Assembly: GCF_000278135.1 (NCBI RefSeq)
Contig: NZ_JH725022.1
Span: 442,186 to 506,185, forward strand
DNA from: Candidatus Bartonella washoeensis Sb944nv
GTDB taxonomy: Bacteria; Pseudomonadota; Alphaproteobacteria; Rhizobiales; Rhizobiaceae
DNA: 64,000 nucleotides
Direction of reading: 5' to 3'
Below are positions 1 to 64,000 of this stretch, piece after piece. A program made the translations under genes and the position numbers. Under the pieces are notes generated by a model, which did no database searches, was not told the origin of the DNA, and saw only the letters and a list, made by a program, of their open reading frames with translations. Numbering within the stretch: position 1 is the first letter of the stretch; each line of letters begins with the position of its first letter.

Positions 1-1152
1 TGGTAGGCAAGGGGTGTTATTGTTATATTCAGCGGCGGCAAAACGTCCAGCGAGAAGCCCTATTGCAGATGATTCTACATAACCTTCACATCCAGTAATT
101 TGTCCAGCAAAGCGCAGTTGAGGCCTTTCTTTTAAACGAAGAGTTTGATCAAGAATGATTGGTGAGTTGAGATAGGTATTGCGGTGAAGTCCCCCAAGGC
201 GTGCAAACTCAGCTTTTTCAAGACCAGGGATCATTCTAAAAATGCGAATTTGTTCGCCATATTTTAGTTTTGTTTGAAAGCCGACCATATTATAAAGGGT
301 TCCAAGTTTATTGTCTTGGCGTAATTGGACGACGGCGTAGGCTTTAACTGTGGGATTGTGGGCATTAGTTAATCCCATAGGTTTCATGGGGCCATGCCTT
401 AAAGTTTCAAGGCCGCGTTCAGCCATAACTTCGATTGGCAGGCATCCATCGAAATACGGTGTTTTTTCAAAGTCACGGAATTCTGTTTTTTCTGCACTTT
501 TCAGCGCTTGAACAAATGCTTCATATTGTTCTTTATTAAGGGGGCAATTAAGGTAATCCTTTCCAGTTCCCTCAGGTCCGATTTTATCATAGCGAGATTG
601 ATACCAACAAATGTCCATATCAATACTATCTGTGTAGATAATGGGGGCAATGGCATCAAAAAAAGAGAGCGCTTCTGTTCCAGTTATTGCTTGTATTGCT
701 TGAGCGAGAGTTGGTGAAGTAAGGGGGCCAGTTGCAATGATAACGTGACGCCAATCCTCAGGAATCTTTTGAATTTCCTCACGTTCTATAGTTATTAGAG
801 GATGATTCTCGAGTGTTTCTGTAACATTTTTTGAAAATCTATTACGATCAACGGCAAGCGCACTTCCTGCAGGTACTTTATTGGCATCCGCAGCCTTCAT
901 AATCAAGGATTTTGCTAATCGCATTTCAGTATGTAAAAGTCCTACGGCATTTGTAGAGGAATCATCAGAACGGAATGAATTGGAACAGACAAGTTCTGCA
1001 AGCTTATCGGTTTTATGGGCATCAGACTTCTTTTGAGGCCGCATTTCATGCAAAACAACAGGGATTCTTGATTGAGCGATTTGCCAGCTTGCTTCACTAC
1101 CTGCTAGACCGCCGCCTATGATATGGATTGGAGTATTGAACATATTTAACAT
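1..1152 (-). CDS. trmFO: TrmFO, FAD/folate-dependent tRNA U54 methyltransferase (3' end cut by window)
   Basis: Methylenetetrahydrofolate-tRNA-(uracil-5-)-methyltransferase, which makes ribothymidine at position 54 of the T loop using methylene-THF and FADH2. The reverse strand reads without a stop from the start to base 1. An FAD-binding glycine motif ([13 protein letters not shown]) lies at the N-terminus, followed by the family blocks [17 protein letters not shown] and LLHTEMR. The start is uncertain: in-frame ATGs are at 1200, 1152 and 1143 and none has a strong ribosome site; the family N-terminus begins close to the 1143/1152 pair. The C-terminal part lies outside the window. It is divergent from the downstream tRNA-Leu and tig. 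Confidence 0.93.
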
Positions 1153-1310
1153 ATAGCGGAAGCTTTTCTGTCTGAAAAGCATAGATTTTGTTTTTGTCAT
1201 TTATTAAGAATGATGTGTATTTAGCTTTTTGAATATATTTGTTTGCTTTTTTTCTTTAATTAATGGTATAGAAACGCCGCTTGTATAAGGTTACTGGCTT
1301 GTAAGTTTGA

Positions 1311-1393
1311 GCGGATGTGGCGAAATTGGTAGACGCACCAGATTTAGGTTCTGGCGGGAGACCGTGGGGGTTCGAGTCCCTCCATCCGCACCA
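1311..1393 (+). tRNA. tRNA-Leu (anticodon TAG)
   Basis: Acceptor stem GCGGATG (1311-1317) pairs with CATCCGC (1383-1389), followed by A and an encoded CCA. The D loop reads AATTGGTAGACGC, the anticodon loop TTTAGGT gives anticodon TAG, and the T arm is GGGGGTTCGAGTCCCTC. A long variable arm identifies the leucine class II fold. Confidence 0.96.
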
Positions 1394-1526
1394 ATGGAGT
1401 TTCTTGAGCACTACGGATTTTTACGTGTTTGGAATTCCACTTCATGGTGATTTGACACTCCAGTGTTAGAATGTAATTTATCAGAGTGGGTTACCCCTCT
1501 CCTTAGAAAAAAATGAAGGTTGTTTG

Positions 1527-2954
1527 ATGCAGGTTACCGAGACGCTTAATGAAGGACTGAAACGCGAAATTAAGATCGTGGTTCCGGCGAGAGATTTAGA
1601 AGAAAGATTGAATGAACGGTTGGATGATACCAAAGGTAAGATCAAGCTTAATGGTTTTCGTCCCGGTAAGGTGCCTGCTGGATACCTGCGAAAGATGTAC
1701 GGCAAATCTTTTATGGCGGAAATTCTTAATGAGATTGTAAGCGATGCGCCCCGTTCTATTTTAGCTGACCGCAATGAACGTTCAGCTATGCAGCCGCAGA
1801 TTGATATAGATGAAGATGAAAAAATTCTGGATGCTAAAGCCGATTTGGTTTTCAGTTTGAAGTATGAAGTTTTACCAAAATTTGAAATTAAAGACTTTGA
1901 ACATATTGAAATTATTCGTGAAATTGCGGTTATTCCTGAACAAGAGATTGATGAGCAAGTAGAGCGTATCCTTTCTTCTACCCGTAGTTATTCGTTAAAA
2001 GAGGGAACTTCTGAAGAAGGTGATCGTGTTACAATAGATTATCTAGGAAAACTTGAGGGTGTCCCATTTGAGGGGGGAGCAGATCATGGTGCACAACTGA
2101 TTCTTGGATCAAAACAATTTATTCCTGGTTTTGAGGAGCAATTGGTTGGCGTGAAGGCAGGTGATATGAAAACAATTTCTGTTAAATTTCCTGATAATTA
2201 TAGTGCAGTACATTTGGCTGGTCGTGATGCAGAATTTGATATCACTGTTAAAGCTGTCTCTAAACCGGATTCGTTAAAAATTGATGATGAAGCAGCGCAA
2301 AAAGTTGGTTTAGAATCTCTAGATCGTTTACGTGAAGTTGTTCGTGGGCAGATAGAAAATCAATATGGCTCAATGACTCGTCAAAAAATTAAGCGTCAAA
2401 TTCTTGATGCTTTAGATGCTGATTACAGTTTTGAAATTCCTGAAGGACTCTTGGAAATTGAGTTTAACAATATATGGGCCCAGGTTAATGATGATCTGAA
2501 AAAGGCTGGACGCACTTTCGAAGATGAAGGAGTTACAGAGGAGGAAGCGCGAGAAGAATATCGTGTGCTTGCGCAGCGTCGTGTTCGTCTCGGTTTGGTA
2601 CTTTCTGAAATTGGGATGAAAGTTGGTGTTAAAATAAGTGAGGATGAACTAAAGGCAGCAGTTTTTGATCAGGTTCGCCAATATCCTGGGCAAGAAAAAG
2701 AGATTATGGATTTTTTCCGTAAAACACCTGAAGCTGTTGCAAATCTACGTGCTCCAATCTTTGAAGAAAAAGTCATTGACCATTTGCTAGCGCGGATAAA
2801 AGTCACAGATAAAGAAGTGACAGTTGAAGAGCTGATGAAGGAATATGATGAATCAGATTTAACCGAAAAAAAACCAGAGAAGAAAAAAACAGCAGTGAAA
2901 GAAAAAAATGCAGAAAAGGCTCCAGCCAAGAAAAAAGCATCTAAAAAAGGTTAA
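1527..2954 (+). CDS. tig: Trigger factor, ribosome-associated chaperone
   Basis: Ribosome-bound chaperone and peptidyl-prolyl isomerase that receives nascent chains at the exit tunnel. The N-terminal ribosome-docking signature GFRPGKVP is at residues 43-50. An FKBP-type PPIase domain follows at roughly 160-245 ([14 protein letters not shown], then FIPGFEEQL), then the helical chaperone domain. The last 30 or so residues are an extreme lysine/alanine-rich tail. Length 475 aa is usual for Rhizobiales. The ATG at 1527 is preferred over a TTG one codon upstream. It stands alone, with a likely terminator after it. Confidence 0.96.
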
Positions 2955-2963
2955 TATTTTCTC

Positions 2964-3000
2964 AAGAGAAAAGCCTGATTAAAGTAGGGCTCTTTTATTA
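2964..3000 (+). terminator. Probable intrinsic terminator after tig
   Basis: AAAAGCC (2969-2975) can pair with GGCTCTTTT (2988-2996) with one bulged C, and the 3' arm runs into TTTTATTA. The stem is short and imperfect, so this is a moderate call; its position just after the tig stop fits. Confidence 0.45.
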
Positions 3001-3081
3001 CATTTATATTCTAGGCTTGCACTTATAGTGGTTTTAGATTAGCCATCGAATATGCTTTAAAATATTAATAGTGGATTGGCA

Positions 3082-4581
3082 ATGGGAATCATTGATACGC
3101 GTACTCCTGATTCTAAGCGTTTTATTTCTGGCGTTACAGGTGATTGGGAAGTCATCATTGGCATGGAGGTTCATGCGCAAATCATATCAAATTCAAAACT
3201 TTTTTCAGGTGCGTCAACCAAATTTGGTGCTGAGCCAAATAATCACGTATCGTTTATTGATGCTGCTATGCCTGGTATGCTACCTGTTATTAACCATGAA
3301 TGTGTTCGTCAAGCGGTTCGAACTGGCTTAGGATTAAAGGCTAACATTAATCTGAAATCTGTTTTTGATCGCAAGAATTATTTCTATCCTGATTTACCGC
3401 AGGGGTATCAAATTTCTCAATTTCGCTATCCGATTGTAGGTGAGGGGAAGGTCACCATATCTGTTGGTCCGGATTCAAATGGCCAGTTTGAAGACATTGA
3501 AATTGGGATTGAAAGATTGCACCTTGAACAGGATGCTGGAAAGTCAATGCACGATCAACACCCAACAATGTCTTTTGTAGATCTTAACCGTTCTGGTGTT
3601 GCGCTTATGGAAATTGTTTCTAAACCAGATATGCGCTCAGCAGATGAAGCCAAAGCCTATATGACAAAATTGCGTACAATTGTTCGTTATTTGGGTACCT
3701 GCGATGGCAATATGGATGAAGGTTCTATGCGTGCGGATGTTAATGTATCAGTTCGTCGTCCTGGTGAAGATTTTGGAACACGCTGTGAGATCAAGAATGT
3801 TAACTCTATTCGTTTTATTGGTCAAGCGATTGAATATGAGGCACGTCGTCAGATTGCAATTTTAGAAGATGGTGGTGTAATAAATCAAGAAACTCGGCTT
3901 TTTGACGCAGCTAAAGGTGAAACGCGGTCTATGCGTTCAAAGGAAGAAGCACATGATTATCGCTATTTTCCTGACCCTGATCTTTTACCATTGGAATTTG
4001 ATCAAGCATTTGTCGACGCTTTGGCAGAAGAATTGCCCGAATTACCTGATGATATAAGAGAACGTTTTATCAATAAGATGGGGTTGACTCCGTATGACGC
4101 CTCGATTCTTGTAACAGAAAAAGCAATTGCTGACTATTTTGAAGAAGTGGCACGTGGCCGTGATGGGAAGATGGCTGCTAATTGGGTGATCAATGATCTT
4201 TTGGGTGCTTTAAATAAAGATAATCGTGGGATTGAAGAGACACCGATAACACCAAACCAATTGGGGTGCATCATTGATCTTATTAAAGAAGGCACTATTT
4301 CTGGAAAAATTGCTAAGGATCTGTTTGAGATTATTTGGAGTGAAGGTGGGGATCCACGTCAGGTTGTCGAAGAACGCAATATGAAGCAGGTAACAGATAC
4401 AAAGGCGATTGAGAGAGCTGTTGATGAAATTGTTGCTAATAATTCTGATAAAGTGGCGCAAGCAAAACAAAAACCCGCTTTAGTTGGTTGGTTTGTTGGA
4501 CAGGTAATGAAGGCAACAGGTGGTAAGGCAAATCCTCAGACTGTGAATGAACTTGTGAAGGTAAAACTTGGTATAGATTAA
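3082..4581 (+). CDS. gatB: Aspartyl/glutamyl-tRNA amidotransferase subunit B
   Basis: Kinase and tRNA-binding subunit of GatCAB, which converts Glu-tRNA(Gln) (and Asp-tRNA(Asn) where needed) to the cognate amide-charged form. Family blocks seen: GMEVHAQ (residues 27-33), [13 protein letters not shown], the signature [36 protein letters not shown], and the C-terminal YqeY-like tail domain ending in [12 protein letters not shown]. 499 aa, full length. The start ATG at 3082 is preferred over TTG at 3076. gatC and gatA are not next to it in this window, so the complex is encoded at split loci. Confidence 0.97.
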
Positions 4582-4768
4582 TGTTATAGGGTGGAGAAAA
4601 GTCCATAAATATGCTATTTTTATAGCTAAAGAATACGAATTAAGATTTTCTATAAAATGAAATTGTGATTAATTTTACGGATAATTTTTATTTTCAGTAA
4701 TTTCAAGTGTCATAAGAGGTTTATTCCAACGGTTCATTTTATCAGCATGCTAAGAAATGGAATAAAGA

Positions 4769-5167
4769 ATGGCTAGTTTTTTTAAGCAAATCTTTACGTG
4801 GTGGAGTGGTAATACCATCAATACACGCTTTTTCACGTGGTGCAAAGGCAAGCGTGTAGGGGAGGACCAGTTTGGGAATATTTATTATGAGGGTGGCTGC
4901 CATAAAGATGGTTATAGGCGCCGCTGGGTAATTTATAAAGATTATTCTGAAGCTTCTACTATTCCACCAGGTTGGCATGGTTGGATCCATCATCGCTGTG
5001 ATAATCCGCCTACGCAGGAGAATTATCAGCCGTATGAATGGGAAAAGCCCCATATTGCTAACATGACAGGGACAAATGCAGCATATCGACCAAAGAGCTC
5101 CATTGTTCATAACGATGAGCGCTCTTCTATATACGAAGATTATGATGCATGGTCACCTAGAAAATGA
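4769..5167 (+). CDS. NADH:ubiquinone oxidoreductase NDUFA12-type accessory subunit
   Basis: Small protein (132 aa) of the B17.2/NDUFA12 family, an accessory subunit of respiratory complex I that alphaproteobacteria share with mitochondria. Family blocks visible: GNIYYE, a basic RRRWVIYK segment, PPGWHGWIHH and the YEWEKPHIANMTGT region. No signal peptide; expected at the cytoplasmic face of the membrane arm. It lies far from the main nuo operon, as usual in Rhizobiales, and precedes a DUF2155 gene on the same strand. Confidence 0.92.
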   Translation: MASFFKQIFTWWSGNTINTRFFTWCKGKRVGEDQFGNIYYEGGCHKDGYRRRWVIYKDYSEASTIPPGWHGWIHHRCDNPPTQENYQPYEWEKPHIANMTGTNAAYRPKSSIVHNDERSSIYEDYDAWSPRK

Positions 5168-5252
5168 CCTGTTTTAATGCGTGAGTGTATTTTTTCTTAG
5201 TTTGCGCTATTTTGTAATTAGAATTATTTTTAAATGCGATTGATTTGATGTT

Positions 5253-5678
5253 ATGAGTTTTTTTTTACTGACAGGGTTGAGGCGTCTTTTTTGTGCTTTT
5301 TTTGTCGGGATTATAGTGTTCTTGTCTTCAATGAGCAGAGTGCAAGCTGCACGTATTAGCAATGGAATTGCTGTTTTTTCGGGGCTTGATAAAATTACTG
5401 GTCGGACCACGCGTTTTGAAGTTTCTCTTGGTGAAGTTTATCAATACGGTGCTTTTCAGGTAACACCGCGAGTGTGTTATACCAGTTCTGAGGACGAGCC
5501 GACCCGCACAACTGGGTTTATTGAAGTTAATGAAATAACATTAGATAAAAAAGTACGGCGTATTTTTACAGGATGGATGTATGCCGATAGTCCTGGCTTG
5601 AATGCTGTAGAGCACCCTATTTATGACGTGTGGTTACAAGATTGCAAGCAGAGCGCTCAAAATCTATCCCCTCAATGA
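5253..5678 (+). CDS. DUF2155 domain protein, exported
   Basis: 141 aa with an N-terminal hydrophobic signal segment (residues 6-32, ending VQA-A). The mature part carries the DUF2155 pattern: a KITGRTTRFEV block, VTPRVCYTS, EPTRTTGFIEV, then GWMYADSPGLNAVEHPIYDVWLQDC in the C-terminal half, with two conserved cysteines that could form a disulfide. The family is alphaproteobacterial and of unknown function. The NDUFA12-DUF2155 pair is common in Rhizobiales; the aat gene that often follows is not present here. Confidence 0.9.
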   Translation: MSFFLLTGLRRLFCAFFVGIIVFLSSMSRVQAARISNGIAVFSGLDKITGRTTRFEVSLGEVYQYGAFQVTPRVCYTSSEDEPTRTTGFIEVNEITLDKKVRRIFTGWMYADSPGLNAVEHPIYDVWLQDCKQSAQNLSPQ

Positions 5679-6205
5679 TCTTTTATGTAAAATTATATAT
5701 TAAAATCAACGCATTATTTATTATAAATCTTCTATATTATTTTTACTCGGGTGCTTAATAGATAGGTTGTTTATTTTGCGTTTGTGGTGGTTTTCTTGAA
5801 GATGTAGGTTATCAAATTGCAACGATAAGTCATCATTATTACACAGAAAGAACACAAATGGGTTTATGCTCTATGATTCTAATGAGGGTCTAGTCTTTTC
5901 ATTTTGGTTGATCGCATTAAATAGATTAGCAATCAAGACTATGGATACAATAAGAAGTTCAGCTAATTTAAACAATCTCAATTTGCGTTAGAACGGGTTA
6001 GCCATTTCATGGGGAAGGTTTTTATATCCGTTTTTTAATAGTTTTGTATAAGATACAAAAAGCTTTTCATGGTAAGACATTCGATATTTAGAAGTAAGAA
6101 CTAAAGGAATATAAGTTTTAAGTTCGGTTCTTCATTATCAAAATGCATATATCTGTTTTGTACGAAGGACTATCTAATTCTACAAAGAGTAGGAAATTTT
6201 ATACC
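5679..6205. other. Intergenic, 527 bases, no gene recognised
   Basis: AT-rich stretch between the DUF2155 gene and the rhomboid gene. I see no convincing coding region, RNA gene or repeat. The only open stretch (about 5790-5890) has no family resemblance I recognise. The position is where aat occurs in many relatives, but I could not match any block of Aat here. Confidence 0.5.
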
Positions 6206-6946
6206 ATGAAAGATGCTGACCACAAATGTAATAATACTCTTTTTTTATCAAAACAGCCTAAAGAACCATTGCTTAATGTCCCATTTATTATAGTCGTTTT
6301 GATAGCACTTTGTTGTTATATTTATTTCATTCCGCAGTATTTTTTTTCTGGTTGGCTCTATTTTAAAAGCCTTCAATTTTTTTCATTTACACCGGTGTTA
6401 TTCAAGGCAGAGCCTTTAGCATTTGGTCATACTATTATGAGTTATTCATTCATGCATGGTAGTTTTGAACATGTTGCTATTAATATGGCTTGGCTTTTGG
6501 TTTTTGGATCTCCTTTGGTAAGGCAGTTGGGCAGTTTACGTTTTTTAATTTTTTGGGTATTAACGGCAGCTATTTCTGTGTTGACTTATTTTACATTTCA
6601 TCAAGATAGTACAGTCCCGGTTGTCGGGGCTTCTGGTGTAATTTCTGGAATGATGGGGGCCGTTGCACGTTACGGTTTTTCCGCTGTTTATGTTGGTGTC
6701 AGTGTACGGAATAAGAGATTTTTTGGCCCTTTGAGGTCGATTAAAAAAGCGCTTTGTTCGAAGACGGTGCAGATTTATGTTGGCATATGGCTGATGATTA
6801 ATTTTATCATAGGAATTTCCTCTTCTCTGTTTGAAGGAGGGAATGTTTCAATTGCATGGGAGAGCCATATTGGCGGGCTTTTTTCAGGCTTTTTTTTAGT
6901 TGGTTTTTTTGATATTTCGCATGATAAAGTAAAAATTACAGTCTAA
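6206..6946 (+). CDS. Rhomboid family intramembrane serine protease
   Basis: Membrane protein of about 246 aa with six or so hydrophobic segments. Catalytic features of rhomboid proteases are all present: HVAIN (His89 to Asn93), the nucleophile in GASG (Ser143) and the catalytic histidine in ESHIGG (His221), numbering from the ATG at 6206. That start has AGGA about 11 bases upstream; an in-frame ATG at 6143 would add 21 residues but has no ribosome site. Substrate unknown. It converges with rlmB and the two stop regions overlap by 11 bases. Confidence 0.9.
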   Translation: MKDADHKCNNTLFLSKQPKEPLLNVPFIIVVLIALCCYIYFIPQYFFSGWLYFKSLQFFSFTPVLFKAEPLAFGHTIMSYSFMHGSFEHVAINMAWLLVFGSPLVRQLGSLRFLIFWVLTAAISVLTYFTFHQDSTVPVVGASGVISGMMGAVARYGFSAVYVGVSVRNKRFFGPLRSIKKALCSKTVQIYVGIWLMINFIIGISSSLFEGGNVSIAWESHIGGLFSGFFLVGFFDISHDKVKITV

Positions 6947-7766
6947 GATGTTTATGAGCTGCATAGAGTGCTATTGTTGCTGCGTTTGAAACATTTAATG
7001 ATTTAATGTTTCCAGGCATATCAAGGCGTGTTAAGGCGCCAACAGTTTCACGTGTTTTTTTGCGTAAGCCTTTACCTTCTGCTCCTAGGACAAGGGCAAT
7101 TTTTTCGCCTGTTAATGCTGTTTCTAGAGGATACTCACCTTCGGAATCGAGACCAAAGCTAGTAAAACCTGCTTTATGAAGTTCTTGGAGGGCGTTAGAG
7201 AGGTTTTGTACAGTTATATAATTAATCATCTCTAGAGCTCCTGAGGCGGCTTTGGCAAGAACGCCACTTTCTTGGGGAGAGTGACGAAAAGTAGTGATGA
7301 GTGCTCCAGCTTTAAATGCAACTGCAGAACGCATAATAGCGCCGACATTATGTGGATCGGTAATTTGATCCATTACAATGACAAGATCAGTATTCGTTAG
7401 TTCAGACAATTGGCACGGCTTGAGAGGGACAGTTTCGGCAACAACACCTTGATGAACTGCATCACTTCCAACGAGCGAATCAAGTTTTTTAGGTGTGCAT
7501 AATGTAATGGGACAAGGGAAATCTGATTCGGGTATATTTAATCGTTTTAAGGCATTTGGTGTTGCATAGAGATGCTTAAAAACCCTTTTGGGATTTTTTA
7601 AAGCTGCATAAATTGAGTGGATCCCATAAAGGTGAATTATTCCTTCTTTTAAGAAGGATTTTTTCTGGTCCATGTGCGTTGCGGGCGGAGAGGGAAAGCC
7701 TTTTGCATAGTGGGATCGAGGCCGTAGACGAGCATAGTCAAAATTTTTCGATATTTTTTCTTTCAT
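6936..7766 (-). CDS. rlmB: RlmB-type 23S rRNA 2'-O-ribose methyltransferase (TrmH/SpoU family)
   Basis: AdoMet-dependent methyltransferase expected to methylate G2251 of 23S rRNA. A SpoU substrate-binding N-terminal domain (LYGIHSIYAALKNPKR) is followed by the SPOUT knot motifs: LVIVMDQITDPHNVGAIMRSA, LVLGAEGKGLR and LNVSNAATIALY. The ATG at 7766 is chosen over an in-frame TTG at 7793. The first 30 residues are basic and probably disordered. Close paralogues such as TrmH cannot be fully excluded, but the N-terminal domain favours RlmB. Confidence 0.9.
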   Translation of the reverse strand: MKEKISKNFDYARLRPRSHYAKGFPSPPATHMDQKKSFLKEGIIHLYGIHSIYAALKNPKRVFKHLYATPNALKRLNIPESDFPCPITLCTPKKLDSLVGSDAVHQGVVAETVPLKPCQLSELTNTDLVIVMDQITDPHNVGAIMRSAVAFKAGALITTFRHSPQESGVLAKAASGALEMINYITVQNLSNALQELHKAGFTSFGLDSEGEYPLETALTGEKIALVLGAEGKGLRKKTRETVGALTRLDMPGNIKSLNVSNAATIALYAAHKHLRL

Positions 7767-7969
7767 ATTTTCTTTATAGCGTGTTAATGACAAAAGTAGA
7801 TAGAAAAAAGCTGTATTTTAAAATTATTAGGGAATTTTGTACAGAATTGTATTTATTCTGTTGACAGATACGATAGTAATCGGCATAACCACCCCGCGAC
7901 CAATCAATTGGATAAGTGATCAAGAATTGGTTGTAGTGATGCCTCATCGCGCAACTTTGACGATGTAAT

Positions 7970-8053
7970 GGAGGGGTGCCCGAGTGGTTAAAGGGGGCGG
8001 ACTGTAAATCCGTTGCGTATGCTACGTTGGTTCGAATCCAACCCCCTCCACCA
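7970..8053 (+). tRNA. tRNA-Tyr (anticodon GTA)
   Basis: Acceptor GGAGGGG (7970-7976) pairs with CCCCTCC (8043-8049), then A and CCA. The anticodon loop CTGTAAA gives GTA. A long variable arm and a T arm with GGTTCGAATCC complete the class II fold. Confidence 0.96.
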
Positions 8054-8082
8054 TTCATCGGAAGAAAGTTATTAAATGGTAT

Positions 8083-8156
8083 GCGGGTATAGCTCAATGG
8101 TAGAGCAGCAGCCTTCCAAGCTGAATATGCGGGTTCGATTCCCGCTACCCGCTCCA
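8083..8156 (+). tRNA. tRNA-Gly (anticodon TCC)
   Basis: Acceptor GCGGGTA (8083-8089) pairs with TACCCGC (8146-8152), then T and CCA. The anticodon loop CTTCCAA gives TCC. Only 29 bases separate it from tRNA-Tyr, and tuf follows, the same order as in the enterobacterial tyr-gly-tufB cluster. Confidence 0.96.
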
Positions 8157-8340
8157 AATGATTATTGATGCCAGACATTGTTGGTGATTAGGCAAGTGAC
8201 CACGATGGAAAATAATTTTCATCATAAATTGGGCGGAGTTTGCCGTCTAAGAGTTGTAATGGTTGGGCTGTTTTTTGGTCCAGTTTGATTCAGTTCTGGA
8301 AGCCTATTCTAGGTGCTAACAAGATAAGAGATTGACAGCA

Positions 8341-9516
8341 ATGGCAAAGAGCAAATTTGAACGTACGAAGCCGCATGTTAATATTGGTACCATTGGTCAC
8401 GTTGATCATGGGAAGACTTCATTGACGGCAGCAATTACGAAATATTTTGGTGAATTTAAAGCGTATGACCAAATTGATGCAGCACCAGAAGAGCGTGCAC
8501 GTGGGATTACTATTTCCACCGCGCATGTTGAGTATGAAACAGAGAAGCGTCACTATGCGCATGTTGATTGTCCTGGGCACGCAGATTATGTGAAGAACAT
8601 GATTACAGGAGCAGCACAGATGGATGGTGCGATTTTGGTTGTTTCTGCCGCTGATGGTCCCATGCCTCAGACTCGTGAGCATATTCTTTTGGCGCGTCAG
8701 GTTGGTGTTCCTGCGATTGTGGTTTTTCTTAATAAGGTTGATCAGGTTGATGATGCTGAGCTTTTGGAACTTGTTGAGCTTGAAGTTCGGGAGCTTTTAT
8801 CGAAATATGACTTCCCAGGAGATGATATTCCAATAGTTAAAGGTTCAGCGTTGGCTGCCCTTGAGGACAAAGATAAAAGCATTGGTGAAGATGCTGTCCG
8901 CCTTTTAATGAGTGAAGTGGATAATTATATACCAACTCCTGAGCGTCCTGTTGATCAACCATTTTTGATGCCGATAGAGGATGTTTTTTCGATATCGGGT
9001 CGTGGAACTGTTGTGACTGGTCGTGTTGAGCGGGGTGTTATTAAAGTTGGTGAGGAAATTGAGATTATAGGAATTCGACCAACTTCTAAGACGACAGTTA
9101 CAGGGGTTGAAATGTTCCGTAAGCTTTTAGATCAGGGTCAGGCTGGTGATAACATTGGAGCGTTGCTTCGAGGTATTGATCGTGAAGGGATTGAGCGCGG
9201 ACAAGTTTTGGCGAAACCTGGTTCCGTTACACCTCACACGCGGTTTAAAGCAGAGGCTTACATTTTAACGAAAGATGAAGGTGGTCGTCATACACCCTTT
9301 TTCACGAATTATCGTCCACAGTTTTACTTCCGTACAACAGATGTGACGGGGATTGTTACGCTACCAGAAGGTACAGAGATGGTTATGCCTGGTGATAATG
9401 TTGCAATGGATGTTTCATTGATCGTTCCGATTGCTATGGAAGAGAAGCTTCGTTTTGCTATTCGTGAAGGTGGTCGTACTGTTGGTGCAGGTATCGTTTC
9501 TAAAATCATTGAGTAA
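8341..9516 (+). CDS. tuf: Elongation factor Tu
   Basis: GTPase that delivers aminoacyl-tRNA to the ribosomal A site. 391 aa. GTP-binding motifs: GHVDHGKT at residues 19-26, DCPGH near 80, NKVD near 135. The effector segment RGITIST, and domains II and III with [13 protein letters not shown] and the C-terminal VGAGIVSKI, are intact. The ATG at 8341 is chosen over a TTG nine bases upstream. Relatives usually carry a second tuf in the str operon, which is not in this window. It sits between tRNA-Gly and tRNA-Trp and is probably co-transcribed with them. Confidence 0.98.
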
Positions 9517-9574
9517 ATAATATTCATAATAGTTACTGAAGGTGTATTGCGAGGTATTTTAATTTTACAGAGTT

Positions 9575-9650
<76 letters not shown>

Positions 9651-9862
9651 GAAGTGAATGGGTTTTAGTCGGTGAGAAGGTAGATTTGCACTGCCTTCTT
9701 TGCTTTTTTTTGTATAGGGCTTGTTTTTTTGTCCATGAATCGGTATTGAGTAAAGAACGAGGTGACTGTATAAGGCTGAAGTTTAGTCTTTCGCATTTTC
9801 GTCGTATTTTATTTGTTGTATAGATTACAATAAGGTTAGAGCAAAGAGTATAGTGGTGACTG

Positions 9863-10075
9863 ATGGCAACTAAAAGTAATCCCATTACCTTTTTAAGGCA
9901 GGTTTATGCAGAAACAGTTAAAGTGAAGTGGCCTACCCGTCGTGAGACGGTGATTTCTACTGTTATGGTGTTGTTAGTAACGGCATTGGCTTCAGCTTTC
10001 TTTTTTATTGTAGATCAGGTTATGCATTTTAGTGTTTGGCGTGGTATTGATCTCCTGAAGTATCTTTTTGGTTGA
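9863..10075 (+). CDS. secE: Protein translocase subunit SecE
   Basis: Essential small subunit of the SecYEG channel. 70 aa, the short single-span form: an N-terminal amphipathic segment with the conserved VKWPTRRE motif (residues 22-30), then one membrane helix (about 33-55). Its stop TGA overlaps an ATG in the nusG frame by one base, so the two genes are tightly coupled. Follows tRNA-Trp as in most Rhizobiales. Confidence 0.95.
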   Translation: MATKSNPITFLRQVYAETVKVKWPTRRETVISTVMVLLVTALASAFFFIVDQVMHFSVWRGIDLLKYLFG

Positions 10076-10095
10076 TGGTGCAAGGAAGTGTGATT

Positions 10096-10626
10096 GTGGC
10101 TGCTCGTTGGTATATTGTTCAAGCGTATTCAAATTTTGAAAAGAAAGTAGCGGAAGCTATTGAGAAGGAAGCGAAACAAAAAGGGCTTGATCACTTATTT
10201 GAAAAAATTTTTGTTCCCACAGAGCGTGTTGTTGAAGTTCGTCGTGGTCGTAAGATTGATACAGAGCGAAAATTTTTTCCTGGTTATGTTCTTGTTTGTG
10301 CTGAGTTAACAGATGAGGTTTATCATCTCATTAAGAATACGCCTAAAGTGACAGGTTTTTTAGGTTCAGATTCACGTCCTGTTCCTATTTCTGATCGAGA
10401 AGCGGAGCAGATTCTTAAACAAGTTCAGGAAGGTGTTGGTTCTCCAAAGTCTTCTGTGTTGTTTGAGGTTGGAGAGCAAGTGCGTGTTGCTGATGGTCCT
10501 TTTGTTTCATTTAACGGAGTTGTTCAAGAGGTTGAAGAAGAGCGCTCTCGCCTTAAGGTTGAGGTGCTAATTTTTGGGCGTCCTACGCCCGTTGATTTGG
10601 AGTTTGGTCAGGTTGAAAAACTCTGA
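10096..10626 (+). CDS. nusG: Transcription termination/antitermination protein NusG
   Basis: Binds RNA polymerase, suppresses pausing, and couples it to Rho or ribosomal protein S10. The NGN domain begins RWYIVQAYSNFEKKV and carries the FPGYVLV block; the C-terminal KOW domain starts near GEQVRVADGPF. The GTG at 10096 is chosen because AGGAAG (10083-10088) lies seven bases upstream, the protein then begins VAARWYIVQ like relatives, and the length is 176 aa. An ATG at 10075 overlapping the secE stop would add seven residues. Confidence 0.95.
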   Translation: MAARWYIVQAYSNFEKKVAEAIEKEAKQKGLDHLFEKIFVPTERVVEVRRGRKIDTERKFFPGYVLVCAELTDEVYHLIKNTPKVTGFLGSDSRPVPISDREAEQILKQVQEGVGSPKSSVLFEVGEQVRVADGPFVSFNGVVQEVEEERSRLKVEVLIFGRPTPVDLEFGQVEKL

Positions 10627-10775
10627 TTAAGCTTAGGGTGGTTTTAATCACTTTAAGTAACTGGTGGGAGGTGATTTATGGCTATTGTCGGCTTAAGGAT
10701 CCGAACCACTTGACTGCAGCCGGTGGCAGGCAAGATTAATTGTCGGTTTACCAGTAAAATTGAAGGCAGATTGTT

Positions 10776-11204
10776 ATGGCAAAAAAAAGTATAGGTCAGC
10801 TCAAGCTGCAGGTTCCTGCCGGGGCGGCTACACCGTCTCCACCGATTGGTCCTGCTCTTGGTCAGCGTGGTATTAATATTATGGAGTTCTGTAAGGCATT
10901 TAATGCGGCTACGCAGGAAATGGAAAAAGGGGCACCGATACCAGTAGTTATCACTTATTACCAAGATAAGTCTTTCACATTTTCTCTAAAGACGCCTCCT
11001 GTATCGTTTTTCTTAAAGAAGGAAGCAAATTTGAAGTCTGGCTCGAAAGAGCCTGGTAAAATATCTGTGGGCAGTATCTCTCGTGATAAAATTCGTTCAA
11101 TTGCAGAGGCAAAAATGAAGGATCTTAATGCAAATGACGTTGAGGCAGCAATGCGCATGATTGAAGGTTCTGCGCGCTCTATGGGCTTGGAAGTGGTAGG
11201 CTAA
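10776..11204 (+). CDS. rplK: 50S ribosomal protein L11
   Basis: Part of the GTPase-associated centre of the 50S subunit. 142 aa, full length. N-terminal domain with QLKLQVPAG and the proline-rich [13 protein letters not shown] hinge region; C-terminal 23S rRNA-binding domain with the conserved end [21 protein letters not shown] ribosome site lies nine bases upstream. First gene of rplK-rplA, four bases before rplA. Confidence 0.98.
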
Positions 11205-11208
11205 TGTT

Positions 11209-11907
11209 ATGGCAAAAGTAGCAAAGAGAATAAAAAATATTCGTAAAGATATTGATTTTAATCAACTTTACGCTTTAAAAGATGCAGTCTCGATGATTAA
11301 AGAGCGTGCGGTTGCTAAGTTTGATGAAACAATTGAGATTTCAATGAATTTAGGTGTTGATCCGCGTCATGCAGATCAAATGGTTAGAGGTGTTGCGCAT
11401 TTGCCCAATGGAACTGGGCGCCATGTTCGTGTTGCTGTTTTTGCACGTGGGGATAAGGCTGAAGAAGCTAAGGCTGCTGGTGCAGATATTGTAGGAGCTG
11501 AAGATTTGTTCGAAAGCATTAATGGTGGGACGATTGATTTTGATCGTTGTATTGCAACACCAGACATGATGCCTCTTGTTGGTCGTCTTGGTAAGATACT
11601 AGGTCCACGGAGTTTGATGCCAAATCCTAAAGTTGGTACCGTAACACTTGATGTTGCCAGTGCTGTTAAGGCTTCTAAAGGTGGTGCTGTTGAGTTTCGT
11701 GTTGAAAAAGCTGGTATTGTGCATGCTGGTATTGGTAAGGCTTCTTTTGGGGTTGAGAAGATAATAGAAAATATTAAAGCTTTTGCGAGTGCGGTTATTA
11801 AAGCTAAGCCACAAGGTGCAAAAGGTGAATATATTAAGCGTGTCGCAGTTTCTTCTACTATGGGGGTTGGAATTAAAGTTGATCCTGCAACCGTTCGTTC
11901 AGAATAG
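11209..11907 (+). CDS. rplA: 50S ribosomal protein L1
   Basis: Forms the L1 stalk that handles deacylated tRNA at the E site, and in many bacteria represses its own rplK-rplA transcript. 232 aa, full length. The family signature around [15 protein letters not shown] and the conserved [13 protein letters not shown] and [12 protein letters not shown] blocks are present. It directly follows rplK and precedes the long rplJ leader. Confidence 0.98.
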
Positions 11908-11929
11908 GTGCAGATTTATAATTTTATTT

Positions 11930-12130
11930 TGGGGTATGTGAATATCAAAAATATATTTAGGGTGTCGCTTTTTGTTGGCATTCAGCTATCTAGGCTTTAT
12001 TGAGCTTAGGTTGTACCGGAAGAAATTCCGGAATATCCTGTCCGAGATTGTGGGTGGTACTATTTGAGTATCTTAATCATAAAAACCTTCATGAGACTGG
12101 GGTAAGAACTATAGAGTTTGAAGACTTAAA
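11930..12130 (+). promoter_or_regulatory. L10-type leader RNA before rplJ
   Basis: The 361-base gap between rplA and rplJ contains a perfect hairpin, CCGGAA (12016-12021) and TTCCGG (12026-12031) closed by a GAAA tetraloop, followed by CCGAGATTGTGGGTGGTAC at 12041-12059. This arrangement resembles the L10 leader, where the L10-L12 complex binds and represses rplJ-rplL translation. The binding role is inferred from position and resemblance; boundaries are approximate. No gene is seen in the rest of the gap. Confidence 0.7.
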
Positions 12131-12268
12131 GGGTTTGAGCCAAGGTTGCCTTTGATCGTTGTGCGTGAAAAAGGGGACAGGATCCTCATCGATAGCATGA
12201 AGTATTTTATGTTATCAAAGGTAACCAGCAGGTTTGTTTTAAGCAAATCTGTTAAATGGAGAGAGACA

Positions 12269-12787
12269 GTGAATAGAGCGGAAAAACGCGAATTTGTTAC
12301 ATGGCTTAATGAGGCTTTTCGAAAGTCTGGTTCTGTTGTTGTTGCACATTATTCCGGTCTGACAGTTTCACAGATGAACGATCTTCGTTCAAAAATGGGT
12401 GAAGCTGGCGGTGCCGTTAAAGTCGCCAAAAACCGTCTTGCTAAAATCGCTCTTCAGGGCACGGAATCTGAATCGATAGTGGGTTTGTTTACTGGGCAGA
12501 CACTGATTGCTTATTCAGAAGATCCAATTACAGCGCCAAAAATTGCTGTTGATTTTGCGAAAACCAATGACAAGTTTGTCATCCTTGGCGGTTCAATGGG
12601 TGCAACAAATTTGAGTGTAGATGCTGTGAAGTCTTTGGCTTCATTGCCTTCATTAAATGAGTTGCGGGCGAAACTTGTTGGTATGGTTTCTACTCCTGCG
12701 ACCCGTATTGCACAGGTTGTTAATGCACCTGGTGGGCAGGTTGCACGTGTTATTGGCGCATATGCTCAGGAGGGTAAAGCGGCTTAA
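12269..12787 (+). CDS. rplJ: 50S ribosomal protein L10
   Basis: Base of the L7/L12 stalk. With the GTG at 12269 the protein is 172 aa and starts (M)[16 protein letters not shown] like other alphaproteobacterial L10 proteins; GGAGAGA lies about six bases upstream. The frame stays open back to 12146, but that extension lies in the leader RNA and is not expected to be translated. Family blocks [11 protein letters not shown] and [10 protein letters not shown] are present. The C-terminal helix for L12 dimers ends [10 protein letters not shown]. Confidence 0.97.
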
Positions 12788-12891
12788 GGCTGTTTTGTAT
12801 TCATGGTAATGGGAGAGCTTGGATGCTTTTCTATTTTTTTTGAATAAGTTCTAAACAATGGTTCAAATCTTTTAATTGAAGGAATTTTAAA

Positions 12892-13263
12892 ATGGCTGAT
12901 CTAGAGAAGATCGTAGAGGACCTTTCTAACCTAACTCTTTTGGAAGCTGCAGAGCTTTCTAAATTACTTGAAGAAAAATGGGGAGTTTCAGCTGCTGCTC
13001 CTGTAGCTGTTGCTGCTGTTGCCGGTGCTGCTGCTCCAGCTGCTGAAGAAAAAACAGAATTTGATGTCATTCTTGTTGAAGGTGGTGCTCAAAAAATTAA
13101 TGTCATTAAGGAAGTTCGTGCTCTTACTGGACTTGGTCTTAAAGAAGCTAAAGATCTTGTTGAGGGAGCGCCTAAGCCTATTAAAGAGGGTGCTTCTAAA
13201 GACGAAGCAGAAAAAATTAAATCTCAACTTGAAGCTGCTGGTGCTAAAGTTGAACTTAAGTAA
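12892..13263 (+). CDS. rplL: 50S ribosomal protein L7/L12
   Basis: Multicopy stalk protein that recruits translation factors. 123 aa: N-terminal dimerisation domain (about 1-35), an alanine/proline-rich hinge (about 36-55), and the C-terminal factor-binding domain with [26 protein letters not shown] lies nine bases upstream of the ATG. Very low codon diversity in the hinge creates long open frames in other phases that are not genes. Confidence 0.98.
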
Positions 13264-13273
13264 ATTTGGTTTT

Positions 13274-13319
13274 ATCGGCGGGCATTCATGTTCGCCGATT
13301 TCTTTCTCCTGAAAGGAGA
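13274..13319 (+). promoter_or_regulatory. Tandem hairpins between rplL and rpoB
   Basis: First stem ATCGGCG (13274-13280) with CGCCGAT (13293-13299), loop of 12 bases, followed by TTCTTTC. Second stem TCTCCT (13305-13310) with AGGAGA (13314-13319), loop of 3. Both lie just after the rplL stop. The place matches the rplL-rpoB attenuator or RNase III site known in enterobacteria, which lowers rpoBC expression relative to rplJL; that role here is inference. Confidence 0.6.
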
Positions 13320-13547
13320 AAAGGTGGTTAATGAAACCCTTTCCAACAGTTCAGTGGCTGTAACGGATGTGGGTTTTACTCCTAGTGCCCCTCATTGTAG
13401 AGCCAAGTAAATCAATGGCTGCTGTTAATGGGGTGAGTTGATGATACTCACTATGGGTATCAAATGAACTGGTCTGCATGTGCAGGTTAATGATGTAAAG
13501 CTTTCAAGGTTTAGTCTACCTTGAAGAGTAAAGATCGAGGAGCGACG

Positions 13548-16500
13548 ATGGCTCAGACCCTAGCAATGACGTCACAATTCAATGGTCGTAAGCGCGTACG
13601 CAAGTTTTTTGGTAAGATTCCCGAAGTGGCAGAAATGCCAAATCTTATTGAGGTTCAAAAAGCATCATACGATCAGTTTCTCATGATTGAGGAACCGAAA
13701 GGCGGGCGTCCAGATGAAGGCTTACAGGCTGTTTTTAAATCGGTATTTCCTATTTCGGATTTTTCCGGTACAGCTATGCTCGAGTTTGTTGGTTATGAAT
13801 TTGATTTACCAAAATTTGATGTTGAAGAATGTCGTCAACGTGATTTGACTTATGCTGCACCATTAAAAGTCATATTGCGTCTAATCGTTTTTGATGTTGA
13901 TGAGGATACTGGCTCGAAAGATATCAAAGATATTAAAGAACAGGGCGTTTATATGGGCGATATGCCTTTAATGACGACGAATGGTACCTTTATCGTTAAT
14001 GGTACAGAGCGTGTTATTGTTTCACAGATGCATCGTTCTCCTGGTGTCTTTTTTGACCATGATAAAGGAAAATCGCATTCATCGGGAAAGTTTCTTTTTG
14101 CTGCTCGTGTTATTCCTTATCGCGGTTCTTGGCTTGATATTGAATTTGATGCTAAGGACATCATTTATGCTCGTATTGATCGGCGGCGCAAGATTCCTGT
14201 TACGAGCCTTTTAATGGCATTAGGTATGGATGCGTCAGATATTTTGTCGACTTTTTATAATAAAGTTGCTTATGAACGGGACGGAGATGGATGGCGTATT
14301 CCTTATTCTGTTGATCGCTTTAAAGGAATGAAGCTCGTTTCTGACCTTGTAGATGCAGACAGTGGTGAAGTTGTTGCTGAAGCTGGTAAAAAGCTAACGA
14401 TTCGTGCTGTAAAGACTTTGGCAGAAAAAGGTCTAAAGGCAGTTAAAGTCAGTGAGGATGATTTATTAGGATCCTATCTAGCGGAAGATATAGTCAATTA
14501 TGAGACAGGTGAGATTTATCTTGAAGCTGGTGATGAGATTGACGAAAAAGCATTAAAGATTTTATTTGATGTTAATGCGGATCAAATTAATATCCTTGAT
14601 ATTGATCATATGAATATTGGGGCATATATCCGTAACACTTTAAAAGTCGATAAAAACGAAAGTCGTCAAGATGCATTGTTTGATATTTATCGAGTCATGC
14701 GTCCAGGTGAGCCACCGACAATAGACACAGCAGAAGCTATGTTCCATTCATTATTTTTTGATCCGGAGCGTTACGATCTTTCCGCTGTTGGACGTGTTAA
14801 GATGAATTTGCGTATGGATCTTGATTGTCCGGACACGGTTCGTGTTTTGCGTCAAGAAGATATTCTTGCTGTTGTTAAGATGTTGGTTGAATTGCGTGAT
14901 GGGCGTGGGGAAATTGATGATATTGATAACCTTGGCAATCGTCGCGTTCGTTCAGTTGGCGAATTGATGGAAAATCAGTATCGCATTGGTTTGCTTCGTA
15001 TGGAGCGTGCGATAAAAGAGCGTATGTCATCTGTTGAAATTGACACGGTTATGCCACAGGATTTGATCAATGCAAAGCCAGCAGCTGCAGCGGTTCGTGA
15101 ATTTTTTGGGTCTTCACAGTTATCGCAGTTTATGGATCAAACCAATCCATTATCTGAAATTACCCATAAGCGTCGTCTTTCTGCTCTTGGTCCAGGCGGT
15201 TTGACCCGCGAACGTGCAGGTTTTGAAGTTCGTGACGTCCATCCTACGCATTATGGTCGTATTTGTCCGATTGAAACACCGGAGGGTCCTAATATTGGTC
15301 TGATTAATTCCTTAGCAACTTTTGCGCGTGTTAATAAATATGGTTTTATTGAAAGTCCATACCGCAAAATTATTGATGGTAAAGTGACTACAGAAGTTAT
15401 TTATCTTTCTGCTATGGAAGAATCAAAGCATTATGTAGCTCAGGCCAATTCGTCATTAGATTCTGAAGGGCGTTTTACAGAAGAATTTGTTGTCTGCCGT
15501 CATGCGGGTGAAGTTTTGATGGCACCGCGTGATCATGTTGATTTAATGGATGTTTCACCAAAACAGTTGGTTTCAGTAGCTGCTGCTCTTATTCCGTTTT
15601 TGGAAAATGATGATGCCAATCGTGCGCTTATGGGATCGAATATGCAGCGTCAGGCAGTTCCGCTTGTGCGTGCTGAAGCGCCATTTGTTGGTACGGGTAT
15701 GGAAGCAATAGTAGCTCGTGATTCAGGAGCCGCTGTTGGTGCAAAGCGTGCTGGTATTGTTGATCAAGTTGATGCCACCCGTATTGTTATCCGTGCCACA
15801 GAGGATTTAGATCCTTCCAAGTCTGGCGTTGATATTTACCGTTTACAGAAATTTCAGCGTTCCAATCAGTCTACTTGTATTAATCAGCGTCCTCTTGTGC
15901 ATGTTGGTGATCGGATAGAGAAGGGTAATATCATTGCAGATGGGCCGTCTACCGATCTTGGTGATCTAGCTCTTGGGCGGAATGTTTTGGTGGCATTTAT
16001 GCCTTGGAATGGATACAATTATGAAGATTCCATTTTGCTTTCCGAGCGTATTGTTGCCGATGATGTTTTTACCTCCATTCATATTGAAGAGTTTGAGGTT
16101 GCAGCACGTGATACAAAGCTTGGTCCTGAAGAGATTACGCGTGATATTCCTAATGTTGCGGAAGAGGCTCTAAGGAATCTTGACGAGGCTGGTATTATTT
16201 ATATTGGTGCTGAAGTTCAGCCTGGTGATATTTTGGTTGGTAAGATTACACCAAAGGGTGAAAGTCCCATGACACCGGAAGAGAAGCTTCTGCGTGCAAT
16301 TTTTGGGGAAAAGGCTTCAGATGTTCGTGATACTTCGATGCGAATGCCTCCTGGGACTTTTGGGACTGTTGTGGAAGTTCGTGTTTTTAACTGCCATGGT
16401 GTGGAAAAAGATGAACGTGCGATGGCCATTGAACGTGAAGAAATTGAGCGTTTAGCTAAAGACCGTGATGATGAACAGTCGATTCTTGATCGCAATGTCT

Positions 16501-17699
16501 ATGCACGTCTTACCGATATGTTGGTAGGTAAAGTTGCTGTAGAAGGTCCAAAAGGTTTTGTAAAAAGCAAGAAGCTCGACAGTACGATAATGGGTCATTA
16601 TCCAAGATCGCAGTGGTGGCAATTTGCTGTTGAAGACGAAAAGCTTCAGAATGAAATTGAGGCTTTGCGCAAACAGTATGATGAATCAAAAGAAGCGTTG
16701 CAACGCCGTTTTATGGATAAAGTTGAGAAGGTCCAAAGAGGCGATGAAATGCCCCCTGGTGTCATGAAGATGGTGAAAGTTTTTGTGGCTGTGAAACGCA
16801 AAATCCAACCAGGCGATAAGATGGCGGGACGTCATGGTAACAAAGGTGTTGTATCACGTATTCTTCCAATAGAAGATATGCCATTTCTTGAAGATGGGAC
16901 CCATGCTGATATCGTCTTGAATCCGCTTGGTGTGCCTAGTCGTATGAATGTGGGTCAAATTCTTGAGACGCACCTTGGTTGGGCGTGCGCAGGTATGGGC
17001 AAGAAGATTGGTAAGTTGGTAGATTTGTATCAAGAGACTGGGGATATACTTCCTTTACGTCAGCGTATTGAGAGTCTCTTGCCTGATAATGATCATAATG
17101 AACCAGTGCGTCAATATGACAATGAGAGCCTTTACAAATTAGCGCAGCAGATGAGAAAAGGTGTTTCAATTGCAACGCCTGTTTTTGATGGAGCGCATGA
17201 AGCTGATATTAATATGATGCTTGAAGAAGCTGGCTTAGATAGCTCAGGGCAGGTTACGCTTTATGATGGTCGCACTGGAGAGCCTTTTGATCGTCCAGTG
17301 ACGGTGGGTTATATTTACATGTTGAAATTGCATCACCTTGTTGATGATAAAATTCATGCGCGTTCGATTGGACCATATTCACTTGTTACGCAGCAGCCAT
17401 TAGGTGGTAAAGCACAATTTGGTGGTCAGCGTTTTGGTGAAATGGAGGTCTGGGCACTTGAAGCTTATGGCGCAGCATATACTTTGCAAGAGATGCTAAC
17501 AGTCAAATCGGATGATGTGGCTGGTCGAACAAAAGTTTATGAGGCGATTGTGCGTGGTGACGATACATTTGAGGCAGGTATACCAGAGAGCTTTAATGTA
17601 TTGGTAAAAGAAATGCGTTCACTCGCTCTCAATGTAGAACTTGATGATGCACGTGAGCTTATTGCACAACGAGCATTGTCTGATACAAAAGAACAATAA
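13548..17699 (+). CDS. rpoB: RNA polymerase beta subunit
   Basis: Catalytic core subunit of RNA polymerase, 1383 aa, intact. ATG at 13548 with GAGGAG six bases upstream; a TTG nine codons earlier was not chosen. The rifampicin pocket (about residues 522-546) reads [12 protein letters not shown], then [13 protein letters not shown], with the usual Asp, His and Ser at the main resistance positions, so it looks wild type. The C-terminal blocks [13 protein letters not shown] and [24 protein letters not shown] are present. rpoC follows after 178 bases. Confidence 0.99.
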
Positions 17700-17877
17700 T
17701 TCCAAGAGTGCACTGAGAAAGAGTGTGCTCTGATTGTTCTGAGAAGAGGCTAAATAAAGAAATTTCTATTAAAGTAGCACAGACATTTTAAAAAGTAGCA
17801 ACAAGTTTTAAATAAGGTCTGTAGTAGAATTAATGAGATATTACAACAGGTTCTAAGAATCTTTGAAGGAGAACAGC

Positions 17878-20800
17878 ATGAACCACGAGGTCATGAATCT
17901 TTTCAATCCTCATGCGCCAGCGCAGACATTTGACTCTATTCGTATTTCAATTGCGAGCCCTGAGAAGATTTTGTCCTGGTCATACGGTGAGATCAAGAAG
18001 CCTGAGACTATTAATTATAGGACTTTTAAGCCAGAGCGTGATGGTCTTTTCTGTGCGCGTATATTTGGTCCGATAAAAGACTATGAATGTTTATGCGGTA
18101 AATATAAACGCATGAAATATAAGGGCATTATCTGTGAGAAATGTGGTGTAGAGGTTACTCTTTCGCGTGTACGTCGTGAGCGTATGGGACACATTGAGCT
18201 TGCGGCGCCTGTAGCTCATATTTGGTTCCTTAAATCGTTACCAGGTCGTATTTCTACACTTTTAGATTTGACTTTGAAAGATATTGAGCGGGTTCTTTAT
18301 TTTGAAAATTATATTGTAACAGAACCAGGATTGACATCCCTTAAACTCCATCAGCTTCTTTCTGAAGAAGAATATATGCTTGCTATTGATGAGTTCGGTG
18401 AAGATCAGTTTACTGCCATGATTGGTGCTGAAGCTATTTATGAACTTCTAGCCAGCATGGAGTTAGAAAAAATCGCGAATGATTTACGTGTTGAATTGTC
18501 TGAGACGACTTCGGAGTTAAAGCAGAAGAAATTAATTAAACGACTTAAGATTGTTGAAAATTTCCTTGAATCTGGCAATAAACCAGAGTGGATGATTATG
18601 AAAACGATTCCGGTTATTCCACCAGATTTACGTCCATTGGTTCCACTTGATGGTGGCCGTTTTGCGACGTCAGATTTGAACGATCTTTATCGGCGGGTTA
18701 TCAATCGTAATAACCGATTGAAGCGACTGATTGAATTGCGTGCTCCTGGAATTATTGTGCGCAATGAAAAGCGTATGGTGCAGGAAGCTGTTGATGCGTT
18801 GTTTGATAATGGTCGGCGTGGGCGTGTAATTACTGGAGCCAATAAGCGTCCGCTAAAATCTCTTTCAGATATGCTAAAAGGTAAGCAAGGACGTTTCCGT
18901 CAAAATTTACTTGGAAAACGTGTTGATTACTCGGGGCGTTCTGTTATTGTGACAGGCCCTGAATTAAAGTTACACCAATGTGGTCTCCCCAAAAAAATGG
19001 CTCTTGAACTATTTAAGCCATTTATTTATGCACGGCTTGATGCAAAGGGGTATTCGTCAACCGTAAAACAGGCAAAGAAGCTTGTTGAAAAAGAACATCC
19101 AGAGGTTTGGGATATCTTGGATGAAGTTATTCGTGAACATCCTGTTTTGCTGAACCGTGCACCGACATTGCACCGTTTGGGGATTCAAGCTTTTGAACCT
19201 GTTTTGATTGAGGGAAAAGCTATACAGCTTCATCCATTGGTATGTACTGCTTTTAATGCGGATTTTGATGGTGATCAGATGGCGGTTCATGTTCCGCTTT
19301 CTCTTGAAGCGCAGCTTGAAGCGCGTGTTTTGATGATGTCGACCAATAATATTCTTCATCCAGCCAATGGTGCACCAATTATTGTTCCGTCACAGGACAT
19401 GGTTCTTGGTCTTTACTATCTTTCGATTGTTTCTGAAAAAGAACCGGGTGAGGGAATGGCTTTTTCCGACATAGGTGAGCTCTATCACGCATTGGAAAAT
19501 AAGGTTGTAACTCTTCACACGAAGATCAAAGGCCGTGTTAAAAGTATAGGTAATGACGGGAAAGAAATTGCTAAACTTTATGATACTACGCCTGGTCGTT
19601 TGATTATTGGGGAGCTTTTGCCGAAAACCCCAAATATCTCATTTGATATTGTTAATCAAGAAATGACGAAAAAGAATATTTCGAAAATGATTGATCAAGT
19701 CTATCGACACTGTGGGCAAAAAGAGACGGTTATTTTCTGTGACCGTATTATGCAGCTCGGCTTTTCTCATGCTTGTCGAGCGGGAATTTCATTTGGTAAG
19801 GACGATATGGTTATTCCTGATAGCAAGTCACGTTTGGTTGCAGAAACGGAAGCTTTGGCTAAAGAATATGAACAGCAATATAATGATGGTCTGATTACGC
19901 AAGGTGAAAAGTATAACAAGGTTGTAGACGCTTGGGGTAAATGTACGGATCGCATTGCGGATGAAATGATGAAACGTATTCAGGCTGTCGAATTTGATCC
20001 TAAAACAGGTCGGCAGCGGCCAATGAACTCAATCTATATGATGTCGCATTCTGGTGCGCGTGGTTCTGCTAACCAGATGAAGCAGTTGGCTGGTATGCGT
20101 GGGTTAATGGCAAAACCATCTGGGGAAATTATTGAAACACCAATCATTTCAAATTTTAAAGAAGGTCTAACTGTTAACGAGTACTTCAACTCGACTCATG
20201 GTGCACGTAAAGGACTTGCTGATACGGCGTTAAAAACTGCCAACTCTGGTTATCTAACAAGGCGTCTTGTTGATGTTGCACAGGATGCTATTATTTCAGC
20301 AGTTGATTGTGGGACGGCAAAGGGTCTTACCATGCAGCCAATTGTTGATGCAGGACAAATTGTTGCATCTTTGGGGCAAAGAATTCTTGGTCGTACAGCG
20401 CTTGTTGATATTTTGCATCCAGTTTCTGGAGAGGTTATCCTTGAAGGTGGTGCAATGATTGAGGAGGCTGATGTTGCTGAGATTGAAGAAGCCGGAATTC
20501 AGTCTGTTCAAATCCGCTCTGCTTTGACATGTGAAACACGCCTTGGTGTTTGTGCAAAATGCTATGGACGTGATTTGGCGCGTGGGACACCGGTTAATCA
20601 GGGTGAGGCAGTTGGCGTTATTGCCGCTCAATCAATTGGTGAACCGGGAACTCAGCTTACTATGCGTACTTTCCACTTAGGCGGAACAGCACAGGTTGTT
20701 GATTCATCTCATTTAGAAGCATCTTATGAAGGTACGGTGGAAATTCGTAATCGCAATGTGGTTCGCAATTCTGAAGGCCATTTGGTAGTTATGGGACGTA

Positions 20801-22089
20801 ATATGGCTGTCATTATCAAAGATGGGGCTGGAAAAGAGCGTATTGTGCATCGTATTAGCTATGGTGCGCGTATTTTTGTTGATGATGGTGACGTAGTTAG
20901 ATGTGGCCAACGTATAGCGGAATGGGATCCCTACACACGTCCAATTCTAACTGAAGTTGAAGGTTATGTAGGCTTTGAAGACATGATTGATGGTTTATCA
21001 GTTACTGAGACGGCTGATGAATCTACGGGCATTACGAAGCGTTTGGTGATTGATTGGCGTGCAAATCCACGTGGTGCTGATCTAAAACCGGCTATTATCA
21101 TCCATTCAGATAAAAAAGGTGAAAGTATTGCTAAATTGTATAAGGGTGGTGAAGCCCGTTACATGATGTCAGTGGAAACCATTCTTTCTGTTGAGCCTGG
21201 AGCCCATGTTAAAGCAGGTGATGTTATTGCTCGCTTGCCAATGGAAAGTGCTAAGACAAAAGATATTACGGGTGGTCTCCCGCGTGTGGCTGAGCTGTTT
21301 GAAGCGCGACGTCCAAAGGATCACGCTATCATTGCCGAGGTTAGTGGTACGATCCGGTTTGGTCGTGGTTATAAGAATAAGCGCCGTATTATCATTGAAC
21401 CAAATGATGAAACTCTCGAGCCAGTAGAATATTTGATTCCAAAGGGCAAGTTGTTTCACTTCCAAGAAGGCGATCAAATTGAAAAAGGAGATTATATCCT
21501 CGATGGTAATCCTGCTCCTCACGATATCTTGGCGATTAAAGGGGTTGAAGCTTTGGCGTCTTATCTTGTTAATGAAATCCAAGAAGTTTATCGTTTGCAG
21601 GGTGTTTTAATTAATGACAAGCACATTGAAGTGATTGTTCGTCAGATGTTGCAAAAAGTTGAAATTACTGAATCTGGAGATTCTGGTTATATTCCGGGTG
21701 ATCATGTTGACCGTATTGAATTGGATGAAATCAATGATAATTTGATTGCAGAAGGGAAAAGACCTGCATCTGGTAATCCTATCCTTCTTGGGATTACAAA
21801 GGCTTCTCTTCAAACACCATCCTTTATTTCGGCAGCATCATTTCAGGAAACAACTCGAGTACTTACTGAGGCGGCTGTTTCTGGAAAGATTGATACTTTG
21901 CAAGGTCTTAAGGAGAATGTTATTGTCGGTCGTCTTATTCCTGCAGGTACAGGTGGTACGATTGCTCAAATCCGCCGCATTGCTGCAGTTCGTGATGATT
22001 TGATTGTTGATGAACGGCGTAAGTCTAGTAATAACGAAGAGGCTAAAGCTATGTTAACAAATATGACAGCCGGAGCAATTTCTGAGTAA
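17878..22089 (+). CDS. rpoC: RNA polymerase beta' subunit
   Basis: Contains the polymerase active site. 1403 aa, intact. ATG at 17878 with GAAGGAGA just upstream. N-terminal zinc ribbon [20 protein letters not shown]; Mg-binding loop NADFDGDQM with Asp462, Asp464 and Asp466; second zinc site with [15 protein letters not shown]; trigger loop region [10 protein letters not shown]. It ends the tuf-rpoC cluster and is followed by a terminator. The rpsL-rpsG-fusA genes that follow rpoC in many Rhizobiales are not here. Confidence 0.99.
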
Positions 22090-22115
22090 TTTGAATGCAT
22101 GTCAGCAGTGATATA

Positions 22116-22152
22116 AAAATGCCTGAATGTAGAGTTTGGGCATTTTTTGATT
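22116..22152 (+). terminator. Intrinsic terminator after rpoC
   Basis: Perfect 8-base stem AAAATGCC (22116-22123) with GGCATTTT (22139-22146), loop of 15, then TTGATTTTT. It lies 27 bases after the rpoC stop and probably ends the long ribosomal protein/polymerase transcript. Confidence 0.8.
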
Positions 22153-22925
22153 TTTAAAGGCAGAAATAGTATCTTTTTTGATAAATATAACTGTAAGGCG
22201 ATTGCCATTTCGAATACCTTTGAAGTTGATTATACTTATGCTGTATTTTTCGATAAGATATTAATTTATAAGCATAATTCATTATTTTAATTTGAATTAG
22301 CTCCCGAATATCGTATGATTCTCTTATCTTATTAAACCTATTTATGATAAAACAATCAAAACCATTTGCTTGTACGTCACAAGTGGGGATTAGTATATGG
22401 ATAAAAAAACGTTTAAGAAAGGCGTAAATATGCCTTTTATCAAGCATCTCAATGTAATAGCATTCCAGCAAAATTGGGAGATGACGAATACAAATGACGG
22501 TGCTGGTTTGTCACTTTCATAAGTGTAAAGATGTTGATCTAATGATAGCAATCTTTTTATTGCTTAATTTATTTAATTTATAAAGTTTCTCATTAGAGTT
22601 TATTTTCAATACATTCAAAGTTGAAAAGTTTATCAGGATAATATGATGGACTGGCATACGTGAAGGGGAAAGGATAAATTATCTTAAAATGAGGTGACGA
22701 CAGCTTTTGAAGATCATTAGAATTTTTTTGATTATATTTTTTATAAAGAAAAGCCTGAAAAGGCATCATAACGAATAATTAAAAATCTTTTCTATAATCC
22801 GAAAAATAATCAATTTTCTGACGTAGATGTCTGCATGACTGGGAAATTTTTATTCCTTATTAAACATGCAAGAAAGCAGAGGATAAAGAGGATAAAATGC
22901 TAACTAAAATTTATAAAAGACAGCT
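22153..22925. other. Intergenic, about 770 bases, no gene recognised
   Basis: Very AT-rich stretch between the rpoC terminator and the MerR-type gene. A reverse-strand open frame of 105 codons (22154-22471) has no ribosome site and an unusual composition rich in Tyr, Ile and Lys, so I do not call it. I recognise no decayed gene, RNA gene or repeat here. Confidence 0.5.
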
Positions 22926-23357
22926 ATGCTATTTGCTAATAGTGTGATCTATGAAAACAGAATGATAGGAATGTACGGATATTATTCAATTGGTGAATTG
23001 ACACGGGAGTTTTCAATAACTGCTCGGACTTTGCGTTATTATGAAGAAGAAGGGCTTCTTGTGCCTGTCCGGCGTGGGGGCATACGGCTTTATACGCAAA
23101 CGGATCGTCATAAATTAAAACAAATACTGCGTGCTAAAAGAGTTAAATTTTCTTTGTCTGAGATATCTGATATGTTAGCTATGGCGGGCAAACCGCCAGA
23201 TGATGAGAAAAAGCTTAAGGAATTAATTGCAAGGATTAATAAAAAACGGGCTGATTTACAGCAGATGCAGCACGATATTAATGATCTGCTGCATGATTTA
23301 GAACGTATCGAGGAGACTTTTTTTGAGAGTTTAGCTGAATTAGGAGTTAATCGTTGA
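22926..23357 (+). CDS. MerR-family transcriptional regulator
   Basis: DNA-binding regulator of 143 aa. The MerR winged-helix domain spans about residues 18-85: YSIGELTREFSITARTLRYYEEEGLL, then RLYTQTDRHKLKQILRAKR. A coiled-coil dimerisation helix follows (about 95-135, KLKELIARINKKRADLQQMQ). No cysteine metal or redox site of the MerR/SoxR type is seen, so the effector is unknown; this form resembles the alphaproteobacterial regulators often placed near fatty-acid or amino-acid catabolic genes. ATGs at 22962 and 22971 are alternative starts. The nitroreductase gene lies 229 bases downstream. Confidence 0.88.
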   Translation: MLFANSVIYENRMIGMYGYYSIGELTREFSITARTLRYYEEEGLLVPVRRGGIRLYTQTDRHKLKQILRAKRVKFSLSEISDMLAMAGKPPDDEKKLKELIARINKKRADLQQMQHDINDLLHDLERIEETFFESLAELGVNR

Positions 23358-23372
23358 TTTTAAAATTTGTTT

Positions 23373-23388
23373 CATTCATTCATTCATT
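23373..23388 (+). repeat. Short CATT tetranucleotide repeat
   Basis: Four copies of CATT in tandem just after the MerR-type stop codon. Outside any gene; too short to infer a role. Confidence 0.6.
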
Positions 23389-23586
23389 TTCGATGATTGC
23401 CTTGTCATTAAAAGATCTGCTGTGATAGTTTTTAAGTAACAAATATTGATAATGCATAGAGTTTATAAATCATTCGAGAAGAGTAGAGCGAATAAAAAGT
23501 GTTGCTAAGTTTTTTAGTGACATGTTGTCTTTATGAGAAGACAACAATATCCAGTTTTATTTTTCTACAAAGAGAAAGTAAAAATA

Positions 23587-24276
23587 ATGACGGATTCTCC
23601 TATTGATATTTTCCAATCTATTCTGTCACGAAAGTCAATTCGAGCTTTTACTAATCAGCCGGTTACACAGGAAACAATCAAAGAAATTTTAAAATTTGCA
23701 GCACGTGCTCCATCTGGAACAAATCTCCAACCGTGGCAAGTGATTGTTTTAACTGGAAAAATTTTGCAGCGAGTGGGAGAGCAACTCTCACAACTCGTAC
23801 TCTCAGGTGTAAAGGGAGAACGTGAATTTGATTATTATCCACGTCAATGGCGTGAGCCTTATCTTTCGAGGCGTCGTAAAGTTGGTTTGGATCTTTATAA
23901 AAGTCTTGGAATTCAAAAAGGTGAGCAGGAAAAAATGCTTCACCAGAAGGCACGGAACTTTACATTTTTTGGCGCACCTGTGGGATTCTTGTTCACAATA
24001 GATCATGACATGGAAATGGGGAGTTGGCTTGATTTAGGTATGTTTATGCAGACCCTTATGTTAGCAGCGCGTGGATTTGGATTAGATACATGTTGTCAGG
24101 CTGCTTTTGCCGATTATCACAAACAAATTCGTACGCTTTTGTCAGTCCCTTCTGATCGGCATATTATCTGTGGTATGGCACTTGGTTATCGTGATGTGAA
24201 CGCCCCAGAAAACAATTTTGAGACTGAACGCGAACCAATCGAGAGTTTTGTACGTTTTATTGAAACATATCCATAG
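23587..24276 (+). CDS. Nitroreductase-family flavoprotein
   Basis: Predicted FMN-dependent NAD(P)H oxidoreductase, 229 aa from the ATG at 23587. The frame is open 18 codons further upstream, but family N-termini begin near SILSRKSIRAFTNQPV. FMN-binding blocks: the RKSIRAF motif, ARAPSGTNLQPWQV, and GSWLDLGMFMQTLMLAARGFGLDTC followed by the C-terminal GMALGYRD. The middle segment with DYYPRQWREPYLSRRR is typical of the longer nitrobenzoate-reductase-like group. Natural substrate unknown. It may be under control of the preceding MerR gene, but the 229-base gap makes a shared transcript uncertain. Confidence 0.88.
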   Translation: MTDSPIDIFQSILSRKSIRAFTNQPVTQETIKEILKFAARAPSGTNLQPWQVIVLTGKILQRVGEQLSQLVLSGVKGEREFDYYPRQWREPYLSRRRKVGLDLYKSLGIQKGEQEKMLHQKARNFTFFGAPVGFLFTIDHDMEMGSWLDLGMFMQTLMLAARGFGLDTCCQAAFADYHKQIRTLLSVPSDRHIICGMALGYRDVNAPENNFETEREPIESFVRFIETYP

Positions 24277-24631
24277 AATATTTTTATGTAATTAAGCGTA
24301 AAGTTTTAAGAACTTGAGATATTATCACAAATTTCGGTGGGAACCTTTCATTTTTGTTAAATTTTAATATTGCATGTTAACAGTTATTTTACTACGTTTA
24401 AGACATTAAGAGAATGATTGCTCGGGGATCATTGTTAGTTTTTTTGAAGGTTAGCTATGGAAAGCGCTATAGAAAGAAAATGCTGGGTAGTAGCGAGACG
24501 AGCGACATTCGTGTTTATTTTTGTTATTTTTTTAGCTTATCTCGCAATGTGATTTTAAATAGCACAGAAATGGTAAAAAGGCGTGCACTCAAAGTTCATA
24601 TTTGATTTTGAGGTGAATTTTGAGGTGATCG
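24277..24631. other. Intergenic, 355 bases, upstream of sdaA
   Basis: Holds a 63-codon open frame at 24414-24605 with no family resemblance. I see no glycine or other riboswitch. Presumably contains the sdaA promoter. Confidence 0.4.
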
Positions 24632-26029
24632 GTGTTTTTATCTGTTTTTGAACTTTTTAAAATTGGTATTGGTCCTTCTAGCTCACATACAATGGGGCCG
24701 ATGACTGCTGCTAATATGTTTTTGCAAGAGATTGTTGCACGAAATTTTAGGGGGCCATCTCATGCTAAAGTTTCTCATATACGTGTCTATCTTTATGGTT
24801 CATTAGCTTTCACGGGAATTGGTCATGCTACAGATAGAGCTATTATATTGGGGCTTGCGGGAGAAGAAGCTTCTACTATTGATCCTGACCATATAGAGTT
24901 GCTGTTAGAAAAGGTTGAACGTGAAAAGAAAGTGCAACCGAAAGGTCATCCTGCTTATCAGTTTGATTTGCAAAGTGATCTTATTTTTGAACGAAAGATA
25001 ACCTTATCTGGTCATGCTAATGGGCTTGCATTTGAAGGGCTGGATGCTGATGGCAATGTTCTTTTACGGCAAATTTATTATTCTATCGGTGGTGGCTTTG
25101 TTGTGACTGAGGATGAATTAAGTCGTAGGAATAATAATAGACAACCAGAAACATCTACAGTGCCATATCCCTTTGATTCTGCAAGTAAGATGTTGGCAAT
25201 GTCAGAAAAATCAGGACTTTCAATTGCTGAAATGAAGCGTATAAATGAAGAGACAAAGATGGAGCGTTGTGCTCTTAATAGTGGGCTTGATAAAATTTTT
25301 TCAGCTATGATAAAGTGCATTGAGAGAGGACTTTCACAAGAAGGTGAGTTACCGGGTGGGTTGCATGTTCAAAGGCGTGCTAAAAAACTGCATGATAAGC
25401 TTTCGGAAGTTCGAAAGAAAAATCGTAATCACCCACTTTGGGCAAATGATTGGCTTTCTGTTTACGCTATAGCTGTGAATGAGGAAAACGCGGCGGGTGG
25501 TCGTGTTGTTACGGCACCGACAAATGGTGCTGCTGGTGTAGTACCTGCAGTTTTGCGTTATTATCTTCAATTTAATGATGGTTCAGATCGAGAGGGGATA
25601 CATAATTTTTTGTTGACGGCAGCAGCTATTGGTGGTGTCATCAAACATAATGCTTCTATTTCTGGTGCAGAAGTTGGTTGTCAAGGTGAAGTTGGGACGG
25701 CATCTTCAATGGCAGCCGCAGGGTTGACGGCGGCATTGGGGGGAACTCCAGCTCAAATTGAAAACGCAGCAGAAATTGCACTTGAGCATCATTTGGGAAT
25801 GACATGTGATCCGGTTGCAGGTCTTGTACAGGTTCCTTGTATTGAACGCAACGCAATGGGTGCCGTTAAGGCGGTGACAGCTTCTTCCCTAGCGTTGCAT
25901 GGTGATGGGAGACATTTTGTTTCTCTTGATGCTTGTATAGAAACAATGCGCCAGACTGGACATGATATGAGTGAACGCTATAAAGAAACGAGTAAAGCTG
26001 GCTTGGCAGTCAATGCAATATCCTGTTAA
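24632..26029 (+). CDS. sdaA: L-serine ammonia-lyase, iron-sulfur type, single chain
   Basis: Deaminates L-serine to pyruvate and ammonia using a [4Fe-4S] cluster. 465 aa, single-polypeptide form: beta domain with [10 protein letters not shown] near the N-terminus, alpha domain with [34 protein letters not shown] and [16 protein letters not shown]. Cysteines in the last two blocks are the expected cluster ligands. The C-terminal cysteine (AVNAISC) fits the tail-in-mouth arrangement of this family. GTG start at 24632 with GAGGTGA four bases upstream. In a host-restricted organism this feeds serine carbon into pyruvate. Confidence 0.95.
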
Positions 26030-26521
26030 AGCATGCCAATGATATTTAATCTGATAAATTCTTTACGGCTTTTTCATTGATAAGAGTCATATTTTTAAAT
26101 TGCTTTCTCGTGTTGAAAAACACAAGTTCAGAAGAGGACTTAGGCAATTTTGAACAACGTCTGTGTTGCTTGGACAGCCTCGCGAGTTATTGAAGAAGAT
26201 TTTTTTTTCACAACATTTACAATGAGAAAATTGCGCATCCAATGTCGAGCCTTACTTTATTTCTTATACAAAGAGTACCAAGGACAAGCTTCGATATTAA
26301 ACCCCAAAATAGGCTAACATTTGGCGGGTTTAATGCATTTTAAAAGGGATAGTTTTATTGAAAAGCTGAAGATGTTTATACAGATAGTTGAACAGAAGTT
26401 GGTGACGCAATTCTTATAAATTTAAGGAAGAAGTGCGACTGTGAAAGGATTTTTAAAGATTATAGGCAATGTGAGACAACGCTCATTAATAAAATCATTT
26501 TTTGTGAAATTACTTATAAAA
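26030..26521. other. Intergenic, 492 bases, no gene recognised
   Basis: AT-rich gap between the convergent sdaA and the small unknown gene. One short open stretch around 26113-26190 reads like protein (acidic, then LDSLASY) but ends quickly in a stop and I cannot assign it. No RNA gene or repeat is visible. Confidence 0.4.
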
Positions 26522-26800
26522 CTAGACATTTGTAGCACCTAGATGGATTTTAATAGGGACACTACCGGTTTGGCTTGCAACGCGTAAATGAATGCGGACA
26601 TGAGGCATTGCGAGACGACGATTTCGCGTTGTTTGGCAAATAAGAAGATTAACAAGAGACTGCGTATCTAGCGTAGTGGGAGTAGATTTTAAGCCAGCAA
26701 GTTTTGTTGCAGCATCGTGAAGAAAGCGCAATGAGAGCAGAGATGATTGCTTCAATAATTTTTCTTTTTCAGAAGAGGAAGCAAGAGCATTATCTGTCAT
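26522..26800 (-). CDS. Small protein of unknown function downstream of dacA-like gene
   Basis: 92 aa, not recognised. No signal peptide or membrane segment. A helical, Leu/Ala-rich first half (SLLSLRFLHDAATKLAGL) is followed by a basic stretch (CQTTRNRRLAMPHVRIHLRV). AAGGAT lies about seven bases upstream of the ATG, and it follows the carboxypeptidase gene on the same strand by only 32 bases, so it is probably a real gene in the same transcript. Function cannot be inferred. Confidence 0.6.
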   Translation of the reverse strand: MTDNALASSSEKEKLLKQSSLLSLRFLHDAATKLAGLKSTPTTLDTQSLVNLLICQTTRNRRLAMPHVRIHLRVASQTGSVPIKIHLGATNV

Positions 26801-26832
26801 GATACTATCCTTAACGCAGAATTCAAAAATTT

Positions 26833-28182
26833 TTAGTAAGCTACAGTATAGCAGTTAAAATTTGCTTTCTTTAACGTCGAACAAGCATTGAATGCAGCTT
26901 TTTTTGATTGAAAGCCTATAAACCGCGCACGATAATAGCGACGTCCACTTTTTTCAAACAGTTGCATATGTGAAGATGCCTGCTTTAAAGTGGGATAGGC
27001 TATGTTTTTTGCTTTTAAAAGCAGAGCCTTTGCTTGTTCTTTACTGGGTAGAGAACCAATTTGGATGGCCCATCCGGCGTTTGTAGACAAAGAAGCCGTA
27101 ACAATTTTATTTGTCTCAACGGGTACAGTTTTTTGAGGGTTAGGGATTGGTATAATTACTTGGTTTACAGCGGCTATTGCTGTGTTGGAATTTCTAGGTT
27201 GTTCTGCAAATGCTGTTAACATAGTAGAAATTTCGTTATCGAGATCGTTTGGATCAGCTTTAATGAGTGGTATAGGGATATTGATGCCAGTGGGTAAGTT
27301 ATAGTGTGCAGAAGCCATTAAACGTCCATTACTTTTCATGCGGCTTGCTTTCGGTAAATATTGATTCAATAAGCTAGCCATATGGGTATCACGTGCGGTA
27401 GATGATTTACCTCCCATCACGACAGCAACGATAGAACGTCCATCAATATGCATTGATGTTGCCAAATTAGAACCTGACATTTGTGTGTAACCAGTCTTAA
27501 TTCCATCGACACCTTTTATTGTTTGAACGAGTTTATTATGGCTATTAACTGTATGTCCACGGAAAACAAAACTTTTTATTTTGAACAGCTTATACTGTTG
27601 TGGAAAATGTTTGCGTAGAGCTAATGACAAAGTGGCCATATCCCGTGCTGTGGAATAATTGCGCACATCGGGGAGTCCCGAAGCATTTGCGAAGTGGGTG
27701 TTTATCATACCAAGTTTTTTGGCTTTAGCTGTCATCATTCGAGCGAATTTTTTTTCATTGCCGCCAAGATATTCAGCAATGGCAGTAGCAACATCATTTG
27801 CTGATCTTGTAATGAGTGCTTTAGCAGCTGTTTGTGCAGAAATTGTTTGGCCTTCTTTAAATCCGAGTTTTGTTGGTGGGCGTGCTGCTGCATAACGTGA
27901 GACAGGAATTGGTGTATTTGGTGTTACACGACGCATATGCATAGATTCAAACAGCATGTACAGTGTCATCATTTTCGTCAAAGAAGCAGGATAACGTTTT
28001 AGCGTTGCATTGGCTTGAAATAAGGTTTTTCCTGTATTTGCATCTATAACGATAGCGGCATATTTATCAGGGTAAGCTTCTTGAGGAGTAGCTGATGCCC
28101 AAGAGTAAGAAAGAGCTAAAACAACAAAAGCAATTGCTAACTTTTTATAGCAACGCACAATTTTTTGGCAATTAATATACAC
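26833..28182 (-). CDS. D-alanyl-D-alanine carboxypeptidase with C-terminal SPOR domain
   Basis: Penicillin-binding protein of the DacA/peptidase S11 family that trims the terminal D-Ala of peptidoglycan stem peptides. N-terminal signal segment (about 13-31, ending WASA-TP). Active-site motifs: SLTK (Ser67-Lys70), SAN (Ser127-Asn129) and KTG (Lys229-Gly231). The C-terminal 75 or so residues form a SPOR domain (AGWAIQIGSLPSKEQA..., ending CYTVAY), which binds denuded septal glycans, so the enzyme probably acts at the division site. GTG start with AGGAT about eight bases upstream. 449 aa. Confidence 0.94.
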   Translation of the reverse strand: MYINCQKIVRCYKKLAIAFVVLALSYSWASATPQEAYPDKYAAIVIDANTGKTLFQANATLKRYPASLTKMMTLYMLFESMHMRRVTPNTPIPVSRYAAARPPTKLGFKEGQTISAQTAAKALITRSANDVATAIAEYLGGNEKKFARMMTAKAKKLGMINTHFANASGLPDVRNYSTARDMATLSLALRKHFPQQYKLFKIKSFVFRGHTVNSHNKLVQTIKGVDGIKTGYTQMSGSNLATSMHIDGRSIVAVVMGGKSSTARDTHMASLLNQYLPKASRMKSNGRLMASAHYNLPTGINIPIPLIKADPNDLDNEISTMLTAFAEQPRNSNTAIAAVNQVIIPIPNPQKTVPVETNKIVTASLSTNAGWAIQIGSLPSKEQAKALLLKAKNIAYPTLKQASSHMQLFEKSGRRYYRARFIGFQSKKAAFNACSTLKKANFNCYTVAY

Positions 28183-28418
28183 TTGCAGTATCCTATTTCT
28201 CCATACTCTGAAAAACTTCTATAAAGCTCCTTTTTACTAAAGCTTTTCGATGCAATTTAGACGAATGATATTACTAATTTGTTTACAGAAATATTTTTAG
28301 AGTCTTCATATTTAACCTAATCTCTCCCTCAAAAAAAGTTTTCCTTTTCTTTACACAAACAGGTATTGCAATAGTTATGAAAGAACTTAAGATTAATAAA
28401 AAGTAACCAGCACGGAAA

Positions 28419-28796
28419 ATGATGATGGTACAGAAACTAATAACGAGTTCTATACTGCATACTATGCACAATGAAAAGGGCAAGAATTGGGATAAAAGCA
28501 CGCATGATGCCGTTATAATACCGACAATTAGACCAAAACTTCAAAAGCCTAAATTGTATCGTGTCCTTTTACTTAATGATGATTACACACCTATGGATTT
28601 CGTTGTTTTTGTTTTGAAGAACTTTTTTAAAAAAAGTTTCGAAGAAGCAACGCGTATTATGTTAAATGTTCATTGGAATGGGGTAGGAGAATGCGGAATT
28701 TATAGTTATGAAGTAGCTGAAATGAAAATCGTACAAGTTAGGGAGTGCGCACGTCAAAATGAACATCCTTTACAATGCGTAATGGAATGGAAGTGA
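28419..28796 (+). CDS. clpS: ATP-dependent Clp protease adaptor ClpS
   Basis: N-degron recognition adaptor that hands substrates to ClpAP. The ClpS core is clear: [20 protein letters not shown] binds the N-degron (with the DD and the conserved Met-Asp), then [32 protein letters not shown]. The N-terminal 40 residues are variable; several ATGs (28419, 28422, 28425, 28464) are possible starts. clpA begins six bases after the stop, the usual clpS-clpA operon. Confidence 0.96.
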
Positions 28797-28802
28797 GGGG
28801 TT

Positions 28803-31154
28803 ATGCCGTCTTTTACACCTAGTCTTGAAGAGGTTTTGCACCGCGCATTAACAATTGCGACTCAAGCGCGACATGAATATGCGACATTAGAGCATCTTCT
28901 TCTTGCTTTGCTAGATGATGCGGATGCAAGTTCAGTTATTCGAGCTTGTCAGGTGGATATGGAAGAATTACGAGAGCGCTTAACCAATTATATTCAGTCA
29001 GAATTGGATGTGCAGATTAGAGCTGATGAGGATACAAAACCGACAACATTTTTCCAGCGTGTTATTCAACGTGCAGTGATTCATGCTCAGTCCACTGGAA
29101 AAAACGAGGTGTCGGGAGCGAACGTTCTCGTTGCAATTTTTTCTGAACATGAAAGCTATGCAGCATATTTCCTCCAAGAGATGGGAATGACGCGCTATGA
29201 TGCTGTGCGTTTCATCTCACACGGTATTACGCGTGATGATGGATTATCTATGTTACTTGAGGATCTTGAAGAGCAATTGGATCAACAGATTTCGGACAGT
29301 GGTGAGAAGGTGACGAGTGCACTGACTGCTTATTGTATTGATCTCAATTGCAAAGCACGCAATGGTAAAATTGATTTATTGATTGGCCGTGACGTAGAAA
29401 TTTCACGAATGATTCAGGTTTTATGTCGAAGATCAAAAAACAACCCGCTCTTGGTGGGGGATCCTGGAGTTGGAAAAACCGCTATAATTGAAGGGTTAGC
29501 GAAACGTATTGTTGATGGGCAAGTGCCTGAAGTTTTATCAAATGCAATAATATTTTCCCTTGATATGGGAGCACTTGTTGCCGGTACGCGTTACCGCGGT
29601 GATTTTGAAGAGCGATTAAAGCAAATTATTAAAGAATTTGAGGCATTTCCAGATGGTATTTTATTTATTGATGAAATTCATACATTGATTGGAGCAGGAG
29701 CTACATTGGGGGGGAATATGGATGCAGCAAACCTTTTAAAACCTGCATTATCTTCTGGAATTATTCGATGTATTGGTTCGACGACTTACAGAGAATATCG
29801 CAAAATTTTTGAACAAGATCGAGCTTTAGAACGCCGTTTTCAAAAGATTGATGTTAACGAGCCTTCTGTTGCTGATGCAATTAAGATTTTACAAGGTTTA
29901 AAGCCTTATTTTGAAAAATTTCATCAAATCAAATATACTGATGAGGCGATGAAGGCATCCGTAGAATTATCTGCACGCTATATGATTGATCGTCGTTTAC
30001 CTGATAAAGCGATTGATGTTGTTGATGAAAGTGGTGCAGCGCAAAAACTTTTGCCCAAAAAACAAAGAAAAAAAAGTATAGGTGTTAAAGAAATTGAAGC
30101 GACTGTTGCTACTATGGCAAGGATTCCACCAAAAACAGTTTCTGGAAATGATCAGAAAATTCTTAACAAGCTTGAAAGAGAACTCAAACATGTTGTTTAT
30201 GGACAAGATCAGGCAATTTCCGCATTAGTGTCGTCAATTAAACTGGCGCGCGCAGGATTGCGCGAATTAGACAAACCAATAGGAAGTTATTTATTTTCAG
30301 GACCAACAGGTGTAGGAAAAACTGAGGTTGCCAAACAGCTTGCGTCTTCTTTAGGAATTGAACTGTTACGTTTTGATATGTCAGAATATATGGAACGGCA
30401 TACTGTAGCGCGCTTAATCGGGGCACCTCCAGGTTACATAGGATTTGATCAAGGAGGTCTTCTTACAGATGCAGTTGACCAAAAGCCTCATGCAGTCTTG
30501 TTGCTGGATGAGATTGAAAAAGCGCATCCAGAATTATTTAATATTTTATTGCAGGTAATGGATTATGGTAAGTTAACAGACCATAATGGCAAAAAAATTG
30601 ATTTCCGCAATATCATTTTAATTATGACAACCAACGCTGGTGCTTCAGATATGGCAAAGTCGGCTATCGGATTTGGCAAAGTGCGTCGCGATGGTGATGA
30701 TATAGCTGCCATCAATCGGCTCTTTACACCGGAATTTCGTAATAGGCTGGATGCGATCATTCCGTTTGCACCTTTATCTCAGTTAATCATCAGTCAGATT
30801 GTGCAAAAGTTTATTTTTCAGCTTGAAGCACAATTGGCTGAGCGGGAGATTTGTTTTGAATTAAGTTCTTCTGCGATGGGGTGGCTTGCCAATAAAGGAT
30901 ACGATTCTCAAATGGGGGCGCGTCCTTTGAGTCGTGTCATCCAAGAACATATTAAAAAGCCGTTAGCTGACGAAATTTTATTTGGAAAGTTACGTAACGG
31001 TGGCATGGTTCGCGTATTGACACACAAATCAAATGAAGGAAAAGAGAAGTTACAGTTAAAAATTTTATCTTCTGATATGTCTGTTGGTGCAAAGAACAGA
31101 AAAACAACATATTTTACAAAAAAACATGTGGGGAAAAAAAGCTCAGCAACTTAA
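28803..31154 (+). CDS. clpA: ATP-dependent Clp protease ATP-binding subunit ClpA
   Basis: AAA+ unfoldase that feeds ClpP. 783 aa: N-terminal double Clp-N repeat that docks ClpS; first ATPase module with Walker A GDPGVGKTA and Walker B ILFIDEIHT; second module with GPTGVGKTE and VLLLDEIEKAHPE, then sensor-2 GARPLSRVIQ. The C-terminal tail is lysine-rich and longer than in enterobacteria. GAGGGG precedes the ATG. It converges with the HIT gene with a seven-base gap. Confidence 0.97.
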   Translation: MPSFTPSLEEVLHRALTIATQARHEYATLEHLLLALLDDADASSVIRACQVDMEELRERLTNYIQSELDVQIRADEDTKPTTFFQRVIQRAVIHAQSTGKNEVSGANVLVAIFSEHESYAAYFLQEMGMTRYDAVRFISHGITRDDGLSMLLEDLEEQLDQQISDSGEKVTSALTAYCIDLNCKARNGKIDLLIGRDVEISRMIQVLCRRSKNNPLLVGDPGVGKTAIIEGLAKRIVDGQVPEVLSNAIIFSLDMGALVAGTRYRGDFEERLKQIIKEFEAFPDGILFIDEIHTLIGAGATLGGNMDAANLLKPALSSGIIRCIGSTTYREYRKIFEQDRALERRFQKIDVNEPSVADAIKILQGLKPYFEKFHQIKYTDEAMKASVELSARYMIDRRLPDKAIDVVDESGAAQKLLPKKQRKKSIGVKEIEATVATMARIPPKTVSGNDQKILNKLERELKHVVYGQDQAISALVSSIKLARAGLRELDKPIGSYLFSGPTGVGKTEVAKQLASSLGIELLRFDMSEYMERHTVARLIGAPPGYIGFDQGGLLTDAVDQKPHAVLLLDEIEKAHPELFNILLQVMDYGKLTDHNGKKIDFRNIILIMTTNAGASDMAKSAIGFGKVRRDGDDIAAINRLFTPEFRNRLDAIIPFAPLSQLIISQIVQKFIFQLEAQLAEREICFELSSSAMGWLANKGYDSQMGARPLSRVIQEHIKKPLADEILFGKLRNGGMVRVLTHKSNEGKEKLQLKILSSDMSVGAKNRKTTYFTKKHVGKKSSAT

Positions 31155-31161
31155 AAGTGTT

Positions 31162-31584
31162 TTAAAGAGCAGCACGGATTTTTTTTGCGTTCTCTTCAAG
31201 TATTTCTGTAGGTGTTATGACATTGTTATGAGAGCTAAGTGCTACTCCTTCCATACGTGGTATAATATGAAAATGCAGATGATAAACGGTTTGTTGGCTA
31301 GCTGCTTCATTAAATTGCATAACTGTTATACCATCTGCTTGAAAGGCTTTTTTGACAGCTTTGGCGATTTTTTGGACAGCTTTGATAACTGGAAACAATG
31401 TTTCAGTATCCGCGTCTAGCAAGTTTCTAGAGCCTTTTCGGGGAATGACTAGCGTGTGGCCTGGTGCTTGTGGCATGATATCCATGAATGCAATGACATC
31501 ATCATCTTCATAGACACGGACGGAAGGGATTTCATTACGAATCAATTTAGCAAAAATATTGTTATTGTCATAAGTTTGTTTCAT
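31162..31584 (-). CDS. HIT-family nucleotide-binding hydrolase
   Basis: Histidine-triad protein, 140 aa, likely an HINT-type purine nucleoside phosphoramidase. The triad HLHFHIIPR (His102, His104, His106) is intact, with the family N-terminal block IFAKLIRNEIPSVRVYEDD and PGHTLVIPRK. AAAGGAAA precedes the start. It follows the RidA gene on the same strand by 55 bases. Cellular substrate unknown. Confidence 0.93.
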   Translation of the reverse strand: MKQTYDNNNIFAKLIRNEIPSVRVYEDDDVIAFMDIMPQAPGHTLVIPRKGSRNLLDADTETLFPVIKAVQKIAKAVKKAFQADGITVMQFNEAASQQTVYHLHFHIIPRMEGVALSSHNNVITPTEILEENAKKIRAAL

Positions 31585-31639
31585 ACAAAGATTTCCTTTT
31601 ATTCGTTTTATGGAGGTGATGCTATGAGTGACTGGGAGT

Positions 31640-32101
31640 TTAGATTTCTATGATAGCTTCAATTTCTACCGGGACGTTCATAGGAAGAGAGGCAACACCA
31701 ATAGCAGAACGAGCATGTTTTCCAGCTTCACCGAGGATATTGACAAGTAAATCAGAAGCTCCATTAGCGACAAGAGGAATATCGGTAAAATGAGGGTCGG
31801 CAGCAACAAAAACGCTGATTTTTACTACGCGCTTTATTTTATTTAAATCACCAAGAGTTGTTTTGATTTGTGCGAGAATATTGAGTGCGCAGGTTTCAGC
31901 TGATTTTTTTGCTTGTTCTGCGCTAACGGTTGTCCCCACTTTACCAATAGCTATTGGTTGTCCATTGAAAAGAGGGAGTTGTCCGGAGATAAAGAGTTGG
32001 TTGCCGCTTTGTGAAGCTGTTACATAATTGGCAATGGGTTGCACTGCTTCAGGAAGAGTAATTCCAAATTTTTTTAGACGGCTTTCAATCGTGTTGGTCA
32101 T
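31640..32101 (-). CDS. RidA/YjgF-family protein
   Basis: 153 aa, of the longer RidA-like subgroup that begins with SRLKKFGITLP. RidA proteins hydrolyse reactive enamine/imine intermediates made by PLP enzymes such as serine dehydratase. Visible blocks: LFISGQLP, CALNILAQIKTTLGDLNKIKRVVKISVFV, and ARSAIGVASLPMNVPVEIEAI. The arginine in ARSAIGV is the expected substrate-carboxylate ligand. GGAG lies upstream of the ATG. The exact subgroup and activity cannot be fixed from sequence alone. Confidence 0.92.
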   Translation of the reverse strand: MTNTIESRLKKFGITLPEAVQPIANYVTASQSGNQLFISGQLPLFNGQPIAIGKVGTTVSAEQAKKSAETCALNILAQIKTTLGDLNKIKRVVKISVFVAADPHFTDIPLVANGASDLLVNILGEAGKHARSAIGVASLPMNVPVEIEAIIEI

Positions 32102-32245
32102 AATTAAACTCCATAGCTGTTTTTATAATGCATCTATTGCATAAACTATTTTTCGATTTAAGGAAATGTGTGGTTAATTGAAAAGTTAGCCTTTTTCGCC
32201 TTGTTGTATGATGGTATGCAGCGAGAAAAGAATTGGAAGTTGGGA

Positions 32246-33070
32246 ATGTTCAGATCATTATTTATAATCATTTTATATAGTACTCTTTTATGTACTGCGA
32301 GAGCTGAAGAATCCGTTTTTGTTGCGCCACATCGAGCAATTTATGATTTCCAGCTCGATAATGTTTCTCATGAAATGACAATTTCAGGTATGACTGGGCG
32401 AATGGTTTACGAACTCACGGGTTCAGTATGTCATGGCTATACCACACGCTTTCGTTTTATCAGCCGTATGCATGTTGAAAATATGCCGGTGCGCTTAACG
32501 GATCAACAGACTACAAGTTATGAAACAGGTGATAGTCGCACATTTCATTTTAGCGTTACAGATCAGGTTGGACAAGAGGTTGCGCATCGTGCTGAAGGGA
32601 TAGCAGAGCGTGTTCAAGATGGGATTATAGTTAAACTGAAAGAGCCAAAAGAGAAGGAATACAAGCTTGCAATGGCTGAGTTTCCAATTATGCAACTGAA
32701 GAGTATCATTCGGCATGCAAAGGCAGGTCGCCACTTTTATCACACTACCGTCTTTGATGGAACAGAGAAAGCAGACAAAGTCATAAAAGAAAGTGTCATT
32801 ATTGGGGAAAAGAAGACGCATATATCTGATGATCAAACGGAAAAAATACAAAAGTTAGATGAATGGGAATATTGGCCAGTTACAATTTCTTATTTTGATG
32901 ATGTAGAAAATAAAAATGGCTTACCTGTTTATCGTACCAGCTTTCTCTTACATGAAAATGGTGTCATGCGCGATCTTCATATAGATTATGGGACTTTTTC
33001 GGTGCGTGCAAAATTGAACAGTCTTGAATTTCTCGACGTTGGAAAAAATCTTGATCAATGCAAACATTAG
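32246..33070 (+). CDS. eipB: EipB-type periplasmic envelope integrity protein (DUF1849)
   Basis: Periplasmic beta-spiral protein of the EipB family, needed for envelope integrity in Brucella. From the ATG at 32246 (GGAAG six bases upstream) a signal peptide ends ARA-EES at residue 20; the frame is open back to a GTG at 32168, but that would bury the signal peptide. The mature start FVAPHRAIYDFQLD and the pattern SVCHGY (Cys62) with LDQCKH (Cys272) match the family's conserved disulfide pair. 274 aa. Not in an obvious operon. Confidence 0.88.
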   Translation: MFRSLFIIILYSTLLCTARAEESVFVAPHRAIYDFQLDNVSHEMTISGMTGRMVYELTGSVCHGYTTRFRFISRMHVENMPVRLTDQQTTSYETGDSRTFHFSVTDQVGQEVAHRAEGIAERVQDGIIVKLKEPKEKEYKLAMAEFPIMQLKSIIRHAKAGRHFYHTTVFDGTEKADKVIKESVIIGEKKTHISDDQTEKIQKLDEWEYWPVTISYFDDVENKNGLPVYRTSFLLHENGVMRDLHIDYGTFSVRAKLNSLEFLDVGKNLDQCKH

Positions 33071-33148
33071 ATGATTGTATAAAATAACTTGAAAAAGAAT
33101 TAAATATTAGTATGGTTACGCTACTCCACACGCAGAGTTTGGGTGTTT

Positions 33149-33228
33149 GCAAGGAAAGCTTAGCAGGCGTCCGCCGGTAGTAGGCTTGCCTACTTTTTCT
33201 GCGGAGGTTGAACCGGAAAGGATAAATT
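33149..33228 (+). promoter_or_regulatory. rpsB leader with terminator-like hairpin
   Basis: AGTAGGC (33179-33185) and GCCTACT (33188-33194) form a perfect stem followed directly by TTTT, 31 bases before the rpsB ATG. Competing pairings exist: GCAAG (33149-33153) with CTTGC (33185-33189), TCCGC (33170-33174) with GCGGA (33201-33205), and CCGGT (33174-33178) with ACCGG (33212-33216) next to the ribosome site. This layout would suit attenuation or S2 autoregulation; function is inferred. Confidence 0.55.
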
Positions 33229-34002
33229 ATGGCACTACCAGATTTTACTATGCACCAGCTTTTAGAAGCGGGTGTGCACTTTGGTCATCAGACTCATCGT
33301 TGGAATCCAAAGATGGCCCCCTATATTTACGGTCAGCGTAATAATATTCATATTATTGATCTTGCTCAGACTGTTCCACTTTTACACCAAGCACTAAAGC
33401 TTGTTTCAGATACCGTTGCGCGTGGTGGTCGCATTCTCTTTGTTGGTACTAAGCGGCAGGCATCTGAGATTGTTGCTGATGCGGCGAATCGTTCTGCACA
33501 GTATTATGTTAATGCGCGTTGGCTTGGTGGCATGTTGACAAATTGGAAGACGATTTCCCATTCGATACATCGTTTACGTAAGCTTGACAAAATTCTTGCT
33601 GCTGAAGCACAAGGTTTTACCAAAAAGGAGCGTTTGAATCTTGAACGTGACCGTGAAAAGCTTAATCGTGCGCTTGGGGGAATTAAGGATATGGGATCAG
33701 TTCCAGATCTTATATTTATCGTTGATACAAATAAGGAAAATATTGCTATCCAAGAAGCAAAGCGTTTAGGTATTCCTGTTATTGCTATCATTGATACCAA
33801 CTGTGATCCTGATAACATCGATCATCCGATTCCCGGTAATGATGATGCTTCGCGGGCAATTTCTCTTTATTGTGATCTTTTTGCTCGTGCAGCTCTTGAT
33901 GGTATTGCTCGTCAGCAAGGCGCAATGGGTGTTGATCTAGGAGCTCAAATTGATGCGCCTGTGGAGCCTGTTTTGGAAGATGCGGTTCCAGTTTCTGAAT
34001 AG
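33229..34002 (+). CDS. rpsB: 30S ribosomal protein S2
   Basis: Small-subunit protein, 257 aa. Family blocks: [26 protein letters not shown] at the N-terminus, [25 protein letters not shown], and [19 protein letters not shown] lies before the ATG. First gene of rpsB-tsf. Confidence 0.98.
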
Positions 34003-34111
34003 CAATTTAAAAACGCCTATTAGGGCACTTATTTTCTAAAGGAGAGGTTGTAAATGTGCATAGGATTTTCCTTCTTGCACATTTTCGCCATTACAGAACG
34101 AAGAGGCAAAT

Positions 34112-35035
34112 ATGAGCATTACTGCTGCACAAGTAAAAGAACTTCGAGAATTGTCGGGCGCTGGTATGATGGACTGCAAAGCGGCTTTGGCAGAGACCAA
34201 TGGTGACATGGAGGCTGCTGTTGATTGGCTTCGTAAAAAAGGAATAGCCAAAGCAGATAAAAAGGCTGGTCGTACAGCTGCTGAGGGACTCATCGGAGTT
34301 GTATCAAAAGATTCGAGTGCGGTTTTGGTTGAAGTTAATTCTGAAACAGATTTTGTTGCGCGCAATGATGTCTTTCAAGACATTGTACGTAATGTCGCGA
34401 CAGCTGCTTTGGATACACAGGGCAATGTTGAATCTGTTTCTGCATCTCTTTATCCTGGTTCTGAGAAGACTGTTGAGACGATAATTAAAGATGCGATTGG
34501 TACAATTGGCGAAAATATGACATTTCGTCGTTCTGCTAAACTTTCTGTTAAAGATGGTGTCGTTGCCACTTATATACACAATAGTGTGGCTGAAGGGCTG
34601 GGTAAACTTGGCGTTTTGGTTGCTGTTGAAACGGCAGGCAATAAAGAGGCTGCTGCTGCTTTCGGTAGGCAGGTTGCGATGCATATTGCTGCGACCAATC
34701 CATTGGCGCTAACAGCAGAAGATGTTGATGTTAGTGCTATTGAGCGTGAAAAAGCGATTTTTTCAGATCAAGCACGTCAATCTGGAAAGCCTGAAAATAT
34801 CATTGAAAAAATGGTAGAAGGGCGTATGCGTAAGTTTTTCGAAGAGGTAGCTTTGCTTTCTCAAGCTTTTGTTATGAATCCTGATGTGACTGTTGAAGCA
34901 GCTTTAAAGGATGCTGAAAAATCGATTGGTGCACCGGCAAAAATTACAGGTTTTATTCGTTTTGCACTGGGCGAAGGTATAGAAAAAGAAGAGTCTGATT
35001 TTGCAGCAGAGGTTGCGGCTGCTGCAAAAGGTTAG
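34112..35035 (+). CDS. tsf: Elongation factor Ts
   Basis: Nucleotide exchange factor for EF-Tu. 307 aa. N-terminal UBA-like domain with [20 protein letters not shown] and [15 protein letters not shown]; core signature [11 protein letters not shown], and the C-terminal block [26 protein letters not shown] precedes the ATG. It follows rpsB by 109 bases. Confidence 0.98.
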
Positions 35036-35192
35036 CTCTTGAAAACTGTTTATCAGAGATTTGAAAATATATTATTTGTTATAAAATCACTGATAGTAAA
35101 AATTATGATTATTGAGAGGGCGTCACGTGGTAAAGTGGTGCCCTTAGTGGTGTCCAAAGCAAACAGTAAATGTGCTTTTGGGGAGGTTATCA

Positions 35193-35912
35193 ATGGCGTT
35201 AGCGTTTCAGTATAAACGTATTCTTTTAAAGGTTTCTGGTGAAGCCCTTATGGGAGGGCAGAGCTTTGGGATTGATGTTTCTGTTGCCGACCGTGTCGCT
35301 GCTGATATTGCTGAAGTGCGGGCAATGGGTGTGGAAGTTGCTATTGTTATAGGTGGAGGCAATATTTTTCGTGGAGTTGCTGTTGCTTCGCGCGGTGGAG
35401 ATCGTGTAACAGGTGATCATATGGGAATGCTTGCAACTGCTATTAATTCTTTAGCATTGCGAACATCATTGACAAAAATAGGGGTTGAAACAGTTGTATT
35501 ATCTGCGATTGCTATGCCACAAATTTGTGAGAGTTTCTCACAACGTAAAGCGGTAGCTTATATGAATCAAGGAAAAGTCGTTATTTTTGCAGGAGGTACT
35601 GGTAATCCATTCTTTACCACTGATTCTGCCGCTACTTTACGTGCAGCAGAAATTGGTGCAGATGTTCTCCTGAAAGGAACACAAGTAGATGGTATTTATT
35701 CTGCAGATCCAAAGATAGACCCTACAGCTCAGCGTTTTGACCAATTAACACATGTCGAGATTCTGCAGCGGGGGTTGTCGGTTATGGATACAACGGCGGT
35801 TACTTTAGCGCGCGAAAACAATGTACCAATCATTGTGTATTCTATTCATGAGAAGGGTGGTTTAGCGAAGGTATTGAATGGGACAGGACGATTTACAATA
35901 GTATCTGAATGA
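35193..35912 (+). CDS. pyrH: UMP kinase
   Basis: Phosphorylates UMP to UDP in pyrimidine nucleotide synthesis; hexameric amino-acid-kinase fold enzyme. 239 aa from the ATG at 35193, with GGGGAGG about seven bases upstream. Blocks: [14 protein letters not shown] (phosphate loop), [24 protein letters not shown], and [12 protein letters not shown]. It is separated from tsf by 157 bases that include an imperfect GC-rich stem at 35118-35143, and leads into frr. Confidence 0.97.
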
Positions 35913-35949
35913 AGATAATCTTAAAGGCGTAATTAAAGGAGACAGAAAT

Positions 35950-36510
35950 ATGAATGTTGCATCTATTATGGATGATTTGAAGCGTCGCATGGATGGTTCT
36001 ATTTCGGCTTTTAAACACGAATTAGGTGGCTTGCGAACTGGGCGAGCATCAGCCAGTTTATTAGAGCCATTAACCGTTGAGGCTTATGGTTCTGTTGTAC
36101 ATATAAATCAGGTTGCAAATATTTCTGTTCCTGAACCGCGGATGCTTTCAGTTTCTGTATGGGATAAAACGATGGTAGGGGCTGTGGAGCGTGCTATTCG
36201 CGATTCTGGTCTTGGTTTAAATCCCATAACGGATGGTATGAATTTGCGTATTCCTTTACCTGAATTGAATGAAGAGCGCCGTAAAGAACTCGTAAAAATT
36301 GCGCATCATTATGCGGAGCAAGCTCGTATTGCTACGCGCCATGTTCGTCGGGATGGAATGGACAATTTGAAGAAATTAGAAAAAGAAGGTGAAATTGGTC
36401 AAGATGAGGCTCATGGTTTATCTGAGAAAGTTCAAAAACTCACAGATGAAACCATTGCTGATATTGATAAGATTTTGGCAGTAAAAGAATCTGAAATTAT
36501 GCACGTTTAA
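35950..36510 (+). CDS. frr: Ribosome recycling factor
   Basis: Splits post-termination ribosomes together with EF-G. 186 aa, full length. Blocks: [54 protein letters not shown], and the C-terminal helix. AAAGGAGA precedes the ATG. In relatives uppS follows immediately; here the next 750 bases hold only the remains of that gene. Confidence 0.98.
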
Positions 36511-36559
36511 GGTAATTTTTTTGCCAGAAATATTATATCTGTGTCTTATAACATCGTTC

Positions 36560-37160
36560 TTATGGGTAAAAAGCGGAGATGATGTGTTCTGTTGGTAGCA
36601 GGGCATGAGTATGAGGATAGATGTATTCTTGGATTGACTGTATAAGCAAGATTGATTTGAAGTGGCAAATGTTTTTTGAATTTTTATTTGCGCTTTAGGG
36701 GAGGGCTATCTGCTGGAGAAAATTATGTAACAGAATAATAAAAGGTTTTTGTTCAATGTAGCTTTATTAAGTTGCATGATAAAAATGTTTTTATGATTGA
36801 AGATCTTTCAAATATTCTATGGCAAATGTTAGAGAGGAATATGACAAAAGAAGTGCTTTAATTTTGCTGTTATTCTCTATTTAAAGAATACAATGGGATA
36901 GAGCAGATGATCGGTGTTTTACACAACGCGTTTCCGATGTCTTTTTAGCTTTTGAGCAGATGACTGATAGTTTGGTAGAAAAATGTTTTCATACGCAGTG
37001 AATACCAGATCTAAATTTTATAATTCGTGTAGGCAGGAACGACATTTTCTCATTCTTACGATTAATTGAATATTGGGAAATGTGTTTTGGGTTTGATCGT
37101 GATAAGTTTTCTGATTATTGTTCCTATGAACGCCATCTTGGTATATCCAATCATTTATGA
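36560..37160 (+). pseudogene. uppS: Decayed uppS (undecaprenyl diphosphate synthase)
   Basis: Lies between frr and cdsA, the usual uppS place. Fragments in the right order resemble UppS: VAGHEY (36595-36612), FLFAL (36681-36695; compare LTLYAFS), KLHDKNV (36769-36789), EDLSNIL (36799-36819), then in another frame EQMTDSLVEKCFHTQ, a TGA at 36999, and IPDLNFIIR (from 37002; compare IPDPDLIIRT), FDRDKFSD (37092-37115) and YERHLG (37125-37142), ending with TGA at 37158. Stops and at least one frameshift break it, and the N-terminal MDGNGRW motif is not readable. The remnant is about 80-85% of normal gene length. Not translatable as one protein. A working copy must exist elsewhere, or another prenyltransferase does the job. 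Confidence 0.82.
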
Positions 37161-37259
37161 TAAATTATCGGTAAAGTTTGCAAAAATGTGAATGTAAAAA
37201 TGCTACCGCGCAAAGTCTTTTGCTCGCATGACCTCTTGAGTTTGTAATTTATTTATTGT

Positions 37260-38090
37260 TTGGATGTTGTTTTGTCTAATCTTATTTCTCGTACTCTGAC
37301 GGCTTTTGTTTTTGGTATTATTGCTTTAAGTTTAACATGGCTGGGAGGAACTTTATTTTTTTTGTTTGCATGGGTGATTGGCGGTTTTATTCTTTATGAA
37401 TGGACTAGTATCACTAAAGAAAAATGGCATGTTTCTCAAAAAATATTAGTGGGTGTTTTTTATTTAGTTTTTGGCTCTTTGCTAGTAGCGAATGTGTCTG
37501 CTTCATTAATTTTTTGTATTTTGATAGCTTTGGCAGCACTGTTAGCTATTATCGGGCCTATAAAAAAGAGTGGTTGGATTTTTTTGGGTTTTTTATACGC
37601 ATCTTTTCCGGTTGTGTCTTTGTGCTTTTTGCGAGGTTATGAGACGCTAGGATTCTGCGTTGTTATCTTCTTATTTACAATAGTGTGGGGAACAGATATT
37701 GCTGGATATTTTAGTGGACGTGCGTTTGGTGGTCCTAAATTAGCACCACAATTTTCTCCTAATAAAACGTGGGCAGGGGCGATTGGTGGTACATTTGTCG
37801 GAGTTTCTGGCGGTATATTGGTTGCTTTTCAGTTTTTTGATGTCAATTTAACAGGTTTTTTTGTGCCATTACTTGCACTTAGTTTATCGATTGTTTCGCA
37901 ATTGAGTGATTTGGGACAATCATGGCTAAAAAGACAATTTTCAGTTAAAGATTCTAGTTCTTTATTGCCTGGACATGGTGGATTTATGGATCGTATGGAT
38001 GGGTTGATAGGAGCTGCTTTTCTGCTTTATTTAATTGGTTCATTTATGTCTGATATGAATACACCTTTTAATCTTTTTCGTATGGTTTAA
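37260..38090 (+). CDS. cdsA: Phosphatidate cytidylyltransferase
   Basis: Makes CDP-diacylglycerol for phospholipid synthesis; integral inner-membrane protein with about eight helices. The CdsA signature is intact near the C-terminus: SWLKRQFSVKDSSSLLPGHG followed by GFMDRMDG. 276 aa. No ATG is usable: the frame starts with TTG at 37260, or TTG at 37272, which has GGATG five bases upstream and would give (M)SNLISRT. Expression without uppS translation upstream is a point of interest. rseP follows after 15 bases. Confidence 0.94.
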   Translation: MDVVLSNLISRTLTAFVFGIIALSLTWLGGTLFFLFAWVIGGFILYEWTSITKEKWHVSQKILVGVFYLVFGSLLVANVSASLIFCILIALAALLAIIGPIKKSGWIFLGFLYASFPVVSLCFLRGYETLGFCVVIFLFTIVWGTDIAGYFSGRAFGGPKLAPQFSPNKTWAGAIGGTFVGVSGGILVAFQFFDVNLTGFFVPLLALSLSIVSQLSDLGQSWLKRQFSVKDSSSLLPGHGGFMDRMDGLIGAAFLLYLIGSFMSDMNTPFNLFRMV

Positions 38091-38105
38091 TCGGGAGAAG
38101 ATGTC

Positions 38106-39251
38106 TTGGATTTTTTGAATCATATAATCGCTATGGGCGACTTGCTTTTAAGAAGTTTAAGTGTTCTTTTCGTCGTTATAGTTATCATTTTTGTACATGA
38201 AGCTGGGCATTATCTCATTGGGCGGTGGTGCGGTATTAAGGCATCGGTTTTTTCACTTGGGTTTGGACCACAAATAGTGGGTTACACAGATAAGCATGGC
38301 ACACAGTGGCGTTTGGCGCTTATTCCTTTGGGAGGATATGTAAAATTTATTGGTGATGAAGAAGCGGGTATATCGCCACCCCAATCATTTCCGATTGTTG
38401 ATGGTTCATTTGCCAATGCACATGCTTGGAAAAAGGCAGCAACTGTTTTTGCTGGTCCTTTATTCAATGCCCTTTTTACCATTGTTATTTTAACGTTTTT
38501 TTTCTTTATTTATGGACGTGTAGCTATTGAACCTGTTGTTGGTTCTTTAGTAGAAGACTCTCCTGCTGTTCAGTCTGGTTTGGCATTGGGTGATCGTTTT
38601 ATTGAAATGGATGGTCGTCGGGTTGAGAGTTTTGAAGATTTGATGAATCATGTGACTTCTCATGGTGGAGATCCTATAGAATTTAAAATAGAACGCGTGG
38701 GGCGGGTGTTTACGACGGTGGTTATACCAAAGGTAATTGAGCGAGATGATGGTTTTGGTAATCGGGTTCGCAGTGGTGTCATAGGTGTAGGGGTTCCTGT
38801 TGATCCAGATAATCCTACGCGTTTAGATCCAGCTTATGTAAAACATATTCGCTATAGTTTTGGTGAAGCTGTAAGAGAAGCATCAGAACGTGCTACGTTT
38901 ATTGTTACCCAAACAATTTTTTTTATAAGTCGTTTAATAGGGGGGAAAGAAGATCATTGTCGGTTAAGTGGTCCCTCTAAGACGGTTAAGATTGCTTGGC
39001 AAATGAGTGAAACAGGTTTTATCTCTTTATTGAATTTTACAGCTTTTCTTTCTATAGGCGTTGGACTTATTAACCTTTTTCCGATTCCACCACTTGATGG
39101 TGGGCATTTGTTATTTCATGTTATTGAGATCATTGCTGGAAGGCCAATATCAGCTAAAATTCGGGAAATTATTTTTCGTTTAGGTTTCTTCATTGTTCTC
39201 TTATTTATTATTTTTGCGCTCTTTAACGATTATTTTTGTTGGTTTAGCTAA
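38106..39251 (+). CDS. rseP: RseP-type site-2 intramembrane metalloprotease
   Basis: Zinc protease that cleaves transmembrane anti-sigma factors and remnant signal peptides. HEAGH (His31-His35) supplies two zinc ligands; the third is in the C-terminal LFPIPPLDGGHL block. One PDZ domain lies at about 140-210 (PVVGSLVEDSPAVQSGLALGD). TTG start at 38106, with GGGAGAAG five bases upstream; an ATG at 38136 is possible but would trim the first helix. dxr, which lies between cdsA and rseP in many proteobacteria, is absent. Confidence 0.95.
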   Translation: MDFLNHIIAMGDLLLRSLSVLFVVIVIIFVHEAGHYLIGRWCGIKASVFSLGFGPQIVGYTDKHGTQWRLALIPLGGYVKFIGDEEAGISPPQSFPIVDGSFANAHAWKKAATVFAGPLFNALFTIVILTFFFFIYGRVAIEPVVGSLVEDSPAVQSGLALGDRFIEMDGRRVESFEDLMNHVTSHGGDPIEFKIERVGRVFTTVVIPKVIERDDGFGNRVRSGVIGVGVPVDPDNPTRLDPAYVKHIRYSFGEAVREASERATFIVTQTIFFISRLIGGKEDHCRLSGPSKTVKIAWQMSETGFISLLNFTAFLSIGVGLINLFPIPPLDGGHLLFHVIEIIAGRPISAKIREIIFRLGFFIVLLFIIFALFNDYFCWFS

Positions 39252-39458
39252 TTAAATTATGGAAAACATTTTATAAATTAGGTAATAGTAGAAAAATATA
39301 AATTAAAAGTCGTTTACCATATCCACAAAATATTGTGGCATCGTGCGCTATAATTAGTAATTAAGGGATGAAAAATTTCGCTGTGAATATAAAGAGTTGT
39401 TATGGCGGTTAGTTTTTGAGGCGTTATGTCCAGGGAATAAAGTAAGGTAAAAAAGCCA

Positions 39459-41855
39459 ATGACTACGAATTCAAAGTTTTTAAATGCAGCATCTGTATTG
39501 GTTTTAGGTATGGGGTTATTTGCTCCAACAGCAGCCTTTATGTCAATTGCGATGGTTGAAGAAGCGCAAGCATCTGTAGTCCATTCTATTGAGGTTCGCG
39601 GAAATAAATTTGTAAGTGCTCAGGCAATTAGAGACAATATGGACATTAAAATTGGAAAGAGTTTTTCCAGTGGACATATCGATTCTGCTGTGAAGCGTCT
39701 TTATGGATTAGGTTTATTTTATGATGTTAAAATAAATCAGGTCGGTAATAAACTGGTTGTGTTTGTCAAAGAATATGAGGTCGTCAATCAGGTATTGTTT
39801 CAAGGAAATAAATCTCTTAAAGATCCTGATCTTAAACGGTTTATTTCTCTAAAACCGAATGAGCCTTTCAATTCTGCTAAGCTTTCGGCTGATGTTAATG
39901 TGATTCGTGAAGCTTATAAAACTGTTGGTCGTAATAATGTAGCGGTTAAAGTTCAAACTATTAACTTGGGAAAAGGGCGTGTAAATGTGGTCTTTAATGT
40001 TGTTGAAGGCCGGAAGACAAAGATTAGCAATATCACTTTTAAGGGGAACAATGCTTTTGGAAGTCGCCGTTTGCGTGATGTGATTTCAACAAAGCCTTCG
40101 GGAATACTTTCGTTTTTGTTGAGGGGTGATGTTTATACTGAAGAACGTTTGGCTGCTGATGAAGAAGCGCTCCGTCGTTTTTATTATAATCGTGGTTATG
40201 CGGATTTTCGTGTCATTTCCTCTAAAGCAGTTTTTGATGAAGCGCAGAATGCATATAAAATTGATTTCGTTCTTGATGAGGGCGTACGCTATAAAATTGG
40301 TGATGTTCAGGTTGAAAGTGATATCGATGGTATTGATCTCCAATCTATAAAAGGGATGCTTAAAACTCGTTCAGGCGATATTTATAGTGCAGAGAACATT
40401 GAACAGTCTGTTGCAATTATCAATAATAAAGCCGCTGATTCAGGATATGTTTTTGCTAAAGTTGAGCCACGTGGGAATCGTGATTTGGCAAATCATACAA
40501 TTTCAATTTTGTATAACATTGAGCAAGGTCCGCGGGCTTATGTTCAACGTATTGAAATACGTGGCAATGAAAAGACACGTGATTATGTCATTCGCCGTGA
40601 GATTGATTTAAATGAAGGAGATGCTTACAATCAGACCTTAGTGCAGCGGGCAAAACGTCGTCTAGAAAATTTAGGTTTTTTTAAAGCCGTTAATATTTCA
40701 ATGATTCCGACGGATCAGTCTGATCAGATCGTCTTGGTTATAGATGTAGTTGAATCCCCAACAGGAGATCTTTCTTTTTCTGGAGGGTATACAACCGGTG
40801 GTACAAGCCCTGGTATGTCACTTGAGGTATCTGTTACCGAGCGTAATCTTGGTGGACGGGGTCAGTATGTTCGTTTAAGCTTAGGTGCTGGGCAAGAAAA
40901 GTCTCGTAATTACAATTTATCATTTGTTGATCCTTATTTCTTGGGTTACCGTTTATCCGCTGGTGTTGATGTTTTTCGCAGTACTTACCGTGCCGATAAA
41001 GCATATGATGTACGGCAGACAGGTGGATCACTTAGGTTTGGGTTGCCTATTAATGATCAGTTATCTGCTAATTTAGCTTATTCTTATGTGCAGGAAGAAT
41101 ATGATTTTGGTAAAGAATATGATTTAGGCAAAGAGAGTGATATAAAAGAATTATATGGAAAATATTCTGGTGCAATTGTTCAGGCGGCACAGCATAGCCC
41201 TTGGAAGCGTTCATCAATTAGTTATGGTCTGACTTATAATACTATTGACGATATGAGAAATCCGCATGATGGATGGTATGTGCGTATTCTTCAGGAATAT
41301 GCAGGACTTGGTGGAAATGCGAAGTTCTTGAAGACAACTGGTAAAGCGATGATGTATAAGACGCTTTCTGATCGGATGGATCTTGTCGGTTTACTTTCTT
41401 TTGGTGGTGGTTATATCCACGGAATAGGCCGAGAGGGTGTTCGTATCTTCGATATGTTTAAAGCAAACTCTGATATGATCCGAGGTTTCAAATACAATGG
41501 AATAGGTCCGCGTCAGGTTTCCAATAAAGGTGAGGTTTATTTCTTAGGGGGAACGACGTATATGAATGCAACTGCTGAAGTACAATTTCCTATACCTGTT
41601 GTGCCTGAGGGGTTAGGGTTCCGTGGTGCTTTGTTTGCGGATGTTGTAACTCTGTATGGCAATAATTATAAACCTGCTTTTCAGGGTGAAGCGCCTGTTA
41701 CAAATGTCAAAAGTGCATGGCGTTCATCTGCAGGTGTTAGTTTGATGTGGGATTCACCATTTGGTCCGCTGCGTTTTGATTATGCTTGGCCAATAAGTAA
41801 GCAGGTAGGTGATAGTGTGCAGAAATTGAACTTTGGTATTTCTACTAAGTTCTGA
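39459..41855 (+). CDS. bamA: Outer membrane protein assembly factor BamA
   Basis: Central component of the machine that folds beta-barrel proteins into the outer membrane. 798 aa. Signal peptide of about 39 residues (ending EAQA-S), five POTRA repeats to about residue 425 (the first begins VHSIEVRGNKFVSAQ), then a 16-strand barrel. The barrel carries MIRGFKYNGIGPR, the VRGF/Y-type motif of the L6 loop, and the chain ends with phenylalanine (GISTKF), as outer membrane barrels do. It heads the lipid A genes. Confidence 0.97.
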   Translation: MTTNSKFLNAASVLVLGMGLFAPTAAFMSIAMVEEAQASVVHSIEVRGNKFVSAQAIRDNMDIKIGKSFSSGHIDSAVKRLYGLGLFYDVKINQVGNKLVVFVKEYEVVNQVLFQGNKSLKDPDLKRFISLKPNEPFNSAKLSADVNVIREAYKTVGRNNVAVKVQTINLGKGRVNVVFNVVEGRKTKISNITFKGNNAFGSRRLRDVISTKPSGILSFLLRGDVYTEERLAADEEALRRFYYNRGYADFRVISSKAVFDEAQNAYKIDFVLDEGVRYKIGDVQVESDIDGIDLQSIKGMLKTRSGDIYSAENIEQSVAIINNKAADSGYVFAKVEPRGNRDLANHTISILYNIEQGPRAYVQRIEIRGNEKTRDYVIRREIDLNEGDAYNQTLVQRAKRRLENLGFFKAVNISMIPTDQSDQIVLVIDVVESPTGDLSFSGGYTTGGTSPGMSLEVSVTERNLGGRGQYVRLSLGAGQEKSRNYNLSFVDPYFLGYRLSAGVDVFRSTYRADKAYDVRQTGGSLRFGLPINDQLSANLAYSYVQEEYDFGKEYDLGKESDIKELYGKYSGAIVQAAQHSPWKRSSISYGLTYNTIDDMRNPHDGWYVRILQEYAGLGGNAKFLKTTGKAMMYKTLSDRMDLVGLLSFGGGYIHGIGREGVRIFDMFKANSDMIRGFKYNGIGPRQVSNKGEVYFLGGTTYMNATAEVQFPIPVVPEGLGFRGALFADVVTLYGNNYKPAFQGEAPVTNVKSAWRSSAGVSLMWDSPFGPLRFDYAWPISKQVGDSVQKLNFGISTKF

Positions 41856-41921
41856 TTTCAAGTTTCTCTAAAAGGAAAAGCTTTGAAGAGAATGGGGGAG
41901 GCTGGGAGAGAAAGTGTTTTG

Positions 41922-42968
41922 ATGGCGGATACGTTTTTTTTTACGCCGTCCCGGCGATTGACAGTTGCTAATGTTGCTGAGTTGACAGGTGCAAAACTTC
42001 TTAATCCAGAGTTTTCTAACACAGTTATAAACACTCTTTCTTCTCTTGAAAGCGCTGGAGAAGGTTCTCTTGTCTTTGTGGAGCATCGCAAGTTTTCTGA
42101 TGCTCTCTTAGGAAGTCCCGCTGTAGCAGTTTTTTGTACAAATGAAATTGTTTTTAAAGTCCCTGAATCTATGGCAATTTTGGTGACGTCCACGCCGCAG
42201 CGTGATTTTGCTCAAATTGGTCGCATCTTATTTCCTGATTCTGTCAAGCCGATGCCTTGGTTTGGAAAGAGAGGGATCTCTCCGCATGCGCATATTCATC
42301 CAAGTGCTAAATTAGCGCACGATGTGTGTATTGAAGCGGGAGCTGTTATTGGTAGAAATGTTGAAATTGGTTCAGGGTCTCTTATTTCATCGACTGCTGT
42401 TATCGGTGAAAATTGTCATATTGGGCGTGACTGTTATATTGCTCCTAAGGTAACAGTTCAGTATTCTTTGATAGGTGACAGGGTTCACCTTTATCCTGGT
42501 GCTTGCATTGGACAAGACGGTTTCGGTTATGTTGGCAGTGCTTCTGGAATTGAAAAAGTTCCACAGATTGGTCGTGTTATAATCGAGGATGGTGTAGAAA
42601 TTGGTGCAAATACAACAATTGATCGTGGGACATTTGAAGATACTATTATTGGTGAAGGGAGCAAAATTGATAATTTAGTGCAGATTGCCCATAATGTGAA
42701 GATTGGTCGTTATTGCCTTATTGCTGCTCAGTGTGGAATTGCTGGAAGTACATCCATAGGTGATATGTCTCAGCTTGGCGGGAGTGTCGGAGTAGCAGAT
42801 CATATTATAATAGGTAAATATGTTCAAATTGCTGCTGGTAGCGGCGTTATGAATGATATCCCGGATGGTGAAAAATGGGGAGGTAGTCCAGCGCGACCAT
42901 TCAAACAGTGGTTTCGTGAAGTAGCGGCGTTGCGTAATATTGGCAAAGTCAAAAAGGAAAAACGCTAA
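41922..42968 (+). CDS. lpxD: UDP-3-O-acylglucosamine N-acyltransferase
   Basis: Third acylation step of lipid A synthesis: adds a hydroxyacyl chain to the glucosamine nitrogen. 348 aa from the ATG at 41922, giving [21 protein letters not shown] like relatives; the frame is open to 41883. N-terminal uridine-binding domain, then a left-handed beta-helix of hexapeptide repeats (about 110-310), with the catalytic histidine in QIAHNVKIG. fabZ starts one base after the stop. Confidence 0.96.
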
Positions 42969-42969
42969 T

Positions 42970-43437
42970 ATGGTTAGCATAGAAGAAACGAAAAGTTTAG
43001 AGGCTGTAGATATTGAAAAATTGCTATCAATATTACCGCATCGTTATCCGTTTTTATTGATTGATCGCATAATTGAAATTGATGGTGAGCAAAAAGCCAT
43101 TGGTATTAAAAATATAACAATTAATGAGCCGCATTTTATGGGACATTTCCCTGCAAAACCGGTTATGCCTGGGGTTTTAATTTTAGAAGCGATGGCGCAA
43201 ACAGCAGGAGCAATTTCACTTCTAACATTAGGGTATAAGAAAGCGAATTTAGTTTATCTCATGACTGTTGATAATGCGAAATTCCGTAAGCCGGTTGTCC
43301 CAGGTGATCAGCTAAGGATACATGTGCGGCTTTTAAAAAAGAGGTCTGGTATGCGGCGTTTTTCATGTATTGCAAAAGTAGAGGATGTCCGCATCGCTGA
43401 AGCGGAAATTGCTGCGATGATTATTGAAGAAGAGTAA
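42970..43437 (+). CDS. fabZ: 3-hydroxyacyl-ACP dehydratase FabZ
   Basis: Dehydrates 3-hydroxyacyl-ACP in fatty acid elongation and so competes with the lipid A enzymes for substrate. 155 aa hot-dog fold; active-site His59 in [15 protein letters not shown] and Glu73 in ILEAMAQ. The ATG at 42970 has AAGGAAAAA upstream and begins one base past the lpxD stop; an open frame back to 42940 overlaps lpxD and is unlikely to be used. Confidence 0.97.
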
Positions 43438-43459
43438 ACGATATTGATGGGGATTTAAA

Positions 43460-44284
43460 ATGTCCGGTACGAGAATCCATCCAACTGCTCTTGTAGAGAA
43501 AGGGGCGCAGCTTGGTGAGAATGTACAAGTTGGACCGTTTTGTTATGTTGGTTCAGAGGCTATTATTGGTGATGAATGCAGTTTGATGAGTCATGTTGTG
43601 ATAATGGGGAAGACAAGGTTAGGAGCCAATAGTAAAGTATTTTCACATGCAGTTTTGGGAGCAGATCCACAAAATAATAAACATAAGGGAGGAGAGACAA
43701 CTCTTTCGATTGGTAAAAATTGCACGATTCGTGAAGGCGTAACAATGCATAGAGGCTCAGATTCGAGTGTGGGAATGACGATTGTTGGTGAGGATTGCCA
43801 ATTTTTTTGTTATGCGCATGTTGCTCATGATTGCCACGTAGGGGATCATGTAACATTTGCGAATAATGTAATGATTGCTGGTCATGTTACTATTGGTGAT
43901 TATGTCATTATTGGTGGTGGTTCTGCTGTTCATCAATTTGTTCGTGTTGGGCATCATGCATTTATCGGTGGTGTATCTGCACTGGTTGGCGATCTAATTC
44001 CCTACGGGACAGCTGTTGGTGTGCAGGCAAAACTTGCTGGTTTAAATATTATCGGCATGAAACGTGCAGGACTTGAGCGTAAAGATATTCATGCACTACG
44101 CCATGCAGTTGCCATGCTTTTTGATCGTAGTAAACCTTTTAAAGAGCGTATAAGTGATGTTTCTTCTTTCTATTCTACTTCTCAATCTGTTCTGGATGTC
44201 GTTAATTTTATTAAGGAAGAAGGAAAACGTTTTTATTGTACACCTAAATTTGAGGATGACAGGATAAAAGCAAATAAGGATTAG
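43460..44284 (+). CDS. lpxA: UDP-N-acetylglucosamine O-acyltransferase
   Basis: First step of lipid A synthesis: transfers a 3-hydroxyacyl chain from ACP to UDP-GlcNAc. 274 aa, hexapeptide-repeat beta-helix with catalytic His123 in HVAHDCHVGDH, and the C-terminal helical domain beginning near AGLNIIGMKRAGL. lpxI follows one base after its stop. Confidence 0.97.
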   Translation: MSGTRIHPTALVEKGAQLGENVQVGPFCYVGSEAIIGDECSLMSHVVIMGKTRLGANSKVFSHAVLGADPQNNKHKGGETTLSIGKNCTIREGVTMHRGSDSSVGMTIVGEDCQFFCYAHVAHDCHVGDHVTFANNVMIAGHVTIGDYVIIGGGSAVHQFVRVGHHAFIGGVSALVGDLIPYGTAVGVQAKLAGLNIIGMKRAGLERKDIHALRHAVAMLFDRSKPFKERISDVSSFYSTSQSVLDVVNFIKEEGKRFYCTPKFEDDRIKANKD

Positions 44285-44285
44285 A

Positions 44286-45158
44286 ATGTCTGTTTGGGAT
44301 GCTAGAAATCTTTTTTCTGGTCGCACTGCTATCATAGCGGGAAACGGTATTTTGCCTATCACTGTGGCTCAAGCACTTGAGAGACATGGACAGAATCCTT
44401 TTCTTGTTCTTTTACGTGATGAGGCAGATGCTGTGCTTCATCGCTATGAGCATTGTGAGTTGTCAATTGTAGAATTAGCGCGGCTCATTAAAATCTTAAA
44501 AGCAGCGGAAATTCGTAATATCGTTTTGGCGGGTGGTGTGAAAAAACGGCCTCTTCTTAGGCAATTGCAACCAGATTGGACGACCTTTTTAGCTTTACCC
44601 AAGATACTCGGGGCTTTAGCAAAAGGTGATGATGCTTTATTGAAGGCTTTTATAAGGATTGTTGAAGCGCATGGTTTTTGTGTTATTGGTGTCCATGAAA
44701 TAGTGCCAGACCTCTTAGCTCCAACGAAATTTGATTTAACAGTGCGGCGTGCTATGCGAAAAGAGAAAAAAGATATTTTATTAGCAGCTAAAGCAGTAAA
44801 GCTTTTAGGTCAATTAGATATTGGGCAAGCAGCTGTTGCTATAAATGGAAGGGTGGTTGCGGTAGAGGGTGCAGAGGGAACTGATAATATGCTGTGGCGG
44901 GTTTGTGAAATGAGGGAAAGACAGCAAATCCCGCCTAAAGGTGGTGTTCTTGTTAAATGTACAAAACCACAACAAGATCATCGTGTTGATTTGCCATCAA
45001 TTGGACCTGCGACGATAGTAAATGCTGCAAAGAGTGGATTGTCTGGTATTGCTGTGGAAGCGAATAGAAGTCTAATATTAGCAGCAAAAGCAACAATAGA
45101 AAAAGCCAACAAATATTCACTTTTTATAGAAACATTTGAAAAATCTGATTATGAGTGA
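44286..45158 (+). CDS. lpxI: UDP-2,3-diacylglucosamine pyrophosphatase LpxI
   Basis: Hydrolyses UDP-diacylglucosamine to lipid X in organisms that lack LpxH. 290 aa; the DUF1009 family blocks are visible: RTAIIAGNGILPITVAQAL, NIVLAGGVKKRP, FCVIGVHEIVPDLL, VAVEGAEGTDNML and LVKCTKPQQDHRVDLPSIGP. The lpxA-lpxI-lpxB order is the alphaproteobacterial arrangement. Its last eight bases overlap the lpxB start. Confidence 0.95.
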   Translation: MSVWDARNLFSGRTAIIAGNGILPITVAQALERHGQNPFLVLLRDEADAVLHRYEHCELSIVELARLIKILKAAEIRNIVLAGGVKKRPLLRQLQPDWTTFLALPKILGALAKGDDALLKAFIRIVEAHGFCVIGVHEIVPDLLAPTKFDLTVRRAMRKEKKDILLAAKAVKLLGQLDIGQAAVAINGRVVAVEGAEGTDNMLWRVCEMRERQQIPPKGGVLVKCTKPQQDHRVDLPSIGPATIVNAAKSGLSGIAVEANRSLILAAKATIEKANKYSLFIETFEKSDYE

Positions 45159-46341
45159 TTGTTCCTTAAAAATTGCTGTTGTTGCAAGTGAGGAGTCCGG
45201 TGATTTTCTTGGAGCCGATTTGATTGCTTGTTTATCAGAACAAACAGGATGTAATATTCAACTAATTGGTGTTGGTGGAAGGCGCCTACAGTCATTGGGT
45301 TTAAAAAGCATTTTTGATCCCAATGATATTGCTTTAATAGGGTTAGGTGCAGTGTTAAAAAAATTGCCATCATTATTAGCACATATTCGTAATTTGTCCA
45401 AATTTATTGCACGAGAACAACCTGATTGTCTCATTATTATTGATAGTCCTGATTTTACCCATCGTGTTGCAAAAAAAGTACGTATTTTAGCGCCTTCTAT
45501 TCCTATCATTAAATACGTTGCTCCAACTGTTTGGGCATGGCGTCCAGAACGTGCTAAAGCTATGCGCAAATTCGTCGACCATGTTTTGGCGGTTTTCCCT
45601 TTTGAAGAAAAAATTATGAAAGATTTGGATGGTCCTTCCACTACTTATGTTGGACATCGTCTTTTAACTTATCCTCCGCTTTTGGCTGTTCAATCAGAAA
45701 AAAAACAGCCGTGTAGCAAACAGAAACGATCGTTCACAGTGCTTATTTTACCAGGATCTCGTAATTTAGAAATTTGCTCTTTAATGCCCATTTTTGGAGA
45801 AGTGGTAAAGATTCTTACTCAACGGATTCCTAATTTACGTATTATTTTACCAACATTGCCGCATTTAATGAATAAAGTTCGTTGTTTTGTACAGGGGTGG
45901 AGAAGTAAAGTAGAAATTGTTGTTGGCGAAGATGCAAAATGGCGTTCTTTTGCGGATGCAGATGTGGCACTTGCAGCATCTGGAACGGTTTCACTTGAAT
46001 TGGCATTAGCAAAAATTCCAATGGTCCTTTGTTATAAACTTGATCGTTTTTCTCAATTCTTTATTTTTCCTAAAATAATGTTATGGAGCGCTGCTCTTCC
46101 GAATATTATTTCTGATAAGCCTATTGTACCAGAATATTTTAATGAATTTCTACGACCTGGTATGTTAGCAAGGCAGATAGAACAACTTTTGCGTAATCCT
46201 TTATTGCGACAGGCACAACTTGAGGCTTTTGAGATGATGGAACAAAAAATGAAGACTGAAGTACCATCTAGGGAGATTGCAGCTCGAACGATTATCACCC
46301 TTTTGAAAGAAAAATCAAGACACTTGGGATTGTGTAGGTGA
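45151..46341 (+). CDS. lpxB: Lipid A disaccharide synthase
   Basis: Condenses lipid X with UDP-diacylglucosamine to form the lipid A disaccharide. 396 aa GT-B glycosyltransferase. Blocks: VASEESGDFLGADLI near the N-terminus, KYVAPTVWAWRPERAK, LPGSRNLEI and ALAASGTVSLELALAKIPMVLCYK. ATG at 45151 overlaps the end of lpxI by eight bases (translational coupling). Last gene of the operon; it converges with the amino acid importer with a 14-base gap. Confidence 0.97.
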   Translation: MSDCSLKIAVVASEESGDFLGADLIACLSEQTGCNIQLIGVGGRRLQSLGLKSIFDPNDIALIGLGAVLKKLPSLLAHIRNLSKFIAREQPDCLIIIDSPDFTHRVAKKVRILAPSIPIIKYVAPTVWAWRPERAKAMRKFVDHVLAVFPFEEKIMKDLDGPSTTYVGHRLLTYPPLLAVQSEKKQPCSKQKRSFTVLILPGSRNLEICSLMPIFGEVVKILTQRIPNLRIILPTLPHLMNKVRCFVQGWRSKVEIVVGEDAKWRSFADADVALAASGTVSLELALAKIPMVLCYKLDRFSQFFIFPKIMLWSAALPNIISDKPIVPEYFNEFLRPGMLARQIEQLLRNPLLRQAQLEAFEMMEQKMKTEVPSREIAARTIITLLKEKSRHLGLCR

Positions 46342-46355
46342 AACAATATTGATGA

Positions 46356-47147
46356 TTAGTGTTTAATTTTAGCAAGAAAATCACGAGCACGTTGACTTTT
46401 AGGATTGGTAAAAAATTCGTCAGATTCTATATCTTCAATAATTCTCCCATTTTCGAAAAAGAGAATTCTTTCTGAAACTTCGCGAGCAAAAGCCATTTCA
46501 TGGGTGACACAGAGCATTGTTATGCCTGTATTTGCCAATTGAACCATAACTTCTAAAACTTCTCCGACGCTTTCTGGATCAAGAGCGGACGTTGGTTCAT
46601 CAAAAAGCATTACTTCAGGTTCCATACAAAGTGCACGGGCAATTGCAACACGCTGTTGTTGCCCGCCAGAGAGTTGTAAAGGGTATTTGTTACAGTGTTG
46701 TTCAATTCCAACATCAGTAAGATAACGAATTGCTCGTTCTTTTGCTTGTTTTTTAGAAAGCCCTTGAACTGCCATAGGTGCTAAAATGCAATTTTGTATA
46801 ACGTTCATATGAGGAAACAAATTGAAGTTCTGAAAGACCATTCCTATTTTACGTAGGACATTCTTTTGCTGGTATAGAGGGGAAGCATGAATATCAATAT
46901 TATGGATGCAAATTGAACCTTTTTGTGCTTTTTCCAATTGATTAATACAACGAATCAAAGTTGATTTTCCTGATCCGGAAGGACCACAGATAACGATTCG
47001 TTCGCCAGCTTTAACCTCGAAGTTAATATCGTAAAGGACTTGAAAATCTCCGTACCATTTATTTAAATTCCGAATAGAAATCACGGAATTTTTAGCGGTA
47101 TGCGCAGATTGATTATTTTCCAAATTCATCTTGTTGTATTCTTTCAT
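46356..47147 (-). CDS. Polar amino acid ABC importer, ATPase subunit
   Basis: ATP-binding subunit of a HisP/GlnQ/AapP-type importer, 263 aa. Walker [11 protein letters not shown]-loop [12 protein letters not shown], signature [15 protein letters not shown], Walker [15 protein letters not shown] and the switch histidine in CVTHEMAFA are all present. The first 20 residues are extra to the family core; an ATG at 47129 is an alternative start. It follows the two permease genes on the same strand. Confidence 0.95.
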
Positions 47148-47206
47148 TGATAAATAAATTGATTAATTTAAAATTTTGATTTGGTAGAGGTTTTTGTGCT
47201 CTTTAT

Positions 47207-47914
47207 TTACCGTAGATATCTGGTTAAACGATATTCGATAAAAATAATAAAACGATTAATAAGCTCAACGATAAGAAGATAGATAAGAGCAGCCCAAACA
47301 TAAACTTGAAAATCGAATGTACGTGAATAAGTTAGCTTAGCAATTCCCATTAAATCATAAACAGTAATGAGTGAGGCAATAGCACTGGATTTAATCATTA
47401 AAATAACTTCGTTTCCCAAAGGGCGTAATGCTACGACCATGGCTTGCGGAAGAATAACTCTAAAAAATGTTGTAGAACTGCTCAATCCTAATGCTTTTGA
47501 TGCTTCACGTTGTCCGGTTGTTACAGATAGAAAACTTCCTTTAAAAATTTCAGATTGATAGGCAGCAGAATTGAGTGCAAAAATGAAAAGACAACAATAC
47601 CACGCATTTTGAAAAAACCACCACAAACCAACCTGTTGCCAGAAGTCATTCATTGAACCAAGGCCATAATAAAAAAGAAAAAGCTGTGCTAATAAAGGAG
47701 AGCCGCGGAAAAAATAGACATAAATTTCTGCAAAATATCGTACAAATTTATTATTTGATAAGCGTGCAAACGCAATAAGCATACCAAGAAAAAAACCAAT
47801 GGAGCAAGCAATAGAAACAAGCTCAACAGTAACAATAAAGCCCTCAATAAATTTAGGCCCATAACGGTTTAAAAGAGCAGGATTAAAAAGGAAATAAAGC
47901 CACTCAGGAATCAT
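47207..47914 (-). CDS. Polar amino acid ABC importer, permease subunit 2
   Basis: HisM/GlnP-family membrane subunit, 235 aa, about five helices. The EAA-type coupling loop is EASKALGLSSSTTFFRVILPQA, and YVYFFRGSPLLAQLFLFYYG is the usual family block. The start ATG at 47914 overlaps the TGA of the other permease gene (ATGA), which fixes it against a longer frame reaching 48010. Pairs with the next permease to form the heterodimeric channel. Confidence 0.95.
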   Translation of the reverse strand: MIPEWLYFLFNPALLNRYGPKFIEGFIVTVELVSIACSIGFFLGMLIAFARLSNNKFVRYFAEIYVYFFRGSPLLAQLFLFYYGLGSMNDFWQQVGLWWFFQNAWYCCLFIFALNSAAYQSEIFKGSFLSVTTGQREASKALGLSSSTTFFRVILPQAMVVALRPLGNEVILMIKSSAIASLITVYDLMGIAKLTYSRTFDFQVYVWAALIYLLIVELINRFIIFIEYRLTRYLR

Positions 47915-48648
47915 CAACTCAACACCTTTCGATATCCTGCTTGAGTATATATTTCTAGAGTGCGCAAGATTGCAGAAAAGAACGCTGAAAATAACAAATA
48001 GAGTAAGCATGCCACAAGATAAAAAAGCATAGGTTTATCGGTGGCTGCGACTGCTAAGTTCGTTTGTCTCATAAGATCAACAAGTGAAATAGTTGATACG
48101 AGAGATGTATCTTTAAGTAAGGTAAGCCAATTATTAGAAAGCCCTGGCAAAGCATTTTGAATGAGTTGAGGAAAGACAATACGAAAAAATGTAGTTGAGC
48201 GTGAAAGCCCTAGAGCTTTAGCCGCTTCATATTGGCCTTTATCAAAAATGTTGAATGCTCCAAGCCAAACTTCACAAGAAAAGGCAGCAAGAACCATACT
48301 AAGTGCAAGAACGCCAGCAACAAAAGCATTAATATTGAACATTATTTCAATATTAAAATAATCAAAAACAATTTGAATAATATTTTGTAATCCATAGTAA
48401 ACTAAAAATAAGGTTAAAAGCTCCGGTAACCCACGAAACACCGATGAAAAGAGAGACGCTATAGCTTTGGCTATTTTGATATCCGATCGAATCATCACAG
48501 CAGCTAGAAGACCTAAAGGAAGTCCCAAGAGCCCACAGCACAAAGCCAATGATAACGTTATTCCCGCACTAGAAAGTATAACGATACCCCACCGACCATT
48601 GCTAAATGATAGCAATGCTAAATCTTCAATCATTCTTGCATTCCTCAT
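47914..48648 (-). CDS. Polar amino acid ABC importer, permease subunit 1
   Basis: HisQ-type membrane subunit, 244 aa. Blocks: SSVFRGLPELLTLFLVYYG, and the coupling loop EAAKALGLSRSTTFFRIVFPQ, followed by LSNNWLTLLKDTSLVSTISL. It lies 61 bases after the binding-protein gene and overlaps the next permease by one base of its start codon. An ATG at 48633 is an alternative start. Confidence 0.95.
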   Translation of the reverse strand: MRNARMIEDLALLSFSNGRWGIVILSSAGITLSLALCCGLLGLPLGLLAAVMIRSDIKIAKAIASLFSSVFRGLPELLTLFLVYYGLQNIIQIVFDYFNIEIMFNINAFVAGVLALSMVLAAFSCEVWLGAFNIFDKGQYEAAKALGLSRSTTFFRIVFPQLIQNALPGLSNNWLTLLKDTSLVSTISLVDLMRQTNLAVAATDKPMLFYLVACLLYLLFSAFFSAILRTLEIYTQAGYRKVLS

Positions 48649-48709
48649 AAAGAATTAGATAATGTTTTTAGTAATAAACAGTTTGTCAAATTTGAGATCA
48701 GAGTGATAT

Positions 48710-49462
48710 TTAATAAATATCAACTGTAAAATATTTTTTCATAATTTTATCATACGTTCCATCCAAACGGATTTCTTTTATTGCTTCATTGAATTTTTTT
48801 TTAAGATCATTATTATTTTTCCGTATTGCAATTGCAATGGGAAGTTTTGTCTCTTCTAGAGTTCCTAGAAGCTGGCAGCAATCTTTGCCTTCATTTTTGA
48901 GCCAGTTTAATGCTTGCAGTTTATCAACGATAACGACATCAACGCGACGGCTTAAAAGATCGCGATTAACTTCTATTGTTGTAGGATAAAGTTTTATATT
49001 TACTCCTTCAGAAGCATAATGATCTTCTGCGTATGCGGCTTGTGTTGTATTGGATTGCACACCAAGATTTTTACCTTTAAAGGCTTTTGCTGAGATCTCT
49101 TTAATTTCTGCATCTTTAGTAACAATAACAGCGAGTGCTGTGCTATAATAGGGATCTGTAAAGTCAATCTTTTGCATGCGCTCTTTCGTGAGAGCAAGAG
49201 AAGCAATGATCGCATCGTATTTTTGGGAAAGAAGACCAAGAATCATTCCCTCAAAGTCTTGAGTGTTGATAGTACACTCGACATTCATTTTTTTACAAAG
49301 TGCATAAGATATATCAATATCAAATCCTTTGAGTTCGTTATTTGAATCAATATAACTAAACGGAGGGTAGGAGCCTTCACTAGCAATTTTTAGCGTTTGA
49401 GCATTGGCAGATTTGGTGAACAATGCTACGCTTATTATAAGAGCTGTTGCTAGTAATTTCAT
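48710..49462 (-). CDS. Amino acid ABC importer, periplasmic binding protein (copy A)
   Basis: Solute-binding protein family 3, 250 aa, with a 21-residue signal peptide (ending ANA-Q). Ligand-pocket blocks: ASEGSYPPFSYIDSNN, GFDIDISYALCKKM, YDAIIASLALTKERMQKIDFTDPYY, and GVQSNTTQAAYAE. A strong AGGAGGAC ribosome site precedes the ATG. Two neighbouring cysteines (KDCCQLL) probably form a disulfide with another cysteine. The ligand is likely a polar amino acid; which one is unknown. First gene of the importer operon proper. Confidence 0.94.
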   Translation of the reverse strand: MKLLATALIISVALFTKSANAQTLKIASEGSYPPFSYIDSNNELKGFDIDISYALCKKMNVECTINTQDFEGMILGLLSQKYDAIIASLALTKERMQKIDFTDPYYSTALAVIVTKDAEIKEISAKAFKGKNLGVQSNTTQAAYAEDHYASEGVNIKLYPTTIEVNRDLLSRRVDVVIVDKLQALNWLKNEGKDCCQLLGTLEETKLPIAIAIRKNNNDLKKKFNEAIKEIRLDGTYDKIMKKYFTVDIY

Positions 49463-49891
49463 TCTGTCCTCCTGTTGAATAAGCGGAAAAATATGAGATT
49501 GTCATGTATTTTATAATCTGTAAGTTTTTCAGGGAGCAATGCAAAAATTTATGAGTGTTTATTTTGATACTGTAATGATGAACACCTTTTTATTAATGTA
49601 ATTATGACAAACGTAAAAAAATCTCTCTCTCATTGCTCATATTATAGATTTTTTTTCATGAGATGATTTATCTTGAGCATTTCATTCAAAAAAAAATCAA
49701 ATATTTAGCGTTAAAAAAGACTATTCAATTTAAGTACGAAGAAGGTTTTAGATATCAAGAATACAAAAACAAAAAACTGTTATCATCATTGCTCTTATAA
49801 AAAAACCATATCCATATAATGAGGTACATATAAGAATTAAAATTTAAATAGGAATATTATTTAGAAATAAACAGTCCGTCTAATTTGATAT
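49463..49891. other. Intergenic between the two binding-protein copies
   Basis: 429 bases, very AT-rich. The part next to copy A (to about 49560) resembles the sequence upstream of copy B, and the last 30 bases resemble those downstream of copy A, so the gap is largely duplication flank. No gene seen. Confidence 0.5.
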
Positions 49892-50644
49892 TTAATAAAT
49901 ATCAACTGTAAAATATTTTTTCATAATTTTATCATACGTTCCATCCAAACGGATTCCTTTTATTGCTTCATTAAATTTATTTTTAAGGTCATTATTATTT
50001 TTACGTATTGCAATCGCAATAGGAAATTTGGTCTCTTCCAGAGTTCCTAGAAGTTTGCAGCAATCTTTTCCTTCATTTTCAAGCCAGTTTAGAGCTTGTA
50101 TTTTATCAACAATAACGACATCAAGTCGACGGCTCAAAAGATCACGATTTACTTCTATTATTGTAGGATAGAGTTTAATATTTGCTCCTTCAGAAGCATA
50201 ACGGTCTTCTGCGTATGCAGCTTGTGTTGTATTGGATTGGACGCCAAGATTTTTACCTTTAAATGCTTCTGCTGAGATCTCTTTAATTTCTGAATCTTTA
50301 GTAACAATGACAGCGAGTGCTGTGTTATAATAGGGATCTGTAAAGTCAATCTTTTGTAAGCGCTCTTGTGTAGGTGCAAGGGAAGAAATGATCGCATCGT
50401 ATTTTTTTGCAAGAAGACCGGGAATCATTCCTTCAAAGTTTTGAGTGATGAAAGTACACTCGACATTCATTTTTTTACAAAGTGCATAAGATATATCAAT
50501 ATCAAAACCTTGGAGTTTATTATTTGAGTCAATGTAACTAAATGGAGGGTAAGAAGCGTCACTTGCAATTTTTAGCATTTGAGCATTGGCAGATTGGGTG
50601 AACAGTGTTGTGCTTATTATAAGAGCTATTTTTAATAATTTCAT
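49892..50644 (-). CDS. Amino acid ABC importer, periplasmic binding protein (copy B)
   Basis: Second solute-binding protein, 250 aa, same length and layout as copy A with about 33 differences by hand count (roughly 87% identical). Signal peptide ends ANA-Q; AGGAGAA precedes the ATG. Differences cluster in the signal peptide and first half, including positions near the ligand cleft (ASDASYPPFSY; SSLAPTQERL versus ASLALTKERM), while the last quarter is nearly unchanged. It may broaden ligand range or raise dosage. It has no permease or ATPase of its own and probably shares those downstream. Confidence 0.94.
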   Translation of the reverse strand: MKLLKIALIISTTLFTQSANAQMLKIASDASYPPFSYIDSNNKLQGFDIDISYALCKKMNVECTFITQNFEGMIPGLLAKKYDAIISSLAPTQERLQKIDFTDPYYNTALAVIVTKDSEIKEISAEAFKGKNLGVQSNTTQAAYAEDRYASEGANIKLYPTIIEVNRDLLSRRLDVVIVDKIQALNWLENEGKDCCKLLGTLEETKFPIAIAIRKNNNDLKNKFNEAIKGIRLDGTYDKIMKKYFTVDIY

Positions 50645-51357
50645 TCTGTTCTCCTGTTGAATAAGCGCAAAAACGTGAGATTGTCATAAATTTTATAATA
50701 TTTAAGTTCTTTGGGAGCAATCCAAAAATCTATGAGTGTCTATTTTGCTATCATTACAAGAACATGAGTATCAAAGAAATATTCTGTTTTTATTAAATAT
50801 ATGAGTATGATGAACACAGAAAAAAATAAATATCTTGAATATACCGTAGATTGTTTGCAGAAAATGTTCCGTCTTTTCTATCGTATTCATGAAATTTAAA
50901 AATTTGTTCTTTTGACGGATACGCAAATTTTACTTGTAAAAAGAAGTATATCACCAATAAAAGGTTCTACCGAAGGTGTCTACTAATAGCCATACAAGGA
51001 CCTTTCCTAGAATGCCTCATTATTTTGCGTAAAAAAACTTTAAGAGTGTGTCTCATCTTTTCACAAAATCTATAGAAGAGAGGGATAAAAGATATCAGGT
51101 GTATAGTTTCAAAATAGCACTTTGATTCCTTCTTTGCAAGGTTTTTGGAGAGGGGAGATTAGAGAGAAAAATTCTTATCATCGTTTAGTTTCTTTATGCG
51201 ATAATGATTCTAAATTTGACATCAAATTATGAGAAATATGTTTAGATAGAATCATTGATCAAAGTTTATAAAAATACTGTTACTATAGAGCTATTTCATT
51301 ATTCACAATAAAGCTTCAGTAAGATAAATTGAAATTTACTGATTGGTTGTTTATTTT
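50645..51357. other. Intergenic, about 710 bases, no gene recognised
   Basis: AT-rich gap upstream of binding-protein copy B and downstream of gltA. Its first 100 bases are the outer flank of the duplication and should include the importer promoter. I see no gene, RNA or repeat in the rest. Confidence 0.45.
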
Positions 51358-52653
51358 TTAATTCATACGCTTATCTATAGGGACATATTCACGCGCTGCA
51401 TAGCCTGTATAGAGTTGGCGTGGTCGACCAATTTTTTGCGCGGAATCCTCAATCATTTCTTTCCATTGTGCGACCCATCCGACACTGCGTGCTAATGCAA
51501 AAAGAACAGTAAACATTTCAGTTGGAAAGCCTAAAGCTTTTAGTGTAATGCCAGAATAGAAATCAACATTCGGATAAAGTCTTTTTTCAACAAAATATTC
51601 ATCATTCAGGGCAATATTTTCAAGTTCTATAGCAATATCAAGAAGTGGATCATCTTGAATATTCAGTTCTTTTAAAACCTCATGGCAGGTTTGTTGCATG
51701 ATTTTTGCGCGTGGATCATAATTTTTATAGACTCGATGACCAAACCCCATAAGACGGAAAGGATCATTTTTATCTTTTGCACGAGCAATGAATTCAGGAA
51801 TTCTTTTGACGGAACCTATTTCTTGTAACATTTTTAGGCATGCTTCATTGGCTCCACCATGAGCTGGTCCCCAAAGGCATGCAACACCTGCTGCGATGCA
51901 TGCAAATGGATTAGCTCCAGATGACCCAGCAAGACGTACAGTGGATGTAGAAGCATTTTGTTCATGATCTGCATGGAGAATAAAGATTCGATCCATAGCT
52001 CGAGTAAGCACTGGATTGATTTTATATTCTTCACAAGGAACAGAAAAACACATACGCAGGAAATTGGCAGCATAACTCAAATCATTTCGCGGATAAACGA
52101 ATGCCTGCCCAATACTATATTTATACGCCATAGCGGCAAGAGTTGGAACCTTTGAAATGAGACGAATAGAAGCGATCATTCTCTGTTGAGGATCTGTAAT
52201 ATCAATGGAGTCGTGATAGAATGCCGACATAGCTCCAAGACATGCAACCATGACGGCCATAGGATGCGAGTCACGACGGAACCCTTGGAAGAATCGCGCA
52301 AACTGCTCATGTACCATTGTGTGTTGCATAATACGACGGTCAAAATCGATTTTTTCTTGTTTTGTTGGCAGTTCACCATAAAGTAAAAGATAGCAGCTTT
52401 CGAGAAAATCTCCTTTTTGAGCCAGTTGGTCGATAGGATAACCACGATAAAGCAATATTCCTTTATCACCATCAATATAAGTAATTTTTGATTCACAAGA
52501 GGCAGTTGAGGTAAAACCAGGATCATAAGTAAAAGTATCTGTTTCTTTATAGAGAGAAGCAATTTCAATGACATCTGGACCTATAGTGCCTTTACGCACA
52601 GGTAGTTCTATTTCTTTACCATTCAGGGTAATATGTGCTTTATTCTCAGACAT
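51358..52653 (-). CDS. gltA: Citrate synthase
   Basis: Condenses oxaloacetate and acetyl-CoA at the entry of the TCA cycle. 431 aa, type II (hexameric, NADH-sensitive class). Active-site blocks: [30 protein letters not shown], and [23 protein letters not shown] lies about seven bases upstream of the ATG. The gene contains the well-known conserved sites used for Bartonella gltA typing, which supports the genus call. Downstream of gltX on the same strand. Confidence 0.98.
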
Positions 52654-52917
52654 TAGATATTCCTTTCAGATCCTTCGCACTAAAAATCAAGATGCCGCTT
52701 CATCAGATAGGCAGGTATGTAACGGAAGCTTTTTCTAACTATGTTGAGGATAGATTTACTCTAAAAGTTGGCTCATGCAATCTAAAAATATTTTTTATTT
52801 GTAATTTTACCAAATATGTAGTTCGACTACTTAAGAGAGAAAATGGCTTCAATTTGCGTCGAGGCATCTGTCTTTAAATAGCCATTTCTAAAATCTACTT
52901 AGCCTAGGTATATATAT

Positions 52918-54345
52918 TTAAACTGCAGTTTTGACAAGTTGGTCATTGATACGGTTGAGAGATTCATCGCGTCCCAATAAAACCAAAACATCAAAAACTC
53001 CTGGTGATGTTGCACGTCCTGTGAGAGCAGCCCGAAGTGGTTGGGCAACAGCTCCCAATTTTAGATCTTGTGTCTGTGCATAATATCGAAGAGTTTCATC
53101 CAACGTTTTTGCATCCCAATTGGGGCAGGCTTTTAGGATAAGATAGATACCTTCTAAGAAGGTTTGTCCATTTTGGGCTAAGATGCTTTGCGCTTTTTCA
53201 TCAAGAGGTAACGGCCGTTGCCTAAAAATGAAGGAGGCATTGTCAATGAGTTCACAGAGTGTTTTAGAACGTTCTTTTAAATGTGGTATAGCTGCTAAAA
53301 ATTGATCACGACGCTGTTGATCAAGCCTTTTAATTATTTCTAATCCACCTTCAATTTCTGGCAAAATGTTAAGAGCAGCATCAAAAAGATCTTGATCTGA
53401 ACTCATACGTATATAATGTCCATTGATGGCATCGAGTTTTTTGAAATCAAAACGAGCCGCACCTTTATTGATATCATCAATATCAAACCAAGAAATCATA
53501 TCTTCGATTGAAATTAATTCGTCATCACCATGGCTCCAACCTAGACGAACGAGGTAATTGCGCAAAGCAGCAGGAAGATATCCCATTGCCCGATAGGCAT
53601 TAACACCTAATGCGCCATGGCGTTTTGATAATTTTGCACCGTTTTCACCATGGATAAGTGGAATATGTGCCATAACAGGGATATTCCACCCCATTGCATT
53701 GAAAATAATTGTTTGACGGGCTGCATTTGTAAGGTGATCATCACCACGTATGACGTGTGTTACTCCCATATCATGATCATCAACGACAACAGCATGCATG
53801 TAGGTCGGCGAGCCATCTGAACGCAAAATAATAAAATCATCCAGATCTTTATTGGGGAAGTGAACGTCACCTTGGACTCGATCATGCACAATTGTTTCTC
53901 CATCTTGTGGAGCTTTGATACGAATAACAGGTTTGACGCCTTCAGGAGCTTCAGAAATATCACGGTTGCGCCAACGTCCATCATAACGTGGTGGACGGCC
54001 TTCTGCGCGTGCATTCTCACGCATTTCAGCTAATTCTTCAGGTGAAGCATAGCAATAGTAAGCTTTGCCGTTTTTTACCAATTGTTCAGCAACTTGCCGA
54101 TGACGTTCTGCGCGTTCGAATTGCGAAATAGGGACACCATCATAGCTAAGCCCCATCCAGTGTAAGCCATCTATAATAGCTTTTACAGCTACCTCCGTTG
54201 AGCGTTCTCGATCTGTATCTTCAATACGGAGAAGCATTTTTCCACCAGTATGTTTTGCATAAAGCCAATTAAAAAGTGCAGTACGGGCACTTCCAATATG
54301 AAGAAAGCCAGTGGGGGATGGGGCAAAACGGGTAATGACGGTCAC
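52918..54345 (-). CDS. gltX: Glutamyl-tRNA synthetase (first copy)
   Basis: Class I aminoacyl-tRNA synthetase, 475 aa. HIGH-type motif HIGS (residues 16-19) in [15 protein letters not shown], and KMSKS-type motif [11 protein letters not shown] start at 54345 with AGAGGAAG about six bases upstream. A second gltX begins at 63333, so one of the two may charge tRNA-Gln with Glu for GatCAB. Sequence alone does not say which copy is discriminating. Confidence 0.96.
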
Positions 54346-54455
54346 GGATATCTTCCTCTAAGTTAATTAAGACGTTATTATGGAACTTTATGGAAGGCTT
54401 ATGTTAGCATAGGTAAAAGAGTGTGCAATAGCCGCGTTGCAAGTAAAGTGGGGGG

Positions 54456-56729
54456 ATGCGGATGTTAAATAAAAATAAAGTTAAGGATGATTTATCAAGA
54501 AGGGTTTTGTTAGAAAGAAAGAAATTGGATCGGGTATGCCAAGATGCGCTCTCTACTCTTAATGGTATAAAGAATACTAGTTGTAACAAACAAAAGCTTT
54601 CTCTATTTAAGCCTTTAAAAAAAGCAATCATTTTTTGCTGGGAGTGGTTGGTAGAGTGCATAAATAGAGAAATTTCTTTAGGACTTCTTTTTTTATTAGT
54701 TTTAGTATTTTTTTCCACAGGCATTATTTGTTATTTTAATTTAGAGCGAGAGCCGAGTTGGGAGCAATTTTCTGTACTGGTGAGTATATTCCTTGGAATA
54801 TTGTACATTTTACGTTTCTATCGGGGAATATGGATTATCACTGGATTGCTGTGTTGTATTATATTAGGCGCTTTAGCTGCAAAAATAGAAACGTGGCGTA
54901 TATCTACACTAATGTTGAGCCATGATATTGTCACGACCTTAACGGGAAGGATTATTTCTATTGAGTCGATGCAAAGAGGGGGATTTCGTTTAGTTCTAGA
55001 TATTTTGAGTACAGAAAAGCCAGCATTACGCCATGGACCTCATCGTATTCGTTTATCAGCAAGACACTTGCCATATGGATTAGCGATCGGTGATGGGCTA
55101 TATGGAAGGGCAAAAATTCGTGCATTATCTGGGCCTGTGCGTCCAGGAGGTTACGATTTTAGTTTTCATAATTATTTTAAAGGAATTGGTGCACAGGGAA
55201 TTTATTTGGGAAAACCAATCAAAATATCAGTTTCACGGCCTGATACGATATTGGGTAGAGTTCTACAGAAAATTGAAAATTTACGAACGAACATGACTCA
55301 AAGAATCAGTATGGCGCTGAACGGCGAAAAAGGGAGTATTGCCGCTGCCCTCATAACAGGACAGCGAGGTGGTATTTCAAATAATGTAAATGAAGCATTA
55401 CGTATTGCTGGTTTAGCACATATTTTATCAATATCAGGGTTACATATGGCTCTGTTGAGCGGTATGGTTCTTATCAGCATCCGTAGTTTTTTAGCACTTT
55501 TTACAGTTTTCTCATCCTATTATTCTGCTAAAAAGTTCGCTGCCATTGCCGCATTAATGACTACAGCTTTTTACTTGCTGTTGTCAGGTGGGGCTGTATC
55601 AGCACAAAGAAGTTTTGTGATGATTGCTGTTATGTTGGTTGCTGTATTATGTAATCGTTCTGCTTTAACAATGCGTAATTTCGCTATTGCAGGTTTGATA
55701 ACTTTAGCTATTACTCCACATGAAATATTAGGCCCCAGCTTTCAAATGTCTTTTTCTGCCACTGCAGCTTTGATTGCTTTTTTTGATTGGTGGAGTGGGC
55801 GATTATCTTTTCGTATAAGAAAAACAACACCATTTTATGTTGGAGGTAGAATGGTTCACTTTGCTTTCTTATCGGTGATTTCAACATGCGCATCTTCGCT
55901 GGTAGCAGGTGCTTCCAGTGGAGTTTACGCTGCTTATCATTTTTCCAATATTGCACTCCTTAGCATTATCAGCAATGCTTTAGCTTTGCCTGTTATATCA
56001 ATACTCATCATACCCTTTGGATTAATAGCGGTACTCGCAATGCTTTTGGGTTTTGAATGGTTTCCTTTACAAATTATGGGTTTTGGTATTGCTCTTGTCA
56101 CAAAAATTGCTTACGCTGTAAAAGCCATTTCTCCTACTTTCAATCCCGGATTCATGCCGTTATCTGCGTTGGTTTTATTTAGTATAGGTTTGGCTGGGCT
56201 TACTTTTTGCAAAACATCCATCAGGTTCTTTTTTAGTCTGTTTATTTTAATTGGTGTTTATGCTTGCTTGGCGCACTCTCCTGTACAACTTATTATAGCA
56301 GACAATATGAGTGTTGTGGGCGTCATCAATGATAAAAAGCTCTACATTGATCGTTATCATATTTCTCAGTTTACAACATCTATATGGAAAAATTCGTTTC
56401 GCGTAAATGAGACGATCAAGCCAACGAAATACGGTCCTTCTTTTAGTGGACAGTTTGTTTGTGATGATCATATTTGTACGTCCTTATTAGAAAATGGATT
56501 AAAAGTCATTGTTTTGCACGAAAAAACAGATCAATGTGTAGAGGCAGATGTTGTAATTAAGACATTTGCAATGAGTGATCAAACATGCACAAAGAAGACG
56601 CAAATAACATTTACGCCTCAACAATTGTTATTACGAGGAAGCGTCATGATGGCCAAAAACGGAGATATCATTTGGTCTTCTAGGGGGGTCCATAGGCCAT
56701 GGAATATACACAGGCAGTATTCACAATAA
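54456..56729 (+). CDS. comEC: ComEC/Rec2-family DNA uptake channel protein
   Basis: Inner-membrane protein, 757 aa, that moves single-stranded DNA into the cytoplasm. Basic N-terminal region, membrane helices near 60-130, an OB-like DUF4131 domain (about 150-260), then the Competence domain beginning ALITGQRGGISNNVNEALRIAGLAHILSISGLHMALL with about nine helices. The C-terminal 130 residues are soluble but show no metallo-hydrolase HxHxDH motif. In Bartonella, ComEC-dependent uptake of gene transfer agent DNA has been reported. The divergent gltX starts 110 bases away. Confidence 0.92.
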   Translation: MRMLNKNKVKDDLSRRVLLERKKLDRVCQDALSTLNGIKNTSCNKQKLSLFKPLKKAIIFCWEWLVECINREISLGLLFLLVLVFFSTGIICYFNLEREPSWEQFSVLVSIFLGILYILRFYRGIWIITGLLCCIILGALAAKIETWRISTLMLSHDIVTTLTGRIISIESMQRGGFRLVLDILSTEKPALRHGPHRIRLSARHLPYGLAIGDGLYGRAKIRALSGPVRPGGYDFSFHNYFKGIGAQGIYLGKPIKISVSRPDTILGRVLQKIENLRTNMTQRISMALNGEKGSIAAALITGQRGGISNNVNEALRIAGLAHILSISGLHMALLSGMVLISIRSFLALFTVFSSYYSAKKFAAIAALMTTAFYLLLSGGAVSAQRSFVMIAVMLVAVLCNRSALTMRNFAIAGLITLAITPHEILGPSFQMSFSATAALIAFFDWWSGRLSFRIRKTTPFYVGGRMVHFAFLSVISTCASSLVAGASSGVYAAYHFSNIALLSIISNALALPVISILIIPFGLIAVLAMLLGFEWFPLQIMGFGIALVTKIAYAVKAISPTFNPGFMPLSALVLFSIGLAGLTFCKTSIRFFFSLFILIGVYACLAHSPVQLIIADNMSVVGVINDKKLYIDRYHISQFTTSIWKNSFRVNETIKPTKYGPSFSGQFVCDDHICTSLLENGLKVIVLHEKTDQCVEADVVIKTFAMSDQTCTKKTQITFTPQQLLLRGSVMMAKNGDIIWSSRGVHRPWNIHRQYSQ

Positions 56730-57118
56730 ATGCACAATTTATTGGAATCTCTTAATTGCAGGCACAAAAAGAAGAGAAAACGATAGCAACATTTTTTGCT
56801 TATACTTCATTTTCTCATAATGCAGGAGGGACATTAATTTTATCAGAACTAACCAATGTTTAACATTCTGAAAAGATAGATGATTTTTCGATATTTCCAT
56901 CGCTTATAATTTTGTAAATTGAGCATGGAATATACAAAAAATTTTTAAAAGAGCTAAAATTATTAATTATTCTGTTTTATTACTATCATATAAGTTAAAA
57001 AAATGTTCTTTCAGCCAAAAGATGGTGAATAAATTTATGATGAATTGGGGTAATAGACTACTTTTTGTTATCAATTTGTGATGAAATATCGTTAATTCGT
57101 AAAAGGGCAATGTGATTC
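56730..57118. other. Intergenic, 389 bases, no gene recognised
   Basis: AT-rich gap between comEC and rpiA. In several Rhizobiales lexA lies beside comEC; I found no readable piece of LexA here. No RNA gene or repeat seen. Confidence 0.45.
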
Positions 57119-57823
57119 ATGGATGTTCAGCAGTTAAAAAAAATGGCGGCCACTAAAGCACTTGAGTTTGTTCGAGATGATATGAGACTTGGTATAGGAA
57201 CTGGTTCTACAGCAAATGAATTTATTCGCCTTCTTGGTGAACGTGTTGCGAATGGTTTGCGGGTGACAGGTGTCGCTACTTCACAGTATTCTGAACAGCT
57301 TTGCCATAAGTTTGGGGTACCTATTGCTACTTTAGAGCAAATGCCTGAGCTTGATCTTACTATTGATGGCGCGGATGAAATTGGTCCAAAATTGACTCTC
57401 ATTAAAGGCGGAGGTGGAGCATTATTACGTGAAAAAATTGTAGCGACTGCATCTCGTACGATGCTTGTTATCGCGGATGAAACAAAGATAGTAAAAACGC
57501 TTGGTGCTTTTGCCTTGCCAATTGAAGTGAATCCGTTTGGTTTGCATGCTACACGCAGAGCCATCGAGAAAGCAGCTGAGGGGTTAGGGCTTTCTGGGGA
57601 AATCACATTACGAATGAATGGAGAGAATCCTTTTGAAACAGATGGTGGTCATTTTATTCTTGATGCATCTTGGGGGCGCATTTTGCAGCCAAAATTATTA
57701 TCGGATGCGCTTCTTGCAATTCCTGGGGTTGTCGAGCATGGTCTCTTCTTAGGATTGGCTTCGCGTGCAATCGTGGCGATGGCAAATGGTCCAATAAAAG
57801 TTTTAGAAACGTTTGATTTTTAA
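57119..57823 (+). CDS. rpiA: Ribose-5-phosphate isomerase A
   Basis: Interconverts ribulose 5-phosphate and ribose 5-phosphate in the pentose phosphate pathway. 234 aa. Blocks: [44 protein letters not shown] (phosphate binding and the catalytic Asp/Lys/Glu), and the C-terminal [13 protein letters not shown]. The ATG at 57119 lacks a strong ribosome site but fits the family start. Confidence 0.97.
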
Positions 57824-57930
57824 AGAAGATAGTTTACATGTCACTATATTAGCACAATAAAAGGGGACGTTGAAAGTTTTGGATAGAATAGCAAATTTGA
57901 ATTATAATTAATTATCGGGGTAATCATTAA

Positions 57931-58488
57931 ATGAAAAAAATATTTTCTTTTCGGCGTGTTATAGCATATTTGGGTGCAGTTGCCATTTTGGTTGTGAATA
58001 TTGGAATAGTGCAGGCGCAAGGTGTGAGCAATCAGCATTTAATTTCAGCGAGAAAGGCTATCAATGCTATTCATGCAACGGATCAATTTGATAGCTTTTT
58101 ACCGACAGCTGCACGTGATCTCAAAAATGAACTCATAGGTGACGACCCCAATTTGGCAACGGCTATTTCTGAGATTGTTGATAAGCAAGCGCTTGCTTTG
58201 GTTAAACGGCGTTCTGATTTAGAAAAAGAAATTGCTCAGGTATATGCAAAATATTTTACTCAGGAAGAGCTTGATGCAATCACGGCATTTTATAATTCCG
58301 ATACCGGTAAAAAGTTTTTGACAGAAGTTCCGAGTATTGCGCGTGATGCTTATTCTACATTTGATTCATGGCGTTCTACTATTATGCAGGATCTTGTAAA
58401 AAATGTGAAGAAAGAGATGTCTGAAACACTTAATCTGGAAAATTCTATTACGCCTACGAAATCTGGTTCTTCAAAAAAATCCAAATAG
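57931..58488 (+). CDS. DUF2059 protein, exported
   Basis: 185 aa with a signal peptide (residues 1-30, ending VQA-Q). The mature part has the DUF2059 pattern, including IAQVYAKYFTQEELDAITAFYNSDTGKKF, predicted all-helical. The C-terminal tail is rich in Ser and Lys. Function unknown. The rpiA-DUF2059-gor order is conserved in Rhizobiales. Confidence 0.92.
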   Translation: MKKIFSFRRVIAYLGAVAILVVNIGIVQAQGVSNQHLISARKAINAIHATDQFDSFLPTAARDLKNELIGDDPNLATAISEIVDKQALALVKRRSDLEKEIAQVYAKYFTQEELDAITAFYNSDTGKKFLTEVPSIARDAYSTFDSWRSTIMQDLVKNVKKEMSETLNLENSITPTKSGSSKKSK

Positions 58489-58687
58489 CTTGATTGATAT
58501 CATTACAATAATGAATGGTTCCTTTTTTATTTTTTTAAATGGTGGTTTCCCAGCTGTTTTTAATAAAAGGAGGTCTTTTTTAAGATATTGTTTTATATAA
58601 GAAAATGATACTCAAAAATAAAAAGAACTTATCATTTGATAATAAAACAAGAACCTTTTGTTATAGATGCGTAAGAAGGAATATTGT

Positions 58688-60079
58688 GTGGAATCTTTTG
58701 ACTTTGATTTATTTGTTATTGGAAGCGGTTCTGGTGGGGTGCGCGCTGCGCGCCTTGCTGGAGAACTTGGTAAGCGTGTTGCTATAGCAGAAGAATATCG
58801 TATAGGGGGGACTTGTGTCATTCGCGGTTGTGTTCCCAAAAAATTATATGTTTATGCGTCACAATATGCACAAGAGTTCAGGAAAAGCATTGGTTTTGGA
58901 TGGAAATACGCTGATCCAATTTTTAGCTGGGAAAAATTGGTTATGGCTAAAAATAACGAAATATTAAGATTAGAGGAGCTTTATCGCAAGGGATTGGAAA
59001 ATAATAATGTTCATATTTATGAAAGTCGTGCTGTTTTCGTGGATGATCATACATTAGAGCTTTCTGTGACAGGTGAGCAGGTAAGAGCAGAAAAAATTCT
59101 GATCGCGACGGGAGCAAAAATTGCTCCAAATACTTCAATAAAAGGCAGCGATTTATGTCTTACTTCTAATGAAATTTTTGATCTTGAAAAACTACCAAGA
59201 TCAATAGTCATTGTTGGTGGTGGATATATTGGGGTTGAATTTGCTAATATTTTTCATGGATTAGGTGTAAAAACGACGCTCCTTCATCGGGGTGATTTAA
59301 TCCTTCGTAATTTTGATTATGATTTGCGACAGTTACTTAGTGATGCAATGATTGAGAAGGGGATTTCTATTATTTATGGGGCAACAGTCTCTCAAGTTCA
59401 GTCTACAGGAAATTGTTATGATGTTGTTTTATCAAGTGGGCAAACAATCAATGTTGATCAAGTTATGTTGGCCACGGGACGTGTACCAAACACAACAGGC
59501 TTAGGGCTTGAGCGAGCAGGCGTTAAATTGAATGAATGTGGTGCAGTTGTTGTTGATGACAAGATGACAACAAATGTACCCCATATTTGGGCAGTTGGTG
59601 ATGTAACGGGCCATGTTCAATTGACCCCTGTTGCGATCCATGATGCAATGTGTTTCGTTAAGACTGCGTTTGAGAATATTCCCACCACGCCTGATTATGA
59701 TTTAATTACGACAGCTGTTTTTTCTCAGCCGGAGATTGGGACAGTTGGTCTTTCAGAAGAAGAAGCGGTACGTCGTTATAAGCGTGTTGAAATTTATCGT
59801 ACAGTTTTCCGTCCTATGCGCAATGTTCTTTCCGGTAGTTCAGAAAAAATGTTTATGAAGCTTATCGTTGATGGTGAAAGTCGTATTGTTGTGGGGGCCC
59901 ATATTTTGGGAGAAAACGCTGGTGAGATGGCACAGCTTATTGGGATATCTCTTAAGGGGAAGCTAACCAAAGATGTTTTTGATCAAACGATGGCTGTGCA
60001 TCCAACGATGGCAGAAGAACTGGTAACGATGTATAAACCAAGTTATGTATATGAAAATGGGAAAAAAGTAGAAATGTGA
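58688..60079 (+). CDS. gor: Glutathione-disulfide reductase
   Basis: FAD enzyme that keeps glutathione reduced using NADPH. 463 aa from the GTG at 58688, where AAGAAGGA lies seven bases upstream and the protein begins (M)[16 protein letters not shown]; an ATG at 58667 is possible. Redox pair Cys43 and Cys48 in [18 protein letters not shown]-binding [14 protein letters not shown]-terminal active-site block HPTMAEELV with the His-Glu pair. Confidence 0.95.
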
Positions 60080-60153
60080 ACAGTGGTTACTGTAAACAGC
60101 AAAGCTTTATTTATAAAATAAGCTGTGAGCTTTTAACCTCTAGAGAGATTGCA

Positions 60154-61533
60154 ATGATAAAAGAATGGACGCCGAGCTCTTGGAGAGCAAGGCCAATTAA
60201 ACAAGTTCCGAATTATCCTGATAAATCTGTGGTAGCGGATGTTGAACGAAAGTTGCGCAGCTATCCTCCTTTGGTTTTTGCTGGTGAGGCAAGGGCTTTA
60301 AAAAATGAATTAGCAGCAGTTGCGAAAGGCCAAGCTTTTTTATTACAAGGTGGAGATTGTGCAGAAAGCTTTGCAGAACATGAAGCTGATAACATCCGTG
60401 ATTTTTTTCGTGTATTTTTGCAAATGGCAATTGTTTTAACTTTTGGGAGTTTTAAGCCAGTTGTTAAAATCGGTCGTATTGCTGGTCAGTTTGCAAAGCC
60501 GCGCTCGAGTGATATGGAAAGCAAAGAAGGGATTGAACTTCCTGCTTACAGAGGGGATATTATTAATGGCATTGAGTTTGGGGTGAATTCTCGTATTCCT
60601 GATCCGCAACGAATGTCTATGGCTTATCGCCAATCTGCGGCAACACTTAATCTTTTGCGTGCTTTTTCACAAGGGGGGTATGCCGATTTAGAAAATGTTC
60701 ATACCTGGATGTTGAGTTTCGTTTCTAACAGTCCGCAGGGCGAGCGTTATGAGTTATTGGCAGAACGTATTTCTGAAGCGATTGATTTTATGCGCTCCAT
60801 AGGGATTACCTCAAAAACGAATTCTTCATTACGTGAAACATCTTTTTATACGAGTCATGAAGCGCTGTTGCTTGGCTATGAAGAGGCTTTAACGCGGATT
60901 GATTCGACTTCTGGAGATTGGTATGCAACGTCTGGTCATATGTTGTGGATTGGTGATCGTACACGTCAGATTGATCATGCACACGTTGAATATTGTCGCG
61001 GTATTAAAAATCCCATTGGGTTGAAGTGTGGTCCTTCTATTGAACCTGATGAGCTTTTGAGATTGATTGCTATTTTAAACCCTGAAAACGAGGAGGGGCG
61101 GCTGACTCTCATTACACGTTTTGGGTATGATAAAATTGAAAATTATCTTCCTAAATTGATCCGTGCAGTTGAGCGGGAGAAACATAAGGTTATATGGTCG
61201 TGTGATCCAATGCATGGCAATACAGTGACTGTAAATGGCTATAAGACCCGTCCCTTTGATTATGTCTTAAAAGAAGTACAAAAGTTTTTTTCAGTGCATC
61301 ATGGTGAAGGAACCTATCCAGGGGGCATTCATATTGAAATGACTGGTCGTGATGTAACAGAATGTACAGGTGGTGCACATGCTATTTCTGTAGAAGATTT
61401 GTCTGATCGCTATCACACGCACTGTGATCCACGATTAAATGCAGATCAAGCTTTGGAATTAGCCTTTCTTGTTGCTGAACTTCTTAAAAAAAATCGTGAT
61501 ACTGATTCATTAGCACTTGCTGCGAATGGTTAG
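60154..61533 (+). CDS. Class II 3-deoxy-7-phosphoheptulonate synthase
   Basis: First step of the shikimate pathway: condenses PEP and erythrose 4-phosphate. Class II (plant-type) enzyme, 459 aa from the ATG at 60154 ([19 protein letters not shown] start); the open frame reaches back to 60076, overlapping gor. Blocks: [45 protein letters not shown], and [13 protein letters not shown]. The metal-binding Cys, His, Glu and Asp residues of the class appear in these blocks and in [15 protein letters not shown]. Confidence 0.95.
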
Positions 61534-61645
61534 ATAAAAAGTTACATCACATTTTTTATTTTAGATGTTTATGAGGGGAGAGTTTTTTTTGAAAAAAGAA
61601 TATTTTTGATGATTAAAACAGAGTTGTGGTTGCTCAACTGATGAA

Positions 61646-63322
61646 ATGATACCAAGGCTTATGAAAAATGATTTTCGGGTAGCAGTAGCCCAATTAAATC
61701 CTGTAGTCGGTGATATTGACGGGAATTTTTCTCTTGCGGTAATGGCATATCGGGAGGCTAAAGAAAAGGGAGCTGACCTTGTTTTATTCACGGAGCTTTT
61801 TATCAGTGCTTATCCACCGGAAGATCTCGTTCTTAAACCTGCTTTTATAAAAGCATGTGAAGATGCAGTTAAGGAATTAGCAAAGATAACAGCAGGGGGG
61901 ATCGGAATCGTAATTGGTCTTCCTTTAAGGCGTGATGGTAACGTTTATAATGGTGTCATGCTTCTTGATGAAGGACGGATAATTGCGGAGAGCTTGAAAT
62001 TTGACTTGCCTAATTATGCAGAGTTTGACGAAAAACGCTTATTTTCTTCGGGTTCACGCCCCGAGCCTATTGTCTATCATGGGGTAAGACTTGGAATAGT
62101 GATTTGTGAGGATATTTGGAATAATCACTCACTCTGTGCAGAGCTTTGCAATAAAGGGGCTGAAATTATTCTCGTTCTTAATGGATCTCCCTATTGTCGC
62201 AATAAAACACTAAAACGTATAGAAGTTGTGCGTGCGCAAGCTCTTCAATCTGGTCTGCCAATTATTTATGCTAATCAAATTGGTGGTCAAGATGAGCTCG
62301 TTTTTGATGGTGGGTCTTTTGCGTTGAATGGACAAGGCAAAATAGTGTTTCAAATGAAACATTTTGAAAGCCATATCGCTTTGAGCCATTGGCAACGAAA
62401 AACGACAGGATGGCAATGTATTTCTGGTCCAAATGAAAATCTTCTCAATGGGTTAGCCGCAGATTATCAAGCTTGTGTTTTAGGTTTGAGAGATTATGTC
62501 AATAAAAACCGCTTTAAGGATGTTATCCTTGGTCTTTCAGGAGGAATTGATTCAGCAATTTGTACGGCAATGGCTGTAGATGCTTTTGGCTCTGAGAGGG
62601 TTCGTACCATCATGATGCCTTATCATTATACTTCGCAAGAATCATTGAAAGATGCTAAAGATTGCGCGTGTCTTTTAAGATGTCATTATGAAATAATACC
62701 GATTATGCAACCTGTTGAGGCTTTTTTGAATACAATGGCGCCTGTTTTTTCAAACTTGCCATCTGATGTTACAGAAGAAAATCTTCAAAGTCGTGTACGC
62801 GGAACTATTTTAATGGCTCTTTCAAATAAATTTGGTTCAATGTTAGTGACAACAGGCAATAAGTCCGAAATAGCTGTGGGATATGCAACACTTTATGGTG
62901 ATATGAACGGAGGGTTTAATCCTATTAAGGATATTTATAAAATGCAGGTCTACGCATTAGCTGAGTGGCGCAATAAAAATCACTTGCAAAATTTTGAGGG
63001 ACCGGAAGGGATTGTCATTCCACCAAATATTATAACAAAAGCACCTTCTGCAGAGCTTCGAGAAAATCAAAAAGATGCAGATTCTCTTCCTCCTTATCCT
63101 ATCTTAGATGATATTTTGCAATCTTTTGTAGAAAATGACATGAGTGTTTGTGATATTGTTAAGCGTGGGCATTTAAAGGAAACAGTTGAGAAAATTGAAC
63201 ACCTTCTTTATGGTGCAGAATACAAAAGACGACAATCCGCACCCGGCGTAAAAATCAGTTATAAAAATTTCGGGCGTGATCGTCGTTATCCTATTGTCAA
63301 TCGTTTTCGCGATAAAAATTGA
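61646..63322 (+). CDS. nadE: Glutamine-dependent NAD+ synthetase
   Basis: Last step of NAD synthesis, with its own glutaminase. 558 aa: N-terminal nitrilase-like domain with the Glu (VLFTELFI), Lys ([16 protein letters not shown]) and Cys (VICEDIW) triad; C-terminal synthetase domain with the ATP loop [10 protein letters not shown] and [24 protein letters not shown]. An ATG at 61661 (preceded by AAGG) is a likely alternative start. gltX2 begins ten bases after its stop. Confidence 0.96.
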
Positions 63323-63332
63323 GCATTATTTT

Positions 63333-64000
63333 ATGATAAAAGTTCGTTTTGCCCCTTCTCCAACAGGTTATATTCACATTGGTAATATTCGTATTGCTCT
63401 GTTCAATTGGCTTTATGCGCAAGCGCATAATGGAGCATTTATTTTGCGCTATGATGATACAGATGTTGAACGTTCTAAACAAGAATATATTGATGCTATC
63501 GTGGTTGATCTTGAATGGCTTGGTATTCAACCAAATGAAGTTTATTATCAATCTAAGCGATTTAGTCGATATGATGAAGTTGCTGAAATTCTCAAACAAC
63601 GTGGTCTTCTTTATCCCTGTTATGAAACAGCAGAAGAATTAGAACGGCGTCGTAAAATCCAGCTTTCACGCAAATTGCCTCCTGTTTATGACCGCACTGC
63701 ATTAAAATTGACAGCAGAAGAGAAAAAAAACTTTGAATCACAAGGTCGTAAACCTCATTGGCGCTTTCTTCTTCCTAATTTTAAAGATAACCCTTTGCAA
63801 ACACAGCGAACAGAAGTTTGTTGGAATGATGCGGTAAAGGGAAAGCAGACGATTGATTTAGCTTCTCTTTCAGATCCTGTTTTAATTCGTGAAGATGGAA
63901 GCTATCTTTATACGTTGCCCTCTGTCGTTGATGATATAGACATGGCTGTCACACACATTATTCGTGGCGATGACCACATCACCAATACAGGTGCTCAAAT
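63333..64000 (+). CDS. gltX: Glutamyl-tRNA synthetase, second copy (3' end cut by window)
   Basis: The frame from the ATG at 63333 is open to the window end (222 codons). HIGH-type motif HIGN (residues 15-18) in [22 protein letters not shown], then FILRYDDTD and the [18 protein letters not shown] block typical of GluRS. It is clearly a paralogue of the gltX at 52918 rather than a near copy. The C-terminal anticodon-binding part is outside the window. May be the tRNA-Gln-charging enzyme. Confidence 0.93.

Follow-up and report, generated by a model that had tools for sequence, protein, structure and literature searches.

Decay of uppS in its conserved operon position and absence of a detectable cis-prenyltransferase from most Bartonella genomes

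The cis-prenyltransferase UppS (undecaprenyl diphosphate synthase), which makes the lipid carrier used in peptidoglycan synthesis, is regarded as essential for walled bacteria and is a drug target. Its sequence motifs MDGNGRWA, FSSENW and RTSGE have a catalytic role. Mycobacteria rely on a different enzyme of this family. The IspB-type synthases are known for quinone side chains, IspB itself making the side chain of ubiquinone. The polymerases of peptidoglycan prefer a carrier in which the first isoprene units are in the cis configuration, and an all-trans chain would lack these. PMC5814848 describes mycobacteria as being without uppS, and PMC5039524 states that the lipid which MraY and MurG take as substrate still raises many questions.

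In the window, the 64,000-nucleotide stretch of the Candidatus Bartonella washoeensis Sb944nv genome analysed here, the interval from 36511 to 37259 (plus strand) lies between two intact neighbours: upstream frr, encoding ribosome recycling factor (35950 to 36510, plus strand, a 186-codon frame), and downstream cdsA, encoding phosphatidate cytidylyltransferase (37260 to 38090, plus strand, a 276-codon frame counted from the first possible start, TTG). The window's frr is 75-97% identical to its matches in the other 69 genomes read; frr matches were found in 70 of the 71 genomes of the genus, and cdsA matches in all 70 operons read. The initial annotation had seen no open gene between frr and cdsA and had read the interval as an uppS gene that decayed in its operon position. 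The three forward frames of 36511-37262 do contain 16, 21 and 17 stops, no open frame on the plus strand is longer than 52 codons, and the interval has no continuous frame of about 220-250 codons as expected of a functional PF01255 member.

Searching the window by tblastn with the intact UppS proteins of two other Bartonella genomes (G006 and G047) revealed UppS similarity in the interval, as one linked, ordered match (E 3.5e-9) made up of two pieces in different frames. The first piece (36742 to 36852, plus strand) corresponds to residues 103-141 of the G006 UppS frame and contains the peptides KLHDKNV (36769-36789) and EDLSNIL (36799-36819), both in frame 1 of the interval. The second piece (36912 to 37154, plus strand) corresponds to residues 169-261 of the same protein and contains, in frame 3, IPDLNFIIR (37002-37028), FDRDKFSD (37092-37115) and YERHLG (37125-37142). 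All five UppS-like peptides from which the decay had been proposed were thus located, in order and in mixed frames. Residues 23-102 of the G006 frame had no tblastn match in the interval at E ≤ 1. The intact G006 and G047 proteins carry all three catalytic-type motifs named above; the window stretch aligned to IIRTSGE reads, by eye, IIRVGRN. Elsewhere in the window the best UppS match (minus strand, 52480-52641, E 0.006) has the look of a chance hit. Frameshift-tolerant local alignment of the interval to UppS gave a score of 162 on the plus strand and 38 on the reverse strand, and 20 dinucleotide shuffles of the interval scored 38.5 ± 4.5, with a maximum of 48. The linked tblastn match and the alignment score together bear out the decay of uppS in its operon position. 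The two query proteins are, by their scores, ordinary family members: both pass the TIGR00055 cut-off of 109.55 bits (263.8 bits for G006, 277.5 bits for G047), and G006 UppS scores 241 bits against 4q9m, the structure of an isoprenyl transferase.

The frr-cdsA interval was read in 70 genomes of the genus, the window included, and the order rpsB-tsf-pyrH-frr-(uppS)-cdsA-rseP-bamA is conserved in them (in G058 bamA is not within the stretch, which stops at the contig end). Fifteen genomes have uppS at this same place, in 14 of them as one intact frame. In the fifteenth, the single-contig genome G014 of the outer clade described below, the gene is broken by a frameshift (G014:C1:1136209-1136870), which could be a recent loss or a sequencing error. 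In the 55 genomes without a family match the intervals measure 417-1129 bases, 49 of them 570-827 bases, and hold no uppS-sized frame. The interval of G035, with 1129 bases, is about 300-400 bases longer than those of most relatives, and something was therefore inserted or duplicated there.

Plain tblastn (E<1e-3) detected a relic in nine of the 55 lacking genomes, the window among them. When the frameshift-tolerant alignment was used, the plus-strand score was higher than all 20 shuffles in 32 of the 55; the reverse strand reached this level in 3 of 55, about the chance expectation, and no relic above the shuffles was present in the other 23. The scores ranged from 406 in G048 through 313-348 in G012, G029, G038 and G041, 193 in G036, 162 in the window and 157 in G065 down to background, a spread that suggests losses differing in age or in speed of decay. 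Divergence of the interval, expressed relative to that of four-fold sites in the flanking genes, was 0.83-1.40 in 20 pairs of lacking genomes and 0.38-0.51, about half as fast, in four pairs of UppS-positive genomes (hand-chosen pairs, uncorrected differences). The interval therefore shows no sign of constraint in genomes that lost uppS, and purifying selection in those that kept the gene. Between the window and G033 or G036 the divergence of the interval about equals that of the four-fold sites. Segment 36511-37259 is a neutrally decaying uppS. Two other identities of the interval were considered and rejected: an RNA gene (no Rfam match up to E 1) and a regulatory stretch (promoter-like sites at chance level, no terminator, neutral divergence).

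A PF01255 profile search of the complete set of contigs to which the window belongs (1.97 Mb, 11 contigs, rated 100% complete) gave no match even at E ≤ 10. This genome-wide search for another cis-prenyltransferase argues against the initial suggestion that the function had moved to another locus or to a second uppS copy. Across the genus, with one genome per species and profile searches, the family was present in 15 of 71 genomes and absent from 56. Several of the 56 are single contigs rated 99-100% complete; one of them, G063, is 85% complete and also has no frr match, hence it is little informative. The same search found the family in each of 14 control genomes, archaea included. In a sample of the order PF01255 was found in 391 of 396 genomes (391 of 393 outside Bartonella); the five exceptions were the window's genome, two more Bartonella genomes and two drafts with a completeness rating of 95%, the sample containing just three Bartonella genomes, all without the family. 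In a sample of the class 142 of 143 genomes were positive, the sole exception being the window's genome. The initial annotation had made its reading subject to a sequencing artefact, which is excluded because 56 of the 71 genomes are without any PF01255 match, 55 of the 70 operons show no family match and no frame of uppS size, and the G014 gene is frame-broken.

Among 39 named Bartonella records, 38 of which were assigned to their genomes by sequence, UppS was found only in Bartonella sp. F02 (G047). The named records without it include B. bacilliformis Ver097, B. koehlerae, B. clarridgeiae, B. rochalimae, B. doshiae, B. elizabethae, B. grahamii, B. tribocorum and B. vinsonii. We consider the loss of uppS in these Bartonella virtually certain. 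No report of UppS loss in Bartonella was found among the open-licence papers searched. The main text of a B. quintana metabolic model paper (PMC11983613) does not contain the words undecaprenyl, isoprenoid or prenyl, and uppS does not occur in PMC6044324 on ant-associated Bartonellaceae.

The distribution of uppS was compared with the phylogeny. An inner clade of 57 genomes, which we take to be the blood-borne Bartonella, is set apart by a long branch of 0.27 changes per column, and 55 of its members have no detectable cis-prenyltransferase. The outer clade comprises 12 large genomes, presumably of the insect-gut type; all 12 have uppS in the operon (one frame-broken), and G064 also keeps the gene. 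The UppS-positive genomes G047 and G006 fall within the inner clade in a FastTree phylogeny of six flanking proteins from 70 genomes. In a tree of 26 genomes (2194 columns) G047 joins the relic-bearing G048 (95/90), the position of G006 is not resolved, and the test of all lacking genomes as one clade gave a borderline result (p-AU 0.057). With 20 genomes and 7335 columns (19 proteins, the six flanking ones and thirteen of the dcw cluster) G047 and G048 (Bartonella sp. A05) were sisters at 99/99. On this set the grouping of the 14 lacking genomes as one clade, and with it the single-loss hypothesis, was rejected (p-AU 0.0045, dlnL 67.8), and the clade of lacking genomes minus G048 was not (p-AU 0.256); the tested group was defined once an initial tree was already known, and LG+G4 served as the model, both of which weaken these p-values somewhat. 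Because the single clade was rejected and the clade of all but G048 was not, the trees point to at least two losses, two being sufficient, or to one loss followed by regain at the same place. Regain of uppS in its old place is unlikely. The initial annotation had described the decay for one genome; the decay stands, and its scope has widened to 55 of the 57 inner-clade genomes and at least two losses. Close relatives still carry a functional copy of a gene that was lost more than once, and it is therefore probable that a replacement or a relaxed need came first; whatever made UppS dispensable would have existed before the losses.

The isoprenoid supply is kept. IspH, the last step of the MEP pathway, is present in all 71 genomes. 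Each of the 71, with or without uppS, has two intact PF00348 genes, one IspB-like and one IspA-like (the naming rests on the window's genome), which rejects an extra trans-prenyltransferase in the lacking genomes. Among the NCBIfam models the IspB of the window's genome fits octaprenyl diphosphate synthase best, over a 244-residue stretch with 278.5 bits; the whole-protein cut-off is 412. Alignment of IspB from 27 genomes showed an Asp-rich motif unchanged except for conservative swaps and no diagnostic difference between UppS-positive and lacking genomes, and a changed IspB was rejected on this ground. Conversion of IspA to a longer-chain enzyme found no support either: its first Asp-rich region starts HCYSLIHDDLPA in 18 of 18 aligned genomes (six UppS-positive, 12 lacking).

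Four further, partial PF00348 matches lie beside ispA in G001, G023 (two) and G051. Three of them contain stops; that of G001 is open over 117 codons and aligns to profile positions 168-231. In these three genomes the 3′ part of ispA is partially copied just downstream of the intact gene (in G051 at G051:C83:65754-66065). A squalene/phytoene synthase-like PF00494 gene is located at G000:C1:410962-411723, and PF00494 was found in all nine Bartonella genomes examined, five UppS-positive and four lacking.

The wall machinery is retained as well. The canonical peptidoglycan genes (MraY, MurG, the Mur ligases, FtsW and FtsI) are present in the window's genome. Its dcw cluster is complete, and the cluster was present in all 20 genomes read; these have kept murB to murG, ddl, ftsI, ftsW, ftsA and ftsZ, the last running off the read stretch in several of them. 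MraY was found in 70 of the 71 genomes, absent only from the incomplete G063, and in 19 other genomes read it is 84-96% identical to that of the window's genome. Anomalies confined to single genomes were a split murF in G041, a 446-codon ftsI frame in G043 and a short mraY frame in G039 (G039:C2:157800-158195); these are perhaps assembly errors.

We looked for alignment columns separating the two UppS-positive inner-clade genomes from the lacking ones. In a comparison that covered 20 of the 70 genomes (10 lacking genomes for IspA, 12 for IspB), such columns numbered 0 of 356 in MraY, 0 of 384 in FtsW, 1 of 407 in IspB and 3 of 378 in MurG, and 4 of 435, 3 of 325 and 5 of 809 in the comparison proteins FtsA, MurB and BamA, respectively. 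Separating columns are not enriched in the first four proteins relative to the other three, which gives a new-carrier signature in the wall enzymes no support.

BacA-type undecaprenyl diphosphatase (PF02673) occurs in one genome of the 71 (G064:C1:880534-881283), and is absent also from 14 of the 15 uppS-bearing genomes. PMC7416641 lists a 22.65 kDa UppP annotated in B. bacilliformis, which may perhaps be a PAP2-type enzyme. By profile search no PF02397 transferase was found in any of the 71 genomes, UppS-positive or lacking, and other carrier clients were rejected on this ground as a reason for keeping UppS. MraY is the only PF00953 member above the cut-off; together with the absence of PF02397 this means that peptidoglycan may be the only client of the carrier. 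A further PF00953 match, too weak for the cut-off and lying in a frame of 325-341 codons, is present in 13 of 71 genomes, so another client is possible.

The gap in the pathway is one step wide: farnesyl diphosphate can be formed and MraY needs a polyprenyl phosphate, the enzyme between the two being absent. The all-trans product of IspB is the simplest candidate for filling it, because IspB is the sole other long-chain synthase found. As a leading guess, and the least certain of our inferences, we tentatively propose that the lipid carrier is now an all-trans polyprenyl phosphate cut from the IspB product, in which case one polyprenyl synthase, IspB, would supply both respiration and peptidoglycan. 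More tentative still is the extension that the blood-borne species of the inner clade, human pathogens like B. bacilliformis among them, might build their peptidoglycan on this carrier without any cis-prenyltransferase. Nothing in IspB, MraY, MurG or FtsW marks a change of carrier, as judged from the IspB alignment and the separating columns. As IspB is the same in UppS-positive and lacking genomes, it leaves unexplained why only these lineages dropped uppS. Alternatively, a cis-prenyltransferase unrelated to PF01255 in sequence may have been gained on the long branch to the inner clade; it would continue to supply a cis-polyprenyl carrier and would have made the old uppS redundant and open to more than one loss. 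Losses nested among UppS-positive relatives fit a redundancy that arose once and earlier, and the length of that branch and the wall enzymes without enriched separating columns are also consistent with it. However, no candidate gene was identified, there is no additional intact PF00348 gene, and PF00494, present in UppS-positive and lacking genomes alike, is not a specific gain; we regard such an enzyme as somewhat unlikely.

The carrier could also come from outside, as polyprenols or dolichols taken from the host or a blood-based medium, phosphorylated and then used by MraY. All lacking genomes of known position belong to the inner clade, taken as blood-borne, and uppS is kept throughout the outer clade, presumably of the insect-gut type, if frame-broken once, and in G064. 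Uptake is nevertheless improbable: the UppS-positive G006 and G047 are members of the same inner clade, IspH and both trans-prenyl synthases are retained, and mammalian dolichols are alpha-saturated. That a real uppS was overlooked, in an assembly gap, on a plasmid outside the assembly or as a member too divergent for the model, is very improbable. The first look of the profile search is heuristic, but the same search was positive in all controls, archaea included, and in all but one of the class genomes, the gene is missing from 56 of 71 genomes, several of them one-contig and nearly or fully complete, and the relic occupies the normal place. It is hardly credible that ordinary peptidoglycan is no longer made and no carrier needed. 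The loss of UppS and the rarity of the BacA-type phosphatase would agree with this, but MraY is conserved almost throughout, the genes from murB to murG, ddl, ftsI, ftsW, ftsA and ftsZ are kept, and BacA is missing from nearly all uppS-bearing genomes too.

A walled, culturable genus that lost uppS more than once, with close relatives keeping it, makes two questions about the carrier testable: which of its features MraY, MurG and the polymerases require, and what substitutes for a cis-prenyltransferase. UppS inhibitors are predicted not to act via UppS on the lacking species. If the IspB-derived carrier is real, these Bartonella would be a walled bacterial lineage whose lipid II lacks a cis-polyprenyl chain.

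Among described systems, the relic in the window resembles UppS (PF01255, TIGR00055) of the rpsB-tsf-pyrH-frr-uppS-cdsA-rseP-bamA operon in position and in residual sequence. Unlike intact UppS, it has no open frame, its frames are mixed and interrupted by many stops, and the genome holds no family member elsewhere. Mycobacteria, reported in PMC5814848 to be without uppS, are likewise walled, miss the standard orthologue and use a different carrier. Decaprenyl diphosphate synthase structures (2vg2 and others) match UppS and the control Corynebacterium glutamicum is PF01255-positive, whereas the lacking Bartonella have no detected member of the cis-prenyltransferase family. Compared with the known IspB-type all-trans polyprenyl diphosphate synthases (PF00348), the use of IspB for a wall carrier in Bartonella is our guess, in a family that makes long polyprenyl diphosphates and is intact in 71 of 71 genomes.
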